A DNA stretch of 38,528 bases. Source: a virus. This document shows, piece by piece, positions 1-38,528 of the stretch. Every line of letters begins with the position of its first letter. The first letter of the stretch is position 1. The translations under genes and the position numbers were made by a program. The notes under the pieces were generated by a model. It had not been told where the DNA came from and searched no databases. It worked only from the letters and a program-made list of their open reading frames with translations. The stretch spans positions 1 through 38,528 of IMG/VR virus record IMGVR_UViG_3300021959_000004, one strand, 5' to 3'.

Positions 1-1831
1 TGATTTAACAGTTATGGAAAGAAAACAAGCATTTTTAAATGCTACTATGGAAGCTGCTAAAGATAAAATTTCTAAATTACCACCAGAAGTTAGAACAGCT
101 AGACATAATTTTCAAGAAATGTCAGCAGATATAGCTAATCTTACCGCAGAAATTGGTGACTTTTTTACTCCAAAAGCAGAAGAAGCGGCTATAGCTGTAA
201 GCAAGTTAGCAAAGTCAATTGATGTTAATGACATGAAAAATATGACAAGTGCTGTTATAGGTATAGCTGGTTCATTCGGTGCTTATAAAATAGCTGTTTT
301 AGGTGTAAATATTGCAATGATGAAACTTGCATTCTCAACTGCTTTAGCAACTGGTGGAATATCAGCTGCAATAGGTCTTATAGTTGCATTAATGGCAAAG
401 TTGCACATGGGAGAAACAAATCAAGAGTTTGAAGACTTAACAGATCATGCCGATAATTTAAAAGAAGAAATTGCATTACTTGAAAAAGAATCTGATGCAT
501 TAGCTGTAACAACTGATATCTTAACGGAAGCACAAAAAAGAAATAAAGAACAATTAGAAAATAATGTTAAAGGAATAGGTAGTGAAATAAAATCTTTAAT
601 ATTAAAAAAAGCAGCTTTAATGGGTGTAAGTGATTTTGAAATAGCAAAATTAAAACTTGATAAAGAATTTGTAAAAAATCACCCAAAACTTATTGATATG
701 CTTGAAAAAGAATTTCAAATTATAGCGGCGTTAGAAAAAGAAAAAAAGGACAAAAAAGAAGCCGATAAACAAGATATTAAAAATATTAAAGATGAAATTA
801 AAGCAAAAGCTAAACAAGTAAGAGATGAAGAAAAGTTAATTAAAGAACGAAAAAATGCTTTAGATACTATTTTTAAAAATAATCAACACCATCAATTTAA
901 GACATTAGATGATCAAGCAATATATTTTAAAAGTTTATTAGATGGTGCAGAGCAACAAGCTCAAATTGATGTATGGTTAGCAGGTAAAAAAGAAGAAATA
1001 AAGAAAAAAAGCAATGATAAAATAGAGGCATTAAATAAACAACATCAAGATAGGATTAATAGTGCTAGGCAAAAAGTATTTGGAGACGATTTAAATTTTC
1101 AATTACAACAACTACAACTAGAAAAAGATAAATTTGCAAAACTTTTAACTGGTAAAGAAAATGAAATTGCATTAGAAAAATGGTTTCAAGGTCAGCAATC
1201 AGAGTTATCTCAACAACATTTAGAAGAAAAGAATTTAATTTATCAAGCAACAATGTCTTCTTATGATGCTTTTGTAGATAGTATGTTAGATAAAGATGCA
1301 AATTTTTTAGATGCTGAAAAAGCAATTAAAAGAGCTATTTTAGAGTCTACTATTAGATTTCTTGGAGAAATGATTAAAGAGCAAATTAAATCTTTTTTAA
1401 TTGAACACGCTTTACAAAAAGCTCAAAACAAAAAAACAGGGTCTGAAGCAATGAAAGATGGTGCTAAGATTGCTACTTATTATGGCCCAGGAGCTTTAGC
1501 CAAAACTTTAGCAAAAGGAGCTCCATATGTGTTAGGGGTTACAGCCGCTGTTGCTGCTTTTACCGCTGCTCAAAAGTTTGAAAAGGGTGGTGAAGTAGGC
1601 GGTAATAGGCATTCTCAAGGTGGTACATTAATTGAAGCTGAAAAAGGAGAGTTTGTAATGTCTAGAAATGCTGTACAATCAATAGGTTTAGAAAATTTAG
1701 CACAAATGAATGCCACTGGTAGTAGTAACGTTACTGTAAATATAAGAGGTCATATAATTGGAACAAGAGGGTTTGTAAGAGATATTTTAATACCAGAAAT
1801 TAATAAAAGCGTTAATCAAGGATTAGCTTAA
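1..1831 (+). CDS. Tape measure protein, C-terminal part (gene crosses the sequence ends)
   Basis: The reading frame is open from base 2 and is the continuation of the gene that starts at 37555; joined over the 87-bp end overlap it gives 905 aa, of which about 605 follow the ATG at base 14. Tape measure proteins set tail length and are carried inside the tail tube. Seen here: hydrophobic segments near residues 65-130 of this part, long charged Lys/Glu-rich helices in the middle, and a Gly-rich end with 'GGEVGG' and 'EKGEFVMS', which is typical of the C-terminus of siphophage tape measures. Its position between the tail-assembly chaperones and the tail-tip genes fits. The next gene starts on its stop codon (TAATG). 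Confidence 0.9.
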   Translation, partial: DLTVMERKQAFLNATMEAAKDKISKLPPEVRTARHNFQEMSADIANLTAEIGDFFTPKAEEAAIAVSKLAKSIDVNDMKNMTSAVIGIAGSFGAYKIAVLGVNIAMMKLAFSTALATGGISAAIGLIVALMAKLHMGETNQEFEDLTDHADNLKEEIALLEKESDALAVTTDILTEAQKRNKEQLENNVKGIGSEIKSLILKKAALMGVSDFEIAKLKLDKEFVKNHPKLIDMLEKEFQIIAALEKEKKDKKEADKQDIKNIKDEIKAKAKQVRDEEKLIKERKNALDTIFKNNQHHQFKTLDDQAIYFKSLLDGAEQQAQIDVWLAGKKEEIKKKSNDKIEALNKQHQDRINSARQKVFGDDLNFQLQQLQLEKDKFAKLLTGKENEIALEKWFQGQQSELSQQHLEEKNLIYQATMSSYDAFVDSMLDKDANFLDAEKAIKRAILESTIRFLGEMIKEQIKSFLIEHALQKAQNKKTGSEAMKDGAKIATYYGPGALAKTLAKGAPYVLGVTAAVAAFTAAQKFEKGGEVGGNRHSQGGTLIEAEKGEFVMSRNAVQSIGLENLAQMNATGSSNVTVNIRGHIIGTRGFVRDILIPEINKSVNQGLA

Positions 1832-4812
1832 TGTCAGTTGGATCAAATATAAAAGAAAATTGGTTATTTGATTTTTATAATCAAGATTCATACCTTAATT
1901 TTGATGGGGTTAATGATTATATTGATTTAGGGGGTACGACAAGTACTTCTCCTATTAGCGTATCAAGTAATGGCTCAATAGCTTTTTGGATTAATTTTCC
2001 AGTTTTAGGTACGCAAGAAGATATATTCTATAATAACTCGCAAGATTCTAATTATTCAGGTATTTTAATTGCTAAAGGATCTGATAATAAAATAGCAATC
2101 ACTTGGGGTGATGCTGCTGGAGCTGGAGAATCTAACAGGGAAACTATGACTAGTGGTACTGCACTTGAGGCAAATAAATGGTATTTTGTAGTTATTGGAA
2201 CTAATTTTGAGTCTTCCATAGTAGATAGAAATTCTAATTGTAAAATTTGGATTAATGGAGATGCTAGTGGCAATGTAACTAATTCTGGGACTTCTGATGA
2301 TAATGCTCCAAGCTATAGCCCTAATGGAGTTGCCTATATCGGTAGAGAAGTAGTTGGCACTGATGCATATGGTAGGTTTAAATTAAAAAACTTAGCAGTT
2401 TATAATGTATTTTTAAATCAAGCTAATGTTAATTCTTTATATAATAGCGGTAATTATATAAATTTTACTGAAGTAAGACTAGATGATTTAGTAGCTTATT
2501 ATAAATTTAACAATAATAAAAGAGCAACTGATTTTATAAATAATCAAAGTGGTAAAATTTATGGGGCTTCTTATGAAAACTCAGAGTTACATCTTTCTTT
2601 TCAAGATACAGTATACAATAGTAATTACTATCATGGTGTTGTTACTAATCAGCCCTCAATAAGAGAATCAATTGACTTATCAACCTCTAAAAGTAGTCGG
2701 TCTAACATTAATATTGATATTCCAGATTTTAAATATAAAAATAAATTAATATCTGAAGAATTATTTGGTACAAATGTGTATTTAAATTATAGTGTAAAAG
2801 TATATTCTCAAATAAATGATGGTACTCCAACTTTAATTGGATGTTTTAGAACATCTGATATTTCTACAAGTGGAAATTCTATATCTATATCATTAAAATC
2901 ATTTAATCCTTGGGATAATATTTCATCTCCTCAAGTAAAACATCCTTTACATAACATATATGAGCCTGTTGTTTATGGAGATTTTACTGGAGGTGCTGAT
3001 ACTAATAGCAGTAATCAAGCATATGGAGTTATGGGAACTGTTTTCCCTGTTCCAGTTTTACAAATATCTAGTAATTTTATATGGACTTTAATGCCTAGAG
3101 CGTATGTAGCAAGTGATAATTCATTTATTCATAATCATGTAGATGGTTTTAATGCACAGTTTACTCCGTTAAGGTTACATAGTCAAATATTTACAGATAC
3201 TTCTAACAGAGTTGATTCTGGAACAAGCACTACATTAGATGATAGTGGTTTAAATATTTTAAGTTCAAGAATTAGAGCAAAAGATAATAGTGGTGATTGG
3301 AAAAATAGTGCTTTTGCTGGTTATATTACTACAGAAGTTACTGACCCTGAATACGGAGGAAGTGTAACTTACTTTGATAATCAAGAAAATATGTTTAAAT
3401 GGAAACCTAATAATGTATTAGATGATACAGTGTTTGCATCAAAATCTTTTGATGTTAGTACTTTAGATACATATTATTTAATGGTACAAACACCTAAAAA
3501 AAGATTTACATTAGAGTATGTATATTATTATTTAGCTAGAATATCTGTGGAAGCTACTGATGGGAGTTTAGGAACTGAACAGCAAATAAATTGGGATGCT
3601 TTTTCAAATCAATTTGATTCTAGTAATGATGATTTAATAGATTATAATTCTTTTGGAAATTATGCAAGGTTTTATGATACTGTTATAAGAGGTGGAACAG
3701 GCTCTAATAGTACGTATAGCGGAGGTATAGCTTTAGGCTTAACAGCAGGGAATAAAATAGATAATAGGCAAGGAGCAATGTGCCCAGATAATTTGCTTTT
3801 AAAATTACAAACTCCATCTGGAACTGGATTAAGTGGATATAACCAAGAAGATTTTAAATGTAAAATACACTCTTTACAACTTTACCATGTAGTTGAACTG
3901 CCTGCTTTTTCTAATGATGATGATGTTCAAGATGACCATGAACAATTAGCAAGAACAGAGTATTTTTATTCAGGTGGTAATGGATTACAGCATAATATAG
4001 TAGGCTTAGCGGGTAATAATATTACAGAAATACATGAAGCACATTTAGATTTAATGAATAGATTTGCTGGTTTTGATGTTGATTCTGACCCAACTAATAC
4101 AAACCAAATTATTGGTTATGGTAGTGATGCTGCAAATGATGGATTATTAGACGATACAAAAGATTGGAAAATTAGATATTGGCAATTAGAACCTACTAGT
4201 TTAGCACATACATTAGAAAAACTGCAATATGAAGGTGGTTTTATATTTAGATTTAGAAGAGGCGATCAAAACCAACCAGAATACATATTTATAAAAGACT
4301 CTTATACTTCAACAGATTTAACATTATCTCAATATGATTTAAAAAATATTAATATAAACCCAGACTCTTTTAACTCTATAGTAACTAAAATGGATATTAA
4401 TTATCAAAAACATCCAAACCCAAGCAACACTAAATATTTATTTTTACAGAACTGCTCCAATCCTTCTTCAAAAGCAGAATATGTTATTAATGCAAAAGAA
4501 AATAAAAAAGATATAAAACTTGATGCTTATGTATATCCAGAAATACCTTCAAGCCCATCAAATAATCCTAACGATGATTTCTATAGTTATTATAACAATA
4601 TTAATGGGGTAGTTAGATTAAATATATCATCTGAGTTAATAAACCCAAAATACTTTGATATTAATGTTGGTAACACTGTTCAATTTACCGATATGTACCC
4701 AGTAAAAATGTTTGATAAGTCTTTTACTAATATGGTTTTTATGATTACATCAATATCAAGAACAGTTGGATCAATAAAATTTAAAGCTAGAGAAATAGGA
4801 GTAATATCATAA
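1831..4812 (+). CDS. Tail-tip/baseplate protein with LamG-like insertion near the N-terminus
   Basis: 993 aa, start overlapping the tape measure stop, with AAGGA upstream. Residues about 21-250 look like a LamG/concanavalin-type carbohydrate-binding domain ('YLNFDGVNDYIDLG' at the start, 'KWYFV', 'IWINGD', 'AYIGRE' and 'LVAYYKFNNN' later). The protein before and after this domain reads as one continuous tail-tip domain ('NWLFDFYNQDS' then 'LHLSFQDTVYNSNYYHGVV'), so the lectin-like part looks inserted. The rest (to residue 993) is beta-rich with no motif I can name; its end resembles tail-tip hub proteins. Place in the operon, directly after the tape measure, supports a role in the distal tail and in contact with host surface sugars. 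The function is inferred. Confidence 0.75.
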   Translation: MSVGSNIKENWLFDFYNQDSYLNFDGVNDYIDLGGTTSTSPISVSSNGSIAFWINFPVLGTQEDIFYNNSQDSNYSGILIAKGSDNKIAITWGDAAGAGESNRETMTSGTALEANKWYFVVIGTNFESSIVDRNSNCKIWINGDASGNVTNSGTSDDNAPSYSPNGVAYIGREVVGTDAYGRFKLKNLAVYNVFLNQANVNSLYNSGNYINFTEVRLDDLVAYYKFNNNKRATDFINNQSGKIYGASYENSELHLSFQDTVYNSNYYHGVVTNQPSIRESIDLSTSKSSRSNINIDIPDFKYKNKLISEELFGTNVYLNYSVKVYSQINDGTPTLIGCFRTSDISTSGNSISISLKSFNPWDNISSPQVKHPLHNIYEPVVYGDFTGGADTNSSNQAYGVMGTVFPVPVLQISSNFIWTLMPRAYVASDNSFIHNHVDGFNAQFTPLRLHSQIFTDTSNRVDSGTSTTLDDSGLNILSSRIRAKDNSGDWKNSAFAGYITTEVTDPEYGGSVTYFDNQENMFKWKPNNVLDDTVFASKSFDVSTLDTYYLMVQTPKKRFTLEYVYYYLARISVEATDGSLGTEQQINWDAFSNQFDSSNDDLIDYNSFGNYARFYDTVIRGGTGSNSTYSGGIALGLTAGNKIDNRQGAMCPDNLLLKLQTPSGTGLSGYNQEDFKCKIHSLQLYHVVELPAFSNDDDVQDDHEQLARTEYFYSGGNGLQHNIVGLAGNNITEIHEAHLDLMNRFAGFDVDSDPTNTNQIIGYGSDAANDGLLDDTKDWKIRYWQLEPTSLAHTLEKLQYEGGFIFRFRRGDQNQPEYIFIKDSYTSTDLTLSQYDLKNININPDSFNSIVTKMDINYQKHPNPSNTKYLFLQNCSNPSSKAEYVINAKENKKDIKLDAYVYPEIPSSPSNNPNDDFYSYYNNINGVVRLNISSELINPKYFDINVGNTVQFTDMYPVKMFDKSFTNMVFMITSISRTVGSIKFKAREIGVIS

Positions 4813-5885
4813 TGTCAAATATGAATATAAGAACACCAAGATTTTATGTAGACTACGTTAATTTTTTAAAAACTCGTGACCCTGTAGGAGGTCATTATGG
4901 AATACAAGCAAGTAACTCTGATGATATAAGTTTATCTAGTGGTAGCACTGTTGATGAACTATATGATATGCGACCATTAAATCAAGTTGAATTTAATACA
5001 ACAGGCAATACTGATGGTCATTTAAAACTATGGATTGATTTAAAAAGCACTTCTTTTAAAGTAGATTTTATAGCAATATTAAATCATAATATGGTAGGTG
5101 CTGATGCAAAAATTAGAGTAAGTAGTGATGACCACGCTACAGATAAAGCTGAGATTATAGCCGTTAATCATGCGGGAGCTTCAAACAAACAAGCTATATC
5201 TAATGTTGTAGGTGGAGTAACAAGTGACCCAGCAGATCATTTAATTGGCCCAGATTTAACTGACAGTTGGGGAGCTGGTCATACAATTATAAGTTTTACA
5301 GGAGTCCAAGATAGGTTTTGGGGTATCCAATTTGAAGGTACAACAAATGGAGATGATAGTGGTGCGGGTGCTTTATTTAATCCAACTACTAATTTAAAAA
5401 TAGGATGTATATTGTTAGGTCAATACCATGATATGCCACATAGCCCTGATTTAAATGTAAAAAGAACAATAGCTTTTGATAGCGTTAATATTCAAGAATC
5501 TTTAGGTGGGCAAAGATATTCTACAATGTCTAATTATGGCAGAAAAAATATAAGCGATTCTAATAAAAGCCCTTTTCACACTTATTATAATGCATTTGGT
5601 GCTTATGGAGGTAGAATGTCATATGATATGAAGTTTAGCTATCTAAATTCAACAGATATAATGCCTGATAATTATAACGAATTTCAACCTAGTGATGAAG
5701 GTATAATTGAAGACCTATGGAATAAAACAAATGGCAACCATACTCCTTTTATATTTACTCAAGATAAAACAAGTAGTGATTATTCTGATTATTTATTTGC
5801 TAGATTTGCTCAAAATAGTTTAAATATGACTCAAGTAGCACCTGATGTATTTGATGTTTCTATGAAGATTGAAGAAGAGTTTTAA
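4812..5885 (+). CDS. Putative tail-tip protein
   Basis: 357 aa, start ATG overlaps the stop of the preceding tail-tip gene (TAATG). No motif is recognised with certainty. It is rich in Asp, Ser, Asn and Gly with alternating hydrophobic residues, as expected for a beta-sandwich virion protein, and 'FIAILNHNM' followed by beta-rich sequence is compatible with a discoidin-like fold. It is the last gene of the rightward structural arm and its 3' end overlaps the convergent NinB-like gene by 26 bp. By position it is a tail-tip or minor tail protein; no enzyme motif was seen. Confidence 0.65.
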   Translation: MSNMNIRTPRFYVDYVNFLKTRDPVGGHYGIQASNSDDISLSSGSTVDELYDMRPLNQVEFNTTGNTDGHLKLWIDLKSTSFKVDFIAILNHNMVGADAKIRVSSDDHATDKAEIIAVNHAGASNKQAISNVVGGVTSDPADHLIGPDLTDSWGAGHTIISFTGVQDRFWGIQFEGTTNGDDSGAGALFNPTTNLKIGCILLGQYHDMPHSPDLNVKRTIAFDSVNIQESLGGQRYSTMSNYGRKNISDSNKSPFHTYYNAFGAYGGRMSYDMKFSYLNSTDIMPDNYNEFQPSDEGIIEDLWNKTNGNHTPFIFTQDKTSSDYSDYLFARFAQNSLNMTQVAPDVFDVSMKIEEEF

Positions 5886-6222
5886 CATCTGGAATTACAA
5901 CATTTAAATCAATTGCTGCCCATCTAATTATACGCTCTATAAACTGTGAAAATTCTTTTGTAGTTAAGACTTTTGTACTATCTATATTAAAATGGTCTTT
6001 GATTGCTTGATGCATTTCTTGGTTAGTGTATCCTAAATCTTCTGCTAATAAATCTACAATCTTCCAATAATAATTATTTTGCTGTGAAGATCTTACTCCC
6101 GTTTCAGTTAGTTCAAGATAGTAGTTACCACTATAATTACTAATAGTATTATCAAATTCATCTCTATTTGTAATAATTAATTTGCCGTTTTTTATTTCGC
6201 AGGGGAATCGCATTTTGGACAT
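5860..6222 (-). CDS. NinB-like recombination protein (putative)
   Basis: 120 aa from the ATG at 6222 (SD-like GGAAAAAGT just upstream; a further ATG at 6213 is possible, and the frame is open to 6261). The middle has 'RSSQQNNYYWKIV', matching the R-S-x-x-Q-N-x(3)-W core of the NinB family, followed by helices around 'QEMHQAIKDHF'. NinB proteins (lambda Orf) help phage recombination by acting on ssDNA/SSB. It is the last gene of the leftward early operon, overlaps the preceding zinc-ribbon gene by 31 bp, and runs tail-to-tail into the last tail gene by 26 bp. The family assignment rests on this motif and length only. Confidence 0.6.
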   Translation of the reverse strand: MSKMRFPCEIKNGKLIITNRDEFDNTISNYSGNYYLELTETGVRSSQQNNYYWKIVDLLAEDLGYTNQEMHQAIKDHFNIDSTKVLTTKEFSQFIERIIRWAAIDLNVVIPDVKTLLQSS

Positions 6223-6455
6223 ACTTTTTCCTTCCATAATTTTATATCTGTAGATGCCCATAAGCGACCTTCATACATATTCCATTTACGACTGCATCCA
6301 GGACACCAAGATAAGTTTCTATCTGCCCGTATTTCGTCAGTTTCCCTAGGCCTTCTATGGGTTTTTTCCTTTACATCACTATATAAGGCATCTATGACCC
6401 ATTGAATTGATCCAAATTTATTTTTTGACAGAATTACGCTCCTCAATGATACCAC
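6192..6455 (-). CDS. Small zinc-ribbon protein
   Basis: Up to 87 aa. Two cysteine pairs, 'CPGC' and C-terminal 'CPKC', about 25 residues apart, form a likely zinc ribbon; the N-terminal half is basic (K/R around 'EKTHRRPRE'). The start is not clear: the upstream ATG at 6455 lies inside the preceding gene without a good ribosome binding site, while an AGGAG lies about 7 nt before an in-frame CTG near 6437. It overlaps both neighbours in the leftward early operon. Nucleic-acid binding is likely from the zinc ribbon, but the role is unknown. Confidence 0.6.
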   Translation of the reverse strand: MVSLRSVILSKNKFGSIQWVIDALYSDVKEKTHRRPRETDEIRADRNLSWCPGCSRKWNMYEGRLWASTDIKLWKEKVCPKCDSPAK

Positions 6456-6738
6456 CTAGTAATAATAAGTAGTTTCTAGCATCGTGTATTCTACCCATAA
6501 TAGATTCTTCACTTGATTCTTTGCCCGTATGAATATAATTCCTAATAGAGTCCATATGTTTAAGTAGATATATCATAGTAACTTGCTCTGCACTTAACCC
6601 CATTCGTTCAGCAATGCTTTTAAAGTTTTTAAACTTATCTTCATCAGAGACAGTATACTCTTCACCCTTAACTAGCATAAGTCTATTCTCTTCTTTTTGC
6701 ATTGACTTTGCCCACTTTATAAAATCAGGCACTTTCAT
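6418..6738 (-). CDS. All-alpha protein resembling DUF1599/NTP-pyrophosphohydrolase-like phage proteins
   Basis: 106 aa. Seen: 'KGEEYT' near residue 24, 'KNFKSIAERMG', 'LLKHMDSI' and 'GRIHDARNYLLLL'. This order (K-G-x-E-Y, then N-F, then K-H-x-x-S-I, then D-A-x-N-Y-L) is what I associate with small helical phage proteins of the DUF1599 / nucleotide-modification-associated type, which resemble MazG-like NTP pyrophosphohydrolases with acidic metal ligands (E26, E27 and the Asp of 'HDARNY'). If right, it acts on the nucleotide pool. It overlaps the 38-aa membrane gene upstream by 4 nt (ATGA). The family is assigned from memory of its pattern and is tentative. Confidence 0.5.
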   Translation of the reverse strand: MKVPDFIKWAKSMQKEENRLMLVKGEEYTVSDEDKFKNFKSIAERMGLSAEQVTMIYLLKHMDSIRNYIHTGKESSEESIMGRIHDARNYLLLLGGIIEERNSVKK

Positions 6739-6851
6739 TTACTTCTCCAATATACCCATTTAGATTTAGTGGTTTCCCACATTCCATCTTCCCACAATTT
6801 ACTATTATAAATAACCAACCCTAATACAAACATTAACATTACTTCTATCAT
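6735..6851 (-). CDS. 38-aa membrane protein
   Basis: ATG at 6851 with a strong AAGGAG 6-7 nt upstream; 38 codons ending at TGA that overlaps the next start (ATGA). The sequence starts 'MIEVMLMFVLGLVIY', a single hydrophobic segment, followed by a polar Trp-rich tail ('WEDGMWE', 'KWVYW'). A small inner-membrane protein of unknown role. The good ribosome binding site and coupled start make it a real gene despite its size. Confidence 0.65.
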   Translation of the reverse strand: MIEVMLMFVLGLVIYNSKLWEDGMWETTKSKWVYWRSK

Positions 6852-6952
6852 ATTGTACTCCTTATATTAATTTTTTTGCCCCATGAACGCCAATTCATTT
6901 CAGTCAAACAGTTTATTTCAAACCACTGTTTATTATTAAAATTAAGGGGCAA
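6848..6952 (-). CDS. Possible 34-aa protein with TTG start
   Basis: An open frame fills the gap between the HNH gene and the 38-aa membrane gene. It starts at TTG (6952) with GGGGAG about 7 nt upstream and ends at a TGA that overlaps the next ATG by 4 nt, the pattern used by other tiny genes here. The peptide is Trp/Asn-rich ('NNKQWFEIN', 'MNWRSWGKK') and has no known motif. The spacing, SD and overlap support translation; the lack of ATG and the short length argue for caution. Confidence 0.4.
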   Translation of the reverse strand: MPLNFNNKQWFEINCLTEMNWRSWGKKINIRSTI

Positions 6953-6954
6953 TT

Positions 6955-7305
6955 CTATACTCCCCAGATGTCATTATAAATTAAATCATAATCAGCATCT
7001 ACGTACTTAATCATTGAATTTTTTTTCATTTTTAAATCTTCATACCACTGGATGCCACGCTTTTCAATAGCCCATTCAACAAACTCTGCGGGAGTTTTAT
7101 GAGCTGAAAAATTTGACGAAAAAACATGACATCCAACACACAAACAAAAACCATTTCTTAAGTCCCAACGCACAACACGAATAGACCTAGAGTAGAAATG
7201 GTGAGCATTAAGCGGTTTTGTTTTATGGCAGTTTTCACACATACCATATTCTCTAATTTTCTTAGCCCACGCATTATCTAACTTCTTTATTAATGGTTTC
7301 TTCAA
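6955..7305 (-). CDS. HNH-type endonuclease (NinG-like arrangement)
   Basis: 116 aa. Seen: 'CENCHKTKPLNAHHFYSR' near residues 23-40, 'RWDLRNGFCLCVGCH' near 46-60 and 'AHKTPAEF'. This is the beta-beta-alpha-metal (HNH) arrangement with two CxxC pairs for a structural zinc and His-His plus Asn and His as catalytic and metal ligands. The sequence pattern also resembles NinG/Rap-type phage nucleases that act in recombination. It sits 1 nt from the SSB-like gene in the early operon, near NinB-like protein, which favours recombination or replication over a homing role. Confidence 0.75.
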   Translation of the reverse strand: MKKPLIKKLDNAWAKKIREYGMCENCHKTKPLNAHHFYSRSIRVVRWDLRNGFCLCVGCHVFSSNFSAHKTPAEFVEWAIEKRGIQWYEDLKMKKNSMIKYVDADYDLIYNDIWGV

Positions 7306-7788
7306 CTAGATCGGTAGACCATCTGATTCACTACCATGCAACACACTCAATAAGCTATACATCCTGGATTCAATCTCTTCTACATCAAAATCATCTCCCA
7401 TACTCTGCACTGCAAGCTTTAAACATACTTGCTTATGTATATCAGCAGTCCTACTATCAGTAGATTTACCACTAACTACAGATTGAACTGGAGCTGCAGT
7501 AGAGTTAGATGCATCCCTTGCAGGTGTACCATTTTTAGGTATAACCTCCCACTGAATACGACCTTGATCAGTTTCATTCTTATTAATCTGTACCACATCG
7601 CCCGTAGAATAATACTTCATCTTTTCATGCAGTAAGTCAGTAGCAAAAAGACTTACATCTTGCCCCTCACTTTTCAAACCATAAAGATTCCAATTGCCAT
7701 AATCATTAGTACCTTGCTTACAATTGTCAAACATTAATTCGACTACTGCACTTCCGTTAGTTGGTATTTTTAGTTGTGTTGTTTCCAT
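7306..7788 (-). CDS. Putative ssDNA-binding (OB-fold) protein
   Basis: 160 aa, start ATG with AGGAG 5 nt upstream. The first 90 residues are beta-rich with pattern 'GNWNLYGLKSEGQDVSLF' and 'YYSTGDVVQINK', as in OB-fold single-strand DNA-binding proteins; a Ser/Thr/Ala-rich linker (about residues 90-112) then leads to a helical segment and an acidic end. It lies in the replication part of the early operon between a small unknown gene and the HNH gene. This is a fold-level guess from pattern and context; no residue motif proves it. Confidence 0.5.
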   Translation of the reverse strand: METTQLKIPTNGSAVVELMFDNCKQGTNDYGNWNLYGLKSEGQDVSLFATDLLHEKMKYYSTGDVVQINKNETDQGRIQWEVIPKNGTPARDASNSTAAPVQSVVSGKSTDSRTADIHKQVCLKLAVQSMGDDFDVEEIESRMYSLLSVLHGSESDGLPI

Positions 7789-7799
7789 TCTTACTCCTG

Positions 7800-8051
7800 T
7801 TAGTTAAGTTCTTTTTGCACCATTTCTGTAATATCTGTCCATTCAGATATCCCATCTTTCAAGTCATGTTGAACAGCACAAGACTCCATAAAAGCTTTTC
7901 TAGACTTATACTTTTCTAGATGTTCCTCTACTCCCTCTATAAGATCTCGAAGTGAAGCCCTATGAATTGTAACGCTTTTATCTTTGATTGTATTAGGATT
8001 TGTCCACACAATTGTCCCATAATAAGTATTAAATCGGTCATATTCCTTCAT
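7800..8051 (-). CDS. Small protein of unknown function
   Basis: 83 aa. ATG overlaps the stop of the upstream HTH gene (TAATG), showing coupled translation. The sequence is charged and helical with 'LRDLIEGVEEHLEKY', a single pair of cysteine-free ends apart from one Cys near residue 59, and 'YDRFNTYYGTIVWTNPNT' at the start. I do not recognise a family. It belongs to the leftward early operon between the winged-helix protein and the SSB-like protein. Confidence 0.6.
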   Translation of the reverse strand: MKEYDRFNTYYGTIVWTNPNTIKDKSVTIHRASLRDLIEGVEEHLEKYKSRKAFMESCAVQHDLKDGISEWTDITEMVQKELN

Positions 8052-8335
8052 TATAAGTTCCCCTCTAAGTTAAATTCCCATACATACTCTGGACGACCAT
8101 AAATACTAGTCTTCTTTACTTTAGTTTTAATTAAACGACCTGACTTAGTTAAGTTAGTAATACACCTTCTAACTGATGTAAGCAAAGCATCTGCTGACAT
8201 TCTTGACCATATTTCAGTGGGAGTTGCCTTGCCTTTTACAGTAAAATAATTTAATATCTTAGCTTCTTGTGACAACGCTTTAGATTTGTAACTTTTTAAA
8301 TCATTACCATCTTGTTTAGTTGTATTGTAATACAT
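8051..8335 (-). CDS. Winged-helix DNA-binding protein
   Basis: 94 aa. Residues 25-85 follow a winged-helix pattern: 'EAKILNYF' helix, 'ATPTEIWSRM' then 'TSVRRCITNLTKSGRLI' (recognition helix) and a basic beta-wing ending in 'YGRPEYVWEF'. Such small proteins bind DNA as regulators or replication accessory factors. It stands after the phosphoesterase and before small early genes. Its target is unknown; an early-gene regulator is possible. Confidence 0.65.
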   Translation of the reverse strand: MYYNTTKQDGNDLKSYKSKALSQEAKILNYFTVKGKATPTEIWSRMSADALLTSVRRCITNLTKSGRLIKTKVKKTSIYGRPEYVWEFNLEGNL

Positions 8336-8386
8336 TATATTCTCCTTATTTGTTAGTTAAAAACTACTAATGTAACTTATAGACTG

Positions 8387-9148
8387 TCAACCTTTAATTA
8401 ACTCTCCCCATAGTGATGTTTTACCATCAATAATTTGAACTATATGAACTGTAAATAATCCACTATGGTAAAAATCAACTATAGCGAAAGCATGACCCCA
8501 ATTAACTGCTCTATTTCCTAGCCAAGCATTTGCTTCAGCAGTCATATCTTTTAAACATCCAATACTCCAAGCAGATTTTGCTCCATCAATATGAGTCACT
8601 GAAGACTGCTGAATATCATGGTGGTGTCCATACATTACATTACCACCCATTCTAATTAAGTGATTCCTAGTATGCTGTACACCCGCATAATGATGGCCAT
8701 GATAAAAATTAAGCTTACCTATTCTAAGTAACTTGCCTATTTTATGATATCTATAGCCTCTTTCCTTAAGTCTTACTGCTTTAGGAAATCTTAAATCATC
8801 TAAATAAGGATTTTCTACAACAAATTTATTTAACCAATCATCGTGATTACCTTCAACAAAATGTTTGATTTTTACATTTGCCTTATCCAATGATTCATCA
8901 ATCATATCCATACCTTGGTTAACATCGAATATATCTTTATGAACAAATGGTAATTGATATTCCAACGGCGGCCTCTTCTTTTTTGCCCATTGCCAGTGGG
9001 AAGTACTTGAAAATTCTCCCACATCTCCGAGGTCTATATAACCATCAGGTTGTATAATCTCTATTGCCTTACATAATACATTAATGGCCTTTTGGTCATG
9101 TAATGGAAAATGTTTATCTGGTGTTACTACGTATCTTTTTACTTTCAT
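8387..9148 (-). CDS. Calcineurin-like metallophosphoesterase
   Basis: 253 aa from the ATG at 9148, chosen because GGAG lies 5 nt upstream and the start overlaps the stop of the previous gene (ATGA); the frame extends to a GTG at 9169. Metal-binding motifs in order: 'DKHFPLHD' (near residue 11), 'LGDVGEF' (near 43), 'GNHDDW' (near 101), 'YHGHHY' (near 150) and 'GHHHDI' (near 169). This is the full set for a binuclear metallophosphoesterase that cleaves phosphate esters or nucleic acid. Related phage proteins are common next to replication genes; whether it acts as a nuclease or on nucleotides is not visible. Confidence 0.85.
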   Translation of the reverse strand: MKVKRYVVTPDKHFPLHDQKAINVLCKAIEIIQPDGYIDLGDVGEFSSTSHWQWAKKKRPPLEYQLPFVHKDIFDVNQGMDMIDESLDKANVKIKHFVEGNHDDWLNKFVVENPYLDDLRFPKAVRLKERGYRYHKIGKLLRIGKLNFYHGHHYAGVQHTRNHLIRMGGNVMYGHHHDIQQSSVTHIDGAKSAWSIGCLKDMTAEANAWLGNRAVNWGHAFAIVDFYHSGLFTVHIVQIIDGKTSLWGELIKG

Positions 9149-9354
9149 ATGCACTCCGCACTTAGCCACTTATTCATTGCTTTTTCCCATTGATTATAAG
9201 TAGACTTGTTATTGTTATACCTAACCCATATTTTATCAAACTCATCGTGTAGTTTCTTACACATTTTTTTTAAGTGATAATCTTCGCTTTTGCCAGCGTT
9301 ATTAGGTAGCTTTTCAATTCTATCCAAAAAGATTTTCTTTAGGTTTTTCTTCAT
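9145..9354 (-). CDS. Small basic helical protein of unknown function
   Basis: 69 aa. ATG at 9354 lies inside the end of the primase-helicase gene (35-nt overlap), with AGGAAAG about 9 nt upstream, and the stop overlaps the phosphoesterase start (ATGA). The protein is rich in Lys and aromatic residues ('KKNLKKIFLDRIEKL', 'NQWEKAMNKWL'). No family recognised. Operon position between primase-helicase and phosphoesterase suggests a replication accessory role, as an inference only. Confidence 0.6.
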   Translation of the reverse strand: MKKNLKKIFLDRIEKLPNNAGKSEDYHLKKMCKKLHDEFDKIWVRYNNNKSTYNQWEKAMNKWLSAECI

Positions 9355-10993
9355 GGTAAATATACTTTCCTGTTTTTACGTTATAGTTTAACTTACCCAT
9401 TCCAGGTTTGCCATTTTTATATTGGAATCTAATTTTATGTACATGAACACCCACATAATCATCCTCATCGCTTCTATGTCTATGGATAGTGATTGCATTA
9501 TCACATTTATTAAACCAATTAGCTGATCCACTGATATCGTAAGGTGATGGCACTACGGGTCTTCTGTTATTGTCGTTTTCCATTTTTCTAGGATGAGCCA
9601 CTACCCAAATATGTATTTCATTAAGTTTAGCAAAAGCACTAAGCTCTGACAAAACTCTTGATACATAATTAGTCTCATTTTCCCCATCTCCAAATTTATG
9701 TTCTAGTGTATTCCAAGGGTCAACCACCAATCCATTTAAACCAAACCTATAATTAAGCAGTCTAGCTTGCTCCATAATTGAAGCTATGGTAACTGAATTT
9801 TCTTGTGTACCTATAAATTTAATATGGTCATCTAGTATTGCCATAGAGTTTCTTGCAGTTTCTTCAGACATTTTTTCTTCACCATAAAAAGGCTTAGATG
9901 CAAATTTACCAACTAATTTTAATAAGTGATGCTTAACAGGAAAGTTCTCTGCTGAAAATATCCCAAACTTCCAACCATAGTCTTGTATCATATTTATCAT
10001 TAAAGCATCCATCCATTCTGATTTACCCATATTAGGTACACCCGTTATAACAGTTACTTCACTAGGGCTTACTCTATAAAAACTATCTATATCTACCCAA
10101 CCCGTTGATAGCCCCATATGTTCAGGCTTATTTAATAAATCAATAGCTTCTTCTGTAACATCTCCTATAGTTACTACACCATCAATTGGATAAGGATGTG
10201 CATTAGCAATAACTTCCATAACCCTATCTTGACCATGCTTTACTAGAACCTCATTCATATCTTTGCAATCTAATGGGTAGGTAACTCTAAAACATTTTTC
10301 TCTACCTATCCTCCTAGAAAGCTCTTCTCTTAAATGCTTTCCAGATGCATCGCTATCAGTACATAGTATTACAGTATCTGCATTCATAAAATGGTCTTCA
10401 GCAGATATAAGGTAGCTAAACTTTCTATCTGTAGGATTAGAATTTGGTGCAGTTGCTCCATCTGGAACAGATACTACATTATTTAGTCCGCTCTCTACTA
10501 TTGATAAAGCATCCATCTCTCCTTCAGTTATAATAATTGTCTTCATACCTTGTAAGTGGTCAAACCTATAAAAACATTTCTCTGCATTTTTCTCTTGCTT
10601 AAATGATTTATCAACCTTACGATATTTGATATTGACAACTTCTTCTTCTTTATAAAAAGGAAATTGTATCCAACCATTACTATATCCAATTTTCTCAGCA
10701 GTTAGTGTTTCCTCAGAAATACCTCTATCGACAAACCAATTAACTATTTCAATAGGTAAATCTGTTATTACTTCTTGCTTTGGTTTTTGGATCAAAGGAG
10801 CTGTAAATGTTTTATTTGATTTCATTAAAGAACCTTTCCAACCACAATGATGGCAATTCCAAACACCTTCATCTATATTAACAGACAAGCATGGGTCAAA
10901 AGATTTCTTTCTTCCTGGCGAACATTCAGGGCATTTTGTTTTTTCTTGACCACTTGTACCTCTTATAAATATGCCCTTACTTTCGAAGGTCAT
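9320..10993 (-). CDS. Primase-helicase, T7 gp4-like
   Basis: 557 aa from the ATG at 10993 (TTGGAG 7 nt upstream; the frame begins at 11011 without SD). Zinc-binding primase domain: 'CPEC' and 'CHHCGWKG' within residues 17-48. Toprim domain: 'ITEGEMDAL' near residue 155 and 'CTDSDASGK' near 210. DnaB/RecA-like helicase: Walker A 'GVPNMGKSE' near 315, Walker B 'GLVVDPWN' near 420, then 'WVVAHPRK'. This protein unwinds DNA at the fork and makes primers. It is the largest replication gene; no DNA polymerase is visible in the window, so it presumably works with the host polymerase. It overlaps both neighbours. Confidence 0.92.
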   Translation of the reverse strand: MTFESKGIFIRGTSGQEKTKCPECSPGRKKSFDPCLSVNIDEGVWNCHHCGWKGSLMKSNKTFTAPLIQKPKQEVITDLPIEIVNWFVDRGISEETLTAEKIGYSNGWIQFPFYKEEEVVNIKYRKVDKSFKQEKNAEKCFYRFDHLQGMKTIIITEGEMDALSIVESGLNNVVSVPDGATAPNSNPTDRKFSYLISAEDHFMNADTVILCTDSDASGKHLREELSRRIGREKCFRVTYPLDCKDMNEVLVKHGQDRVMEVIANAHPYPIDGVVTIGDVTEEAIDLLNKPEHMGLSTGWVDIDSFYRVSPSEVTVITGVPNMGKSEWMDALMINMIQDYGWKFGIFSAENFPVKHHLLKLVGKFASKPFYGEEKMSEETARNSMAILDDHIKFIGTQENSVTIASIMEQARLLNYRFGLNGLVVDPWNTLEHKFGDGENETNYVSRVLSELSAFAKLNEIHIWVVAHPRKMENDNNRRPVVPSPYDISGSANWFNKCDNAITIHRHRSDEDDYVGVHVHKIRFQYKNGKPGMGKLNYNVKTGKYIYHEEKPKENLFG

Positions 10994-11114
10994 ACAAAAA
11001 CTCCAAATCATCTATTCTATTTTCAGCAATATTTAATTCAGTTTTTAAATATGCCACTAATACCAATAATCCACATAATGTAGCTAACACTACTATTCCG
11101 AATATTGTCTCCAT
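10977..11114 (-). CDS. 45-aa membrane protein
   Basis: ATG at 11114, 8 nt or so after a GGAGAAC-type SD that lies at the end of the initiator gene; stop at 10977 inside the primase-helicase start region. One hydrophobic segment ('IFGIVVLATLCGLLVLVAY') is followed by a short charged helix ending 'DLEFLYDLRK'. It sits between the replication initiator and the primase-helicase, so a membrane anchor for the replication complex is conceivable, but that is a guess. Confidence 0.6.
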   Translation of the reverse strand: METIFGIVVLATLCGLLVLVAYLKTELNIAENRIDDLEFLYDLRK

Positions 11115-11115
11115 T

Positions 11116-11913
11116 TTATTGTTCTCCTTGTTTGTATTTTAAATAAATATTGGTAAACTTACTTTGACCATTATTAGATTTCTTTCTAAGACCTCTTAAA
11201 GATGTAAGATTTAAATGCCAAAACTTTTCATCAATTGCCCAATTTAATACATTTTTAACCAACTTCTCATCATAATCATCTAATTTTATAATCATATAAA
11301 GAGTATTAATAGAATCATTTATAAGAGTCTTATCTTTATGCCACTCTGAATGTATAACATTTGGTAGTTGTTCTCTTTTTCTTGTGTAAAACTTTCTAAC
11401 AATGCTATCTAAATATTCTACTTGCTTAGAATTAATTTCAGGCAATAACTCTACCCGATTTTTAGTGTACCTATCAGAGTTTATATATGTTATCTTATTA
11501 CTATAAGATGTAGCCCGATTTTGAGATGATTTTTGCTCTTTATTTGATAAATCCTCCTCTGATCTAGAATTTACCCCTATCACATTTTGGGTAGAGGGTG
11601 TTTCTAATTCTTGTTCTACCCCTACCCGTTTATTGGTACAGGGTAGGTATATATAACGATTTAAAACTTTATGACTGTTTTTAGCTTTTTCAATATGAAC
11701 TTCAATATAACCATTTTCTCTTAAACTTCTTAAACAATTGCCAAGAGTTGTACTTGATATATTAAATATTTTTTCAAAGTAGGCATTGCCTTTTTTACAT
11801 TTATCGCCATCAATGGTTGCTGTAATCTCTGAATATATAACCTTATCTCTAGCAGATAGGCTGTTATCATACCTAACATTTGCGGGTATAAAACCCATGT
11901 AAGCACTTTTCAT
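11116..11913 (-). CDS. Replication initiator-like protein with N-terminal helix-turn-helix (HTH_36 type)
   Basis: 265 aa from ATG 11913, which has AAGGAG 5 nt upstream; the frame runs further to 11979 but without support. N-terminal pattern 'GFIPANVRYD', 'ARDKVIYSEITATID', 'GNAYFEKIFNISSTTLGNC' and 'LRSLRENGYIEV' is the winged HTH seen in phage and plasmid replication initiators. The middle is polar and low in complexity; the C-terminal 90 residues are helical ('LINDSINTLYMIIKL') and may carry partner contacts. Directly upstream of the primase-helicase, so it probably binds the origin and loads the helicase. Confidence 0.75.
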   Translation of the reverse strand: MKSAYMGFIPANVRYDNSLSARDKVIYSEITATIDGDKCKKGNAYFEKIFNISSTTLGNCLRSLRENGYIEVHIEKAKNSHKVLNRYIYLPCTNKRVGVEQELETPSTQNVIGVNSRSEEDLSNKEQKSSQNRATSYSNKITYINSDRYTKNRVELLPEINSKQVEYLDSIVRKFYTRKREQLPNVIHSEWHKDKTLINDSINTLYMIIKLDDYDEKLVKNVLNWAIDEKFWHLNLTSLRGLRKKSNNGQSKFTNIYLKYKQGEQ

Positions 11914-12045
11914 ATAATCTCCTTTGCTAAGCGTGGAGGGCTGGAAAAAAGGAGGAAACCAACCCTCAACATAAACCACGCAAAAACTTTATTGAATCTC
12001 CTTTTTGATATGTCTATATTAACCAATTATAAACCTATCCGCAAA

Positions 12046-12672
12046 CTATTTATTAACTTCAAAGAATGCATTGGCAAACCCTTGGGGTGTAATACTTCTT
12101 CTTTCAGTCCTAGTTAATTTGCCGTAAAATTCTCCATGAATATCTTTTGTCGATAACCGATCAAACTTAGGCATATCACAATCAATTGGATTTTTTATAG
12201 GTTCATTAAACCATCCCCAAAGGCAAGTTTTTTTCTTATAATTATCTCCAAAGTCATACGGATTAAAAGTATAAATAGGTTTACCTAGAAAATTCTTTAA
12301 AAAACCACCCGTATTTTCTAAACTCCAAAATTTTAATCTAGATTTTTTTGTATAACTAGCTTCAAAACACATTTGAGATTGCCAAATAATTTCCATGCAA
12401 GCTTGTATTGTGTACATACCTTCTTGAAAATTCCTAGGAGTTTTAGCATTTGTTCTAGCATAACTAAACATCGTACAAGGCGGAGCGGCCAGGATACCAT
12501 AAACCTCATTTGCCATTATAGGCTCATAGATATCTTGGTATTGTCGCCATTTTACAATATCATATTCGGGAATAGTTATTGTTTTTACATTATAACCCGC
12601 CTCTTTATAAGGTCTAGCCCAAGAACCCGTACCACCACATAAATCCAATATTAACTTATCACTTACATTCAT
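12046..12672 (-). CDS. Cytosine-methyltransferase-like protein A (PPC/EN type)
   Basis: 208 aa, ATG with GGAG upstream. SAM-binding motif I 'LDLCGGTGSW' (residues 9-18), catalytic-loop-like 'APPCTMFS' (PPC at 64-66, the Cys corresponding to the nucleophile of C5-cytosine methyltransferases), 'LENT' (119-121) in place of ENV/ENP, and a further motif 'FGDNYKKKTCLW' (141 on). It is much shorter than classical C5 methyltransferases and lacks a visible target recognition domain. It is one of three related proteins in the window (14133-14771 and 15140-15763). Probable DNA base modification; substrate unknown. Confidence 0.75.
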   Translation of the reverse strand: MNVSDKLILDLCGGTGSWARPYKEAGYNVKTITIPEYDIVKWRQYQDIYEPIMANEVYGILAAPPCTMFSYARTNAKTPRNFQEGMYTIQACMEIIWQSQMCFEASYTKKSRLKFWSLENTGGFLKNFLGKPIYTFNPYDFGDNYKKKTCLWGWFNEPIKNPIDCDMPKFDRLSTKDIHGEFYGKLTRTERRSITPQGFANAFFEVNK

Positions 12673-12937
12673 GGCAAATCTCCTTTTCTAATCTAACATT
12701 AACAAACAATGCACTTAATAAATACGTATAAGGCCTATGGTCAACATTCTGAATGAGCATTTGAAAAGCTCTTTTGCATTTAGGACATCTTTTGGGCGGT
12801 ATTGCAGTTGCCTTATTGCTCCAATAATCAAATTGCCTACCTTTAGTATAAGTTGTCTTATCAAACCATTCCTTATCTTTAAAATAGTACTTTAAAGATT
12901 CGATGTTTGCATCTGTTTTTCTTCTATAGTTTTCCAT
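12659..12937 (-). CDS. Small zinc-ribbon protein
   Basis: 92 aa from ATG 12937, which has AAGGAG about 8 nt upstream; the open frame extends to 13000 inside the peptidase gene. Cysteines 'CPKC' near residue 53 and 'CHEC' at the C-terminus make a zinc ribbon; the N-terminus is basic and aromatic ('YRRKTDANIES'). The stop overlaps the start of methyltransferase A by 14 bp. Likely nucleic-acid or protein binding. No known family recognised. Confidence 0.6.
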   Translation of the reverse strand: MENYRRKTDANIESLKYYFKDKEWFDKTTYTKGRQFDYWSNKATAIPPKRCPKCKRAFQMLIQNVDHRPYTYLLSALFVNVRLEKEICHECK

Positions 12938-13277
12938 TGTTGTACTCCTTTTTTGCCCATTTTTCTGCTCTGATCTCCCACTTATTATAATCATGGGCAT
13001 TTAAACCATAATAAGTAGCTACTTGAGATGCTTGATTGTACTTCTTAATAAACTTTTTTCCCAATCTTTTATTATCTAATGCATGACAAATTTCATGTAA
13101 TAAGGTTAATAAAAACTCAGCATAAGAATTATAAGATTTATTAAGATATATTGTATCACTTAAAACGCTATAAAATCCACAGTCTCCTATATTATCCATA
13201 ATAGCAATACTTGTATTTAGTTCGTATTGAGAGACTATTCTTTTAGATAGGTTAAGATTTGTTTTTATTTTGCTCAT
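12924..13277 (-). CDS. HExxH zinc metallopeptidase-like protein
   Basis: 117 aa from ATG 13277; the frame begins at TTG 13292. Residues 61-65 are 'HEICH', preceded by a hydrophobic helix 'AEFLLTLL', the usual form of a zinc peptidase active site; a Glu at 101 in 'WEIRAEKWA' is a good third ligand, reminiscent of the E-x-x-A of ImmA/IrrE peptidases and of SprT-like proteins. It overlaps the upstream gene by 26 bp. In phages such proteins may cleave a host regulator or a DNA-protein crosslink. The enzyme class is likely; the target is unknown. Confidence 0.65.
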   Translation of the reverse strand: MSKIKTNLNLSKRIVSQYELNTSIAIMDNIGDCGFYSVLSDTIYLNKSYNSYAEFLLTLLHEICHALDNKRLGKKFIKKYNQASQVATYYGLNAHDYNKWEIRAEKWAKKEYNNGKL

Positions 13278-13452
13278 AAGCATCCAATTCAATTATAATA
13301 TCATTTACTTTATCTGATAATATATTCATTTCTTTTTTTAATATTGAGTATTGCCCCAAGTCTTCTCCTTCAGTATGTACCCATAGTGACCTTATAAACT
13401 TGATGCATTTTCTTAATATCTGTTCTTTTTCAATATAATCATTTTTTATCAT
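13252..13452 (-). CDS. Small coiled-coil protein
   Basis: 66 aa, ATG preceded by AGGAG at 5 nt. Heptad-like helices ('KEQILRKCIKFIRSL', 'KKEMNILSDKVNDIIIEL') suggest a coiled coil or helical hairpin. No motif of a known family. Its 3' end overlaps the metallopeptidase gene, so the two are translationally coupled. Function unknown. Confidence 0.6.
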   Translation of the reverse strand: MIKNDYIEKEQILRKCIKFIRSLWVHTEGEDLGQYSILKKEMNILSDKVNDIIIELDAYEQNKNKS

Positions 13453-13460
13453 TTTTTCTC

Positions 13461-13619
13461 CTATTTAGTTAACCACCGCCAACTTTTACTATTAATAGAT
13501 TTATCAATATTATCAATAAATTCTATCCAATCATCGTAATCTTCTAATCCACCTATATAATTTGATTGAGATATATCATAGGCTTTCAATATTCTTATTA
13601 ATTTTTTATATTTTTTCAT
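13461..13619 (-). CDS. 52-aa protein of unknown function
   Basis: ATG at 13619 with GAGG 6-7 nt upstream, chosen over in-frame starts up to 13682 that lie inside the preceding small gene. Basic N-terminus 'MKKYKKLIRILKAYD' then an acidic stretch 'LEDYDDWIEFIDNID'. One of a run of four or five very small leftward genes between methyltransferases A and B. No family recognised. Confidence 0.55.
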   Translation of the reverse strand: MKKYKKLIRILKAYDISQSNYIGGLEDYDDWIEFIDNIDKSINSKSWRWLTK

Positions 13620-13767
13620 TATAAACCTCATAGTAAATTGCATCGACAAGATTTTTCCACTGATCTTGAGTAATTGTTTCATTTTCTTTTATGTATTTTA
13701 TAACATCTAATCGCTGTAGCATATTATAAACTCTTTTTGATTTCTTATCTATTTTTATCTTAGCCAT
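13606..13767 (-). CDS. 53-aa basic protein
   Basis: ATG at 13767, inside the end of the preceding gene (8-nt overlap); 53 codons, with the stop overlapping the next start by 14 bp. The N-terminus is lysine-rich ('MAKIKIDKKSKRVY') and the rest is helical with 'TQDQWKNLVDAIYYEV'. SD-like AGAGG lies upstream at about 13779-13783. Function unknown; possibly nucleic-acid binding because of the charge. Confidence 0.55.
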   Translation of the reverse strand: MAKIKIDKKSKRVYNMLQRLDVIKYIKENETITQDQWKNLVDAIYYEVYNEKI

Positions 13768-13915
13768 CTTCTAATACCTCTCTTGCTATTTTTTTTAAAT
13801 AAATTGGATTCCCTTGCTCTGAGCAATTAGCTATCTCACTAAGTGCTTTGTGATATTTTTTAAGTTTTTCATATATATCAAATGGTTGCTTTCTAATATA
13901 ATCCAAGTCCTCCAT
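13760..13915 (-). CDS. 51-aa protein of unknown function
   Basis: ATG at 13915 overlaps the stop of the Cys-rich gene (TAATG). The peptide is helical and charged ('RKQPFDIYEKLKKYHKAL', 'LKKIAREVLEDG'). It fills part of a stretch that otherwise would look empty. No family recognised. Confidence 0.55.
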   Translation of the reverse strand: MEDLDYIRKQPFDIYEKLKKYHKALSEIANCSEQGNPIYLKKIAREVLEDG

Positions 13916-14133
13916 TATAACTCCTTTATTGATGGTTCAACTATGTTAGTAAAATAATCACATGATTTACCCTCTTTTATAAGGCAAATCTTCTCGCACA
14001 TTTCCGAATTTATCCATTGCTGCAATTGTCGATTAATCATTATGCCCGAACATTTGTGACCCGTATTATGATTAGCACAACCTTTTTTAACTTTTGTTAA
14101 CGGATTTTTCAGATCTTCTCTGTTCATTCTCAT
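13915..14133 (-). CDS. 72-aa cysteine-rich protein
   Basis: Start taken at ATG 14133, which overlaps the stop of methyltransferase B (TAATG) and has GGGG 6 nt upstream; an in-frame ATG at 14145 is the alternative. Five Cys and two His in 'GCANHNTGHKCSG' and 'MCEKICLIKEGKSC' suggest zinc binding. It is coupled to the methyltransferase B gene and could be a partner of it, which is an inference from position only. Confidence 0.6.
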   Translation of the reverse strand: MRMNREDLKNPLTKVKKGCANHNTGHKCSGIMINRQLQQWINSEMCEKICLIKEGKSCDYFTNIVEPSIKEL

Positions 14134-14771
14134 TATAAACCCCATTGTTGTGCCATTGCATCTGCTATCCCTTGGAAAGTCTTGCTTCTTAGAGTCCTAC
14201 GTTCTGCATTGGTTTTTGCTTTTGAAAGAGCTTCAAGATACCACTTGGCTTGTTTTTTCTTCCTACCATTCTTATCTGTCCATTCAATAAACTCGCCCTT
14301 ACCAACAATTTTAGTTGGCTTCAATTGTGGTAAGTTATGCAACCACAAACAAGTAGTCTTTTGAGCTTCATCACCAAACTGCCAAGGCTGAATTATTTGT
14401 TCGGGTTTTCTGATTTGAGAGCTAATTACACTTACGGGATTTTCAATAGCAATCTTATCCATAGGTGCATCCATTAAGCTATAAACAAACTGCAATGCAT
14501 CTTTTTGATTTTGCAACCTCTCTTGATTAACTGAGCCGTCTTTATTATACATCCACCTAGCACCACTTACTGCTAGATAAGTGCATGGTGGGTGGGCAAT
14601 CATCATGTCATATTTACCGCTATAAGCCTCCTTTAAAGCATCTCCTTTAATATGCCATTCGGGATGACCACCACTAGCATCTAGTAGGTCACAAGAAAAT
14701 GCCTCGTGACCCAATTTTCTAAATGCTTTTGTAACTGATTGACTCTCTTCACAAGCTATTAGTATTTTCAT
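14133..14771 (-). CDS. Cytosine-methyltransferase-like protein B (PPC/EN type)
   Basis: 212 aa, ATG with AGGAG upstream. Motif I is changed to 'LIACEESQSV' (residues 4-13), followed by 'HEAFSCDLLDASGGHPEWH'; then 'IAHPPCTYLAVSG' (PPC at 61-63), 'AIENPVSV' (ENP at 110-112) and 'FGDEAQKTTCLW' (from 132). I know this sequence type from many phages and prophages, annotated as DNA cytosine methyltransferase or hypothetical. With proteins A and C it shares the PPC, EN and [FY]GD-x3-KxT motifs at similar spacing. The altered SAM loop leaves the cofactor and reaction open. Confidence 0.72.
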   Translation of the reverse strand: MKILIACEESQSVTKAFRKLGHEAFSCDLLDASGGHPEWHIKGDALKEAYSGKYDMMIAHPPCTYLAVSGARWMYNKDGSVNQERLQNQKDALQFVYSLMDAPMDKIAIENPVSVISSQIRKPEQIIQPWQFGDEAQKTTCLWLHNLPQLKPTKIVGKGEFIEWTDKNGRKKKQAKWYLEALSKAKTNAERRTLRSKTFQGIADAMAQQWGL

Positions 14772-14772
14772 T

Positions 14773-14931
14773 TTATCTCCTTTTGTATTGATTTAATAAG
14801 ATTTTAATTGACTCTTCATCCCATCCATCAAGAAATCTATAAAGAAAATTATAAATATCCCTTCGCTCTGAATGAGCTAAACCAATTTGCATCTGTTGTA
14901 ATTCAGCTAGTACTTTACTTTTATTTAACAA
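14773..14931 (-). CDS. 52-aa helical protein with TTG start
   Basis: Open frame from TTG 14931 with AGGGAG 7 nt upstream, overlapping the end of the preceding gene by 11 bp and ending 1 nt before methyltransferase B; its last codons carry the SD of that gene. The peptide is helical ('KSKVLAELQQMQIGL', 'ERRDIYNFLYRFLDGW'). It fills a 150-bp stretch that would otherwise be empty in a genome with almost no gaps. Function unknown. Confidence 0.55.
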   Translation of the reverse strand: MLNKSKVLAELQQMQIGLAHSERRDIYNFLYRFLDGWDEESIKILLNQYKRR

Positions 14932-15139
14932 TTGTCAACTCCCTAATTTCTTCTACTTGTAAATATGCATCGTTATTATGCTCATATTCTGTCCATTCAT
15001 TTTCGTACATATATTTTACATATTCATTCGCAGACTTTTCAGATTTAAAAATTCCATAAACAATAGGGTCACATGAATCAGTAATATAAATAGCAACCCA
15101 TTTTTGTTTCTTAGGATATTTTCTGTTATATGATTTCAA
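14921..15139 (-). CDS. 72-aa protein of unknown function
   Basis: TTG start at 15139 with a full AAGGAGG 5 nt upstream. The sequence 'KKQKWVAIYITD', 'IVYGIFKSEKSANEYVKYM' looks like a small beta-alpha domain with a Y-G-x-F turn, similar to short phage domains of unknown role. It follows methyltransferase C with no gap. Confidence 0.6.
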   Translation of the reverse strand: MKSYNRKYPKKQKWVAIYITDSCDPIVYGIFKSEKSANEYVKYMYENEWTEYEHNNDAYLQVEEIRELTIVK

Positions 15140-15763
15140 TTAAACCTCCTTATTTGCTAGTATTTCAAGACATAATTCATTAGGCAACTTACTACGCTCA
15201 TAGTTGTTTTTACGGCCTTGTGTACCCGTTCTTGAGCCTCTAGGAGCGGGTGCATGATGACAGTCCTTATTACCATTCTTACATACGGGTCTAGGTATCC
15301 AATTTAAATCGTTATTCCATATGTCTGTAGGCTTAGCTCTGTCGTCTCCATAAGTACAAAACCAAATAGTATTTTTAGGTAAGTCTTTGACTACATCTAA
15401 TTTCCTAAGTACACCTCTAGGATTTTCCATGTACCAATACTTTGGTTTATAAAAATCAATAATCTCTAGAGTTTTCTTAACAAATGCCATACCTCTATAA
15501 GCATTAGCAGTTTTAGGAATATACCCACGCTTACCACCACCCCAATGATGACCAATTGAAGCAACGCTAAATGTGGTACAAGGTGGAGAAGCCCAAATTA
15601 AATCGGGTTTAAAGGGTACTTTTTTAGGGTTAAAATCCATTATATCAGTAACATAATCGATGCCGTCAAATGGATTAATATCAACGGCAAATGTCTCGTG
15701 GCCAAGGCCATCAGCAATATTGCTAAATGACCTTGAACCCGCAAATAAATCAAGAACCTTCAT
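15140..15763 (-). CDS. Cytosine-methyltransferase-like protein C (PPC/EN type)
   Basis: 207 aa; ATG overlaps the upstream stop (TAATG). Motif I 'VLDLFAGSRSFS' (residues 3-14), acidic 'AVDINPFDG', 'WASPPCTTFS' (PPC at 60-62), 'YMENPRGVL' (ENP at 113-115), and 'YGDDRAKPTDIW' (from 138). Of the three related proteins it is closest to true C5-cytosine methyltransferases (DLFAG loop, ENP). Like the others it is short and has no clear target recognition domain. Probable DNA cytosine modification, which could protect phage DNA from host restriction. Confidence 0.8.
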   Translation of the reverse strand: MKVLDLFAGSRSFSNIADGLGHETFAVDINPFDGIDYVTDIMDFNPKKVPFKPDLIWASPPCTTFSVASIGHHWGGGKRGYIPKTANAYRGMAFVKKTLEIIDFYKPKYWYMENPRGVLRKLDVVKDLPKNTIWFCTYGDDRAKPTDIWNNDLNWIPRPVCKNGNKDCHHAPAPRGSRTGTQGRKNNYERSKLPNELCLEILANKEV

Positions 15764-16158
15764 TATAAACTACTCTCATAAATATCATTGATTTTATTTT
15801 CAGAGAATTTATACCTTGTGCCTCTAGATGTTTCAGCGATAATGGGATATTTTCTATTCCTAGGTTTTAAACCAACAACTTTATAACGGGTATCATTAGA
15901 TAAAAAAGTATACCCTAGAGAAAATTGCAATCCCCAAGCATCTTTATACCTATCAAAATCAGTAGCAATAGTCTCAATAACTTGACCATCTTTGACAAGA
16001 TTGCATTCCACTTTAGAAGTAAAATTACTGTCACTATAACTAATACGACCTAATTTAATCTTAATATTAAAATCAGATTCTAATTCAGCTAATTTACTAT
16101 TTATAGAAGCTCTCATTATATCAAGATTATTTCTGTTAAACTCATTTATTGTTTTCAT
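15763..16158 (-). CDS. Phage protein of unknown function
   Basis: 131 aa, first gene of the second leftward transcription unit; AAGGAAA lies 5-8 nt before the ATG. Pattern: helical N-terminus 'MRASINSKLAELESDF', then a beta-rich part ('KIKLGRISYSDSNFTSKV', 'YKVVGLKPRNRKYPI'). This layout recalls a widespread family of about 130-aa early phage proteins without assigned function. Behind the promoter and palindrome at 16177-16214. Confidence 0.65.
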   Translation of the reverse strand: MKTINEFNRNNLDIMRASINSKLAELESDFNIKIKLGRISYSDSNFTSKVECNLVKDGQVIETIATDFDRYKDAWGLQFSLGYTFLSNDTRYKVVGLKPRNRKYPIIAETSRGTRYKFSENKINDIYESSL

Positions 16159-16176
16159 TGTATTTCCTTTTTTTAA

Positions 16177-16202
16177 GTTGATAAAGATTAATTTATATCA
16201 AC
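16177..16202. promoter_or_regulatory. Palindromic operator candidate
   Basis: Perfect 7-bp inverted repeat GTTGATA / TATCAAC with a 12-bp AT-rich spacer, lying between the -35-like TTGACT and the first gene of the leftward unit. The size and position suit a dimeric repressor or activator site; the winged-helix protein at 8051-8335 is one candidate binder. Confidence 0.4.
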
Positions 16203-16214
16203 AATCAAAGTCAA
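16186..16214 (-). promoter_or_regulatory. Weak sigma70-like promoter for the leftward early operon
   Basis: TTGACT at 16209-16214 and TTAATC at 16186-16191 (both read on the minus strand) with a 17-bp spacer, about 30 bp before the start at 16158. The -35 is good, the -10 poor; TATAAA is nearby but too close. It overlaps the palindrome at 16177-16202. Confidence 0.35.
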
Positions 16215-16540
16215 GTAATATTTTGAATTATTTTCATAAATCTAGCAATAACTATATTTACCGCTCAATTTCTCCGAGGGGCAAGCTCCAAGATCATACC
16301 ACATTGGCCGTAAAAAACTTTTTTAATATTAGATGTCGAGTACTTAAAAAATGTCTCTAAACGCTAAAATAGGCATATTAAACGCAGTATGAAAAAAACT
16401 TTTACATTTTACAAAAAAGTTCTTGACTTCCCTGGATTTTGTCCAACCAAAAAGTGGTTCGATGTTTTTTCTAAAAGTCAAGAATTATTTTAAGATCAGT
16501 CCAAAATAAAATTGGAGTGTTTTACTAGAAGTCAAGCAAA

Positions 16541-16580
16541 TTATAAATATAAATTATAAATTATAAATATAAATTATAAA
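16541..16580. repeat. Perfect 20-bp tandem repeat, 100% A+T
   Basis: Two exact copies of TTATAAATATAAATTATAAA, directly after an AAGTCAAG octamer. A block without any G or C melts easily and may be the DNA unwinding element of the origin. Confidence 0.85.
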
Positions 16581-16791
16581 TCTAGAAATTTCCTAAGTAG
16601 TAATCATTCCTAGTTATTTGTTGTTATTGAGACGCAATCTCATTTGTATATTCTGTCGTCAATCAATCATCACAGAAGGCTTAAATTCGCTCAAATTCGG
16701 CTTAAATCCAAGCGGGCTGCCATAGGTATGCCTAGACCCATAAAAGCCCCACAGATCTTGAATATGGGACGATTTTAACGGGTCTAGATAC

Positions 16792-16815
16792 AAAAAAACC
16801 CCCTAAAAAGGGGGC
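16792..16815 (-). terminator. Rho-independent terminator of the 18.1-16.8 kb leftward unit
   Basis: On the minus strand: stem CCCCC, loop TTTTTA, stem GGGGG, then seven T. It lies 22 bp after the stop of the Gp88-like gene, so it ends the short leftward operon and separates it from the origin region and the next operon. Confidence 0.85.
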
Positions 16816-16836
16816 TTTCGTTGTGGTAGGGGTTAT

Positions 16837-17490
16837 TTAATGATATTTGTAAGATATGTTATTTATTTTAGGATTCCAACACAAGCGACATTCCTTACAT
16901 TCATTGTCATTCTTGTAACTTTCGCATTCTGTACCAAAAGCGGGCTTATTTTTATGTACTGTCGACGTTGGCAAAAATTGACCCTTATATTTTAGCATTG
17001 GTGCGTTTTTGTCAATCATATGTGCTGAAAGCCTAAGAACTAAATTCGAAGGGAATTGCCCGTATTTATTTAGATATTCTTTTACTATTCTGTACTCTCT
17101 TGTTGGTATCCAATGTTTGACCTTTGGAGTTTTTAAACAAACTAAAACAATTTTTCTCAAATGTTCTACACTTTGAATGTCTCCGCTATCATGCCAACGA
17201 AAATAATTAGAGTCTTTTTTACTCCCTTGATTTAAAATTAATTTTGTCATTGCATCAACCCATTTAAGATTGTTTATTTTTTCCGTTTTAGGTTGCATCT
17301 TAAAAGGTAATTTATAGCGTTGATAATTACCGCTTAAAGCGTAGCAACCTTCACAGACAGACCCTTTTAAACCTACTAATTTTGACCCCGTCTTGCAATC
17401 CAATGCGGACAAATTAAAACTGTAACAAGGCATTTTTGAAGTACATGAAAGTCCACTACCTAAAATTAATTTTGCTTCTGATTTAGTCAC
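16837..17490 (-). CDS. Gp88-like cysteine-rich phage protein
   Basis: 217 aa, GTG start with GGGGG 6 nt upstream. Seen: 'GSGLSCTSKMPCYSFN', 'SVCEGCYALSGNYQR' near residues 44-58, 'YFRWHDSGDIQS' near 95, 'WIPTREYRIV' near 120, and a C-terminal cluster of Cys ('CESYKNDNECKECRLC'). This pattern (Cys cluster with CYA, then R-x-H-x-S-G-D, then P-T-R) belongs to the phage gene product 88 family; it also recalls DUF5131/Gp37-Gp68-like proteins, which have a radical-SAM-like build. Metal or Fe-S binding is likely; the reaction is not known. Last gene before the terminator. Confidence 0.65.
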   Translation of the reverse strand: MTKSEAKLILGSGLSCTSKMPCYSFNLSALDCKTGSKLVGLKGSVCEGCYALSGNYQRYKLPFKMQPKTEKINNLKWVDAMTKLILNQGSKKDSNYFRWHDSGDIQSVEHLRKIVLVCLKTPKVKHWIPTREYRIVKEYLNKYGQFPSNLVLRLSAHMIDKNAPMLKYKGQFLPTSTVHKNKPAFGTECESYKNDNECKECRLCWNPKINNISYKYH

Positions 17491-17755
17491 AATGAACCCC
17501 CAAAATTAATTCCGTCACACTAGTTTTAGGACACAAACCAAAACTTTCGCAAGCTTCATAGTATTCAAATTCATTAGTATTGGATGCAAGCCATAAAACC
17601 ATCTTAGCTTTTTTTTGCAACTCCTCCTTTTTACGCTTTCGATAGCCTTGTATATCTAGCATAATTAGGCCACCAATACAACCCATTGCACCTAGTAACC
17701 CTATTATCATAAATACGATACAAATTTCAATAGCGTGATTGTGTATAAAATCCAT
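17483..17755 (-). CDS. Membrane protein with C-terminal cytoplasmic domain
   Basis: 90 aa. A hydrophobic segment at residues 9-34 ('IEICIVFMIIGLLGAMGCIGG') is followed by a basic stretch 'YRKRKKEELQKKAK' and a Glu/Cys-containing end. It overlaps the Gp88-like gene by 8 bp. By the positive-inside rule the tail faces the cytoplasm. Function unknown; early host-takeover membrane proteins are common in such positions. Confidence 0.6.
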   Translation of the reverse strand: MDFIHNHAIEICIVFMIIGLLGAMGCIGGLIMLDIQGYRKRKKEELQKKAKMVLWLASNTNEFEYYEACESFGLCPKTSVTELILGVHCD

Positions 17756-17756
17756 T

Positions 17757-17969
17757 CTATTTTTCTCCCTTTTTATTTATGTATTTAAACCATATTAAAT
17801 TTCTAGCATGATTTAATGATTCTCTAAATTGTGTCATTCTTTCATCATCTCCCGTATTGAAAACTTCAGATAGTATCAAGTCTTCGATTGTTTCTAGGTC
17901 TTCTATGGTTTCTAGAATATGATTAAAAGCTTTATTTTTCTTTAACATTTTATTATTTGTGTGTGTCAT
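17757..17969 (-). CDS. Small acidic protein with an internal duplication
   Basis: 70 aa, start ATG with AAAAGGGG upstream, the same leader as the next gene upstream. Residues about 20-32 hold 'ETIEDL' twice in a row, a recent in-frame duplication. The rest is helical ('MTQFRESLNHARNLIWF'). No family recognised. Confidence 0.55.
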   Translation of the reverse strand: MTHTNNKMLKKNKAFNHILETIEDLETIEDLILSEVFNTGDDERMTQFRESLNHARNLIWFKYINKKGEK

Positions 17970-17971
17970 GT

Positions 17972-18082
17972 TTAACCCCTTTTAAATAGTTTGATTAATT
18001 CAAAAACAACCGCATGAATTAAGGGTAATAGTAACCCTAACAACCCAAGAAAAATACTAAATATTAATATATTATCACTCAT
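17972..18082 (-). CDS. 36-aa membrane protein
   Basis: ATG at 18082 with AAAAGGGG 6 nt upstream; single hydrophobic segment 'LIFSIFLGLLGLLLPLIHAV' and a basic end 'KLFKRG'. First gene behind the strong promoter at 18115-18143. Small hydrophobic early proteins may act on the host membrane; no evidence for a particular role. Confidence 0.6.
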   Translation of the reverse strand: MSDNILIFSIFLGLLGLLLPLIHAVVFELIKLFKRG

Positions 18083-18114
18083 GTTTAACCCCTTTTTTAT
18101 TTAATTAACAATTG

Positions 18115-18143
18115 ATTTTAAACACTATGAATGACAATGTCAA
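18115..18143 (-). promoter_or_regulatory. Strong sigma70-type promoter, leftward
   Basis: Minus strand: TTGACA (18138-18143), 17-bp spacer, TAAAAT (18115-18120). The transcript would start near 18108 and run through the 36-aa membrane gene to the terminator at 16792-16815. Confidence 0.75.
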
Positions 18144-18326
18144 CAACCAATTAAAACTAATTTAATTCTATAGAGAGTAAACCTCCATATTTAGCCCTAA
18201 ATGGCCGTATCTCATAGTAAGGCGGCTATCTATATGGCTTTATGATTATCCCCTGGATTTGGTACGATCAGTCGATTTATTTTAATATGCAAGCACTTTA
18301 ATTACTTTATTTGTATAATGCCAAGC

Positions 18327-18355
18327 CTCATACATATAATATGTGAGAAAGTCAA
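18327..18355 (-). promoter_or_regulatory. Second leftward promoter with a palindrome in the spacer
   Basis: Minus strand TTGACT (18350-18355), 17-bp spacer, TATGAG (18327-18332). The spacer is mostly the perfect palindrome ACATAT-A-ATATGT (18332-18344), so binding there would block RNA polymerase. It may be a regulated promoter. Confidence 0.4.
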
Positions 18356-18469
18356 CTAAAACATATTTATTTATTTAGGCCTTGCAATTGACCCCCCGTA
18401 CCCGTATATTGTTTTATAGCAGAGCGAGTTACCCCTCTCCTCGTGAAATGCCCAAAAGAATGTCCCACC

Positions 18470-18546
18470 ACTATACTTATGCTTGTATAGTAGGATTTCT
18501 GCCATTAGTGGATTTAGGTCGGCAGAAATAAGAAACTTTGTTTCTT
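18470..18546 (+). promoter_or_regulatory. Three consecutive perfect hairpins upstream of the small terminase gene
   Basis: Stem 1: ACTATAC (18470-18476) with GTATAGT (18485-18491). Stem 2: ATTTCTGCC (18495-18503) with GGCAGAAAT (18521-18529). Stem 3: AAGAAAC (18530-18536) with GTTTCTT (18540-18546). They stand 50-130 bp before the terminase start. Such symmetry next to the small terminase gene suggests a packaging (cos or pac) site or a structured leader. Confidence 0.5.
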
Positions 18547-18574
18547 GTCTTAGTATACTTAAAGTCTGTAATAT
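18545..18574 (+). promoter_or_regulatory. Possible promoter for the small terminase gene
   Basis: TTGTCT (18545-18550), 18-bp spacer, TAATAT (18569-18574), 22 bp before the start codon. Both hexamers match the consensus at four of six bases. Confidence 0.4.
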
Positions 18575-18596
18575 TAACTAGAAAGTCGGAGAGATA

Positions 18597-19202
18597 ATGA
18601 GCATAAATTTACCTACCCATTGGAAGACATCTAAAGTAAGAGCTGTAGAGCTTTTAGTGTCTCAACCAAGTGCAAGAATAAAAGATGTTGCAGATGAATC
18701 GGGAGTCTCATCAGTAACAATACACAAGTGGTTAAAAGACCCAGAATTTGTAGAAGTTTTTTATCAAAGATATATGATATCATTTGGTTCTAAACTGCCC
18801 GCAGTGCTTAGTTCAATGATCAGAGAAGCAGAAGCTGGTAATGTACAAGCTGGTAGACTTGTATTAGAGCATTCTGGTAAACTAATAAAAAGAGTTGAAG
18901 TAGCTAACCACCAAAGCCCCTTTGAAAAGTTTTTAAATGCTGAAATCACAGAAGCTGCCGTAGTTGAAGAGGATGAAATAATAGAACCTATCACTAAAAA
19001 ACCGCCTTCAGCTATTGAAGCTGTAAAAGTTAAGACTTTTAATGCCGAAGAAATAAAAAATAAAAAAAGAAAAACGGCCAAACAGTGGAGAGATAGGGCT
19101 AGAGTTGTTGGGATTGCTCTTTTGCCAAAAGGAAGAAAGACCCCCGCTCAGAAAGAAGCCTGGCAAAATCTTGTTATAGAAAAAGAAAAACAAATCCTTT
19201 AA
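18597..19202 (+). CDS. Terminase small subunit (putative)
   Basis: 201 aa, ATG with GGAG 5 nt upstream. Residues 10-50 form a helix-turn-helix ('SARIKDVADESGVSSVTIHKWL'-like, split here as 'ARIKDVADESG' and 'SVTIHKWLKDPEF'), followed by a helical region ('AGNVQAGRLVLEHSGK') that would form the oligomer core, and a basic tail rich in Lys/Arg. This is the build of phage small terminases, which recognise the packaging site. Oddly it stands alone on the plus strand, about 4.5 kb from the large subunit, which is on the other strand. The structured DNA just upstream may be its target. Confidence 0.7.
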   Translation: MSINLPTHWKTSKVRAVELLVSQPSARIKDVADESGVSSVTIHKWLKDPEFVEVFYQRYMISFGSKLPAVLSSMIREAEAGNVQAGRLVLEHSGKLIKRVEVANHQSPFEKFLNAEITEAAVVEEDEIIEPITKKPPSAIEAVKVKTFNAEEIKNKKRKTAKQWRDRARVVGIALLPKGRKTPAQKEAWQNLVIEKEKQIL

Positions 19203-19361
19203 CCTATACCCGTTTTTAGATATAGGGTATTTATACCCCTCATACTGTATTTTGATATAGGTAATCATATCTAGTGCCTGTAACTTCAACAATATCAACA
19301 ACTCCATTTTTAAGCTATACCCATAATCGGGTTACTATATATAAGTATATATATATACACA

Positions 19362-19820
19362 TTATACTATGTCTACTACCCGTTTACTATTAGCACTTGG
19401 CTCACTCTTAGGTATTTCAACTCTTAAAACACCATCTTCAAAAGTTGCTACTATATTATCGGCATCTAAAACCTCTCCTAACTTAAAAGATCGTCTAAAC
19501 GATGAATGTTTTAACTCTTTACGTATATAACGAACATTATCTTCATCTAATTGATGTTTATCTCCACTAATACTTAAAATACCTTTATCTACCTCTATTT
19601 TTAAGGCATCTTTCTTTAATGATGGTATTTCAGCAATAATTACTACTGAATCATCGTAATCTGCTACATCTACTCTTGGAAAAGAGCCTTTTTCAAAGGA
19701 TATTCCACTTTGAAGTGCAAATTCTGGAAATTGTGTGCTAAGAATGTCATCAAACATTCTATCAAAGGGTGTTAAAAATTCATCTCGATTGAAATGAAGG
19801 GGTACTTTTGCTATTCTCAT
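19362..19820 (-). CDS. Small heat shock protein, Hsp20/IbpA type
   Basis: 152 aa, ATG with AGGAG 5 nt upstream. Alpha-crystallin domain over residues 45-140: 'PRVDVADYDDSVVIIAEIP', 'LSISGDKH', 'SSFRRSFKLGEVLDADNI' and 'FEDGVLRVEIPKSE' (the G-V-L-x-V-x-I-P signature). An ATP-independent chaperone that holds unfolded proteins. It is the last gene of the leftward packaging/head operon. Hsp20 proteins are known in some marine myophages; here one is placed with head genes, where it may help virion assembly. Confidence 0.93.
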   Translation of the reverse strand: MRIAKVPLHFNRDEFLTPFDRMFDDILSTQFPEFALQSGISFEKGSFPRVDVADYDDSVVIIAEIPSLKKDALKIEVDKGILSISGDKHQLDEDNVRYIRKELKHSSFRRSFKLGEVLDADNIVATFEDGVLRVEIPKSEPSANSKRVVDIV

Positions 19821-19899
19821 AATAACTCCTATATGCTAGTTAATTAAGTTGTCCTCTCCTTGAGCAACAACATACTAGAATATACAAAACTTTAACTTG

Positions 19900-20058
19900 T
19901 TATACTAGAGTTTTAGTGTCTTTTGGCTTTATAATTCGCTGAGATCTGTAAGAATTGCAGCTAGGACACTGATCTTCAGTTTCACGATCAGCACTAAGTG
20001 TTTTCCAAAGCCATGCACAATCTTTACAAAACCACATAGCTATTTGGTATCTACTCAT
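19900..20058 (-). CDS. 52-aa zinc-ribbon protein
   Basis: ATG at 20058 overlaps the stop of the minor head gene (ATGA). Cysteine pairs 'FCKDCAW' and 'QCPSCNS' about 20 residues apart form a zinc ribbon; ends with a basic tail. It is separated from Hsp20 by 80 bp. Role unknown; translation coupled to the head gene is clear. Confidence 0.6.
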   Translation of the reverse strand: MSRYQIAMWFCKDCAWLWKTLSADRETEDQCPSCNSYRSQRIIKPKDTKTLV

Positions 20059-20525
20059 ATTTTTATAATTTCTTCTATGTTTAAACTTGCAGGAAGTAGT
20101 TGACAGTAGCAGTATTCCTTACACACGCTCCATCCAGAACCAGGCATACCTTTCACTTCCCAACCTTCCCAACTATCTACTTGACCAGCCCTGCTTTTGC
20201 AGTCTGGGCATATGTTTTTAGATACTGCTATCCATTTTAATTCTTTTCCCATCCTTCCACTTCTGCGGAAAGCTTGATTAATTCCTCCCACGACTCCTCG
20301 CTTGATTGCATTTTTAAGTTCTCCGAAGATTCTTCCATTTGACTGGAAGTCTGAGTTAATAATGCTAGCAATTGATTGTTGGCTAACTCCACTTCTGACA
20401 AGTCTGTTAATCTCCTGTCTAAGTCTTTCACCAAAGATTCGAGTGTCATAAGATATTCCAAGAGCAACGAGAAGCAATAATCCTCTGTCTTTGTCATCTA
20501 AAGTTTCCTTATCTATAGTTGCCAT
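20055..20525 (-). CDS. Minor head protein-like (SPP1 gp7/Mu F C-terminal type)
   Basis: 156 aa, ATG with AGAGG 6 nt upstream. Helical N-terminal half ('RLRQEINRLVRSGVSQQS'), then 'NICPDCKSRAGQ', 'WEGWEVKGMPGSGWSVC' and 'YCYCQLLP'. The C-P-x-C ... G-x-P-G-S-G-W ... C-x-C-x-L-x-P order is the pattern at the C-terminal end of minor head proteins of the Mu F/SPP1 gp7 kind, though this one is short. It stands downstream of portal and the virion-morphogenesis gene, as expected. Confidence 0.55.
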   Translation of the reverse strand: MATIDKETLDDKDRGLLLLVALGISYDTRIFGERLRQEINRLVRSGVSQQSIASIINSDFQSNGRIFGELKNAIKRGVVGGINQAFRRSGRMGKELKWIAVSKNICPDCKSRAGQVDSWEGWEVKGMPGSGWSVCKEYCYCQLLPASLNIEEIIKI

Positions 20526-20562
20526 AAAATACCTCTAATTTTGTTTGGTATGCAAGAAATGG

Positions 20563-20955
20563 TTATTTTGAAAGAGCTTTATCTATTTCTAAATCAAACT
20601 GTTTATCAATCAATGCTTCAATTTCTTTAGAAGCTCCAATAAAATTTCTTAATTCTGTACCTTTTTTAACTCTGTACAAACCTTCATTATGACCCCATCC
20701 ATACTCATTAATGTTTAGAGTATTTTTAGTTGCCTTTAAAGTATTGTACATATCCTTAGTATTTATTAATGGTTGCCCATTTTCCTTGCTCATTGAGACT
20801 AGCGTATTGCCGTCAATGCTTTTTCTAGTGTTAATGTTTTGTCTTGTGCCACCTACAGACCCTTTTGCATACTCACTTAAGTATTTATTTAATAAGTCTG
20901 GTGTTTTTTTAGATAGTTTACTAAAACTAAAGTTTGTTTTTATCTTTAATGCCAT
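20563..20955 (-). CDS. Virion morphogenesis/tail completion-like protein (Mu gpG type)
   Basis: 130 aa. 'NINTRKSIDGNTLVSMSKENG', shown here in part as 'TRKSIDGNTL', then 'LINTKDMYNTLKA' and 'NEYGWGHNEG' follow the pattern of phage virion morphogenesis proteins (R-x-S-x-D-G ... L-x-x-T-G/K-x-M ... G) that join head and tail. Its gene overlaps the upstream 84-aa gene by 29 bp. Only the pattern and the place in the operon support the call. Confidence 0.55.
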   Translation of the reverse strand: MALKIKTNFSFSKLSKKTPDLLNKYLSEYAKGSVGGTRQNINTRKSIDGNTLVSMSKENGQPLINTKDMYNTLKATKNTLNINEYGWGHNEGLYRVKKGTELRNFIGASKEIEALIDKQFDLEIDKALSK

Positions 20956-21181
20956 CCCAAAACTCTTTTCCTAATTTTTTAGCTTGCAAGTATTTATTTT
21001 CATTTTCAAACAATATTCGTTCTGCTTGTTTTTCAGCCCATCGTTCTGGGTTATTTATTATCTCTTGAATCGTCCCCTGGAACTTGACTTCTAAATTGTT
21101 GATTTTGTCCAGCTCCCTGACGGAATTGATTAAAAATTGACTGTTGCTTTCTTTTTTCATTTGTTTTTCCATTGTCATCAA
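20927..21181 (-). CDS. Small head-operon protein overlapping the portal gene
   Basis: Up to 84 aa; the frame begins 131 bp inside the portal gene in another frame and the start is unclear (TTG 21181, ATG 21178, ATG 21172 and ATG 21160 are possible; none has a strong SD). The C-terminal half 'ERWAEKQAERILFENENKY' is charged and helical. It lies between portal and the morphogenesis protein. It is a real gap filler in a compact operon, but how far into portal it extends cannot be told. Confidence 0.5.
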   Translation of the reverse strand: MMTMEKQMKKESNSQFLINSVRELDKINNLEVKFQGTIQEIINNPERWAEKQAERILFENENKYLQAKKLGKEFWDGIKDKNKL

Positions 21182-22406
21182 TTAGTTTTTGTGCTTGTTT
21201 TAAACTAAGATCTTTGTTTTCTCTAACCATTATTTGTGCTTGGGTAGATAAATTATTTTCTAAGTCAAAATTATCTTTTAATATCTGGTCTTGTACTGTT
21301 TTAGGATACTCAACCTCTTCAAAATCTACAGCAAATTCTTCAGGTAGGTCTATTCCATTATAAGATGCTATAACACGCTCTACATTATAAAAATCTTTCT
21401 CATACAATCTCCATAATGCAATATCATCATAATAGTCTTCTTTTCTTTCCATATCTTTAATCATAAGGGATATACCACTAGGTACTTCTCCGCCTGATTC
21501 TGCCCAGGTCACCCACAAATGATTATTCATAGCAATTAATTCCATTTGAAACTTTATGTTCTGTATACCTTCGAGAATATTGCCTTGTGGGCTTGTTATA
21601 TTATAAGCACCTTCATCACCCATGTCTAAAATTGTATCTGAACCACTTCTTACCAATGCTTGGTCAGAATTAAGACCCGTAACCCAAGGTTGTCCAAACA
21701 TATTAAATCTCATGCCTAAATTCATTTCTGTAAGAGCTATATTTGTTTGCTCATTACAGTTAACTATGTCTGATGCTCCCTCTACAAAGAAAGAATCAAT
21801 TTGATCTTCTCTATGCGTAAAAACAAAAGGAATAATACCATATGGGTTTTCTGTTTCTTCAATCATCTTTCCATCTTCATTCATAATGCCATACTTCTCA
21901 TTATCCCAATATTCCCATTGTAAATTTTCGGCATTTGATAAATCTGCTGTGCTATGTAGTAATGGATATATTATAGCACTTGGCTGAAAAGGGTCATCTT
22001 CAAAATATGTTTCAAAATAATAAATAGGCCTATAGTCAAAAACACCATTATCTCTCCAATGAACTCTATTGGCAATTGTACCAATTAACCTAGTCATTCT
22101 CTCTGAATGTTTCATTCTAACATCTTTTGTTACTGTTAACTCTTCATATCTTTCAGTTCCTTTACCAACATTTCTTTTAGCACCTAAACTATATATCCTG
22201 CTAATTTTGTTAATAAATTTTCTAGTAAAATTAGTTAAAGTTGGAGGAATTTCATTAAAAGCATCGCCATTAAAATACCTCATAATATACTGGTCTGTTG
22301 AAACCCCTGAGTAATAATCTAAGTGTTTTCTAATTTCATTTCTTCTAGAGTGAGACATCATAAGTTTTGTCTCTAATAACTTATCTTTTAACATTTTTTC
22401 AATCAT
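21051..22406 (-). CDS. Portal protein
   Basis: 451 aa; ATG with AAGGA 7 nt upstream, overlapping the large terminase stop by 4 nt. N-terminal 'RRNEIRKHLDYYSG' and 'FNEIPPTLTNFTRKFINKI', then beta-rich clip/stem part, 'FVFTHREDQIDSFF', 'SDIVNCNEQTNIALTEM' and a long C-terminal helical region with Gln-rich end. This is the arrangement of phage portal proteins, which form the dodecameric ring through which DNA enters the head. Position directly after the large terminase confirms it. Confidence 0.85.
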   Translation of the reverse strand: MIEKMLKDKLLETKLMMSHSRRNEIRKHLDYYSGVSTDQYIMRYFNGDAFNEIPPTLTNFTRKFINKISRIYSLGAKRNVGKGTERYEELTVTKDVRMKHSERMTRLIGTIANRVHWRDNGVFDYRPIYYFETYFEDDPFQPSAIIYPLLHSTADLSNAENLQWEYWDNEKYGIMNEDGKMIEETENPYGIIPFVFTHREDQIDSFFVEGASDIVNCNEQTNIALTEMNLGMRFNMFGQPWVTGLNSDQALVRSGSDTILDMGDEGAYNITSPQGNILEGIQNIKFQMELIAMNNHLWVTWAESGGEVPSGISLMIKDMERKEDYYDDIALWRLYEKDFYNVERVIASYNGIDLPEEFAVDFEEVEYPKTVQDQILKDNFDLENNLSTQAQIMVRENKDLSLKQAQKLIDDNGKTNEKRKQQSIFNQFRQGAGQNQQFRSQVPGDDSRDNK

Positions 22407-23716
22407 CTTTGTATCCTTCTCATTTCTTTATTTTTCATTGGGAATCTATTAATTATAAAATACCTAAAAGCATCGTTTCCATGATCATGAAAACCATCTT
22501 TTAAAGGTTCTTCTCGAATAGGTTTGCCATCTTGGGCTTCAGGGTATCTATACTCTTCAAAGTCTTCAATTACTTCCTTGCAATTCTTATGTACATGAAT
22601 CCTTCTTGTACCATCGGCACTTTCAAAAAACCCTCTAGTATAAGACACACTATTAACGATATTGCGACTCATTCTATTTCTTGTAAATAATACTCTAATA
22701 CCACTTTTTCTAAATATCTCCATATCTCCAGCTCCGCTTTGTCCTTGAACATTTGCTCCCGCTGGGTCACCATAATAAGACATAATTGGGTATCCTTTTA
22801 TCTTAATCATTTTTATTAAGTCTTCAGTTTTAATATTTTGTTTATGTAATATGCAATCAAACACTCTAATATGGTCTATATTACCGTCAAATTGGGTCTG
22901 TATGAAGAGAACTGCTGGCTGCCTATACCCAAAGTCAATTGTGCAAAATGTAGGCAAATTAGGGTCATATGGAAAGTCTCCTACATCTAAATCTCTATGA
23001 AAGTTCCAAACCTTACCTTCAAACACAGAAAACTCTGCTCCAAACTCTTGACCAAAAAGTTCTTTTGACATATTTCTTTTACGTTCTACAATTGCAGGAT
23101 CTTCTAATCCTAAAGGAAATTCATGTTGATTTTTCCAGGATGGTGAAGTATAGCTATTCCATTCTTCATCTTGACTGCCTAGTTTATATAAATCATATAT
23201 CCAATTTCTACCTTCAGGTGTTGTAATAAATAAAACTTTACCTTTTCTGCCAGCTACAGTAGGAGATAAGTACATATCCCAAATCTTTTTATTCATTTTG
23301 GCTACCTCATCAATTACGAGTAGGTCAAGTCCCTCCCCCACTAATGAATCCGCATTATCTGCCGACATCCCCTCAACAGTAGTTCCCCATTTAAAACGAA
23401 TGTACATATCTTTTTCAGATGCTTTATCTACATCTTCCCCATGACCTACAACCATTCGTTGCCATATTTCTCTAAATATAAGCCTAGCCTTGCGATAAGA
23501 CATACCTACAACCCAAATACGTTTATCTGGTTGAGAGGCTACGTAGGTAGCTTCCATAGCACTAGCCCAAGTCTTGCCAAACCTTCTTCCACATACAATT
23601 ACATGAAATCTAGCATCTTGTTTTTCAGGATAGTGCAAAGCTAATTGCCCGTCATGTGGTTCATAGTTTAAATAGTTAAACCACTTTTTCTTAAATTCGT
23701 AATTTTTTTCTTGCAT
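22403..23716 (-). CDS. Terminase large subunit
   Basis: 437 aa. ATPase: Walker A 'CGRRFGKTWAS' (near residue 42), Walker B 'LDLLVIDEVA' (near 128), coupling motif 'LFITTPEG'. Nuclease (RNase H-like): 'TIDFGYRQ' (near 256), 'YYGDPAGA' (near 320) and 'FHDHGNDAFRY' near the end, giving the acidic triad. It pumps and cuts DNA into the head. There is no SD; a TACAAT -10 about 10 bp upstream suggests a leaderless or nearly leaderless mRNA. It heads the leftward packaging/head operon. Confidence 0.95.
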   Translation of the reverse strand: MQEKNYEFKKKWFNYLNYEPHDGQLALHYPEKQDARFHVIVCGRRFGKTWASAMEATYVASQPDKRIWVVGMSYRKARLIFREIWQRMVVGHGEDVDKASEKDMYIRFKWGTTVEGMSADNADSLVGEGLDLLVIDEVAKMNKKIWDMYLSPTVAGRKGKVLFITTPEGRNWIYDLYKLGSQDEEWNSYTSPSWKNQHEFPLGLEDPAIVERKRNMSKELFGQEFGAEFSVFEGKVWNFHRDLDVGDFPYDPNLPTFCTIDFGYRQPAVLFIQTQFDGNIDHIRVFDCILHKQNIKTEDLIKMIKIKGYPIMSYYGDPAGANVQGQSGAGDMEIFRKSGIRVLFTRNRMSRNIVNSVSYTRGFFESADGTRRIHVHKNCKEVIEDFEEYRYPEAQDGKPIREEPLKDGFHDHGNDAFRYFIINRFPMKNKEMRRIQR

Positions 23717-23725
23717 TAGATTACT

Positions 23726-23756
23726 ATTGTAAGTTAGTTTATGATGTATCTATTAT
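23726..23756. promoter_or_regulatory. Overlapping divergent promoters between large terminase and scaffold
   Basis: Plus strand: TTGTAA (23727-23732), 18-bp spacer, TATTAT (23751-23756), leading to the scaffold gene. Minus strand: TACAAT (23726-23731), five of six bases of a -10, 10 bp before the terminase ATG and without a clear -35. The two signals share bases, so they may compete. Confidence 0.45.
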
Positions 23757-23801
23757 GCAAGGGAATCTTGTATAAATTAATCACTCACATAAGAGGTCAA
23801 A

Positions 23802-24305
23802 ATGCCAGAAGATGTAACCATCGAGCCAGATGTAAAACAGGAACCCGACACACAAGTCGAAAACAATGTACCGATTTCAAGGTTAAATGAAGTTATTTCA
23901 GAAAGAAATCAACTTAGAGAGAATCTTGAGTCTTTTAAAACTAAAGAGGAAGAAGTGCGTAGAGCAAAGCTTCGTGAAGAAGAGAAATGGCAAGAGCTAA
24001 ATACAGATCTTGCTGGTGAAATTGAATCCTATAAACCTTACAAGGAAAGATGGGAAGCAATGGATGCAAGACTTCGTGAAGGTGCTTTAGCTCAACTTCC
24101 TGAATCTAAACGAGAAAAATTTGTCAATGTTGAAACCGAAGTTCTTTTAAGCATTATAGAAGAGTTTACTGAACAAGAAAAAGTAAATCCTCCTGATAGA
24201 CAAGGCACAATACCCACTAAAACAACAACAGATTGGGTTGATATGCCAGATGATGAGCGAAGAAGAAATTGGGGTACAGTATTGCAATCATACATGAAAA
24301 GGTAA
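23802..24305 (+). CDS. Capsid scaffolding protein (putative)
   Basis: 167 aa, ATG with AAGAGG 5 nt upstream. Acidic and coiled-coil rich ('ISRLNEVISERNQLREN', 'KEEEVRRAKLREEEKW'), with a Pro-rich spacer and a basic C-terminus 'DDERRRNWGTVLQSYMKR'. This is the usual make-up of scaffold proteins, which guide capsid assembly and leave before DNA filling. It lies 6 bp before the major capsid gene. Confidence 0.8.
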   Translation: MPEDVTIEPDVKQEPDTQVENNVPISRLNEVISERNQLRENLESFKTKEEEVRRAKLREEEKWQELNTDLAGEIESYKPYKERWEAMDARLREGALAQLPESKREKFVNVETEVLLSIIEEFTEQEKVNPPDRQGTIPTKTTTDWVDMPDDERRRNWGTVLQSYMKR

Positions 24306-24311
24306 CTTTAA

Positions 24312-25208
24312 ATGGCTAAACATTATCAAGGTAGTCCAGTAACGACTACAACAGATCAGCACTTTATTCCAGAAATTTGGGCTGATGGAATTTATAAATA
24401 TTTTGAACGTAAAACTGTCTTTCGTGGATTAGTTGATGACTACTCTGCACTTGTAAGCGGTAAAGGCTATGGAGATGCAATTAACATCCCAGAAATGAGT
24501 CTTATTTCAGCTACAGGTAAAGATGCGGGTGCAGATGTAACTTACGATGCAACTGCAACCACAACAACTCAGTTATCAATTAATAAACACAAATACGTAG
24601 CAAAATTATTTGAGGATGTAGCATTAATTCAGTCAGAAGCTGATTTGGTAGCTAAGTATTCAAGAATGATGGGCGAAGCTCTTGCTCGTCAAGTTGATGC
24701 TGATATTTGGGCTGAGTTAGATGGTCTTAATGATTCTCAAGCTTTGTCTGCTGACGACACCCTAACAGCTGCAGTTTTTGAAGCTGCTCTTGCTGCTCTT
24801 GGTGAAGCTGAAATCCCTTATATGGATGGCGAATGTGCAATGGTTGTTAATCCAACTCTGTTTGCTGATATTTTAAACCCATCTGCTGGTATTGCTCAGT
24901 ACTTCATTAGAAATGATGCAGTCGGAGAAGGTAACCGAGGACTTAGGTCTGGAATGGTTGGCTCACTTTATGGTATAGATGTATATATGTCTAACACTGT
25001 AGCTACTGGTGGTAACGCTTCTGTTATACCTGGAGCTATTTTCCATAAGTCAGCTTGTGCTTTTGCTTCACAGCAAGAAGTTAGAGTTCAGAGTGAATAC
25101 TCTGTCGATGCTCTTGGTACAAAAGTCGTAAGTGACTTATTGTATGGTGTGAAGTTAATTGACGATTCAGACAATAAAAAAGGTATTAAGTTTACTAACG
25201 TAGCTTAA
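24312..25208 (+). CDS. Major capsid protein
   Basis: 298 aa. 'HFIPEIWADGIYKYFERKTVFRG' (given here in part: 'FIPEIWADGIYKYF'), 'GYGDAINIPEM', 'KYVAKLFEDVALIQSE', 'LARQVDADIWAEL' and 'GSLYGIDVYMSNTV' are the pattern of HK97-fold coat proteins of the T7/P22-like sequence group (P domain near residue 230). Placed straight after the scaffold gene and followed by a hairpin. Very likely the main shell protein. Confidence 0.88.
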   Translation: MAKHYQGSPVTTTTDQHFIPEIWADGIYKYFERKTVFRGLVDDYSALVSGKGYGDAINIPEMSLISATGKDAGADVTYDATATTTTQLSINKHKYVAKLFEDVALIQSEADLVAKYSRMMGEALARQVDADIWAELDGLNDSQALSADDTLTAAVFEAALAALGEAEIPYMDGECAMVVNPTLFADILNPSAGIAQYFIRNDAVGEGNRGLRSGMVGSLYGIDVYMSNTVATGGNASVIPGAIFHKSACAFASQQEVRVQSEYSVDALGTKVVSDLLYGVKLIDDSDNKKGIKFTNVA

Positions 25209-25226
25209 GTCTTTTAACTAACTATT

Positions 25227-25248
25227 GGGGGCGGTGACGACTGCCCTC
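25227..25248 (+). terminator. Hairpin after the capsid gene, possible attenuator
   Basis: Stem GGGGGCGGT / ACTGCCCTC (9 bp with two G-T pairs) and a GACG loop, 18 bp after the capsid stop. There is no T run, so it may slow or process the message or protect its 3' end, so that capsid is made in excess over the genes behind it. Confidence 0.45.
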
Positions 25249-25267
25249 AGTAAAAAGAAAGATAACT

Positions 25268-25456
25268 ATGCAATACTGGAAAAAACCTAATAATGGTAGA
25301 GTTCAAAGAGTCGAAGACATCGAATTAAAAAAACATCCTGAAAAGTTGTTTGACTTGGAAAACCAAGGTTATGAAAGAATTATGGATGAAGATGATTTTT
25401 CTCCATACAAAAAATCTTTTGTTAAGAAAACCATTAAAAAATTAAAGAAAAAATAA
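25268..25456 (+). CDS. Small basic protein after the capsid gene
   Basis: 62 aa, ATG preceded by AAAGAAAGA. N-terminus 'MQYWKKPNNGRVQRVED', then acidic 'IMDEDDFSPY' and a Lys-rich end 'KKTIKKLKKK'. No family recognised. Genes here often code for capsid cement or head-completion proteins. Role unknown. Confidence 0.55.
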   Translation: MQYWKKPNNGRVQRVEDIELKKHPEKLFDLENQGYERIMDEDDFSPYKKSFVKKTIKKLKKK

Positions 25457-25458
25457 TT

Positions 25459-25485
25459 CAAGCATAACGATCTCGTTCACGCTTG
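25459..25485 (+). promoter_or_regulatory. Hairpin between small capsid-region genes
   Basis: Outer stem CAAGC / GCTTG (25459-25463 with 25481-25485) and inner AACGA / TCGTT (25466-25470 with 25473-25477). Located 3 bp after the stop of the 62-aa gene. No T run; another RNA-processing or stability element is possible. Confidence 0.4.
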
Positions 25486-25510
25486 TGTCATAGCTTAGAG
25501 AGGAAGAAAA

Positions 25511-25855
25511 ATGGCAGATACTCATACTTATTCAGTACAAGAAGCACTAAACACTACAGTTGGGGGAGAATGGACAGTAGCATCCGCAGGGACTGCTGGT
25601 AGTTCAGCCGCTGTAACTAACACAACACATAAAAGTTTAAAATCAGCTACTGGCCTTTTAGGGGTCTATAGTGCTGTTGAAATATATTTTAATTTCTCAG
25701 CATCGGCTACAGATGTAAATGCATCAAACGATATGATTATACCTAAAAATACTTTAATGTTTTTAACAGTACCAAGAGGGCTAGGGCTAACAATTAGTTT
25801 TAATTACAACTCGACCTCAACAACAACTGGTGCAGTAAGATTGGTGGAAGTATAA
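25511..25855 (+). CDS. Small Ser/Thr-rich virion protein (decoration or fibre-associated, putative)
   Basis: 114 aa, ATG with GAGGAAG 5 nt upstream. Beta-rich: 'YSVQEALNTTVGGEW', 'AVEIYFNFSASATD', 'MFLTVPRGLGLTI', 'TGAVRLVEV'. Such a sequence suits a beta-sandwich cement or trimer-forming protein. The stop overlaps the start of the large fibre (TAATG), so they are translated together. No exact family. Confidence 0.5.
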   Translation: MADTHTYSVQEALNTTVGGEWTVASAGTAGSSAAVTNTTHKSLKSATGLLGVYSAVEIYFNFSASATDVNASNDMIIPKNTLMFLTVPRGLGLTISFNYNSTSTTTGAVRLVEV

Positions 25856-28800
25856 TGATTGGTGGAATGGGGAGTGCCGTAACTCCTGACTTAAGCAAAG
25901 GCGGTGAAATAGATGGTGATCTTGTAATAACTGGCGATTTTAAAGTTGAGGGTGCTGGTAGTTTTGCTTATGATGAGATAATCGAGGGTACATTACAAAT
26001 TACTGGTTCTAACGCATACATTGATGTTTTAGATACAGATAGTAATTTAAAAGTAAGTATTAGGGGTGGCGATAGTGTTGGTGCTATTGGTACATATTCA
26101 AATCATCCATTAAGTATTAGAACAAACTCAACAGAAGTCATACATCTTACTTCAGCAGGACTGGTCGGGATTGGTGGAACGCCAAGTGGTGCAAAACTTC
26201 AAATAGCACAAAGTGCAGATAGTGAAGGATTAAAAATAACTGGCTACGATGACCGCAACGATAAACACGCTAATTTATATATTACTAGCGGTGGTGATTT
26301 TGATATAACAGCATCAGGTCATGTTTCAATTAATGGTGGTGGTAACATTTATATGTATGACTATCTTATGTTGCAAGATAGACTTACAAAGACTGGTGCT
26401 GGAACTTTACAATTTGGCGGTACTTATGATGTAGATATGCACTTTCTTGGAACTGGTGATGCTGTAGTTATGGCTATTGATAACGGCACTAAACGAGTTG
26501 GCATAGGAATTACATCTGATATTGACCATGAATTAGATGTCGAAGGCGATATAAGAATAAGAAATGCAATACATTCTTTTGCTACAGATAATAGAGGATT
26601 TACAAGAGAGTGGTTAGCCTTTAATGAAGGCACTCCAACTTATAAAACAAGCACAGATAGTAAATTTCATAAATTTCAAAATTTTAGTGGTACAACCATT
26701 ATGTCTATTGGTGGTAGTAACAATAGAGTCGGCATTGGAACAGCCTCGCCCTCAGAAAAGCTCCATGTTTCAGAAGGTGAAATTAAAATTGAGCATAGCA
26801 CTACTGGAAGAATGTTAATACAAGGTGGTACTAGAGCTGATATAATAATGACAGATACTGGTGGTGGCGGAAATACTAAAAAAATACAAATGGTTACAGA
26901 AGCTGATGCTTTTAAAATTAGGTCTTTAACAGATGCTGGAGATGCTGGTACAGAAAGAATGCATTTTGATTTAACAAATAATCGCATTGGAATTGGCACA
27001 ACCTCGCCCTCAGAAGCTCTCCATGTAGAAGGTAAAGCCTACATAAGAAGAACTGGAACTGCGACAGCACATGGCGATACAGATTTATTTATAGCAGATT
27101 CAACTTCTAGTTCTTCAACTGCTCAACTACAAATATTAGGCGGTACTGAAGGTTCAAGTAATCTTTATTTCTCAGATACAGCTTCGTATTCAGTCGGTGG
27201 CATAAAGTACGCCCATAACTCCAATCATATGTATTTTAGGTTAAATGATGCCGATAAAATGACATTAAATAATACTGGACTTACAGTTGCTGGGGCTTTT
27301 TCTGTATCGGGTGGTAATGTAGAAATCAGAAAATCATATCCCGATTTAAATCTAAGAGCTAATGATGAACAAAGAATTAATTTTGTTGATGATGGTAATG
27401 GCGGTCAAAGTGGAATAAAAAATAACGCTGGTACAATGAAGTTTTATGGTAGTAGTTCTTCTAGTGGTTTCAGATTAATTCTTGATGACAACTCTCGCAT
27501 TAGTCTTAGTAATAATGATAGTGGTTCTTCAAATACAGTATTTGGTAAAGGTGCTGGATTAGATTTAGCGAGTGGTGGAACTTTTAATGCTTTTTTTGGA
27601 GAAGATGCTGGTGCGAATGTTACAACTGGTGATTTAAACACATCGCTTGGTTACAGAGCTGATTTTTATAATGTTACTGGAAGCAATAATGTTGCTGTAG
27701 GTTATGCAACTATGAGAGGAGCTAGTGGTGAATCTCATAGTAATAATACTGCTGTAGGTTATGCTAGTATGCTTGGAGCAACAACTGGAAGCTCAAATGT
27801 AGCAGTTGGGTACTCGGCATTAGCTGGTTGTACAACAGGTCAAAATAATACAGTTCTTGGAGCAAATGCTGGTTACGCACTTACTACAGATTACAATGTT
27901 GTTGCTATTGGTAAAGATGCTTACAAGGCAAATGATACGACTAATGGACACGATGGTACTGCAAGTAATGGCAGTGGGAACATGGCTATTGGTTATAGAT
28001 CAATGATGGGTTTAAATGATGTTAATGCTTTTAGAAATACTATGGTTGGTTATGAAACAATGCTTGATTGTGGTTCATCTAATCCATCAGATAATACTGC
28101 GTTAGGTTTTAGAGCATTAAAAAGTCTTAATAATAATAGTGCAGATAGAAATACTGCAATAGGTTCTTCATCTCTTTTTTCTCTTACTTCTGGCGGTCAA
28201 AATGTCGCTATCGGCACAAGTACATTAAGTAATTTAACAACTACAAATAATATGGTTGCGATTGGGCATAATGCTGGTTTAGCAGTTAATCACGGTGCGG
28301 CAGAAGGTGGAACTTTTGTAGGCTATGAAGCAGGGAAAGCAGTTGGAAGTGCTGGTCATACTACTGCTATTGGCTACCAAGCATTAATGACTGTACCCTC
28401 AAATGGTTATAATACAGCAGTTGGTTCTCAAGCATTAAAACTTGCAACTGGAATAAGTAATACAGCGGTTGGTGCTACTGCCTTACTAAATGTTACGACT
28501 GGAGCAAATAATACTGCTGTTGGAAGACAAGCTGGAGATGCAATAAATCAAGGGCAAGATAATTCACTTTTTGGAATGCAATCAGGTACTTCGTTACAAC
28601 TTGGAAGATATAATAGTGCAATAGGCTACCAATCTTTAAATAGTGAGCAACATGGTAGCTATTCAACTGCTCTTGGTTACAAAGCATTGTATGCTCAAGT
28701 ACATGGTACAGTAAATGCAGACACTGGAAATACAGGCGTTGGAAATCAAGCTGGATTTTATAATGTAACTGGAGCTAATAATACTTATTTAGGTTCAAAA

Positions 28801-30954
28801 GCTGGTTATGGAGCATCAGGGCAATCAAATAGCAATAATACGGCAGTTGGTTCTAATTCAATGCTTTCAATCACAACTGGCGGTAATAATACTGCAGTAG
28901 GAACAGCCTCTTTAGATGCTTTAACAATCGGGCATAGCAATGTGGCTTTAGGTCAATCAGCTCTAAGTTCTGAAGTTGTAGCTTATGGAATTACAGCGAT
29001 TGGATATGGAGTTTTTAGTAATGCCAATCGTAATGCAAGTTCAGGGAGTGCGGTTCTTAATGCTCAAGTTGGAATTGGATACGTAGCTGGAGCATCTACA
29101 ACTACTGGAAATACAAATACATTTATAGGAGCATACTCAGCTTTTTCTAATACAACTGGTTCAAGAAATGTTGTTCTTGGATATGCTGCTTTTTATGCTC
29201 CAACAACTGCAACTGATTGTGTTGTTCTAGGAAATGATGCTATGGGTTCTGCTTCAAGTGGTCAAGCATATAGCGGAGTAGTTGCAATAGGTAAAAATGC
29301 AGTAAAAGGAAGTGGAAGTACAACAACTGGAATAAATGGTACAGTTGGAATTGGAATGGATGCTCTTACTTCTCTTACTTCAGGTGGCGGTAATTTAGCC
29401 ATTGGTTATACTGCTGGTTCAACTATAACTACTGCTTCATTTAATACTTATGTTGGGCACGAATCAGGTGTAGGAGACGGAACGCAACACTCAAGAAATA
29501 CTGGACTTGGTTATCAATCATTAAAGGTCGCTACCTCAGGAGAAAATAATACTGCGATTGGAAATCAATCTTTATTAGCTTTGACAACTGGTGGTAATAA
29601 TGTAGCAATAGGTTCTAATGCTCTACCAAAAAACACTACAGCATCAAATAATGTAGCTATTGGAATAAATTCAATGCTAGATATTACGACTGGGCAAAGA
29701 AATGTGGCATTGGGTTCTTATACGATGGCAATGAATCAATCGGGAAACGGAGCTAAAACTTCAAATGATAACGTATTTATAGGATATAATGTAGGCGGTG
29801 GTTCTTGGACTGCTTACAGTTCTCAATACAATGTAGCTATTGGTTCTTTTGCACTTAATCACAATTTAAACGGAGCTAATCAAAATGTAGTAATTGGCTA
29901 TAAAGCATTGACTGTTGGAACGACTGTTGGTGGAAATGTAGCATTGGGATATCAAGCAATGTTAACGACTACCGATGCAGATCACTGTGTTTTTATAGGT
30001 ACTAATGCTGGAGCTGGAGTAATTACATCAGCTGGGAATGGAACAGTAGGAATAGGTTACTCTGCCCTTACTGCCCTTACGAGTGGTGCTGAAAATACTG
30101 CAGTGGGGTATAATGCAGGGTTGGATACTACTACTTCTAATTATTCTACTATGGTAGGCTATGAAGCTGGTGCAAATCTTACGACTGGGTTATCAAATAC
30201 ATTCGTAGGCAGAAGATCGGGATATGGAAATGACTCTACTGCATTAACTGGAAGAGATAATGTTGCATTAGGGAATAGCTCACTTCTTAATGTTACAAAT
30301 GCTTCGTGGAATACAGCTATTGGTGGTGCTAGTTTAGGGAGTCTTGTAGGTGGTGGTTATAATACTGCAATTGGTTATCTATCAGGTGACAACATAACAA
30401 CAGGAACTAACAATATTTGTATTGGGATGCATTCAAACGCATCAGCTAATGATGTTACTTTTGAAATTGTTATTGGTTCAGGTGTTAATTATGCTGATAA
30501 CTTTACTGGAGCTGGTACTGAAACAGTTAGAATAGGTAGAGCATCTGACTTTATTACAAATGACTTTGGTGAAAATGCTACTTGGACACACTCTTCTGAT
30601 AAAAGAATTAAAAAAGATATAGAAGATTCTGCATTAGGTCTTGATTTTATTAATGATTTAAGACCAGTAACATTTAAGAAAAAAGCACCAAGTGAATACC
30701 CTCAAGAGTTTGAGCAATACGATGCCAATACTACAGAGCGTAAAAATCCCGATAGAAAACATTATGGATTTATCGCTCAAGAAGTTAAAGAAGCAATGGA
30801 TAATGCTGGTCATTCTGAATTTCCAGTTTGGAAAGAAAACAGAGATGGTATGCAAGAACTTGGTGAGACAGAATTAATTACACCATTAATTAAAGCAGTT
30901 CAAGAGTTATCTGCTGAAGTAAAACAACTCAAACAACAATTAGAGGACAAGTAA
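25855..30954 (+). CDS. Giant trimeric tail fibre with YadA-head-like repeats and S74 intramolecular chaperone
   Basis: 1699 aa. Residues 1-560: beta-rich shaft with repeated 'IGIGTxSPSExLHVxG' motifs (near 292, 382). Residues about 560-1545: dozens of repeats of about 20-30 residues with core 'NTAVGY' or 'NVAIG' and 'TTG', like the head of trimeric YadA/Hia adhesins (beta-roll). Residues 1581-1699: Peptidase_S74 chaperone starting 'SDKRIKKDIED', with 'YGFIAQEV' and a coiled-coil end 'VKQLKQQLEDK'; cleavage just before the Ser would release about 119 aa after trimer folding. Main host-binding fibre. It is by far the largest gene and sits next to capsid genes rather than tail genes. Confidence 0.9.
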   Translation: MIGGMGSAVTPDLSKGGEIDGDLVITGDFKVEGAGSFAYDEIIEGTLQITGSNAYIDVLDTDSNLKVSIRGGDSVGAIGTYSNHPLSIRTNSTEVIHLTSAGLVGIGGTPSGAKLQIAQSADSEGLKITGYDDRNDKHANLYITSGGDFDITASGHVSINGGGNIYMYDYLMLQDRLTKTGAGTLQFGGTYDVDMHFLGTGDAVVMAIDNGTKRVGIGITSDIDHELDVEGDIRIRNAIHSFATDNRGFTREWLAFNEGTPTYKTSTDSKFHKFQNFSGTTIMSIGGSNNRVGIGTASPSEKLHVSEGEIKIEHSTTGRMLIQGGTRADIIMTDTGGGGNTKKIQMVTEADAFKIRSLTDAGDAGTERMHFDLTNNRIGIGTTSPSEALHVEGKAYIRRTGTATAHGDTDLFIADSTSSSSTAQLQILGGTEGSSNLYFSDTASYSVGGIKYAHNSNHMYFRLNDADKMTLNNTGLTVAGAFSVSGGNVEIRKSYPDLNLRANDEQRINFVDDGNGGQSGIKNNAGTMKFYGSSSSSGFRLILDDNSRISLSNNDSGSSNTVFGKGAGLDLASGGTFNAFFGEDAGANVTTGDLNTSLGYRADFYNVTGSNNVAVGYATMRGASGESHSNNTAVGYASMLGATTGSSNVAVGYSALAGCTTGQNNTVLGANAGYALTTDYNVVAIGKDAYKANDTTNGHDGTASNGSGNMAIGYRSMMGLNDVNAFRNTMVGYETMLDCGSSNPSDNTALGFRALKSLNNNSADRNTAIGSSSLFSLTSGGQNVAIGTSTLSNLTTTNNMVAIGHNAGLAVNHGAAEGGTFVGYEAGKAVGSAGHTTAIGYQALMTVPSNGYNTAVGSQALKLATGISNTAVGATALLNVTTGANNTAVGRQAGDAINQGQDNSLFGMQSGTSLQLGRYNSAIGYQSLNSEQHGSYSTALGYKALYAQVHGTVNADTGNTGVGNQAGFYNVTGANNTYLGSKAGYGASGQSNSNNTAVGSNSMLSITTGGNNTAVGTASLDALTIGHSNVALGQSALSSEVVAYGITAIGYGVFSNANRNASSGSAVLNAQVGIGYVAGASTTTGNTNTFIGAYSAFSNTTGSRNVVLGYAAFYAPTTATDCVVLGNDAMGSASSGQAYSGVVAIGKNAVKGSGSTTTGINGTVGIGMDALTSLTSGGGNLAIGYTAGSTITTASFNTYVGHESGVGDGTQHSRNTGLGYQSLKVATSGENNTAIGNQSLLALTTGGNNVAIGSNALPKNTTASNNVAIGINSMLDITTGQRNVALGSYTMAMNQSGNGAKTSNDNVFIGYNVGGGSWTAYSSQYNVAIGSFALNHNLNGANQNVVIGYKALTVGTTVGGNVALGYQAMLTTTDADHCVFIGTNAGAGVITSAGNGTVGIGYSALTALTSGAENTAVGYNAGLDTTTSNYSTMVGYEAGANLTTGLSNTFVGRRSGYGNDSTALTGRDNVALGNSSLLNVTNASWNTAIGGASLGSLVGGGYNTAIGYLSGDNITTGTNNICIGMHSNASANDVTFEIVIGSGVNYADNFTGAGTETVRIGRASDFITNDFGENATWTHSSDKRIKKDIEDSALGLDFINDLRPVTFKKKAPSEYPQEFEQYDANTTERKNPDRKHYGFIAQEVKEAMDNAGHSEFPVWKENRDGMQELGETELITPLIKAVQELSAEVKQLKQQLEDK

Positions 30955-31278
30955 ATGAAAAACTATAAAGCAATGAAGTCTGCTAAAAGCTGGTCTGTAA
31001 AAAAGGCTAAAGTTGTTGATTCTAAAGCAGTTTCTGAAGTCAAAGATGACGATGGAAATGTTGTTAGAGAAGCACAAGCAGAAAAGTCACATGATGAATT
31101 ACAACTAGTTAAGAAGCAATTCGATGGAAGCACTGGTAAAGCACTGGATGACTCAGTTCAGTCTTATAGCTTAGAGCAAGTTGCTAGTGAAATCAGTCGC
31201 ATGAAAGCTAACATTAAGCAAATGCAAGATGAACAAGCTGACATGGAAGAACTAGAAAAAGATTTAAAAGCACTTTAA
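30955..31278 (+). CDS. Charged coiled-coil protein of unknown function
   Basis: 107 aa, ATG preceded by GAGG. Basic start 'MKNYKAMKSAKSWSVKKAK', then an acidic C-terminal coiled coil 'EISRMKANIKQMQDEQ', 'MEELEKDLKAL'. Directly follows the fibre. A chaperone or attachment factor for the fibre is possible; this is inference from position only. Confidence 0.55.
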   Translation: MKNYKAMKSAKSWSVKKAKVVDSKAVSEVKDDDGNVVREAQAEKSHDELQLVKKQFDGSTGKALDDSVQSYSLEQVASEISRMKANIKQMQDEQADMEELEKDLKAL

Positions 31279-31301
31279 TCAATAACCAATAGGAGCATAT
31301 A

Positions 31302-31529
31302 ATGGCTAAAAAAGAAAAAAACGAGCCTCAAAAGCTAAACTTATTTGACAAAGAGTATTTGTTGGATGACTTAACGGATGAGCAAAAAGCAATGGTAAAC
31401 CATATCGCAGATCTTGAGAATAAGATTAGTGGTACTGCGTTTAATCTTGACCAATTAACAGTTGGAAAAGAGGCTTTTATTTCAAGACTAAAAGATTCTT
31501 TAGAGTCTGAGGTAGAAGAGGAAAAGTAA
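31302..31529 (+). CDS. Small acidic helical protein (DUF6447-like)
   Basis: 75 aa, strong AGGAG upstream. 'LNLFDKEYLLDDLTDEQKAMVNHIADLE' in part ('LLDDLTDEQKAMV'), then 'NLDQLTVGKEAFISRL'. This follows the pattern I recall for DUF6447, short helical phage proteins with 'L-x-D-L-T' and 'NLDQL'. Function unknown in that family too. Part of a string of small genes between fibre and lysis region. Confidence 0.55.
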   Translation: MAKKEKNEPQKLNLFDKEYLLDDLTDEQKAMVNHIADLENKISGTAFNLDQLTVGKEAFISRLKDSLESEVEEEK

Positions 31530-31816
31530 TGCTTGTTCGGAGATCTTCAAAGGGAAAAAAAATATACATCTTTAAACCAAGAACTAAAGAGAATGTCTCT
31601 TATAAGTTTAGTAAAGATGAAACAGTCTCTTTCGATGCTCAAAATAAGTCTTATATTGTAACAAGTGATGGGGCGGTAGTTAAGAGATCAGACTCTTGGA
31701 TTACCGCTCAATCCGCTTATGATATAGAATGTAAAAAACATTATGACGATACTACAGGTGCTATAAAAATAGGTAAACATACATTAGTAGATGGAGTAGC
31801 AACAGTTGTTAAGTAA
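31529..31816 (+). CDS. Small beta-rich protein of unknown function
   Basis: 95 aa; start overlaps the preceding stop (TAATG). 'GKKIYIFKPRTKENVSYKF', 'SYIVTSDGAVVKRSDSW' and 'GAIKIGKHTLVDGVAT' point to a beta domain. Its 3' end overlaps the prepilin-like gene by 11 bp. No family recognised. Confidence 0.5.
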   Translation: MLVRRSSKGKKIYIFKPRTKENVSYKFSKDETVSFDAQNKSYIVTSDGAVVKRSDSWITAQSAYDIECKKHYDDTTGAIKIGKHTLVDGVATVVK

Positions 31817-32300
31817 TAAAGGAAACAGTCTTGCTGAGTTCGCAGTTACTATGGCTATCATGGCTACTCTTGCAACTACTTCCGCTCCTGCTTTTAGTAG
31901 GATTGGTGAAGGTGCTAAAGCTAAACAAACTAAAGCTAATCTTGAGAAGATTGTTAAAGCATCTCAAATGTGGTATAATCAACAGATTGAAGTAAATGGT
32001 ATGGGTAAGTTTCCATCACAACCACATAGAACAGTTAGCATAGGAGAAGTTGTTGATTATAATAGTAATCGTAGAATAGAGGTAGATGAGATATTAAATG
32101 GCATCTATGTCCCAGTATTTAGTGATACTAGTTTTTTACATCTATTTGATAATGATACAATTAAATCACCTTATCAAGAAGGTAGGTATTTATATGCTAT
32201 AGTTGGTGGTTCTGGTACAGGAAACGCAATAGTTTCTCCAATCTTTGTAGTGGTAGATGAAGAGAATCCAGAAGATTTTTATAAATATTACAAACCATGA
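31806..32300 (+). CDS. Type IV prepilin/pseudopilin-like protein
   Basis: 164 aa. TTG start at 31806 with GGAG 9 nt upstream, the only in-frame choice after the stop at 31797. A 6-residue basic leader 'MLSNKG' is followed by 'NSLAEFAVTMAIMATLATTS', with Glu at mature position 5, the class III signal of type IV pilins (cut by a prepilin peptidase after Gly). Next comes 'AKAKQTKANLEKIVKASQMWY', the helix seen in pilins, and a globular domain with 'GRYLYAIVGG'. Phage genomes seldom carry one. It could be inserted into a host pilus or secretion system. Not a signal peptide of the normal type. Confidence 0.7.
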   Translation: MLSNKGNSLAEFAVTMAIMATLATTSAPAFSRIGEGAKAKQTKANLEKIVKASQMWYNQQIEVNGMGKFPSQPHRTVSIGEVVDYNSNRRIEVDEILNGIYVPVFSDTSFLHLFDNDTIKSPYQEGRYLYAIVGGSGTGNAIVSPIFVVVDEENPEDFYKYYKP

Positions 32301-32620
32301 GCGATGAGAAAACATACAGATCATATGGCATGGCAAAGATTGATGATAACTTTCGTATTAGTCTTAACATTAAGTGGCTTGGGCAGATTATTGTGGGAGT
32401 TGCTGTTATTGTGCTTGGCTACTTACGTATTGAAAATAGAATTGGAGAACTTGAGCGTAGAGTTAAATTATCTGATACCAGAATTGAAGAGCTTGTCAAT
32501 AAGCACATAAAAGAAGAAGAAGTTAAAATAACACATATGCAAGAACAGTTAGAATGGTATCAAACAGAATTAAACTTAAATCCCTTATCTTGGGGAAAGA
32601 AAAAAAGAAAGAGAAAGTAG
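32297..32620 (+). CDS. Membrane protein with coiled coil (lysis region)
   Basis: 107 aa, ATG overlaps the prepilin stop (ATGA). One transmembrane segment 'WLGQIIVGVAVIVLGYL' at residues 27-43, then a coiled coil 'IENRIGELERRVKLSDTRI' and a very basic end 'WGKKKRKRK'. This kind of i-spanin-like layout or a membrane adaptor is possible, but no lipoprotein partner is seen. Unknown function. Confidence 0.6.
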   Translation: MSDEKTYRSYGMAKIDDNFRISLNIKWLGQIIVGVAVIVLGYLRIENRIGELERRVKLSDTRIEELVNKHIKEEEVKITHMQEQLEWYQTELNLNPLSWGKKKRKRK

Positions 32621-32685
32621 TCTTAACAGAGGATGACTTTAATCATAATTACTTTATTAACAGAGAACTGCGGAGAACACGATAG
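32554..32685 (+). CDS. Possible 43-aa protein overlapping the membrane gene
   Basis: An open frame from ATG 32554 runs out of frame through the end of the 107-aa gene and ends at TAG that overlaps the next GTG start (TAGTG). It fills the 64-bp gap. The peptide is Lys/Arg-rich ('GKEKKKEKVVLTEDDF'). SD is weak. I give it low weight. Confidence 0.3.
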   Translation: MVSNRIKLKSLILGKEKKKEKVVLTEDDFNHNYFINRELRRTR

Positions 32686-33002
32686 TGGATTTTTTGGCAA
32701 TATATTCAGAAGCTGGTATGATAGGAGTTGTAGGGGCTATGTTTATGTTTATGGTTTACTCAATGAATAAACGAGGAAACGAACAAGCAGAATCACTACA
32801 AAATTTAAAAATAGAAAATAAAGGGCAAAGTGAAACACTTGAAAACATGGAAAGTATGGTTATTAAGCTTATTAACCGCTGGAATAAAAGTGACGACAAA
32901 CTTGACAGAAAGTTTGATTCACTTACGAAGGAAATTAATGATTTGGACAATCAAGTTTCGGAAATAAAAGGTAGTTTAAGTAGGGTAAATGGGAAACACT
33001 AA
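32685..33002 (+). CDS. Holin-like membrane protein with coiled coil
   Basis: 105 aa, GTG start with GCGGAG about 10 nt upstream. One transmembrane segment at residues 7-26 ('YSEAGMIGVVGAMFMFMVY'), then a long charged coiled coil ('LQNLKIENKGQSETLENME', 'EINDLDNQVSEIKGSL'). This layout is like BhlA/UviB-type single-span holins. The M15 endolysin lies about 900 bp downstream. Holin is a reasonable guess; not proven. Confidence 0.5.
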   Translation: MDFLAIYSEAGMIGVVGAMFMFMVYSMNKRGNEQAESLQNLKIENKGQSETLENMESMVIKLINRWNKSDDKLDRKFDSLTKEINDLDNQVSEIKGSLSRVNGKH

Positions 33003-33148
33003 TGGATAGTACAAAAGTAGCAATAGCAAGTATGGGAAATTACGGACTATCACTAACAAGCGTTAGTCTTACATTACAATGCTTAGTAGCAATAATGACA
33101 ATTATATATTTAGGATATAAAATAACAAATATAAGGAAATTAAAATGA
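33002..33148 (+). CDS. 48-aa membrane protein (lysis region)
   Basis: ATG at 33002 overlaps the stop of the previous gene (TAATG), and its TGA overlaps the next ATG by 4 nt. One hydrophobic segment 'SLTLQCLVAIMTIIYLGY' follows a short polar N-terminus; a basic end 'KITNIRKLK'. A candidate antiholin or second holin beside the 105-aa protein. Confidence 0.6.
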   Translation: MDSTKVAIASMGNYGLSLTSVSLTLQCLVAIMTIIYLGYKITNIRKLK

Positions 33149-33378
33149 GTAAAATAATATTAGCAGGAATTATAGACAAAGCTAAAGACCATATTGTAAA
33201 AGAATATGCAGATGGTATGATTGACCATGTGCAATCTGATGATTTTAAAGAATCTTTAGCAACAAGAATTAATAAAAAAATTGACATTCCTTTTGTAAGC
33301 GAAGAAAAAGAACAAATCTTTTTTGAAAAAGTTGTTGATTTAGTGACAGACATTATTGAAGGTATAGTTAAGAAATAA
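33145..33378 (+). CDS. 77-aa helical protein of unknown function
   Basis: ATG overlaps the previous stop (ATGA), AAGGAAA upstream. Amphipathic helices ('IIDKAKDHIVKEYADGMID', 'FFEKVVDLVTDIIEGIVKK'). No transmembrane segment of full length. Between membrane proteins and basic proteins of the lysis region. No family recognised. Confidence 0.55.
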   Translation: MSKIILAGIIDKAKDHIVKEYADGMIDHVQSDDFKESLATRINKKIDIPFVSEEKEQIFFEKVVDLVTDIIEGIVKK

Positions 33379-33662
33379 TGCCTAAAAAACGAGATCCTCG
33401 ATTAAAACGATTTGGTTTAAAGGGATTTAATAAACCTAAAAGAACAAGAGGGCATAAGACTAAATCTCATGTTGTTTTAGCAAAATCAGGTGGTAGAATA
33501 AAATTAATTAGGTTTGGACAGCAAGGCGTAAGTGGTGCTGGTAAAAAACCAAAAAGTGCTGCACAAAAAGCTAGACGTAAATCTTTTAAAGCTAGGCATA
33601 GAAAGAACATATCTAGGGGAAAAATGTCAGCAGCATATTGGTCAAATAAGGTAAAGTGGTAA
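33378..33662 (+). CDS. Very basic 94-aa phage protein (DUF5872-like)
   Basis: Start overlaps the previous stop (TAATG). About one third Lys/Arg. The C-terminal pattern 'IRFGQQGVSGAGKKPKSA', 'RRKSFKARH' and 'SRGKMSAAYWSNKVKW' is conserved in phage proteins I have seen labelled DUF5872 or hypothetical; function is not known. The charge suggests nucleic-acid binding, perhaps in the packaged head. It is the first of three highly basic small proteins in a row. Confidence 0.55.
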   Translation: MPKKRDPRLKRFGLKGFNKPKRTRGHKTKSHVVLAKSGGRIKLIRFGQQGVSGAGKKPKSAAQKARRKSFKARHRKNISRGKMSAAYWSNKVKW

Positions 33663-33796
33663 TGGCTAAAACAGTAAGTTGGAAGTGGGGCAATAAAAGG
33701 TATTCTGGTAAATTAATCAGAGAAACTAAAAACTATAGATTTGCTAGAACAAAGAATGGTAAAATTAAAAAAATAAAAAAGAGAAAGGGAAAATAA
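33662..33796 (+). CDS. 44-aa highly basic protein
   Basis: ATG overlaps the stop of the preceding gene and its own TAA overlaps the next ATG, both by 1 nt. 'MAKTVSWKWGNKRYSG' then a Lys-rich end 'GKIKKIKKRKGK'. Too short for a fold; nucleic-acid or membrane binding are possible. The linked overlaps on both sides support a real gene. Confidence 0.6.
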   Translation: MAKTVSWKWGNKRYSGKLIRETKNYRFARTKNGKIKKIKKRKGK

Positions 33797-33882
33797 TGCC
33801 AAAAGGTAAAGGTTATGGCTTTGGGAAACCAAAATCAAAGAAAAAAAGAAAAGTTAAATCTAAGAAAAAAAAGAAGAAGTAA
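33796..33882 (+). CDS. 28-aa lysine-rich peptide
   Basis: ATG at 33796 to TAA at 33882, overlapping both neighbours by 1 nt. The peptide starts 'MPKGKGYGFGKPK' and ends in a run of Lys with Arg; more than half of its residues are basic. Like a protamine in composition. It directly precedes the endolysin and so could also be a translated leader for it. Confidence 0.5.
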   Translation: MPKGKGYGFGKPKSKKKRKVKSKKKKKK

Positions 33883-34259
33883 TGTATAGGTTTGGTAAAA
33901 GATCAAGAGAAAGACTTAAGGGAGTAAACCCTAAGTTAATAAATGTCTTAAACCAACTTATCAAAATAATGGATGTAACTGTTATTGAAGGGGTTAGGTC
34001 GCAAGAAAGACAAAATGAGTTAGTAGCAAAAGGGGCGAGTAAGACGAAGTATTCAAAGCATATTCAAGGCAAAGCTGTCGACCTTGCACCTTACCCCATT
34101 GATTGGAATGATAGAGATACATTTCATTATATGTGTGGCATGATTAGAGGTATTGCACTTCAAATGAAAGTTCCTGTAAGAGTTGGTTGTGATTGGGATG
34201 GCGATGGGCAAACTAAGGACAATAAATTTGATGACCTTGTTCATGTAGAGCTTGTATAA
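33882..34259 (+). CDS. Endolysin, peptidase M15 (L-Ala-D-Glu/D-Ala carboxypeptidase type)
   Basis: 125 aa. Zinc ligands in 'SKHIQGKAVDLAPYP' (S-x-H-x-x-G-x-A-x-D, residues 58-72) and 'DLVHVELV' (H-x-E at the end); substrate-binding 'GVRSQERQNELVAKG' near residues 38-52. This is a VanY/M15_4 peptidase that cuts the peptide stems of peptidoglycan for host lysis. No signal peptide, so it needs a holin; single-span membrane proteins lie upstream. Confidence 0.9.
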   Translation: MYRFGKRSRERLKGVNPKLINVLNQLIKIMDVTVIEGVRSQERQNELVAKGASKTKYSKHIQGKAVDLAPYPIDWNDRDTFHYMCGMIRGIALQMKVPVRVGCDWDGDGQTKDNKFDDLVHVELV

Positions 34260-34290
34260 CAATAGTAATTTAAAGTAATTTAGGGGACAT

Positions 34291-35238
34291 ATGGCTTATT
34301 GCACAGATAGAGACTTAAAAGATGTATTTCCGTCACTAGACGAGTTTGACACAAAAACTCCTGTATATGGCTGGGTAGTTCATAGCAGTAACTTATATCG
34401 AGCAGACAACAGTGGACTAGTTACACAATTATTTGCCAATGGCCAGGATTTAGGTTCTGCTCAAGCAAATAGTGGAGCAGTTGATGCTAATGGAGAATGG
34501 TTTTATGAACCTTCATTGGATGCTGTCTATTATTATAACAGTGCCACAAACCCCAATGATATATTAATGGAGTCTGGTGATGATTGGGTTACATTAAAAA
34601 CACGCTATATATCAAATGCTGAAAAATACCTTGATTCTAGGTTAGATGGTAAACTACCCAGAAAACAATTCAAAGATAAAGATGGTAATTATGATTATAT
34701 ACTTGTAAGAACAACAGCATTAATAGCTTGTTCATTTCTTATAAGAGCATCTGACCCTACATCTGAAATATCTAATGCTTTATTTGATGAAGCAGAGTTA
34801 AATATAGCATCATTAAACCAAGGTAGTACTAAATTATCATGGCAAACAACTGGTGATGCTTCAATTGGGGTTATTAGAGAAGGTACAGTTAATGGTAACC
34901 TTAGAATTGTTGATACAAGAGGCCATTATTCAGGTATTTATGATAAGGTAGGAGTTAAAATTACCACTGCTGGTAAAATAGGAACTGCTGTATACTCTGT
35001 ATGGGAAACAGATTCTACTAATCTTGGCACAGAAAAGATGAATAATGCAGAAACAGCAAGTTATTCTGAAACAATTAGCGGTGACTATCAAATATTAACA
35101 AGAGGTTTAGAAATTAGGTTTGCTGGGGATACAGCAGATCAAGCAACTTTAAATGATTATTGGGAGATAGAAGTATCAGGTAAGTATGAAACAACAGATA
35201 CTGGTATGCCTTTTTCTATGCGAATGACTCGTAGATGA
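34291..35238 (+). CDS. Head-tail connector (gp6/Gp36-like, putative)
   Basis: 315 aa, ATG with GGGGA 5 nt upstream. The N-terminus 'YCTDRDLKDVFPSLDEF' resembles the first helix of phage head-tail connectors. There follow a short beta segment, 'RYISNAEKYLDSRLDGKL', 'VRTTALIACSFLIRA' and a C-terminal beta domain of about 120 residues. It is longer than the usual 110-150-aa connector, with extra beta domains. Followed by tail terminator and tail tube genes, as expected. Confidence 0.6.
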   Translation: MAYCTDRDLKDVFPSLDEFDTKTPVYGWVVHSSNLYRADNSGLVTQLFANGQDLGSAQANSGAVDANGEWFYEPSLDAVYYYNSATNPNDILMESGDDWVTLKTRYISNAEKYLDSRLDGKLPRKQFKDKDGNYDYILVRTTALIACSFLIRASDPTSEISNALFDEAELNIASLNQGSTKLSWQTTGDASIGVIREGTVNGNLRIVDTRGHYSGIYDKVGVKITTAGKIGTAVYSVWETDSTNLGTEKMNNAETASYSETISGDYQILTRGLEIRFAGDTADQATLNDYWEIEVSGKYETTDTGMPFSMRMTRR

Positions 35239-35666
35239 TAACATTTGTTAATATATGGGACGACAAAATATTAGACACTATCAGGACATTCTTAAATGCT
35301 GAATTTGCTGGTAGTATTCCTGTTTATACAGGAGACTTTAAAGATATGGGGAATCAGTCTATAAGGCTTAACCCTATAGGTAGTGATTTAATTGATAGAT
35401 TAGCTGCAGGAGAAATGAGGGAGTATATTTTAGATGTATCGTATACTTTTAAAGAAAAAACAATTAAACGAGATACTTGGGAGCATATACTTCGGCAAGT
35501 ATCACACATAGAAGGTCTATTCTTTCAGAATCAGAGCAATACTTTCTTTGACGGCAGACTAACATCTTGTCGTATTAATGAGATAGAAGACGATGAAGCA
35601 TTAATTGAAGGATTAAATGTTATGAGATGGGAATGGAGAGGTAAATTTTTAGGCAACGTATCATAA
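35235..35666 (+). CDS. Tail terminator-like protein
   Basis: 143 aa, start overlaps the connector stop (ATGA). 'IWDDKILDTIRTFLNAEF' and 'VSYTFKEKTIKRDTWEHIL' with C-terminal 'RWEWRGKFLG' follow the alpha/beta pattern of tail terminators (gpU-like), which cap the tail tube at the head side. Located just before the tail-tube gene. Assignment by pattern and order. Confidence 0.55.
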   Translation: MITFVNIWDDKILDTIRTFLNAEFAGSIPVYTGDFKDMGNQSIRLNPIGSDLIDRLAAGEMREYILDVSYTFKEKTIKRDTWEHILRQVSHIEGLFFQNQSNTFFDGRLTSCRINEIEDDEALIEGLNVMRWEWRGKFLGNVS

Positions 35667-35684
35667 AGTAATAAGGAATAAGAT

Positions 35685-35855
35685 ATGAAAGTTAAATTAA
35701 AAAGTGGTGAGAAACTCTCATCAAACAATAGCTATCAAGGCTTAACAATGGAGCAATGGACTTCATTAAACCAGGGGAAAGAAATTGAAGTTAGTTCAAT
35801 GCCAGAACGCTGTAAAGATCAATTAGAAACATCAAAAGTAAAAGGAGCTAAATAA
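35685..35855 (+). CDS. 56-aa protein of unknown function
   Basis: ATG at 35685 with AAGGAATAAGAT upstream; TAA overlaps the start of the tail-tube gene. 'MKVKLKSGEKLSS', 'GLTMEQWTSLNQGKEIEV' is a small domain of a kind common before tail-tube genes. No family recognised. Confidence 0.6.
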   Translation: MKVKLKSGEKLSSNNSYQGLTMEQWTSLNQGKEIEVSSMPERCKDQLETSKVKGAK

Positions 35856-36865
35856 TGTCAGTTTTTTCACCAAAAGATTTTAAAGCCCATGTAATATTAG
35901 AGGGTGCTAGTACTGCTGTAAATGGAAATGTTGTAAGCGGGCAAAATGTTACAGCCCCTGCAATTACATCAAATTTATTAAAGTTAAATGTAGATTCTAT
36001 AAGTTTTCCATCATTTAATGCTAATCAAGTGTCAGAAGTAAGAGCTGGAGCTGGTAGAGTAGCTAAAGCAGTTGATTTTTTCCATGATAATAAAAATTCT
36101 GTAACAGAAATATCTGTATCTGGAACTTTATCTAATTCACCTGGCCATAATTTACTTCTTGAAAATATTATGGGAAGTACAGCAGACCCCTTAGCAATTG
36201 TTTACAATCATACTGGATCATCTGGAACATATGGAACATCATCTGTAGATAATGCAACATTTACTACTGTACTTGCATCTCCAGACCAAGCAGGTGGTTA
36301 CAATATTATATTAAGAGGTTGCCTATGTAGTAATTTTGCAATATCTGCTGATATGGGAGATGGTGGAATGTATAAATTTGAAGCAACTATTACAACAGGA
36401 TTAGTTCCTTTATTAGAAAATGCACAAGCACCTGGGGAAGCTGATAGCTTTGTAGCTACACCAATATCATTATCTACTGCAAGTGTTAAAACAGTAAATA
36501 GTATAACAGCTATTATGCAAAGTTTTAATGTAACAATCGATAGTCCAGTTATATATACAGGGGTGTCTAGTGTTGGTTTTGAAGCATTTGCAAGAGGTGC
36601 AGAAACATCAGTAACTGCATCATCTACAATTAAACTAGATTCAGTTAGTAGGGGAATACTAGGTAATTTTCACGCTGGAACTGTTGATGCAGCTGGTTCT
36701 TTTACAGTTACTCAAACTGCTGCAAGCAATTATTCTTTAGCTATAGCTAGATCAGCTTTAACTAATGTAGCATATAACGAAGGTGATGCTATGATGTTAG
36801 ATGTTGAAATGAAAGCATTAGCTCATACTGATACAGAGTCTGTATTAACTGTGGATAAAGCATAA
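35855..36865 (+). CDS. Major tail (tube) protein
   Basis: 336 aa, beta-rich throughout: 'VILEGASTAVNGNVVSG', 'LKLNVDSISFPSFNANQ', 'TEISVSGTL', 'GMYKFEATITTGLVP', 'SFNVTIDSPVIYTGV' and 'AMMLDVEMKALAHT'. Starts on the stop of the 56-aa gene and is followed directly by the tail-assembly chaperones. Size, fold and place fit the tail tube protein of a siphophage. Confidence 0.75.
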   Translation: MSVFSPKDFKAHVILEGASTAVNGNVVSGQNVTAPAITSNLLKLNVDSISFPSFNANQVSEVRAGAGRVAKAVDFFHDNKNSVTEISVSGTLSNSPGHNLLLENIMGSTADPLAIVYNHTGSSGTYGTSSVDNATFTTVLASPDQAGGYNIILRGCLCSNFAISADMGDGGMYKFEATITTGLVPLLENAQAPGEADSFVATPISLSTASVKTVNSITAIMQSFNVTIDSPVIYTGVSSVGFEAFARGAETSVTASSTIKLDSVSRGILGNFHAGTVDAAGSFTVTQTAASNYSLAIARSALTNVAYNEGDAMMLDVEMKALAHTDTESVLTVDKA

Positions 36866-37128
36866 TGAAAGAAATTAAGCTATCTACTGATAAAAAAGTT
36901 AAGATTATAGAAATGTCAGTAGACGATATAGATTTCTGCAATGATGTGCCTGAAATGAAATACGATAATAATGAACTAGTTACTATTAAAAACTTAGCAA
37001 AAGCTAGAACAGCATGGATTCGTAAGGGTGTTGATGGAGCAGATGATAAATTCATTAAGTCTTTAACAGATGATGAAAAAAATGAGATATCAGTTGCTGT
37101 GCAAGAATATCAACGCTTGGGGGAATAG
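36865..37128 (+). CDS. Tail assembly chaperone, short form (gpG-like)
   Basis: 87 aa, start overlaps the tail-tube stop (TAATG). Helical, acidic ('EISVAVQEYQRLGE' at the end). Between tail tube and tape measure this gene is normally expressed as a short form and, by ribosomal frameshift, as a longer G-T form. Here the last codons are TTG GGG GAA TAG with a run of five G, and the -1 frame is open from 37086 to 37565, so the same arrangement is likely (see the site at 37117-37128). Confidence 0.75.
   Translation: MKEIKLSTDKKVKIIEMSVDDIDFCNDVPEMKYDNNELVTIKNLAKARTAWIRKGVDGADDKFIKSLTDDEKNEISVAVQEYQRLGE
37117..37128 (+). other. Probable -1 programmed frameshift site
   Basis: TTG GGG GAA TAG with five G (37119-37123). 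A GGG tRNA can move back one base and still pair with GGG. The -1 frame then continues with 'GIETLTLEYN' and 'DYCGGCMY' into the next gene, so the fusion would be about 233 aa. The stop of the short form is only 4 nt further on. Confidence 0.65.
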
Positions 37129-37181
37129 AAACCCTCACACTAGAGTACAATCTTCAAGTAACAGATTATTGTGGGGGCTGT

Positions 37182-37565
37182 ATGTATCATACATACCCGT
37201 ATAAGGCTCAAATTCCTATCGCAATCGATGGAAAATATGAGACTCGAACCTTTACATCAAAAGATGACATTAATGCTGTTATAGAGCTTTTAATACAAGA
37301 AGTTAAAGAAGAAAACAATAAGGGTAATAGTTTTAACTTAGCAGATTCTGTAGTTAAGCAGTTACCCTTTTTTGCTTGTCCTAATGTTTTATTTGACACG
37401 CAAGCTCAAAAAGACATATCTAGGTACATTTATTCAAAGCAATTTAGTATATCCCCGTATAAAGGAACGTATGGAGAGCAACCATCAAAGTGGGTAGAAA
37501 AAAGCTTTCTTATTAAGAATAGCATTGCTCGTAAAAAAATAGAGGCAACTAAGCATGGCAAATAA
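37182..37565 (+). CDS. Tail assembly chaperone, C-terminal extension (T part of G-T)
   Basis: From ATG 37182 this frame codes for 127 aa, but the coding-like sequence goes on upstream to 37122 in the same frame ('IETLTLEYNLQV', 'TDYCGG'), joined to the short chaperone by a -1 shift. No good SD before 37182 (GGGGG with 4 nt spacing). Contents: 'MYHTYPYKAQIPIAIDGKY', 'FACPNVLFDT', 'ISRYIYSKQF'. The stop overlaps the tape measure start by 11 bp. It helps fold the tape measure during tail assembly. Confidence 0.7.
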   Translation: MYHTYPYKAQIPIAIDGKYETRTFTSKDDINAVIELLIQEVKEENNKGNSFNLADSVVKQLPFFACPNVLFDTQAQKDISRYIYSKQFSISPYKGTYGEQPSKWVEKSFLIKNSIARKKIEATKHGK

Positions 37566-38528
37566 ACAAGTAACAATTGAATTTAGAGCTGAAGACAAAG
37601 GTTTAGTTAATCAGCTTAAAAAACTTGACAACATATCAAAACAATTAACTAATACTCAAGATAAACTACATAATACAGAAAAAAAATCAACAAATTCTAA
37701 AGCCAAACAATTTCAACAATTAAATAAAAATTATATTGCAATACAAAAACTTAGACTATCTGTTTCTAAATTAGATTCTAACTTTGAAAACGCAAGAGTA
37801 TCTACTGAAACATTAACCAATGCATTAAAAGGTAATAAAAATGCAATGGCTTTGTTAAGATTGCAAACCTCTGCTCACATTGTTGAAATTAAAAAATATA
37901 ATGAATCCCTTAAAAATGCAAAAAATAGCACAGATAGATTTGGTAATGCACTAAATACTGCTGGTACAGGAACTAGAATATTAGGTGGAACATTTGCTGT
38001 ACTAAGATCTAAACTACTTTTATTTAACTTTGCAATGGGTTTAGGTATCAGAAAAATAGGTCATTTTGTTAATGAAGCATCTAAAGTCAATGCTATGGAA
38101 ACAGCTTTTAATACTTTAAGTGGTGGGGGTAGAAAAGCAACTGTAGCTATAGATAAGCTTACTAAAGCAACTGATGGTACTGTTTCTAAAATGGATTTAT
38201 TTCAACAAGCAAACAATGCTATGATATTAGGAGTAACAAAAAACTCTGATGAAATGGCTGAAATGTTTGATATGGCTCAGAGACTTGGTGATGCTTTAGG
38301 TAGGGATACTAGGTCTTCTATTGAATCACTAGTAACTGGTATTGGACGACAGTCTCGAATGATGTTAGATAATATTGGTATTATTGTTAAATCTGACGAG
38401 GCTTATAAAGTATATGCTGAAACATTAAAGAAAAATGTTGATGATTTAACAGTTATGGAAAGAAAACAAGCATTTTTAAATGCTACTATGGAAGCTGCTA
38501 AAGATAAAATTTCTAAATTACCACCAGA
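37555..38528 (+). CDS. Tape measure protein, N-terminal part
   Basis: ATG at 37555, inside the end of the chaperone gene. The first 300 or so residues before the sequence end: 'MANKQVTIEFRAEDKGL', a coiled coil with 'LKKLDNISKQLTNTQDKL', then 'FAVLRSKLLLFNFAMGLGI' (hydrophobic), 'METAFNTLSGGG' and 'SIESLVTGIGRQSRMM', typical of tape measures. The frame continues in the first 1831 bases through the 87-bp overlap, total 905 aa. Confidence 0.88.
   Translation, partial: MANKQVTIEFRAEDKGLVNQLKKLDNISKQLTNTQDKLHNTEKKSTNSKAKQFQQLNKNYIAIQKLRLSVSKLDSNFENARVSTETLTNALKGNKNAMALLRLQTSAHIVEIKKYNESLKNAKNSTDRFGNALNTAGTGTRILGGTFAVLRSKLLLFNFAMGLGIRKIGHFVNEASKVNAMETAFNTLSGGGRKATVAIDKLTKATDGTVSKMDLFQQANNAMILGVTKNSDEMAEMFDMAQRLGDALGRDTRSSIESLVTGIGRQSRMMLDNIGIIVKSDEAYKVYAETLKKNVDDLTVMERKQAFLNATMEAAKDKISKLPP
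38442..38528 (+). repeat. Terminal direct repeat (87 bp), also at 1-87
   Basis: The last 87 bases equal the first 87 base for base, and both lie inside the same gene in the same frame. This is the overlap of a circular or circularly permuted genome, not a biological repeat in two genes. Unit length 38441 bp. Confidence 0.95.

Follow-up and report, generated by a model that had tools for sequence, protein, structure and literature searches.

A 38,528-nt marine virus genome from IMG/VR (record IMGVR_UViG_3300021959_000004; "the window" means this whole stretch of DNA) encodes a type IV prepilin of its own. There is a strong case, from sequence comparison, that the protein is a full-length, compacted homologue of the pilins in the type IV pilus operons of SAR406 (Marinimicrobia), which are uncultured bacteria. 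Our leading explanation, in which we have middling confidence, is that it is a captured SAR406 pilin which the phage compacted and keeps for use against its host's own pilus.

A prepilin gene in the late operon

The gene lies at 31806-32300 on the + strand and encodes a precursor of 164 amino acids (158 when mature). The precursor begins with a class III leader, MLSNKG (31806-31823, +), with Gly at -1. It is followed by NSLAEFAVTMAIMATLATTSAPAFS (mature residues 1-25; 31824-31898, +), with Glu at +5 and Pro at +22. A preliminary description of this DNA had described a basic leader of six residues ending in Gly; the length and the Gly are correct, but just one residue of MLSNKG is basic. The other signals that it listed can be read directly from the ORF, at exactly these coordinates and on this strand: NSLAEF puts Glu at mature position 5, and the expected hydrophobic helix and pilin-type amphipathic helix appear as a charge-free hydrophobic stretch, Pro at +22, and then an amphipathic helix. 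In other words, the ORF has the short leader, Gly-1, Glu+5, and uncharged hydrophobic segment of a type IV pilin or pseudopilin.

The start codon is TTG, with GGAG 9 nt upstream, and there is no other possible start upstream of the motif. Several homologues (L024, L032, L036, L046, L057, and L067) have ATG at or near this position. A scan of all of the window found no second class III prepilin ORF, and when the same criteria were applied to 200 base-shuffled and 100 triplet-shuffled windows, no such ORF turned up. Judging from the ORF, its viral and host homologues, and a structural model, this is a real gene that encodes a class III prepilin.

The window ends in exact 87-bp direct repeats (1-87 and 38442-38528, both +), so it is probably a complete, circularly assembled genome. 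It includes a terminase large subunit (22403-23716, - strand; phrog_2, 1e-42; Terminase_6N), a major capsid protein (24312-25208, +; phrog_267, 1e-44), and a fibre or spike with a C-terminal S74 chaperone domain (25855-30954, +; Pfam PF13884, phrog_4636). Three small genes fill the interval between the fibre and the pilin (30955-31278, 31302-31529, and 31529-31816; all +); these are present at that site in some relatives only. Downstream, all on the + strand, are TM107 (32297-32620; one transmembrane helix and a coiled coil, a possible i-spanin), TM105 (32685-33002; also one transmembrane helix and a coiled coil, with a weak Rz-like match), a 48-aa membrane protein of holin-like size (33002-33148), two small conserved genes (33145-33378 and 33378-33662, the second being phrog_7595), and an M15-type endolysin (33882-34259; phrog_465, 2e-38; with conserved gene order).

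The prepilin gene overlaps the upstream gene by 11 nt (31806 versus 31816) and overlaps TM107 by ATGA (32297-32300), so it is part of the late operon. A scan for promoters and terminators found nothing above shuffled sequences that would make it a separate unit. The proposed location, in the late operon between the fibre and the lysis genes, was thus correct: the S74 fibre or spike region is on the 5' side, the lysis genes are on the 3' side, and both neighbouring genes are overlapped.

A late gene beside a fibre gene could encode a component of the virion, perhaps placed near the fibre, that is built on the pilin fold or resembles a pilus. We consider this the least probable explanation, and a very doubtful one. 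Both the insertion into the membrane and the site for prepilin peptidase are strictly conserved, and the virions of tailed phages assemble in the cytoplasm. The earlier suggestion of a pilin fold in the virion found no support, as the prepilin signal and the membrane helix are kept without exception.

Conservation and turnover among viral relatives

Scans of IMG/VR identified 90-91 relatives of the prepilin, and we kept the best 80, which are 74-99% identical. The peptide patterns that find these relatives are mostly outside of the Gly/Glu5 signature (FAVTMAIM overlaps it). The preliminary description had proposed that its reading should be dropped if close homologues lacked the signature and the hydrophobic helix; the signature is kept in all of the best 80 of the 90-91 viral relatives. 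The length and sequence of the leader vary among relatives, while the cleavage junction is constant. Substitution patterns indicate that the gene is under selection in viruses: across 72 distinct viral coding sequences, pN/pS = 0.20, and pN is lowest in the helix core.

In nearly all contigs with enough sequence, TM107 and TM105 are 3' of the prepilin and on the same strand. In most contigs, these are followed by the 48-aa membrane protein, small basic proteins, and the M15 endolysin. We used TM105 as an anchor to ask whether the pilin was present, and we called it absent only if there was at least 1.8 kb of upstream sequence. The pilin was present at 51 TM105-anchored loci and absent at 22. 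At one of the loci that lack the pilin (L358), the same three small genes are present upstream, and the next genes after them are those for a 38-aa lipoprotein and TM107. Given these counts and the arrangement at L358, the prepilin is an accessory gene in a fixed slot ahead of the lysis genes. It has been gained and lost repeatedly at one place, which is the pattern expected of an accessory gene for host interaction.

Two other features of these loci vary. At 41 of 75 pilin loci, the pilin and TM107 are separated by a gene for a small lipoprotein that has a lipobox, and this gene is also found at 5 loci without the pilin (examples with the lipoprotein are L102, L116, L118, and L358). The lipoprotein may act as an o-spanin, or it may block a receptor as Llp does. 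Also, collagen-like (Gly-X-Y) fibres are encoded upstream in 7 of 15 relatives without the pilin (L320, L327, L334, L342, L350, L357, and L360) versus 2 of 36 with it. We do not view this as a link between the fibres and the absence of the pilin, because the contrast was picked post hoc (P = 0.0014, Fisher exact test) and is uninformative once relatedness is allowed for.

Because the prepilin is directly 5' of TM107, TM105, the 48-aa membrane protein, and the endolysin in nearly all contigs, with overlapping reading frames and often with the small lipoprotein in between, its N-terminus might be a mere membrane anchor. The protein would then act in lysis or envelope disruption, together with the neighbouring transmembrane proteins. 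We think that this is decidedly unlikely. The same lysis genes occur without the pilin in the 22 relatives, the homology to true host pilins extends through the head, and the cleavage signature is kept even though an anchor would not need one.

Homology to the pilins of SAR406

We scanned 84,980 GTDB genomes for the degenerate motif GNSLAEF[AT]VT and found it in just 8 contigs. These are from Marinimicrobia, from bacteria of the same phylum group (which reappear in the phylum search described below), and from one archaeal MAG. We rejected the archaeal pilin, which is from MAG SP88 (L249, PAYZ01000004.1, labelled Euryarchaeota): 39 relatives in its family had no match, and the contig, which has SAR406-type pilins, is probably misbinned. 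C-terminal peptides of the window protein had no relative in the GTDB genomes.

In SAR406, the genes that precede the pilin with the motif encode an A24 prepilin peptidase (one SAR406 prepilin peptidase is at L246:6701-7519), a T2SSE/MshEN ATPase, a sigma-54 regulator, and a T2SSF platform protein, and there is also an Mrr-type gene upstream. The ATPase is PilB-like and the platform protein is PilC-like. GFTLIEL pilins are nearby, and the host cluster has many pilins in tandem.

A profile of the phage family matched proteins in about 16 of 245 genomes of the phylum (E = 1e-22 to 1e-26). In most of these genomes, the N-terminal and C-terminal parts matched separately, within one frame. By BLASTP, the window protein is 33% identical to the pilin of one of these genomes (G139) over its full length (122 bits). 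In the helix core, 20-21 of 25 residues are identical between the window protein and SAR406 pilins, yet just 5-11 of about 22 shared core residues use the same codon. This implies that the capture is old and that the core has been held by selection on the protein, rather than being recently transferred. The C-terminal block SPYQEGRYLYAIVGGSGTGNAIVSPIFVVVDEENPEDFYKYYKP (32166-32297, +) is also kept in the host pilins, so the homology runs the full length of the protein. Gly-1, Glu5, and Pro22 are invariant in an alignment of both phage families (the second is described below) and the host pilins, but this is partly circular because part of the set was found by the motif itself.

Overall, the window protein resembles the GNSLAEF/GQSLAEF pilins of SAR406 (Fidelibacterota) in its leader junction, Glu5, Pro22, core, and SPYQ.G.Y / SPI..V.D block. 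It differs in size, with 158 mature residues instead of about 197-243, at about 33% identity. It also differs in location: the SAR406 pilins are in type IV pilus operons, while the window pilin is in a phage late operon without assembly genes, which is a matter of location and not of homology.

Because pilin homology to SAR406 is found in two phage lineages, the host is probably SAR406. Weak support comes from a Marinimicrobia assembly, AG-470-O07 (the style of this name is that of single-cell genomes), which includes a phage contig (L292; G006:C43, 8516 bp) with relatives of the terminase (38%) and of the gene at the portal position (26%). The 245 genomes of the phylum contain no close relative of the window phage, just distant matches to the terminase and capsid, the best of which (38-39%) is in a contig of AG-470-O07, and using TM105 as a tracer of the host found nothing close in these genomes. 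To our knowledge, SAR406 is a phylum with few assigned viruses. These comparisons offer a way to connect many marine phages, a group that comprises dozens of IMG/VR contigs, to this phylum by sequence.

Profile and structure comparisons

The preliminary description had suggested a search with the pilin methylation domain (PF07963), and this did not succeed: the window protein scored 13.3-15.4 bits, below the curated cut-off of 21.2, and the best family member had E = 0.0024. Two SAR406 host pilins likewise have no match to PF07963, so the model is too narrow for this lineage. When we used hhalign to compare the phage family to canonical GFTLIEL-type pilins, the first 70 columns were in register (probability 93%, E = 2.6e-7).

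An AlphaFold2 model from 51 sequences had a pLDDT of 81 and a pTM of 0.70 (the single-sequence model had a pLDDT of 37). It has a continuous helix of 58 residues (7-64), which contains the invariant Pro at +22 (P28 of the precursor), and then a head, which is the helix-plus-head architecture of a pilin. The structure prediction that had been proposed as a check thus favours a pilin in its long helix and head, but a pilin-like fold of the head was not recovered: Foldseek searches of PDB and BFVD with this model found no match with E <= 0.001. The insignificant matches include 3fu1 (GspG), 4d40, and 7t31.

Compared to canonical pilins and pseudopilins (PF07963, TIGR02532; PilA, MshA, GspG), the window family has the same architecture. 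It differs in having NSLAEF instead of FTLIEL, in scoring below the PF07963 cut-off, and in having a head without a Foldseek match. We also considered a Tad/Flp pilin. EF is present at +5/+6, but the mature protein has 158 residues and a separate head, so we rejected this assignment. Taken together, the full-length homology to SAR406 pilins, the in-register profile match, and the model with a long helix and a head uphold the original identification as type IV pilin-like.

Might the protein be a pseudopilin that redirects the host's type II secretion system, for instance to export phage or host enzymes? The T2SSE, T2SSF, and A24 peptidase proteins of SAR406 do not, by themselves, separate type IV pili from type II secretion, and the best weak profile matches include GspG and PilA alike. 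On the other hand, no gene for a secreted cargo was recognised beside the pilin, and the host cluster has many tandem pilins. We consider redirected secretion to be quite improbable.

Pilin cassettes in T4-like phages

When IMG/VR was scanned for the same motif, a longer pilin (about 194-204 mature residues) was also found, on contigs that reach 132 kb. (Because the motif was used to find these pilins, its conservation among them does not count as independent evidence.) The neighbours of the longer pilins include UvsX, gp32 (PF08804), SbcCD-like gp46/47, and PhoH, which marks the contigs as T4-like phages. Their pilins come in rows of two to four: a GNSLAEF-type pilin and then one to three GFTLIEL pilins. 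(In L203, the row is cut off by the edge of the locus.) The extra pilins match phrog_3433. In L178, a three-gene cassette has the same order as in host genome G139, with identities of 69%, 51%, and 33%. In a phylogenetic tree, the window family is monophyletic (100/100, with a long stem), while the T4-like pilins form one clade in no bootstrap tree. This indicates that phages captured the pilin at least twice.

The T4-like phages also encode proteins of about 215 amino acids (L178:11874-12518, - strand; L137:5766-6425, - strand; and L203:4289-4924, + strand) whose N-terminal 45 residues resemble the N-terminus of the host's PilB/GspE ATPase (hhalign probability 94%, E = 1.5e-7, from 3 and 2 sequences; by pairwise BLAST, the similarity is weak). 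These proteins are far shorter than the ATPase, and the copy in L178 has no ATPase match in Pfam. They are possibly decoys or regulators.

A broader and more tentative idea, which we think could be right but would not favour, is that two unrelated kinds of SAR406 phage have each appropriated the type IV pilin of their host and use it to remodel the pilus during infection. One kind would use a single shortened subunit, and the other would use two to four pilins in tandem plus a stand-alone PilB N1-like domain. If so, then phages and hosts would interact in a way that has not yet been described as a class, which could be called pilus takeover by substitute subunits.

How a phage pilin might act on the host's pilus

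We detected no prepilin peptidase, assembly ATPase, or platform protein (A24, T2SSE, or T2SSF) in the end-redundant window, so the prepilin must use the host's machinery. If the phage uses its pilin against the host's pilus, the prepilin would be made with the late genes and inserted into the inner membrane, where the host's prepilin peptidase would cut it after Gly-1. The mature phage pilin would join the pool of subunits from which the host builds its GNSLAEF pilus. The part of the protein that packs inside the filament is nearly identical to that of the host's subunit, and the head is different and shorter, which suits a subunit that co-assembles or competes. The phage subunit would either co-polymerise and change the surface of the pilus, or it would stall assembly. 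The likeliest benefit would be that other phages are kept from adsorbing via the pilus, or that progeny are spared from pili on infected cells or debris.

Entry into the host's pilus to block superinfection, as had been proposed, is plausible and is the best mechanism that we can suggest from these comparisons. Two points count against exclusion. First, proteins for exclusion, T5 Llp among them, are usually made early, and a position in the late operon does not suit early exclusion. Second, the role of the SAR406 pilus as a phage receptor is itself putative.

Instead of excluding other phages, the phage pilin might keep up or change the activity of the pilus. Burst and spread would then improve through altered attachment, aggregation, sinking, or DNA uptake. 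The T4-like sets of two to four pilins look more like supplying a pilus than poisoning it, and the head domains of the phage pilins retain conserved features of the host's heads. However, the 38-kb phages have a single pilin whose head is shortened, and its gene is in a late operon, when lysis is about to occur and the behaviour of the cell matters little. We view this explanation as unlikely but worth keeping in mind. Under our preferred explanation, use of the pilin against the host's pilus, viruses of SAR406 with their own pilins suggest that the pili of infected cells are being either rebuilt or blocked, and the pilus is indicated as a contested structure in SAR406.

Relation to known systems

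The outcome that we propose, a disabled pilus and the exclusion of other phages, is known from the Pseudomonas phage proteins Tip, Aqs1, and Zip, which disable pili as superinfection exclusion (PMC11656802). Those proteins bind PilB or PilZ in the cytoplasm and none of them is a pilin, unlike the window protein. T5 Llp is a phage envelope protein that blocks a receptor, and it also acts against adsorption to fragments of lysed cells (PMC9586334). The window pilin would similarly be a phage-encoded envelope protein that inactivates a receptor, but Llp is a lipoprotein that acts on FhuA and is encoded by an early gene, while the window protein is a late pilin.

Pilins in phages are already known as annotations. 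Pilin genes in phages were annotated before as phrog_3433 ("pilin", moron/host takeover), with no function described; the window protein does not match this family. We found no description, in the open-licence literature, of phages with the host's own operon pilin or with sets of pilins, nor any functional study of them. A candidate in the T4-like Aeromonas phage AhFM11 (L362:2821-3279) was rejected as a prepilin because its GFTLIELMVLIVILGILASIAIPAF (GFTLIEL) segment lies at residue 78 and is preceded by an N-terminal domain, unlike a prepilin signal.

The closest parallel in cultured phages is in Vibrio phages 033B, GH32, and VpKK5, which encode an MshA-like prepilin that is annotated as "hypothetical protein" or not at all. 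(In 033B, it is at L361:4001-4474, which is OP331229.1 39233-39706.) This prepilin scores 35.8 bits against TIGR02532, well above the cut-off of 16.3. As in the window, a tailed phage has a single prepilin of the host's type. Unlike the window pilin, the Vibrio phage pilin is of the MshA-like lineage, is in another phage and host, and is encoded near the terminase genes. Together, these cases, cultured Vibrio phages included, point to a general and overlooked strategy in which phages encode host-type pilins.
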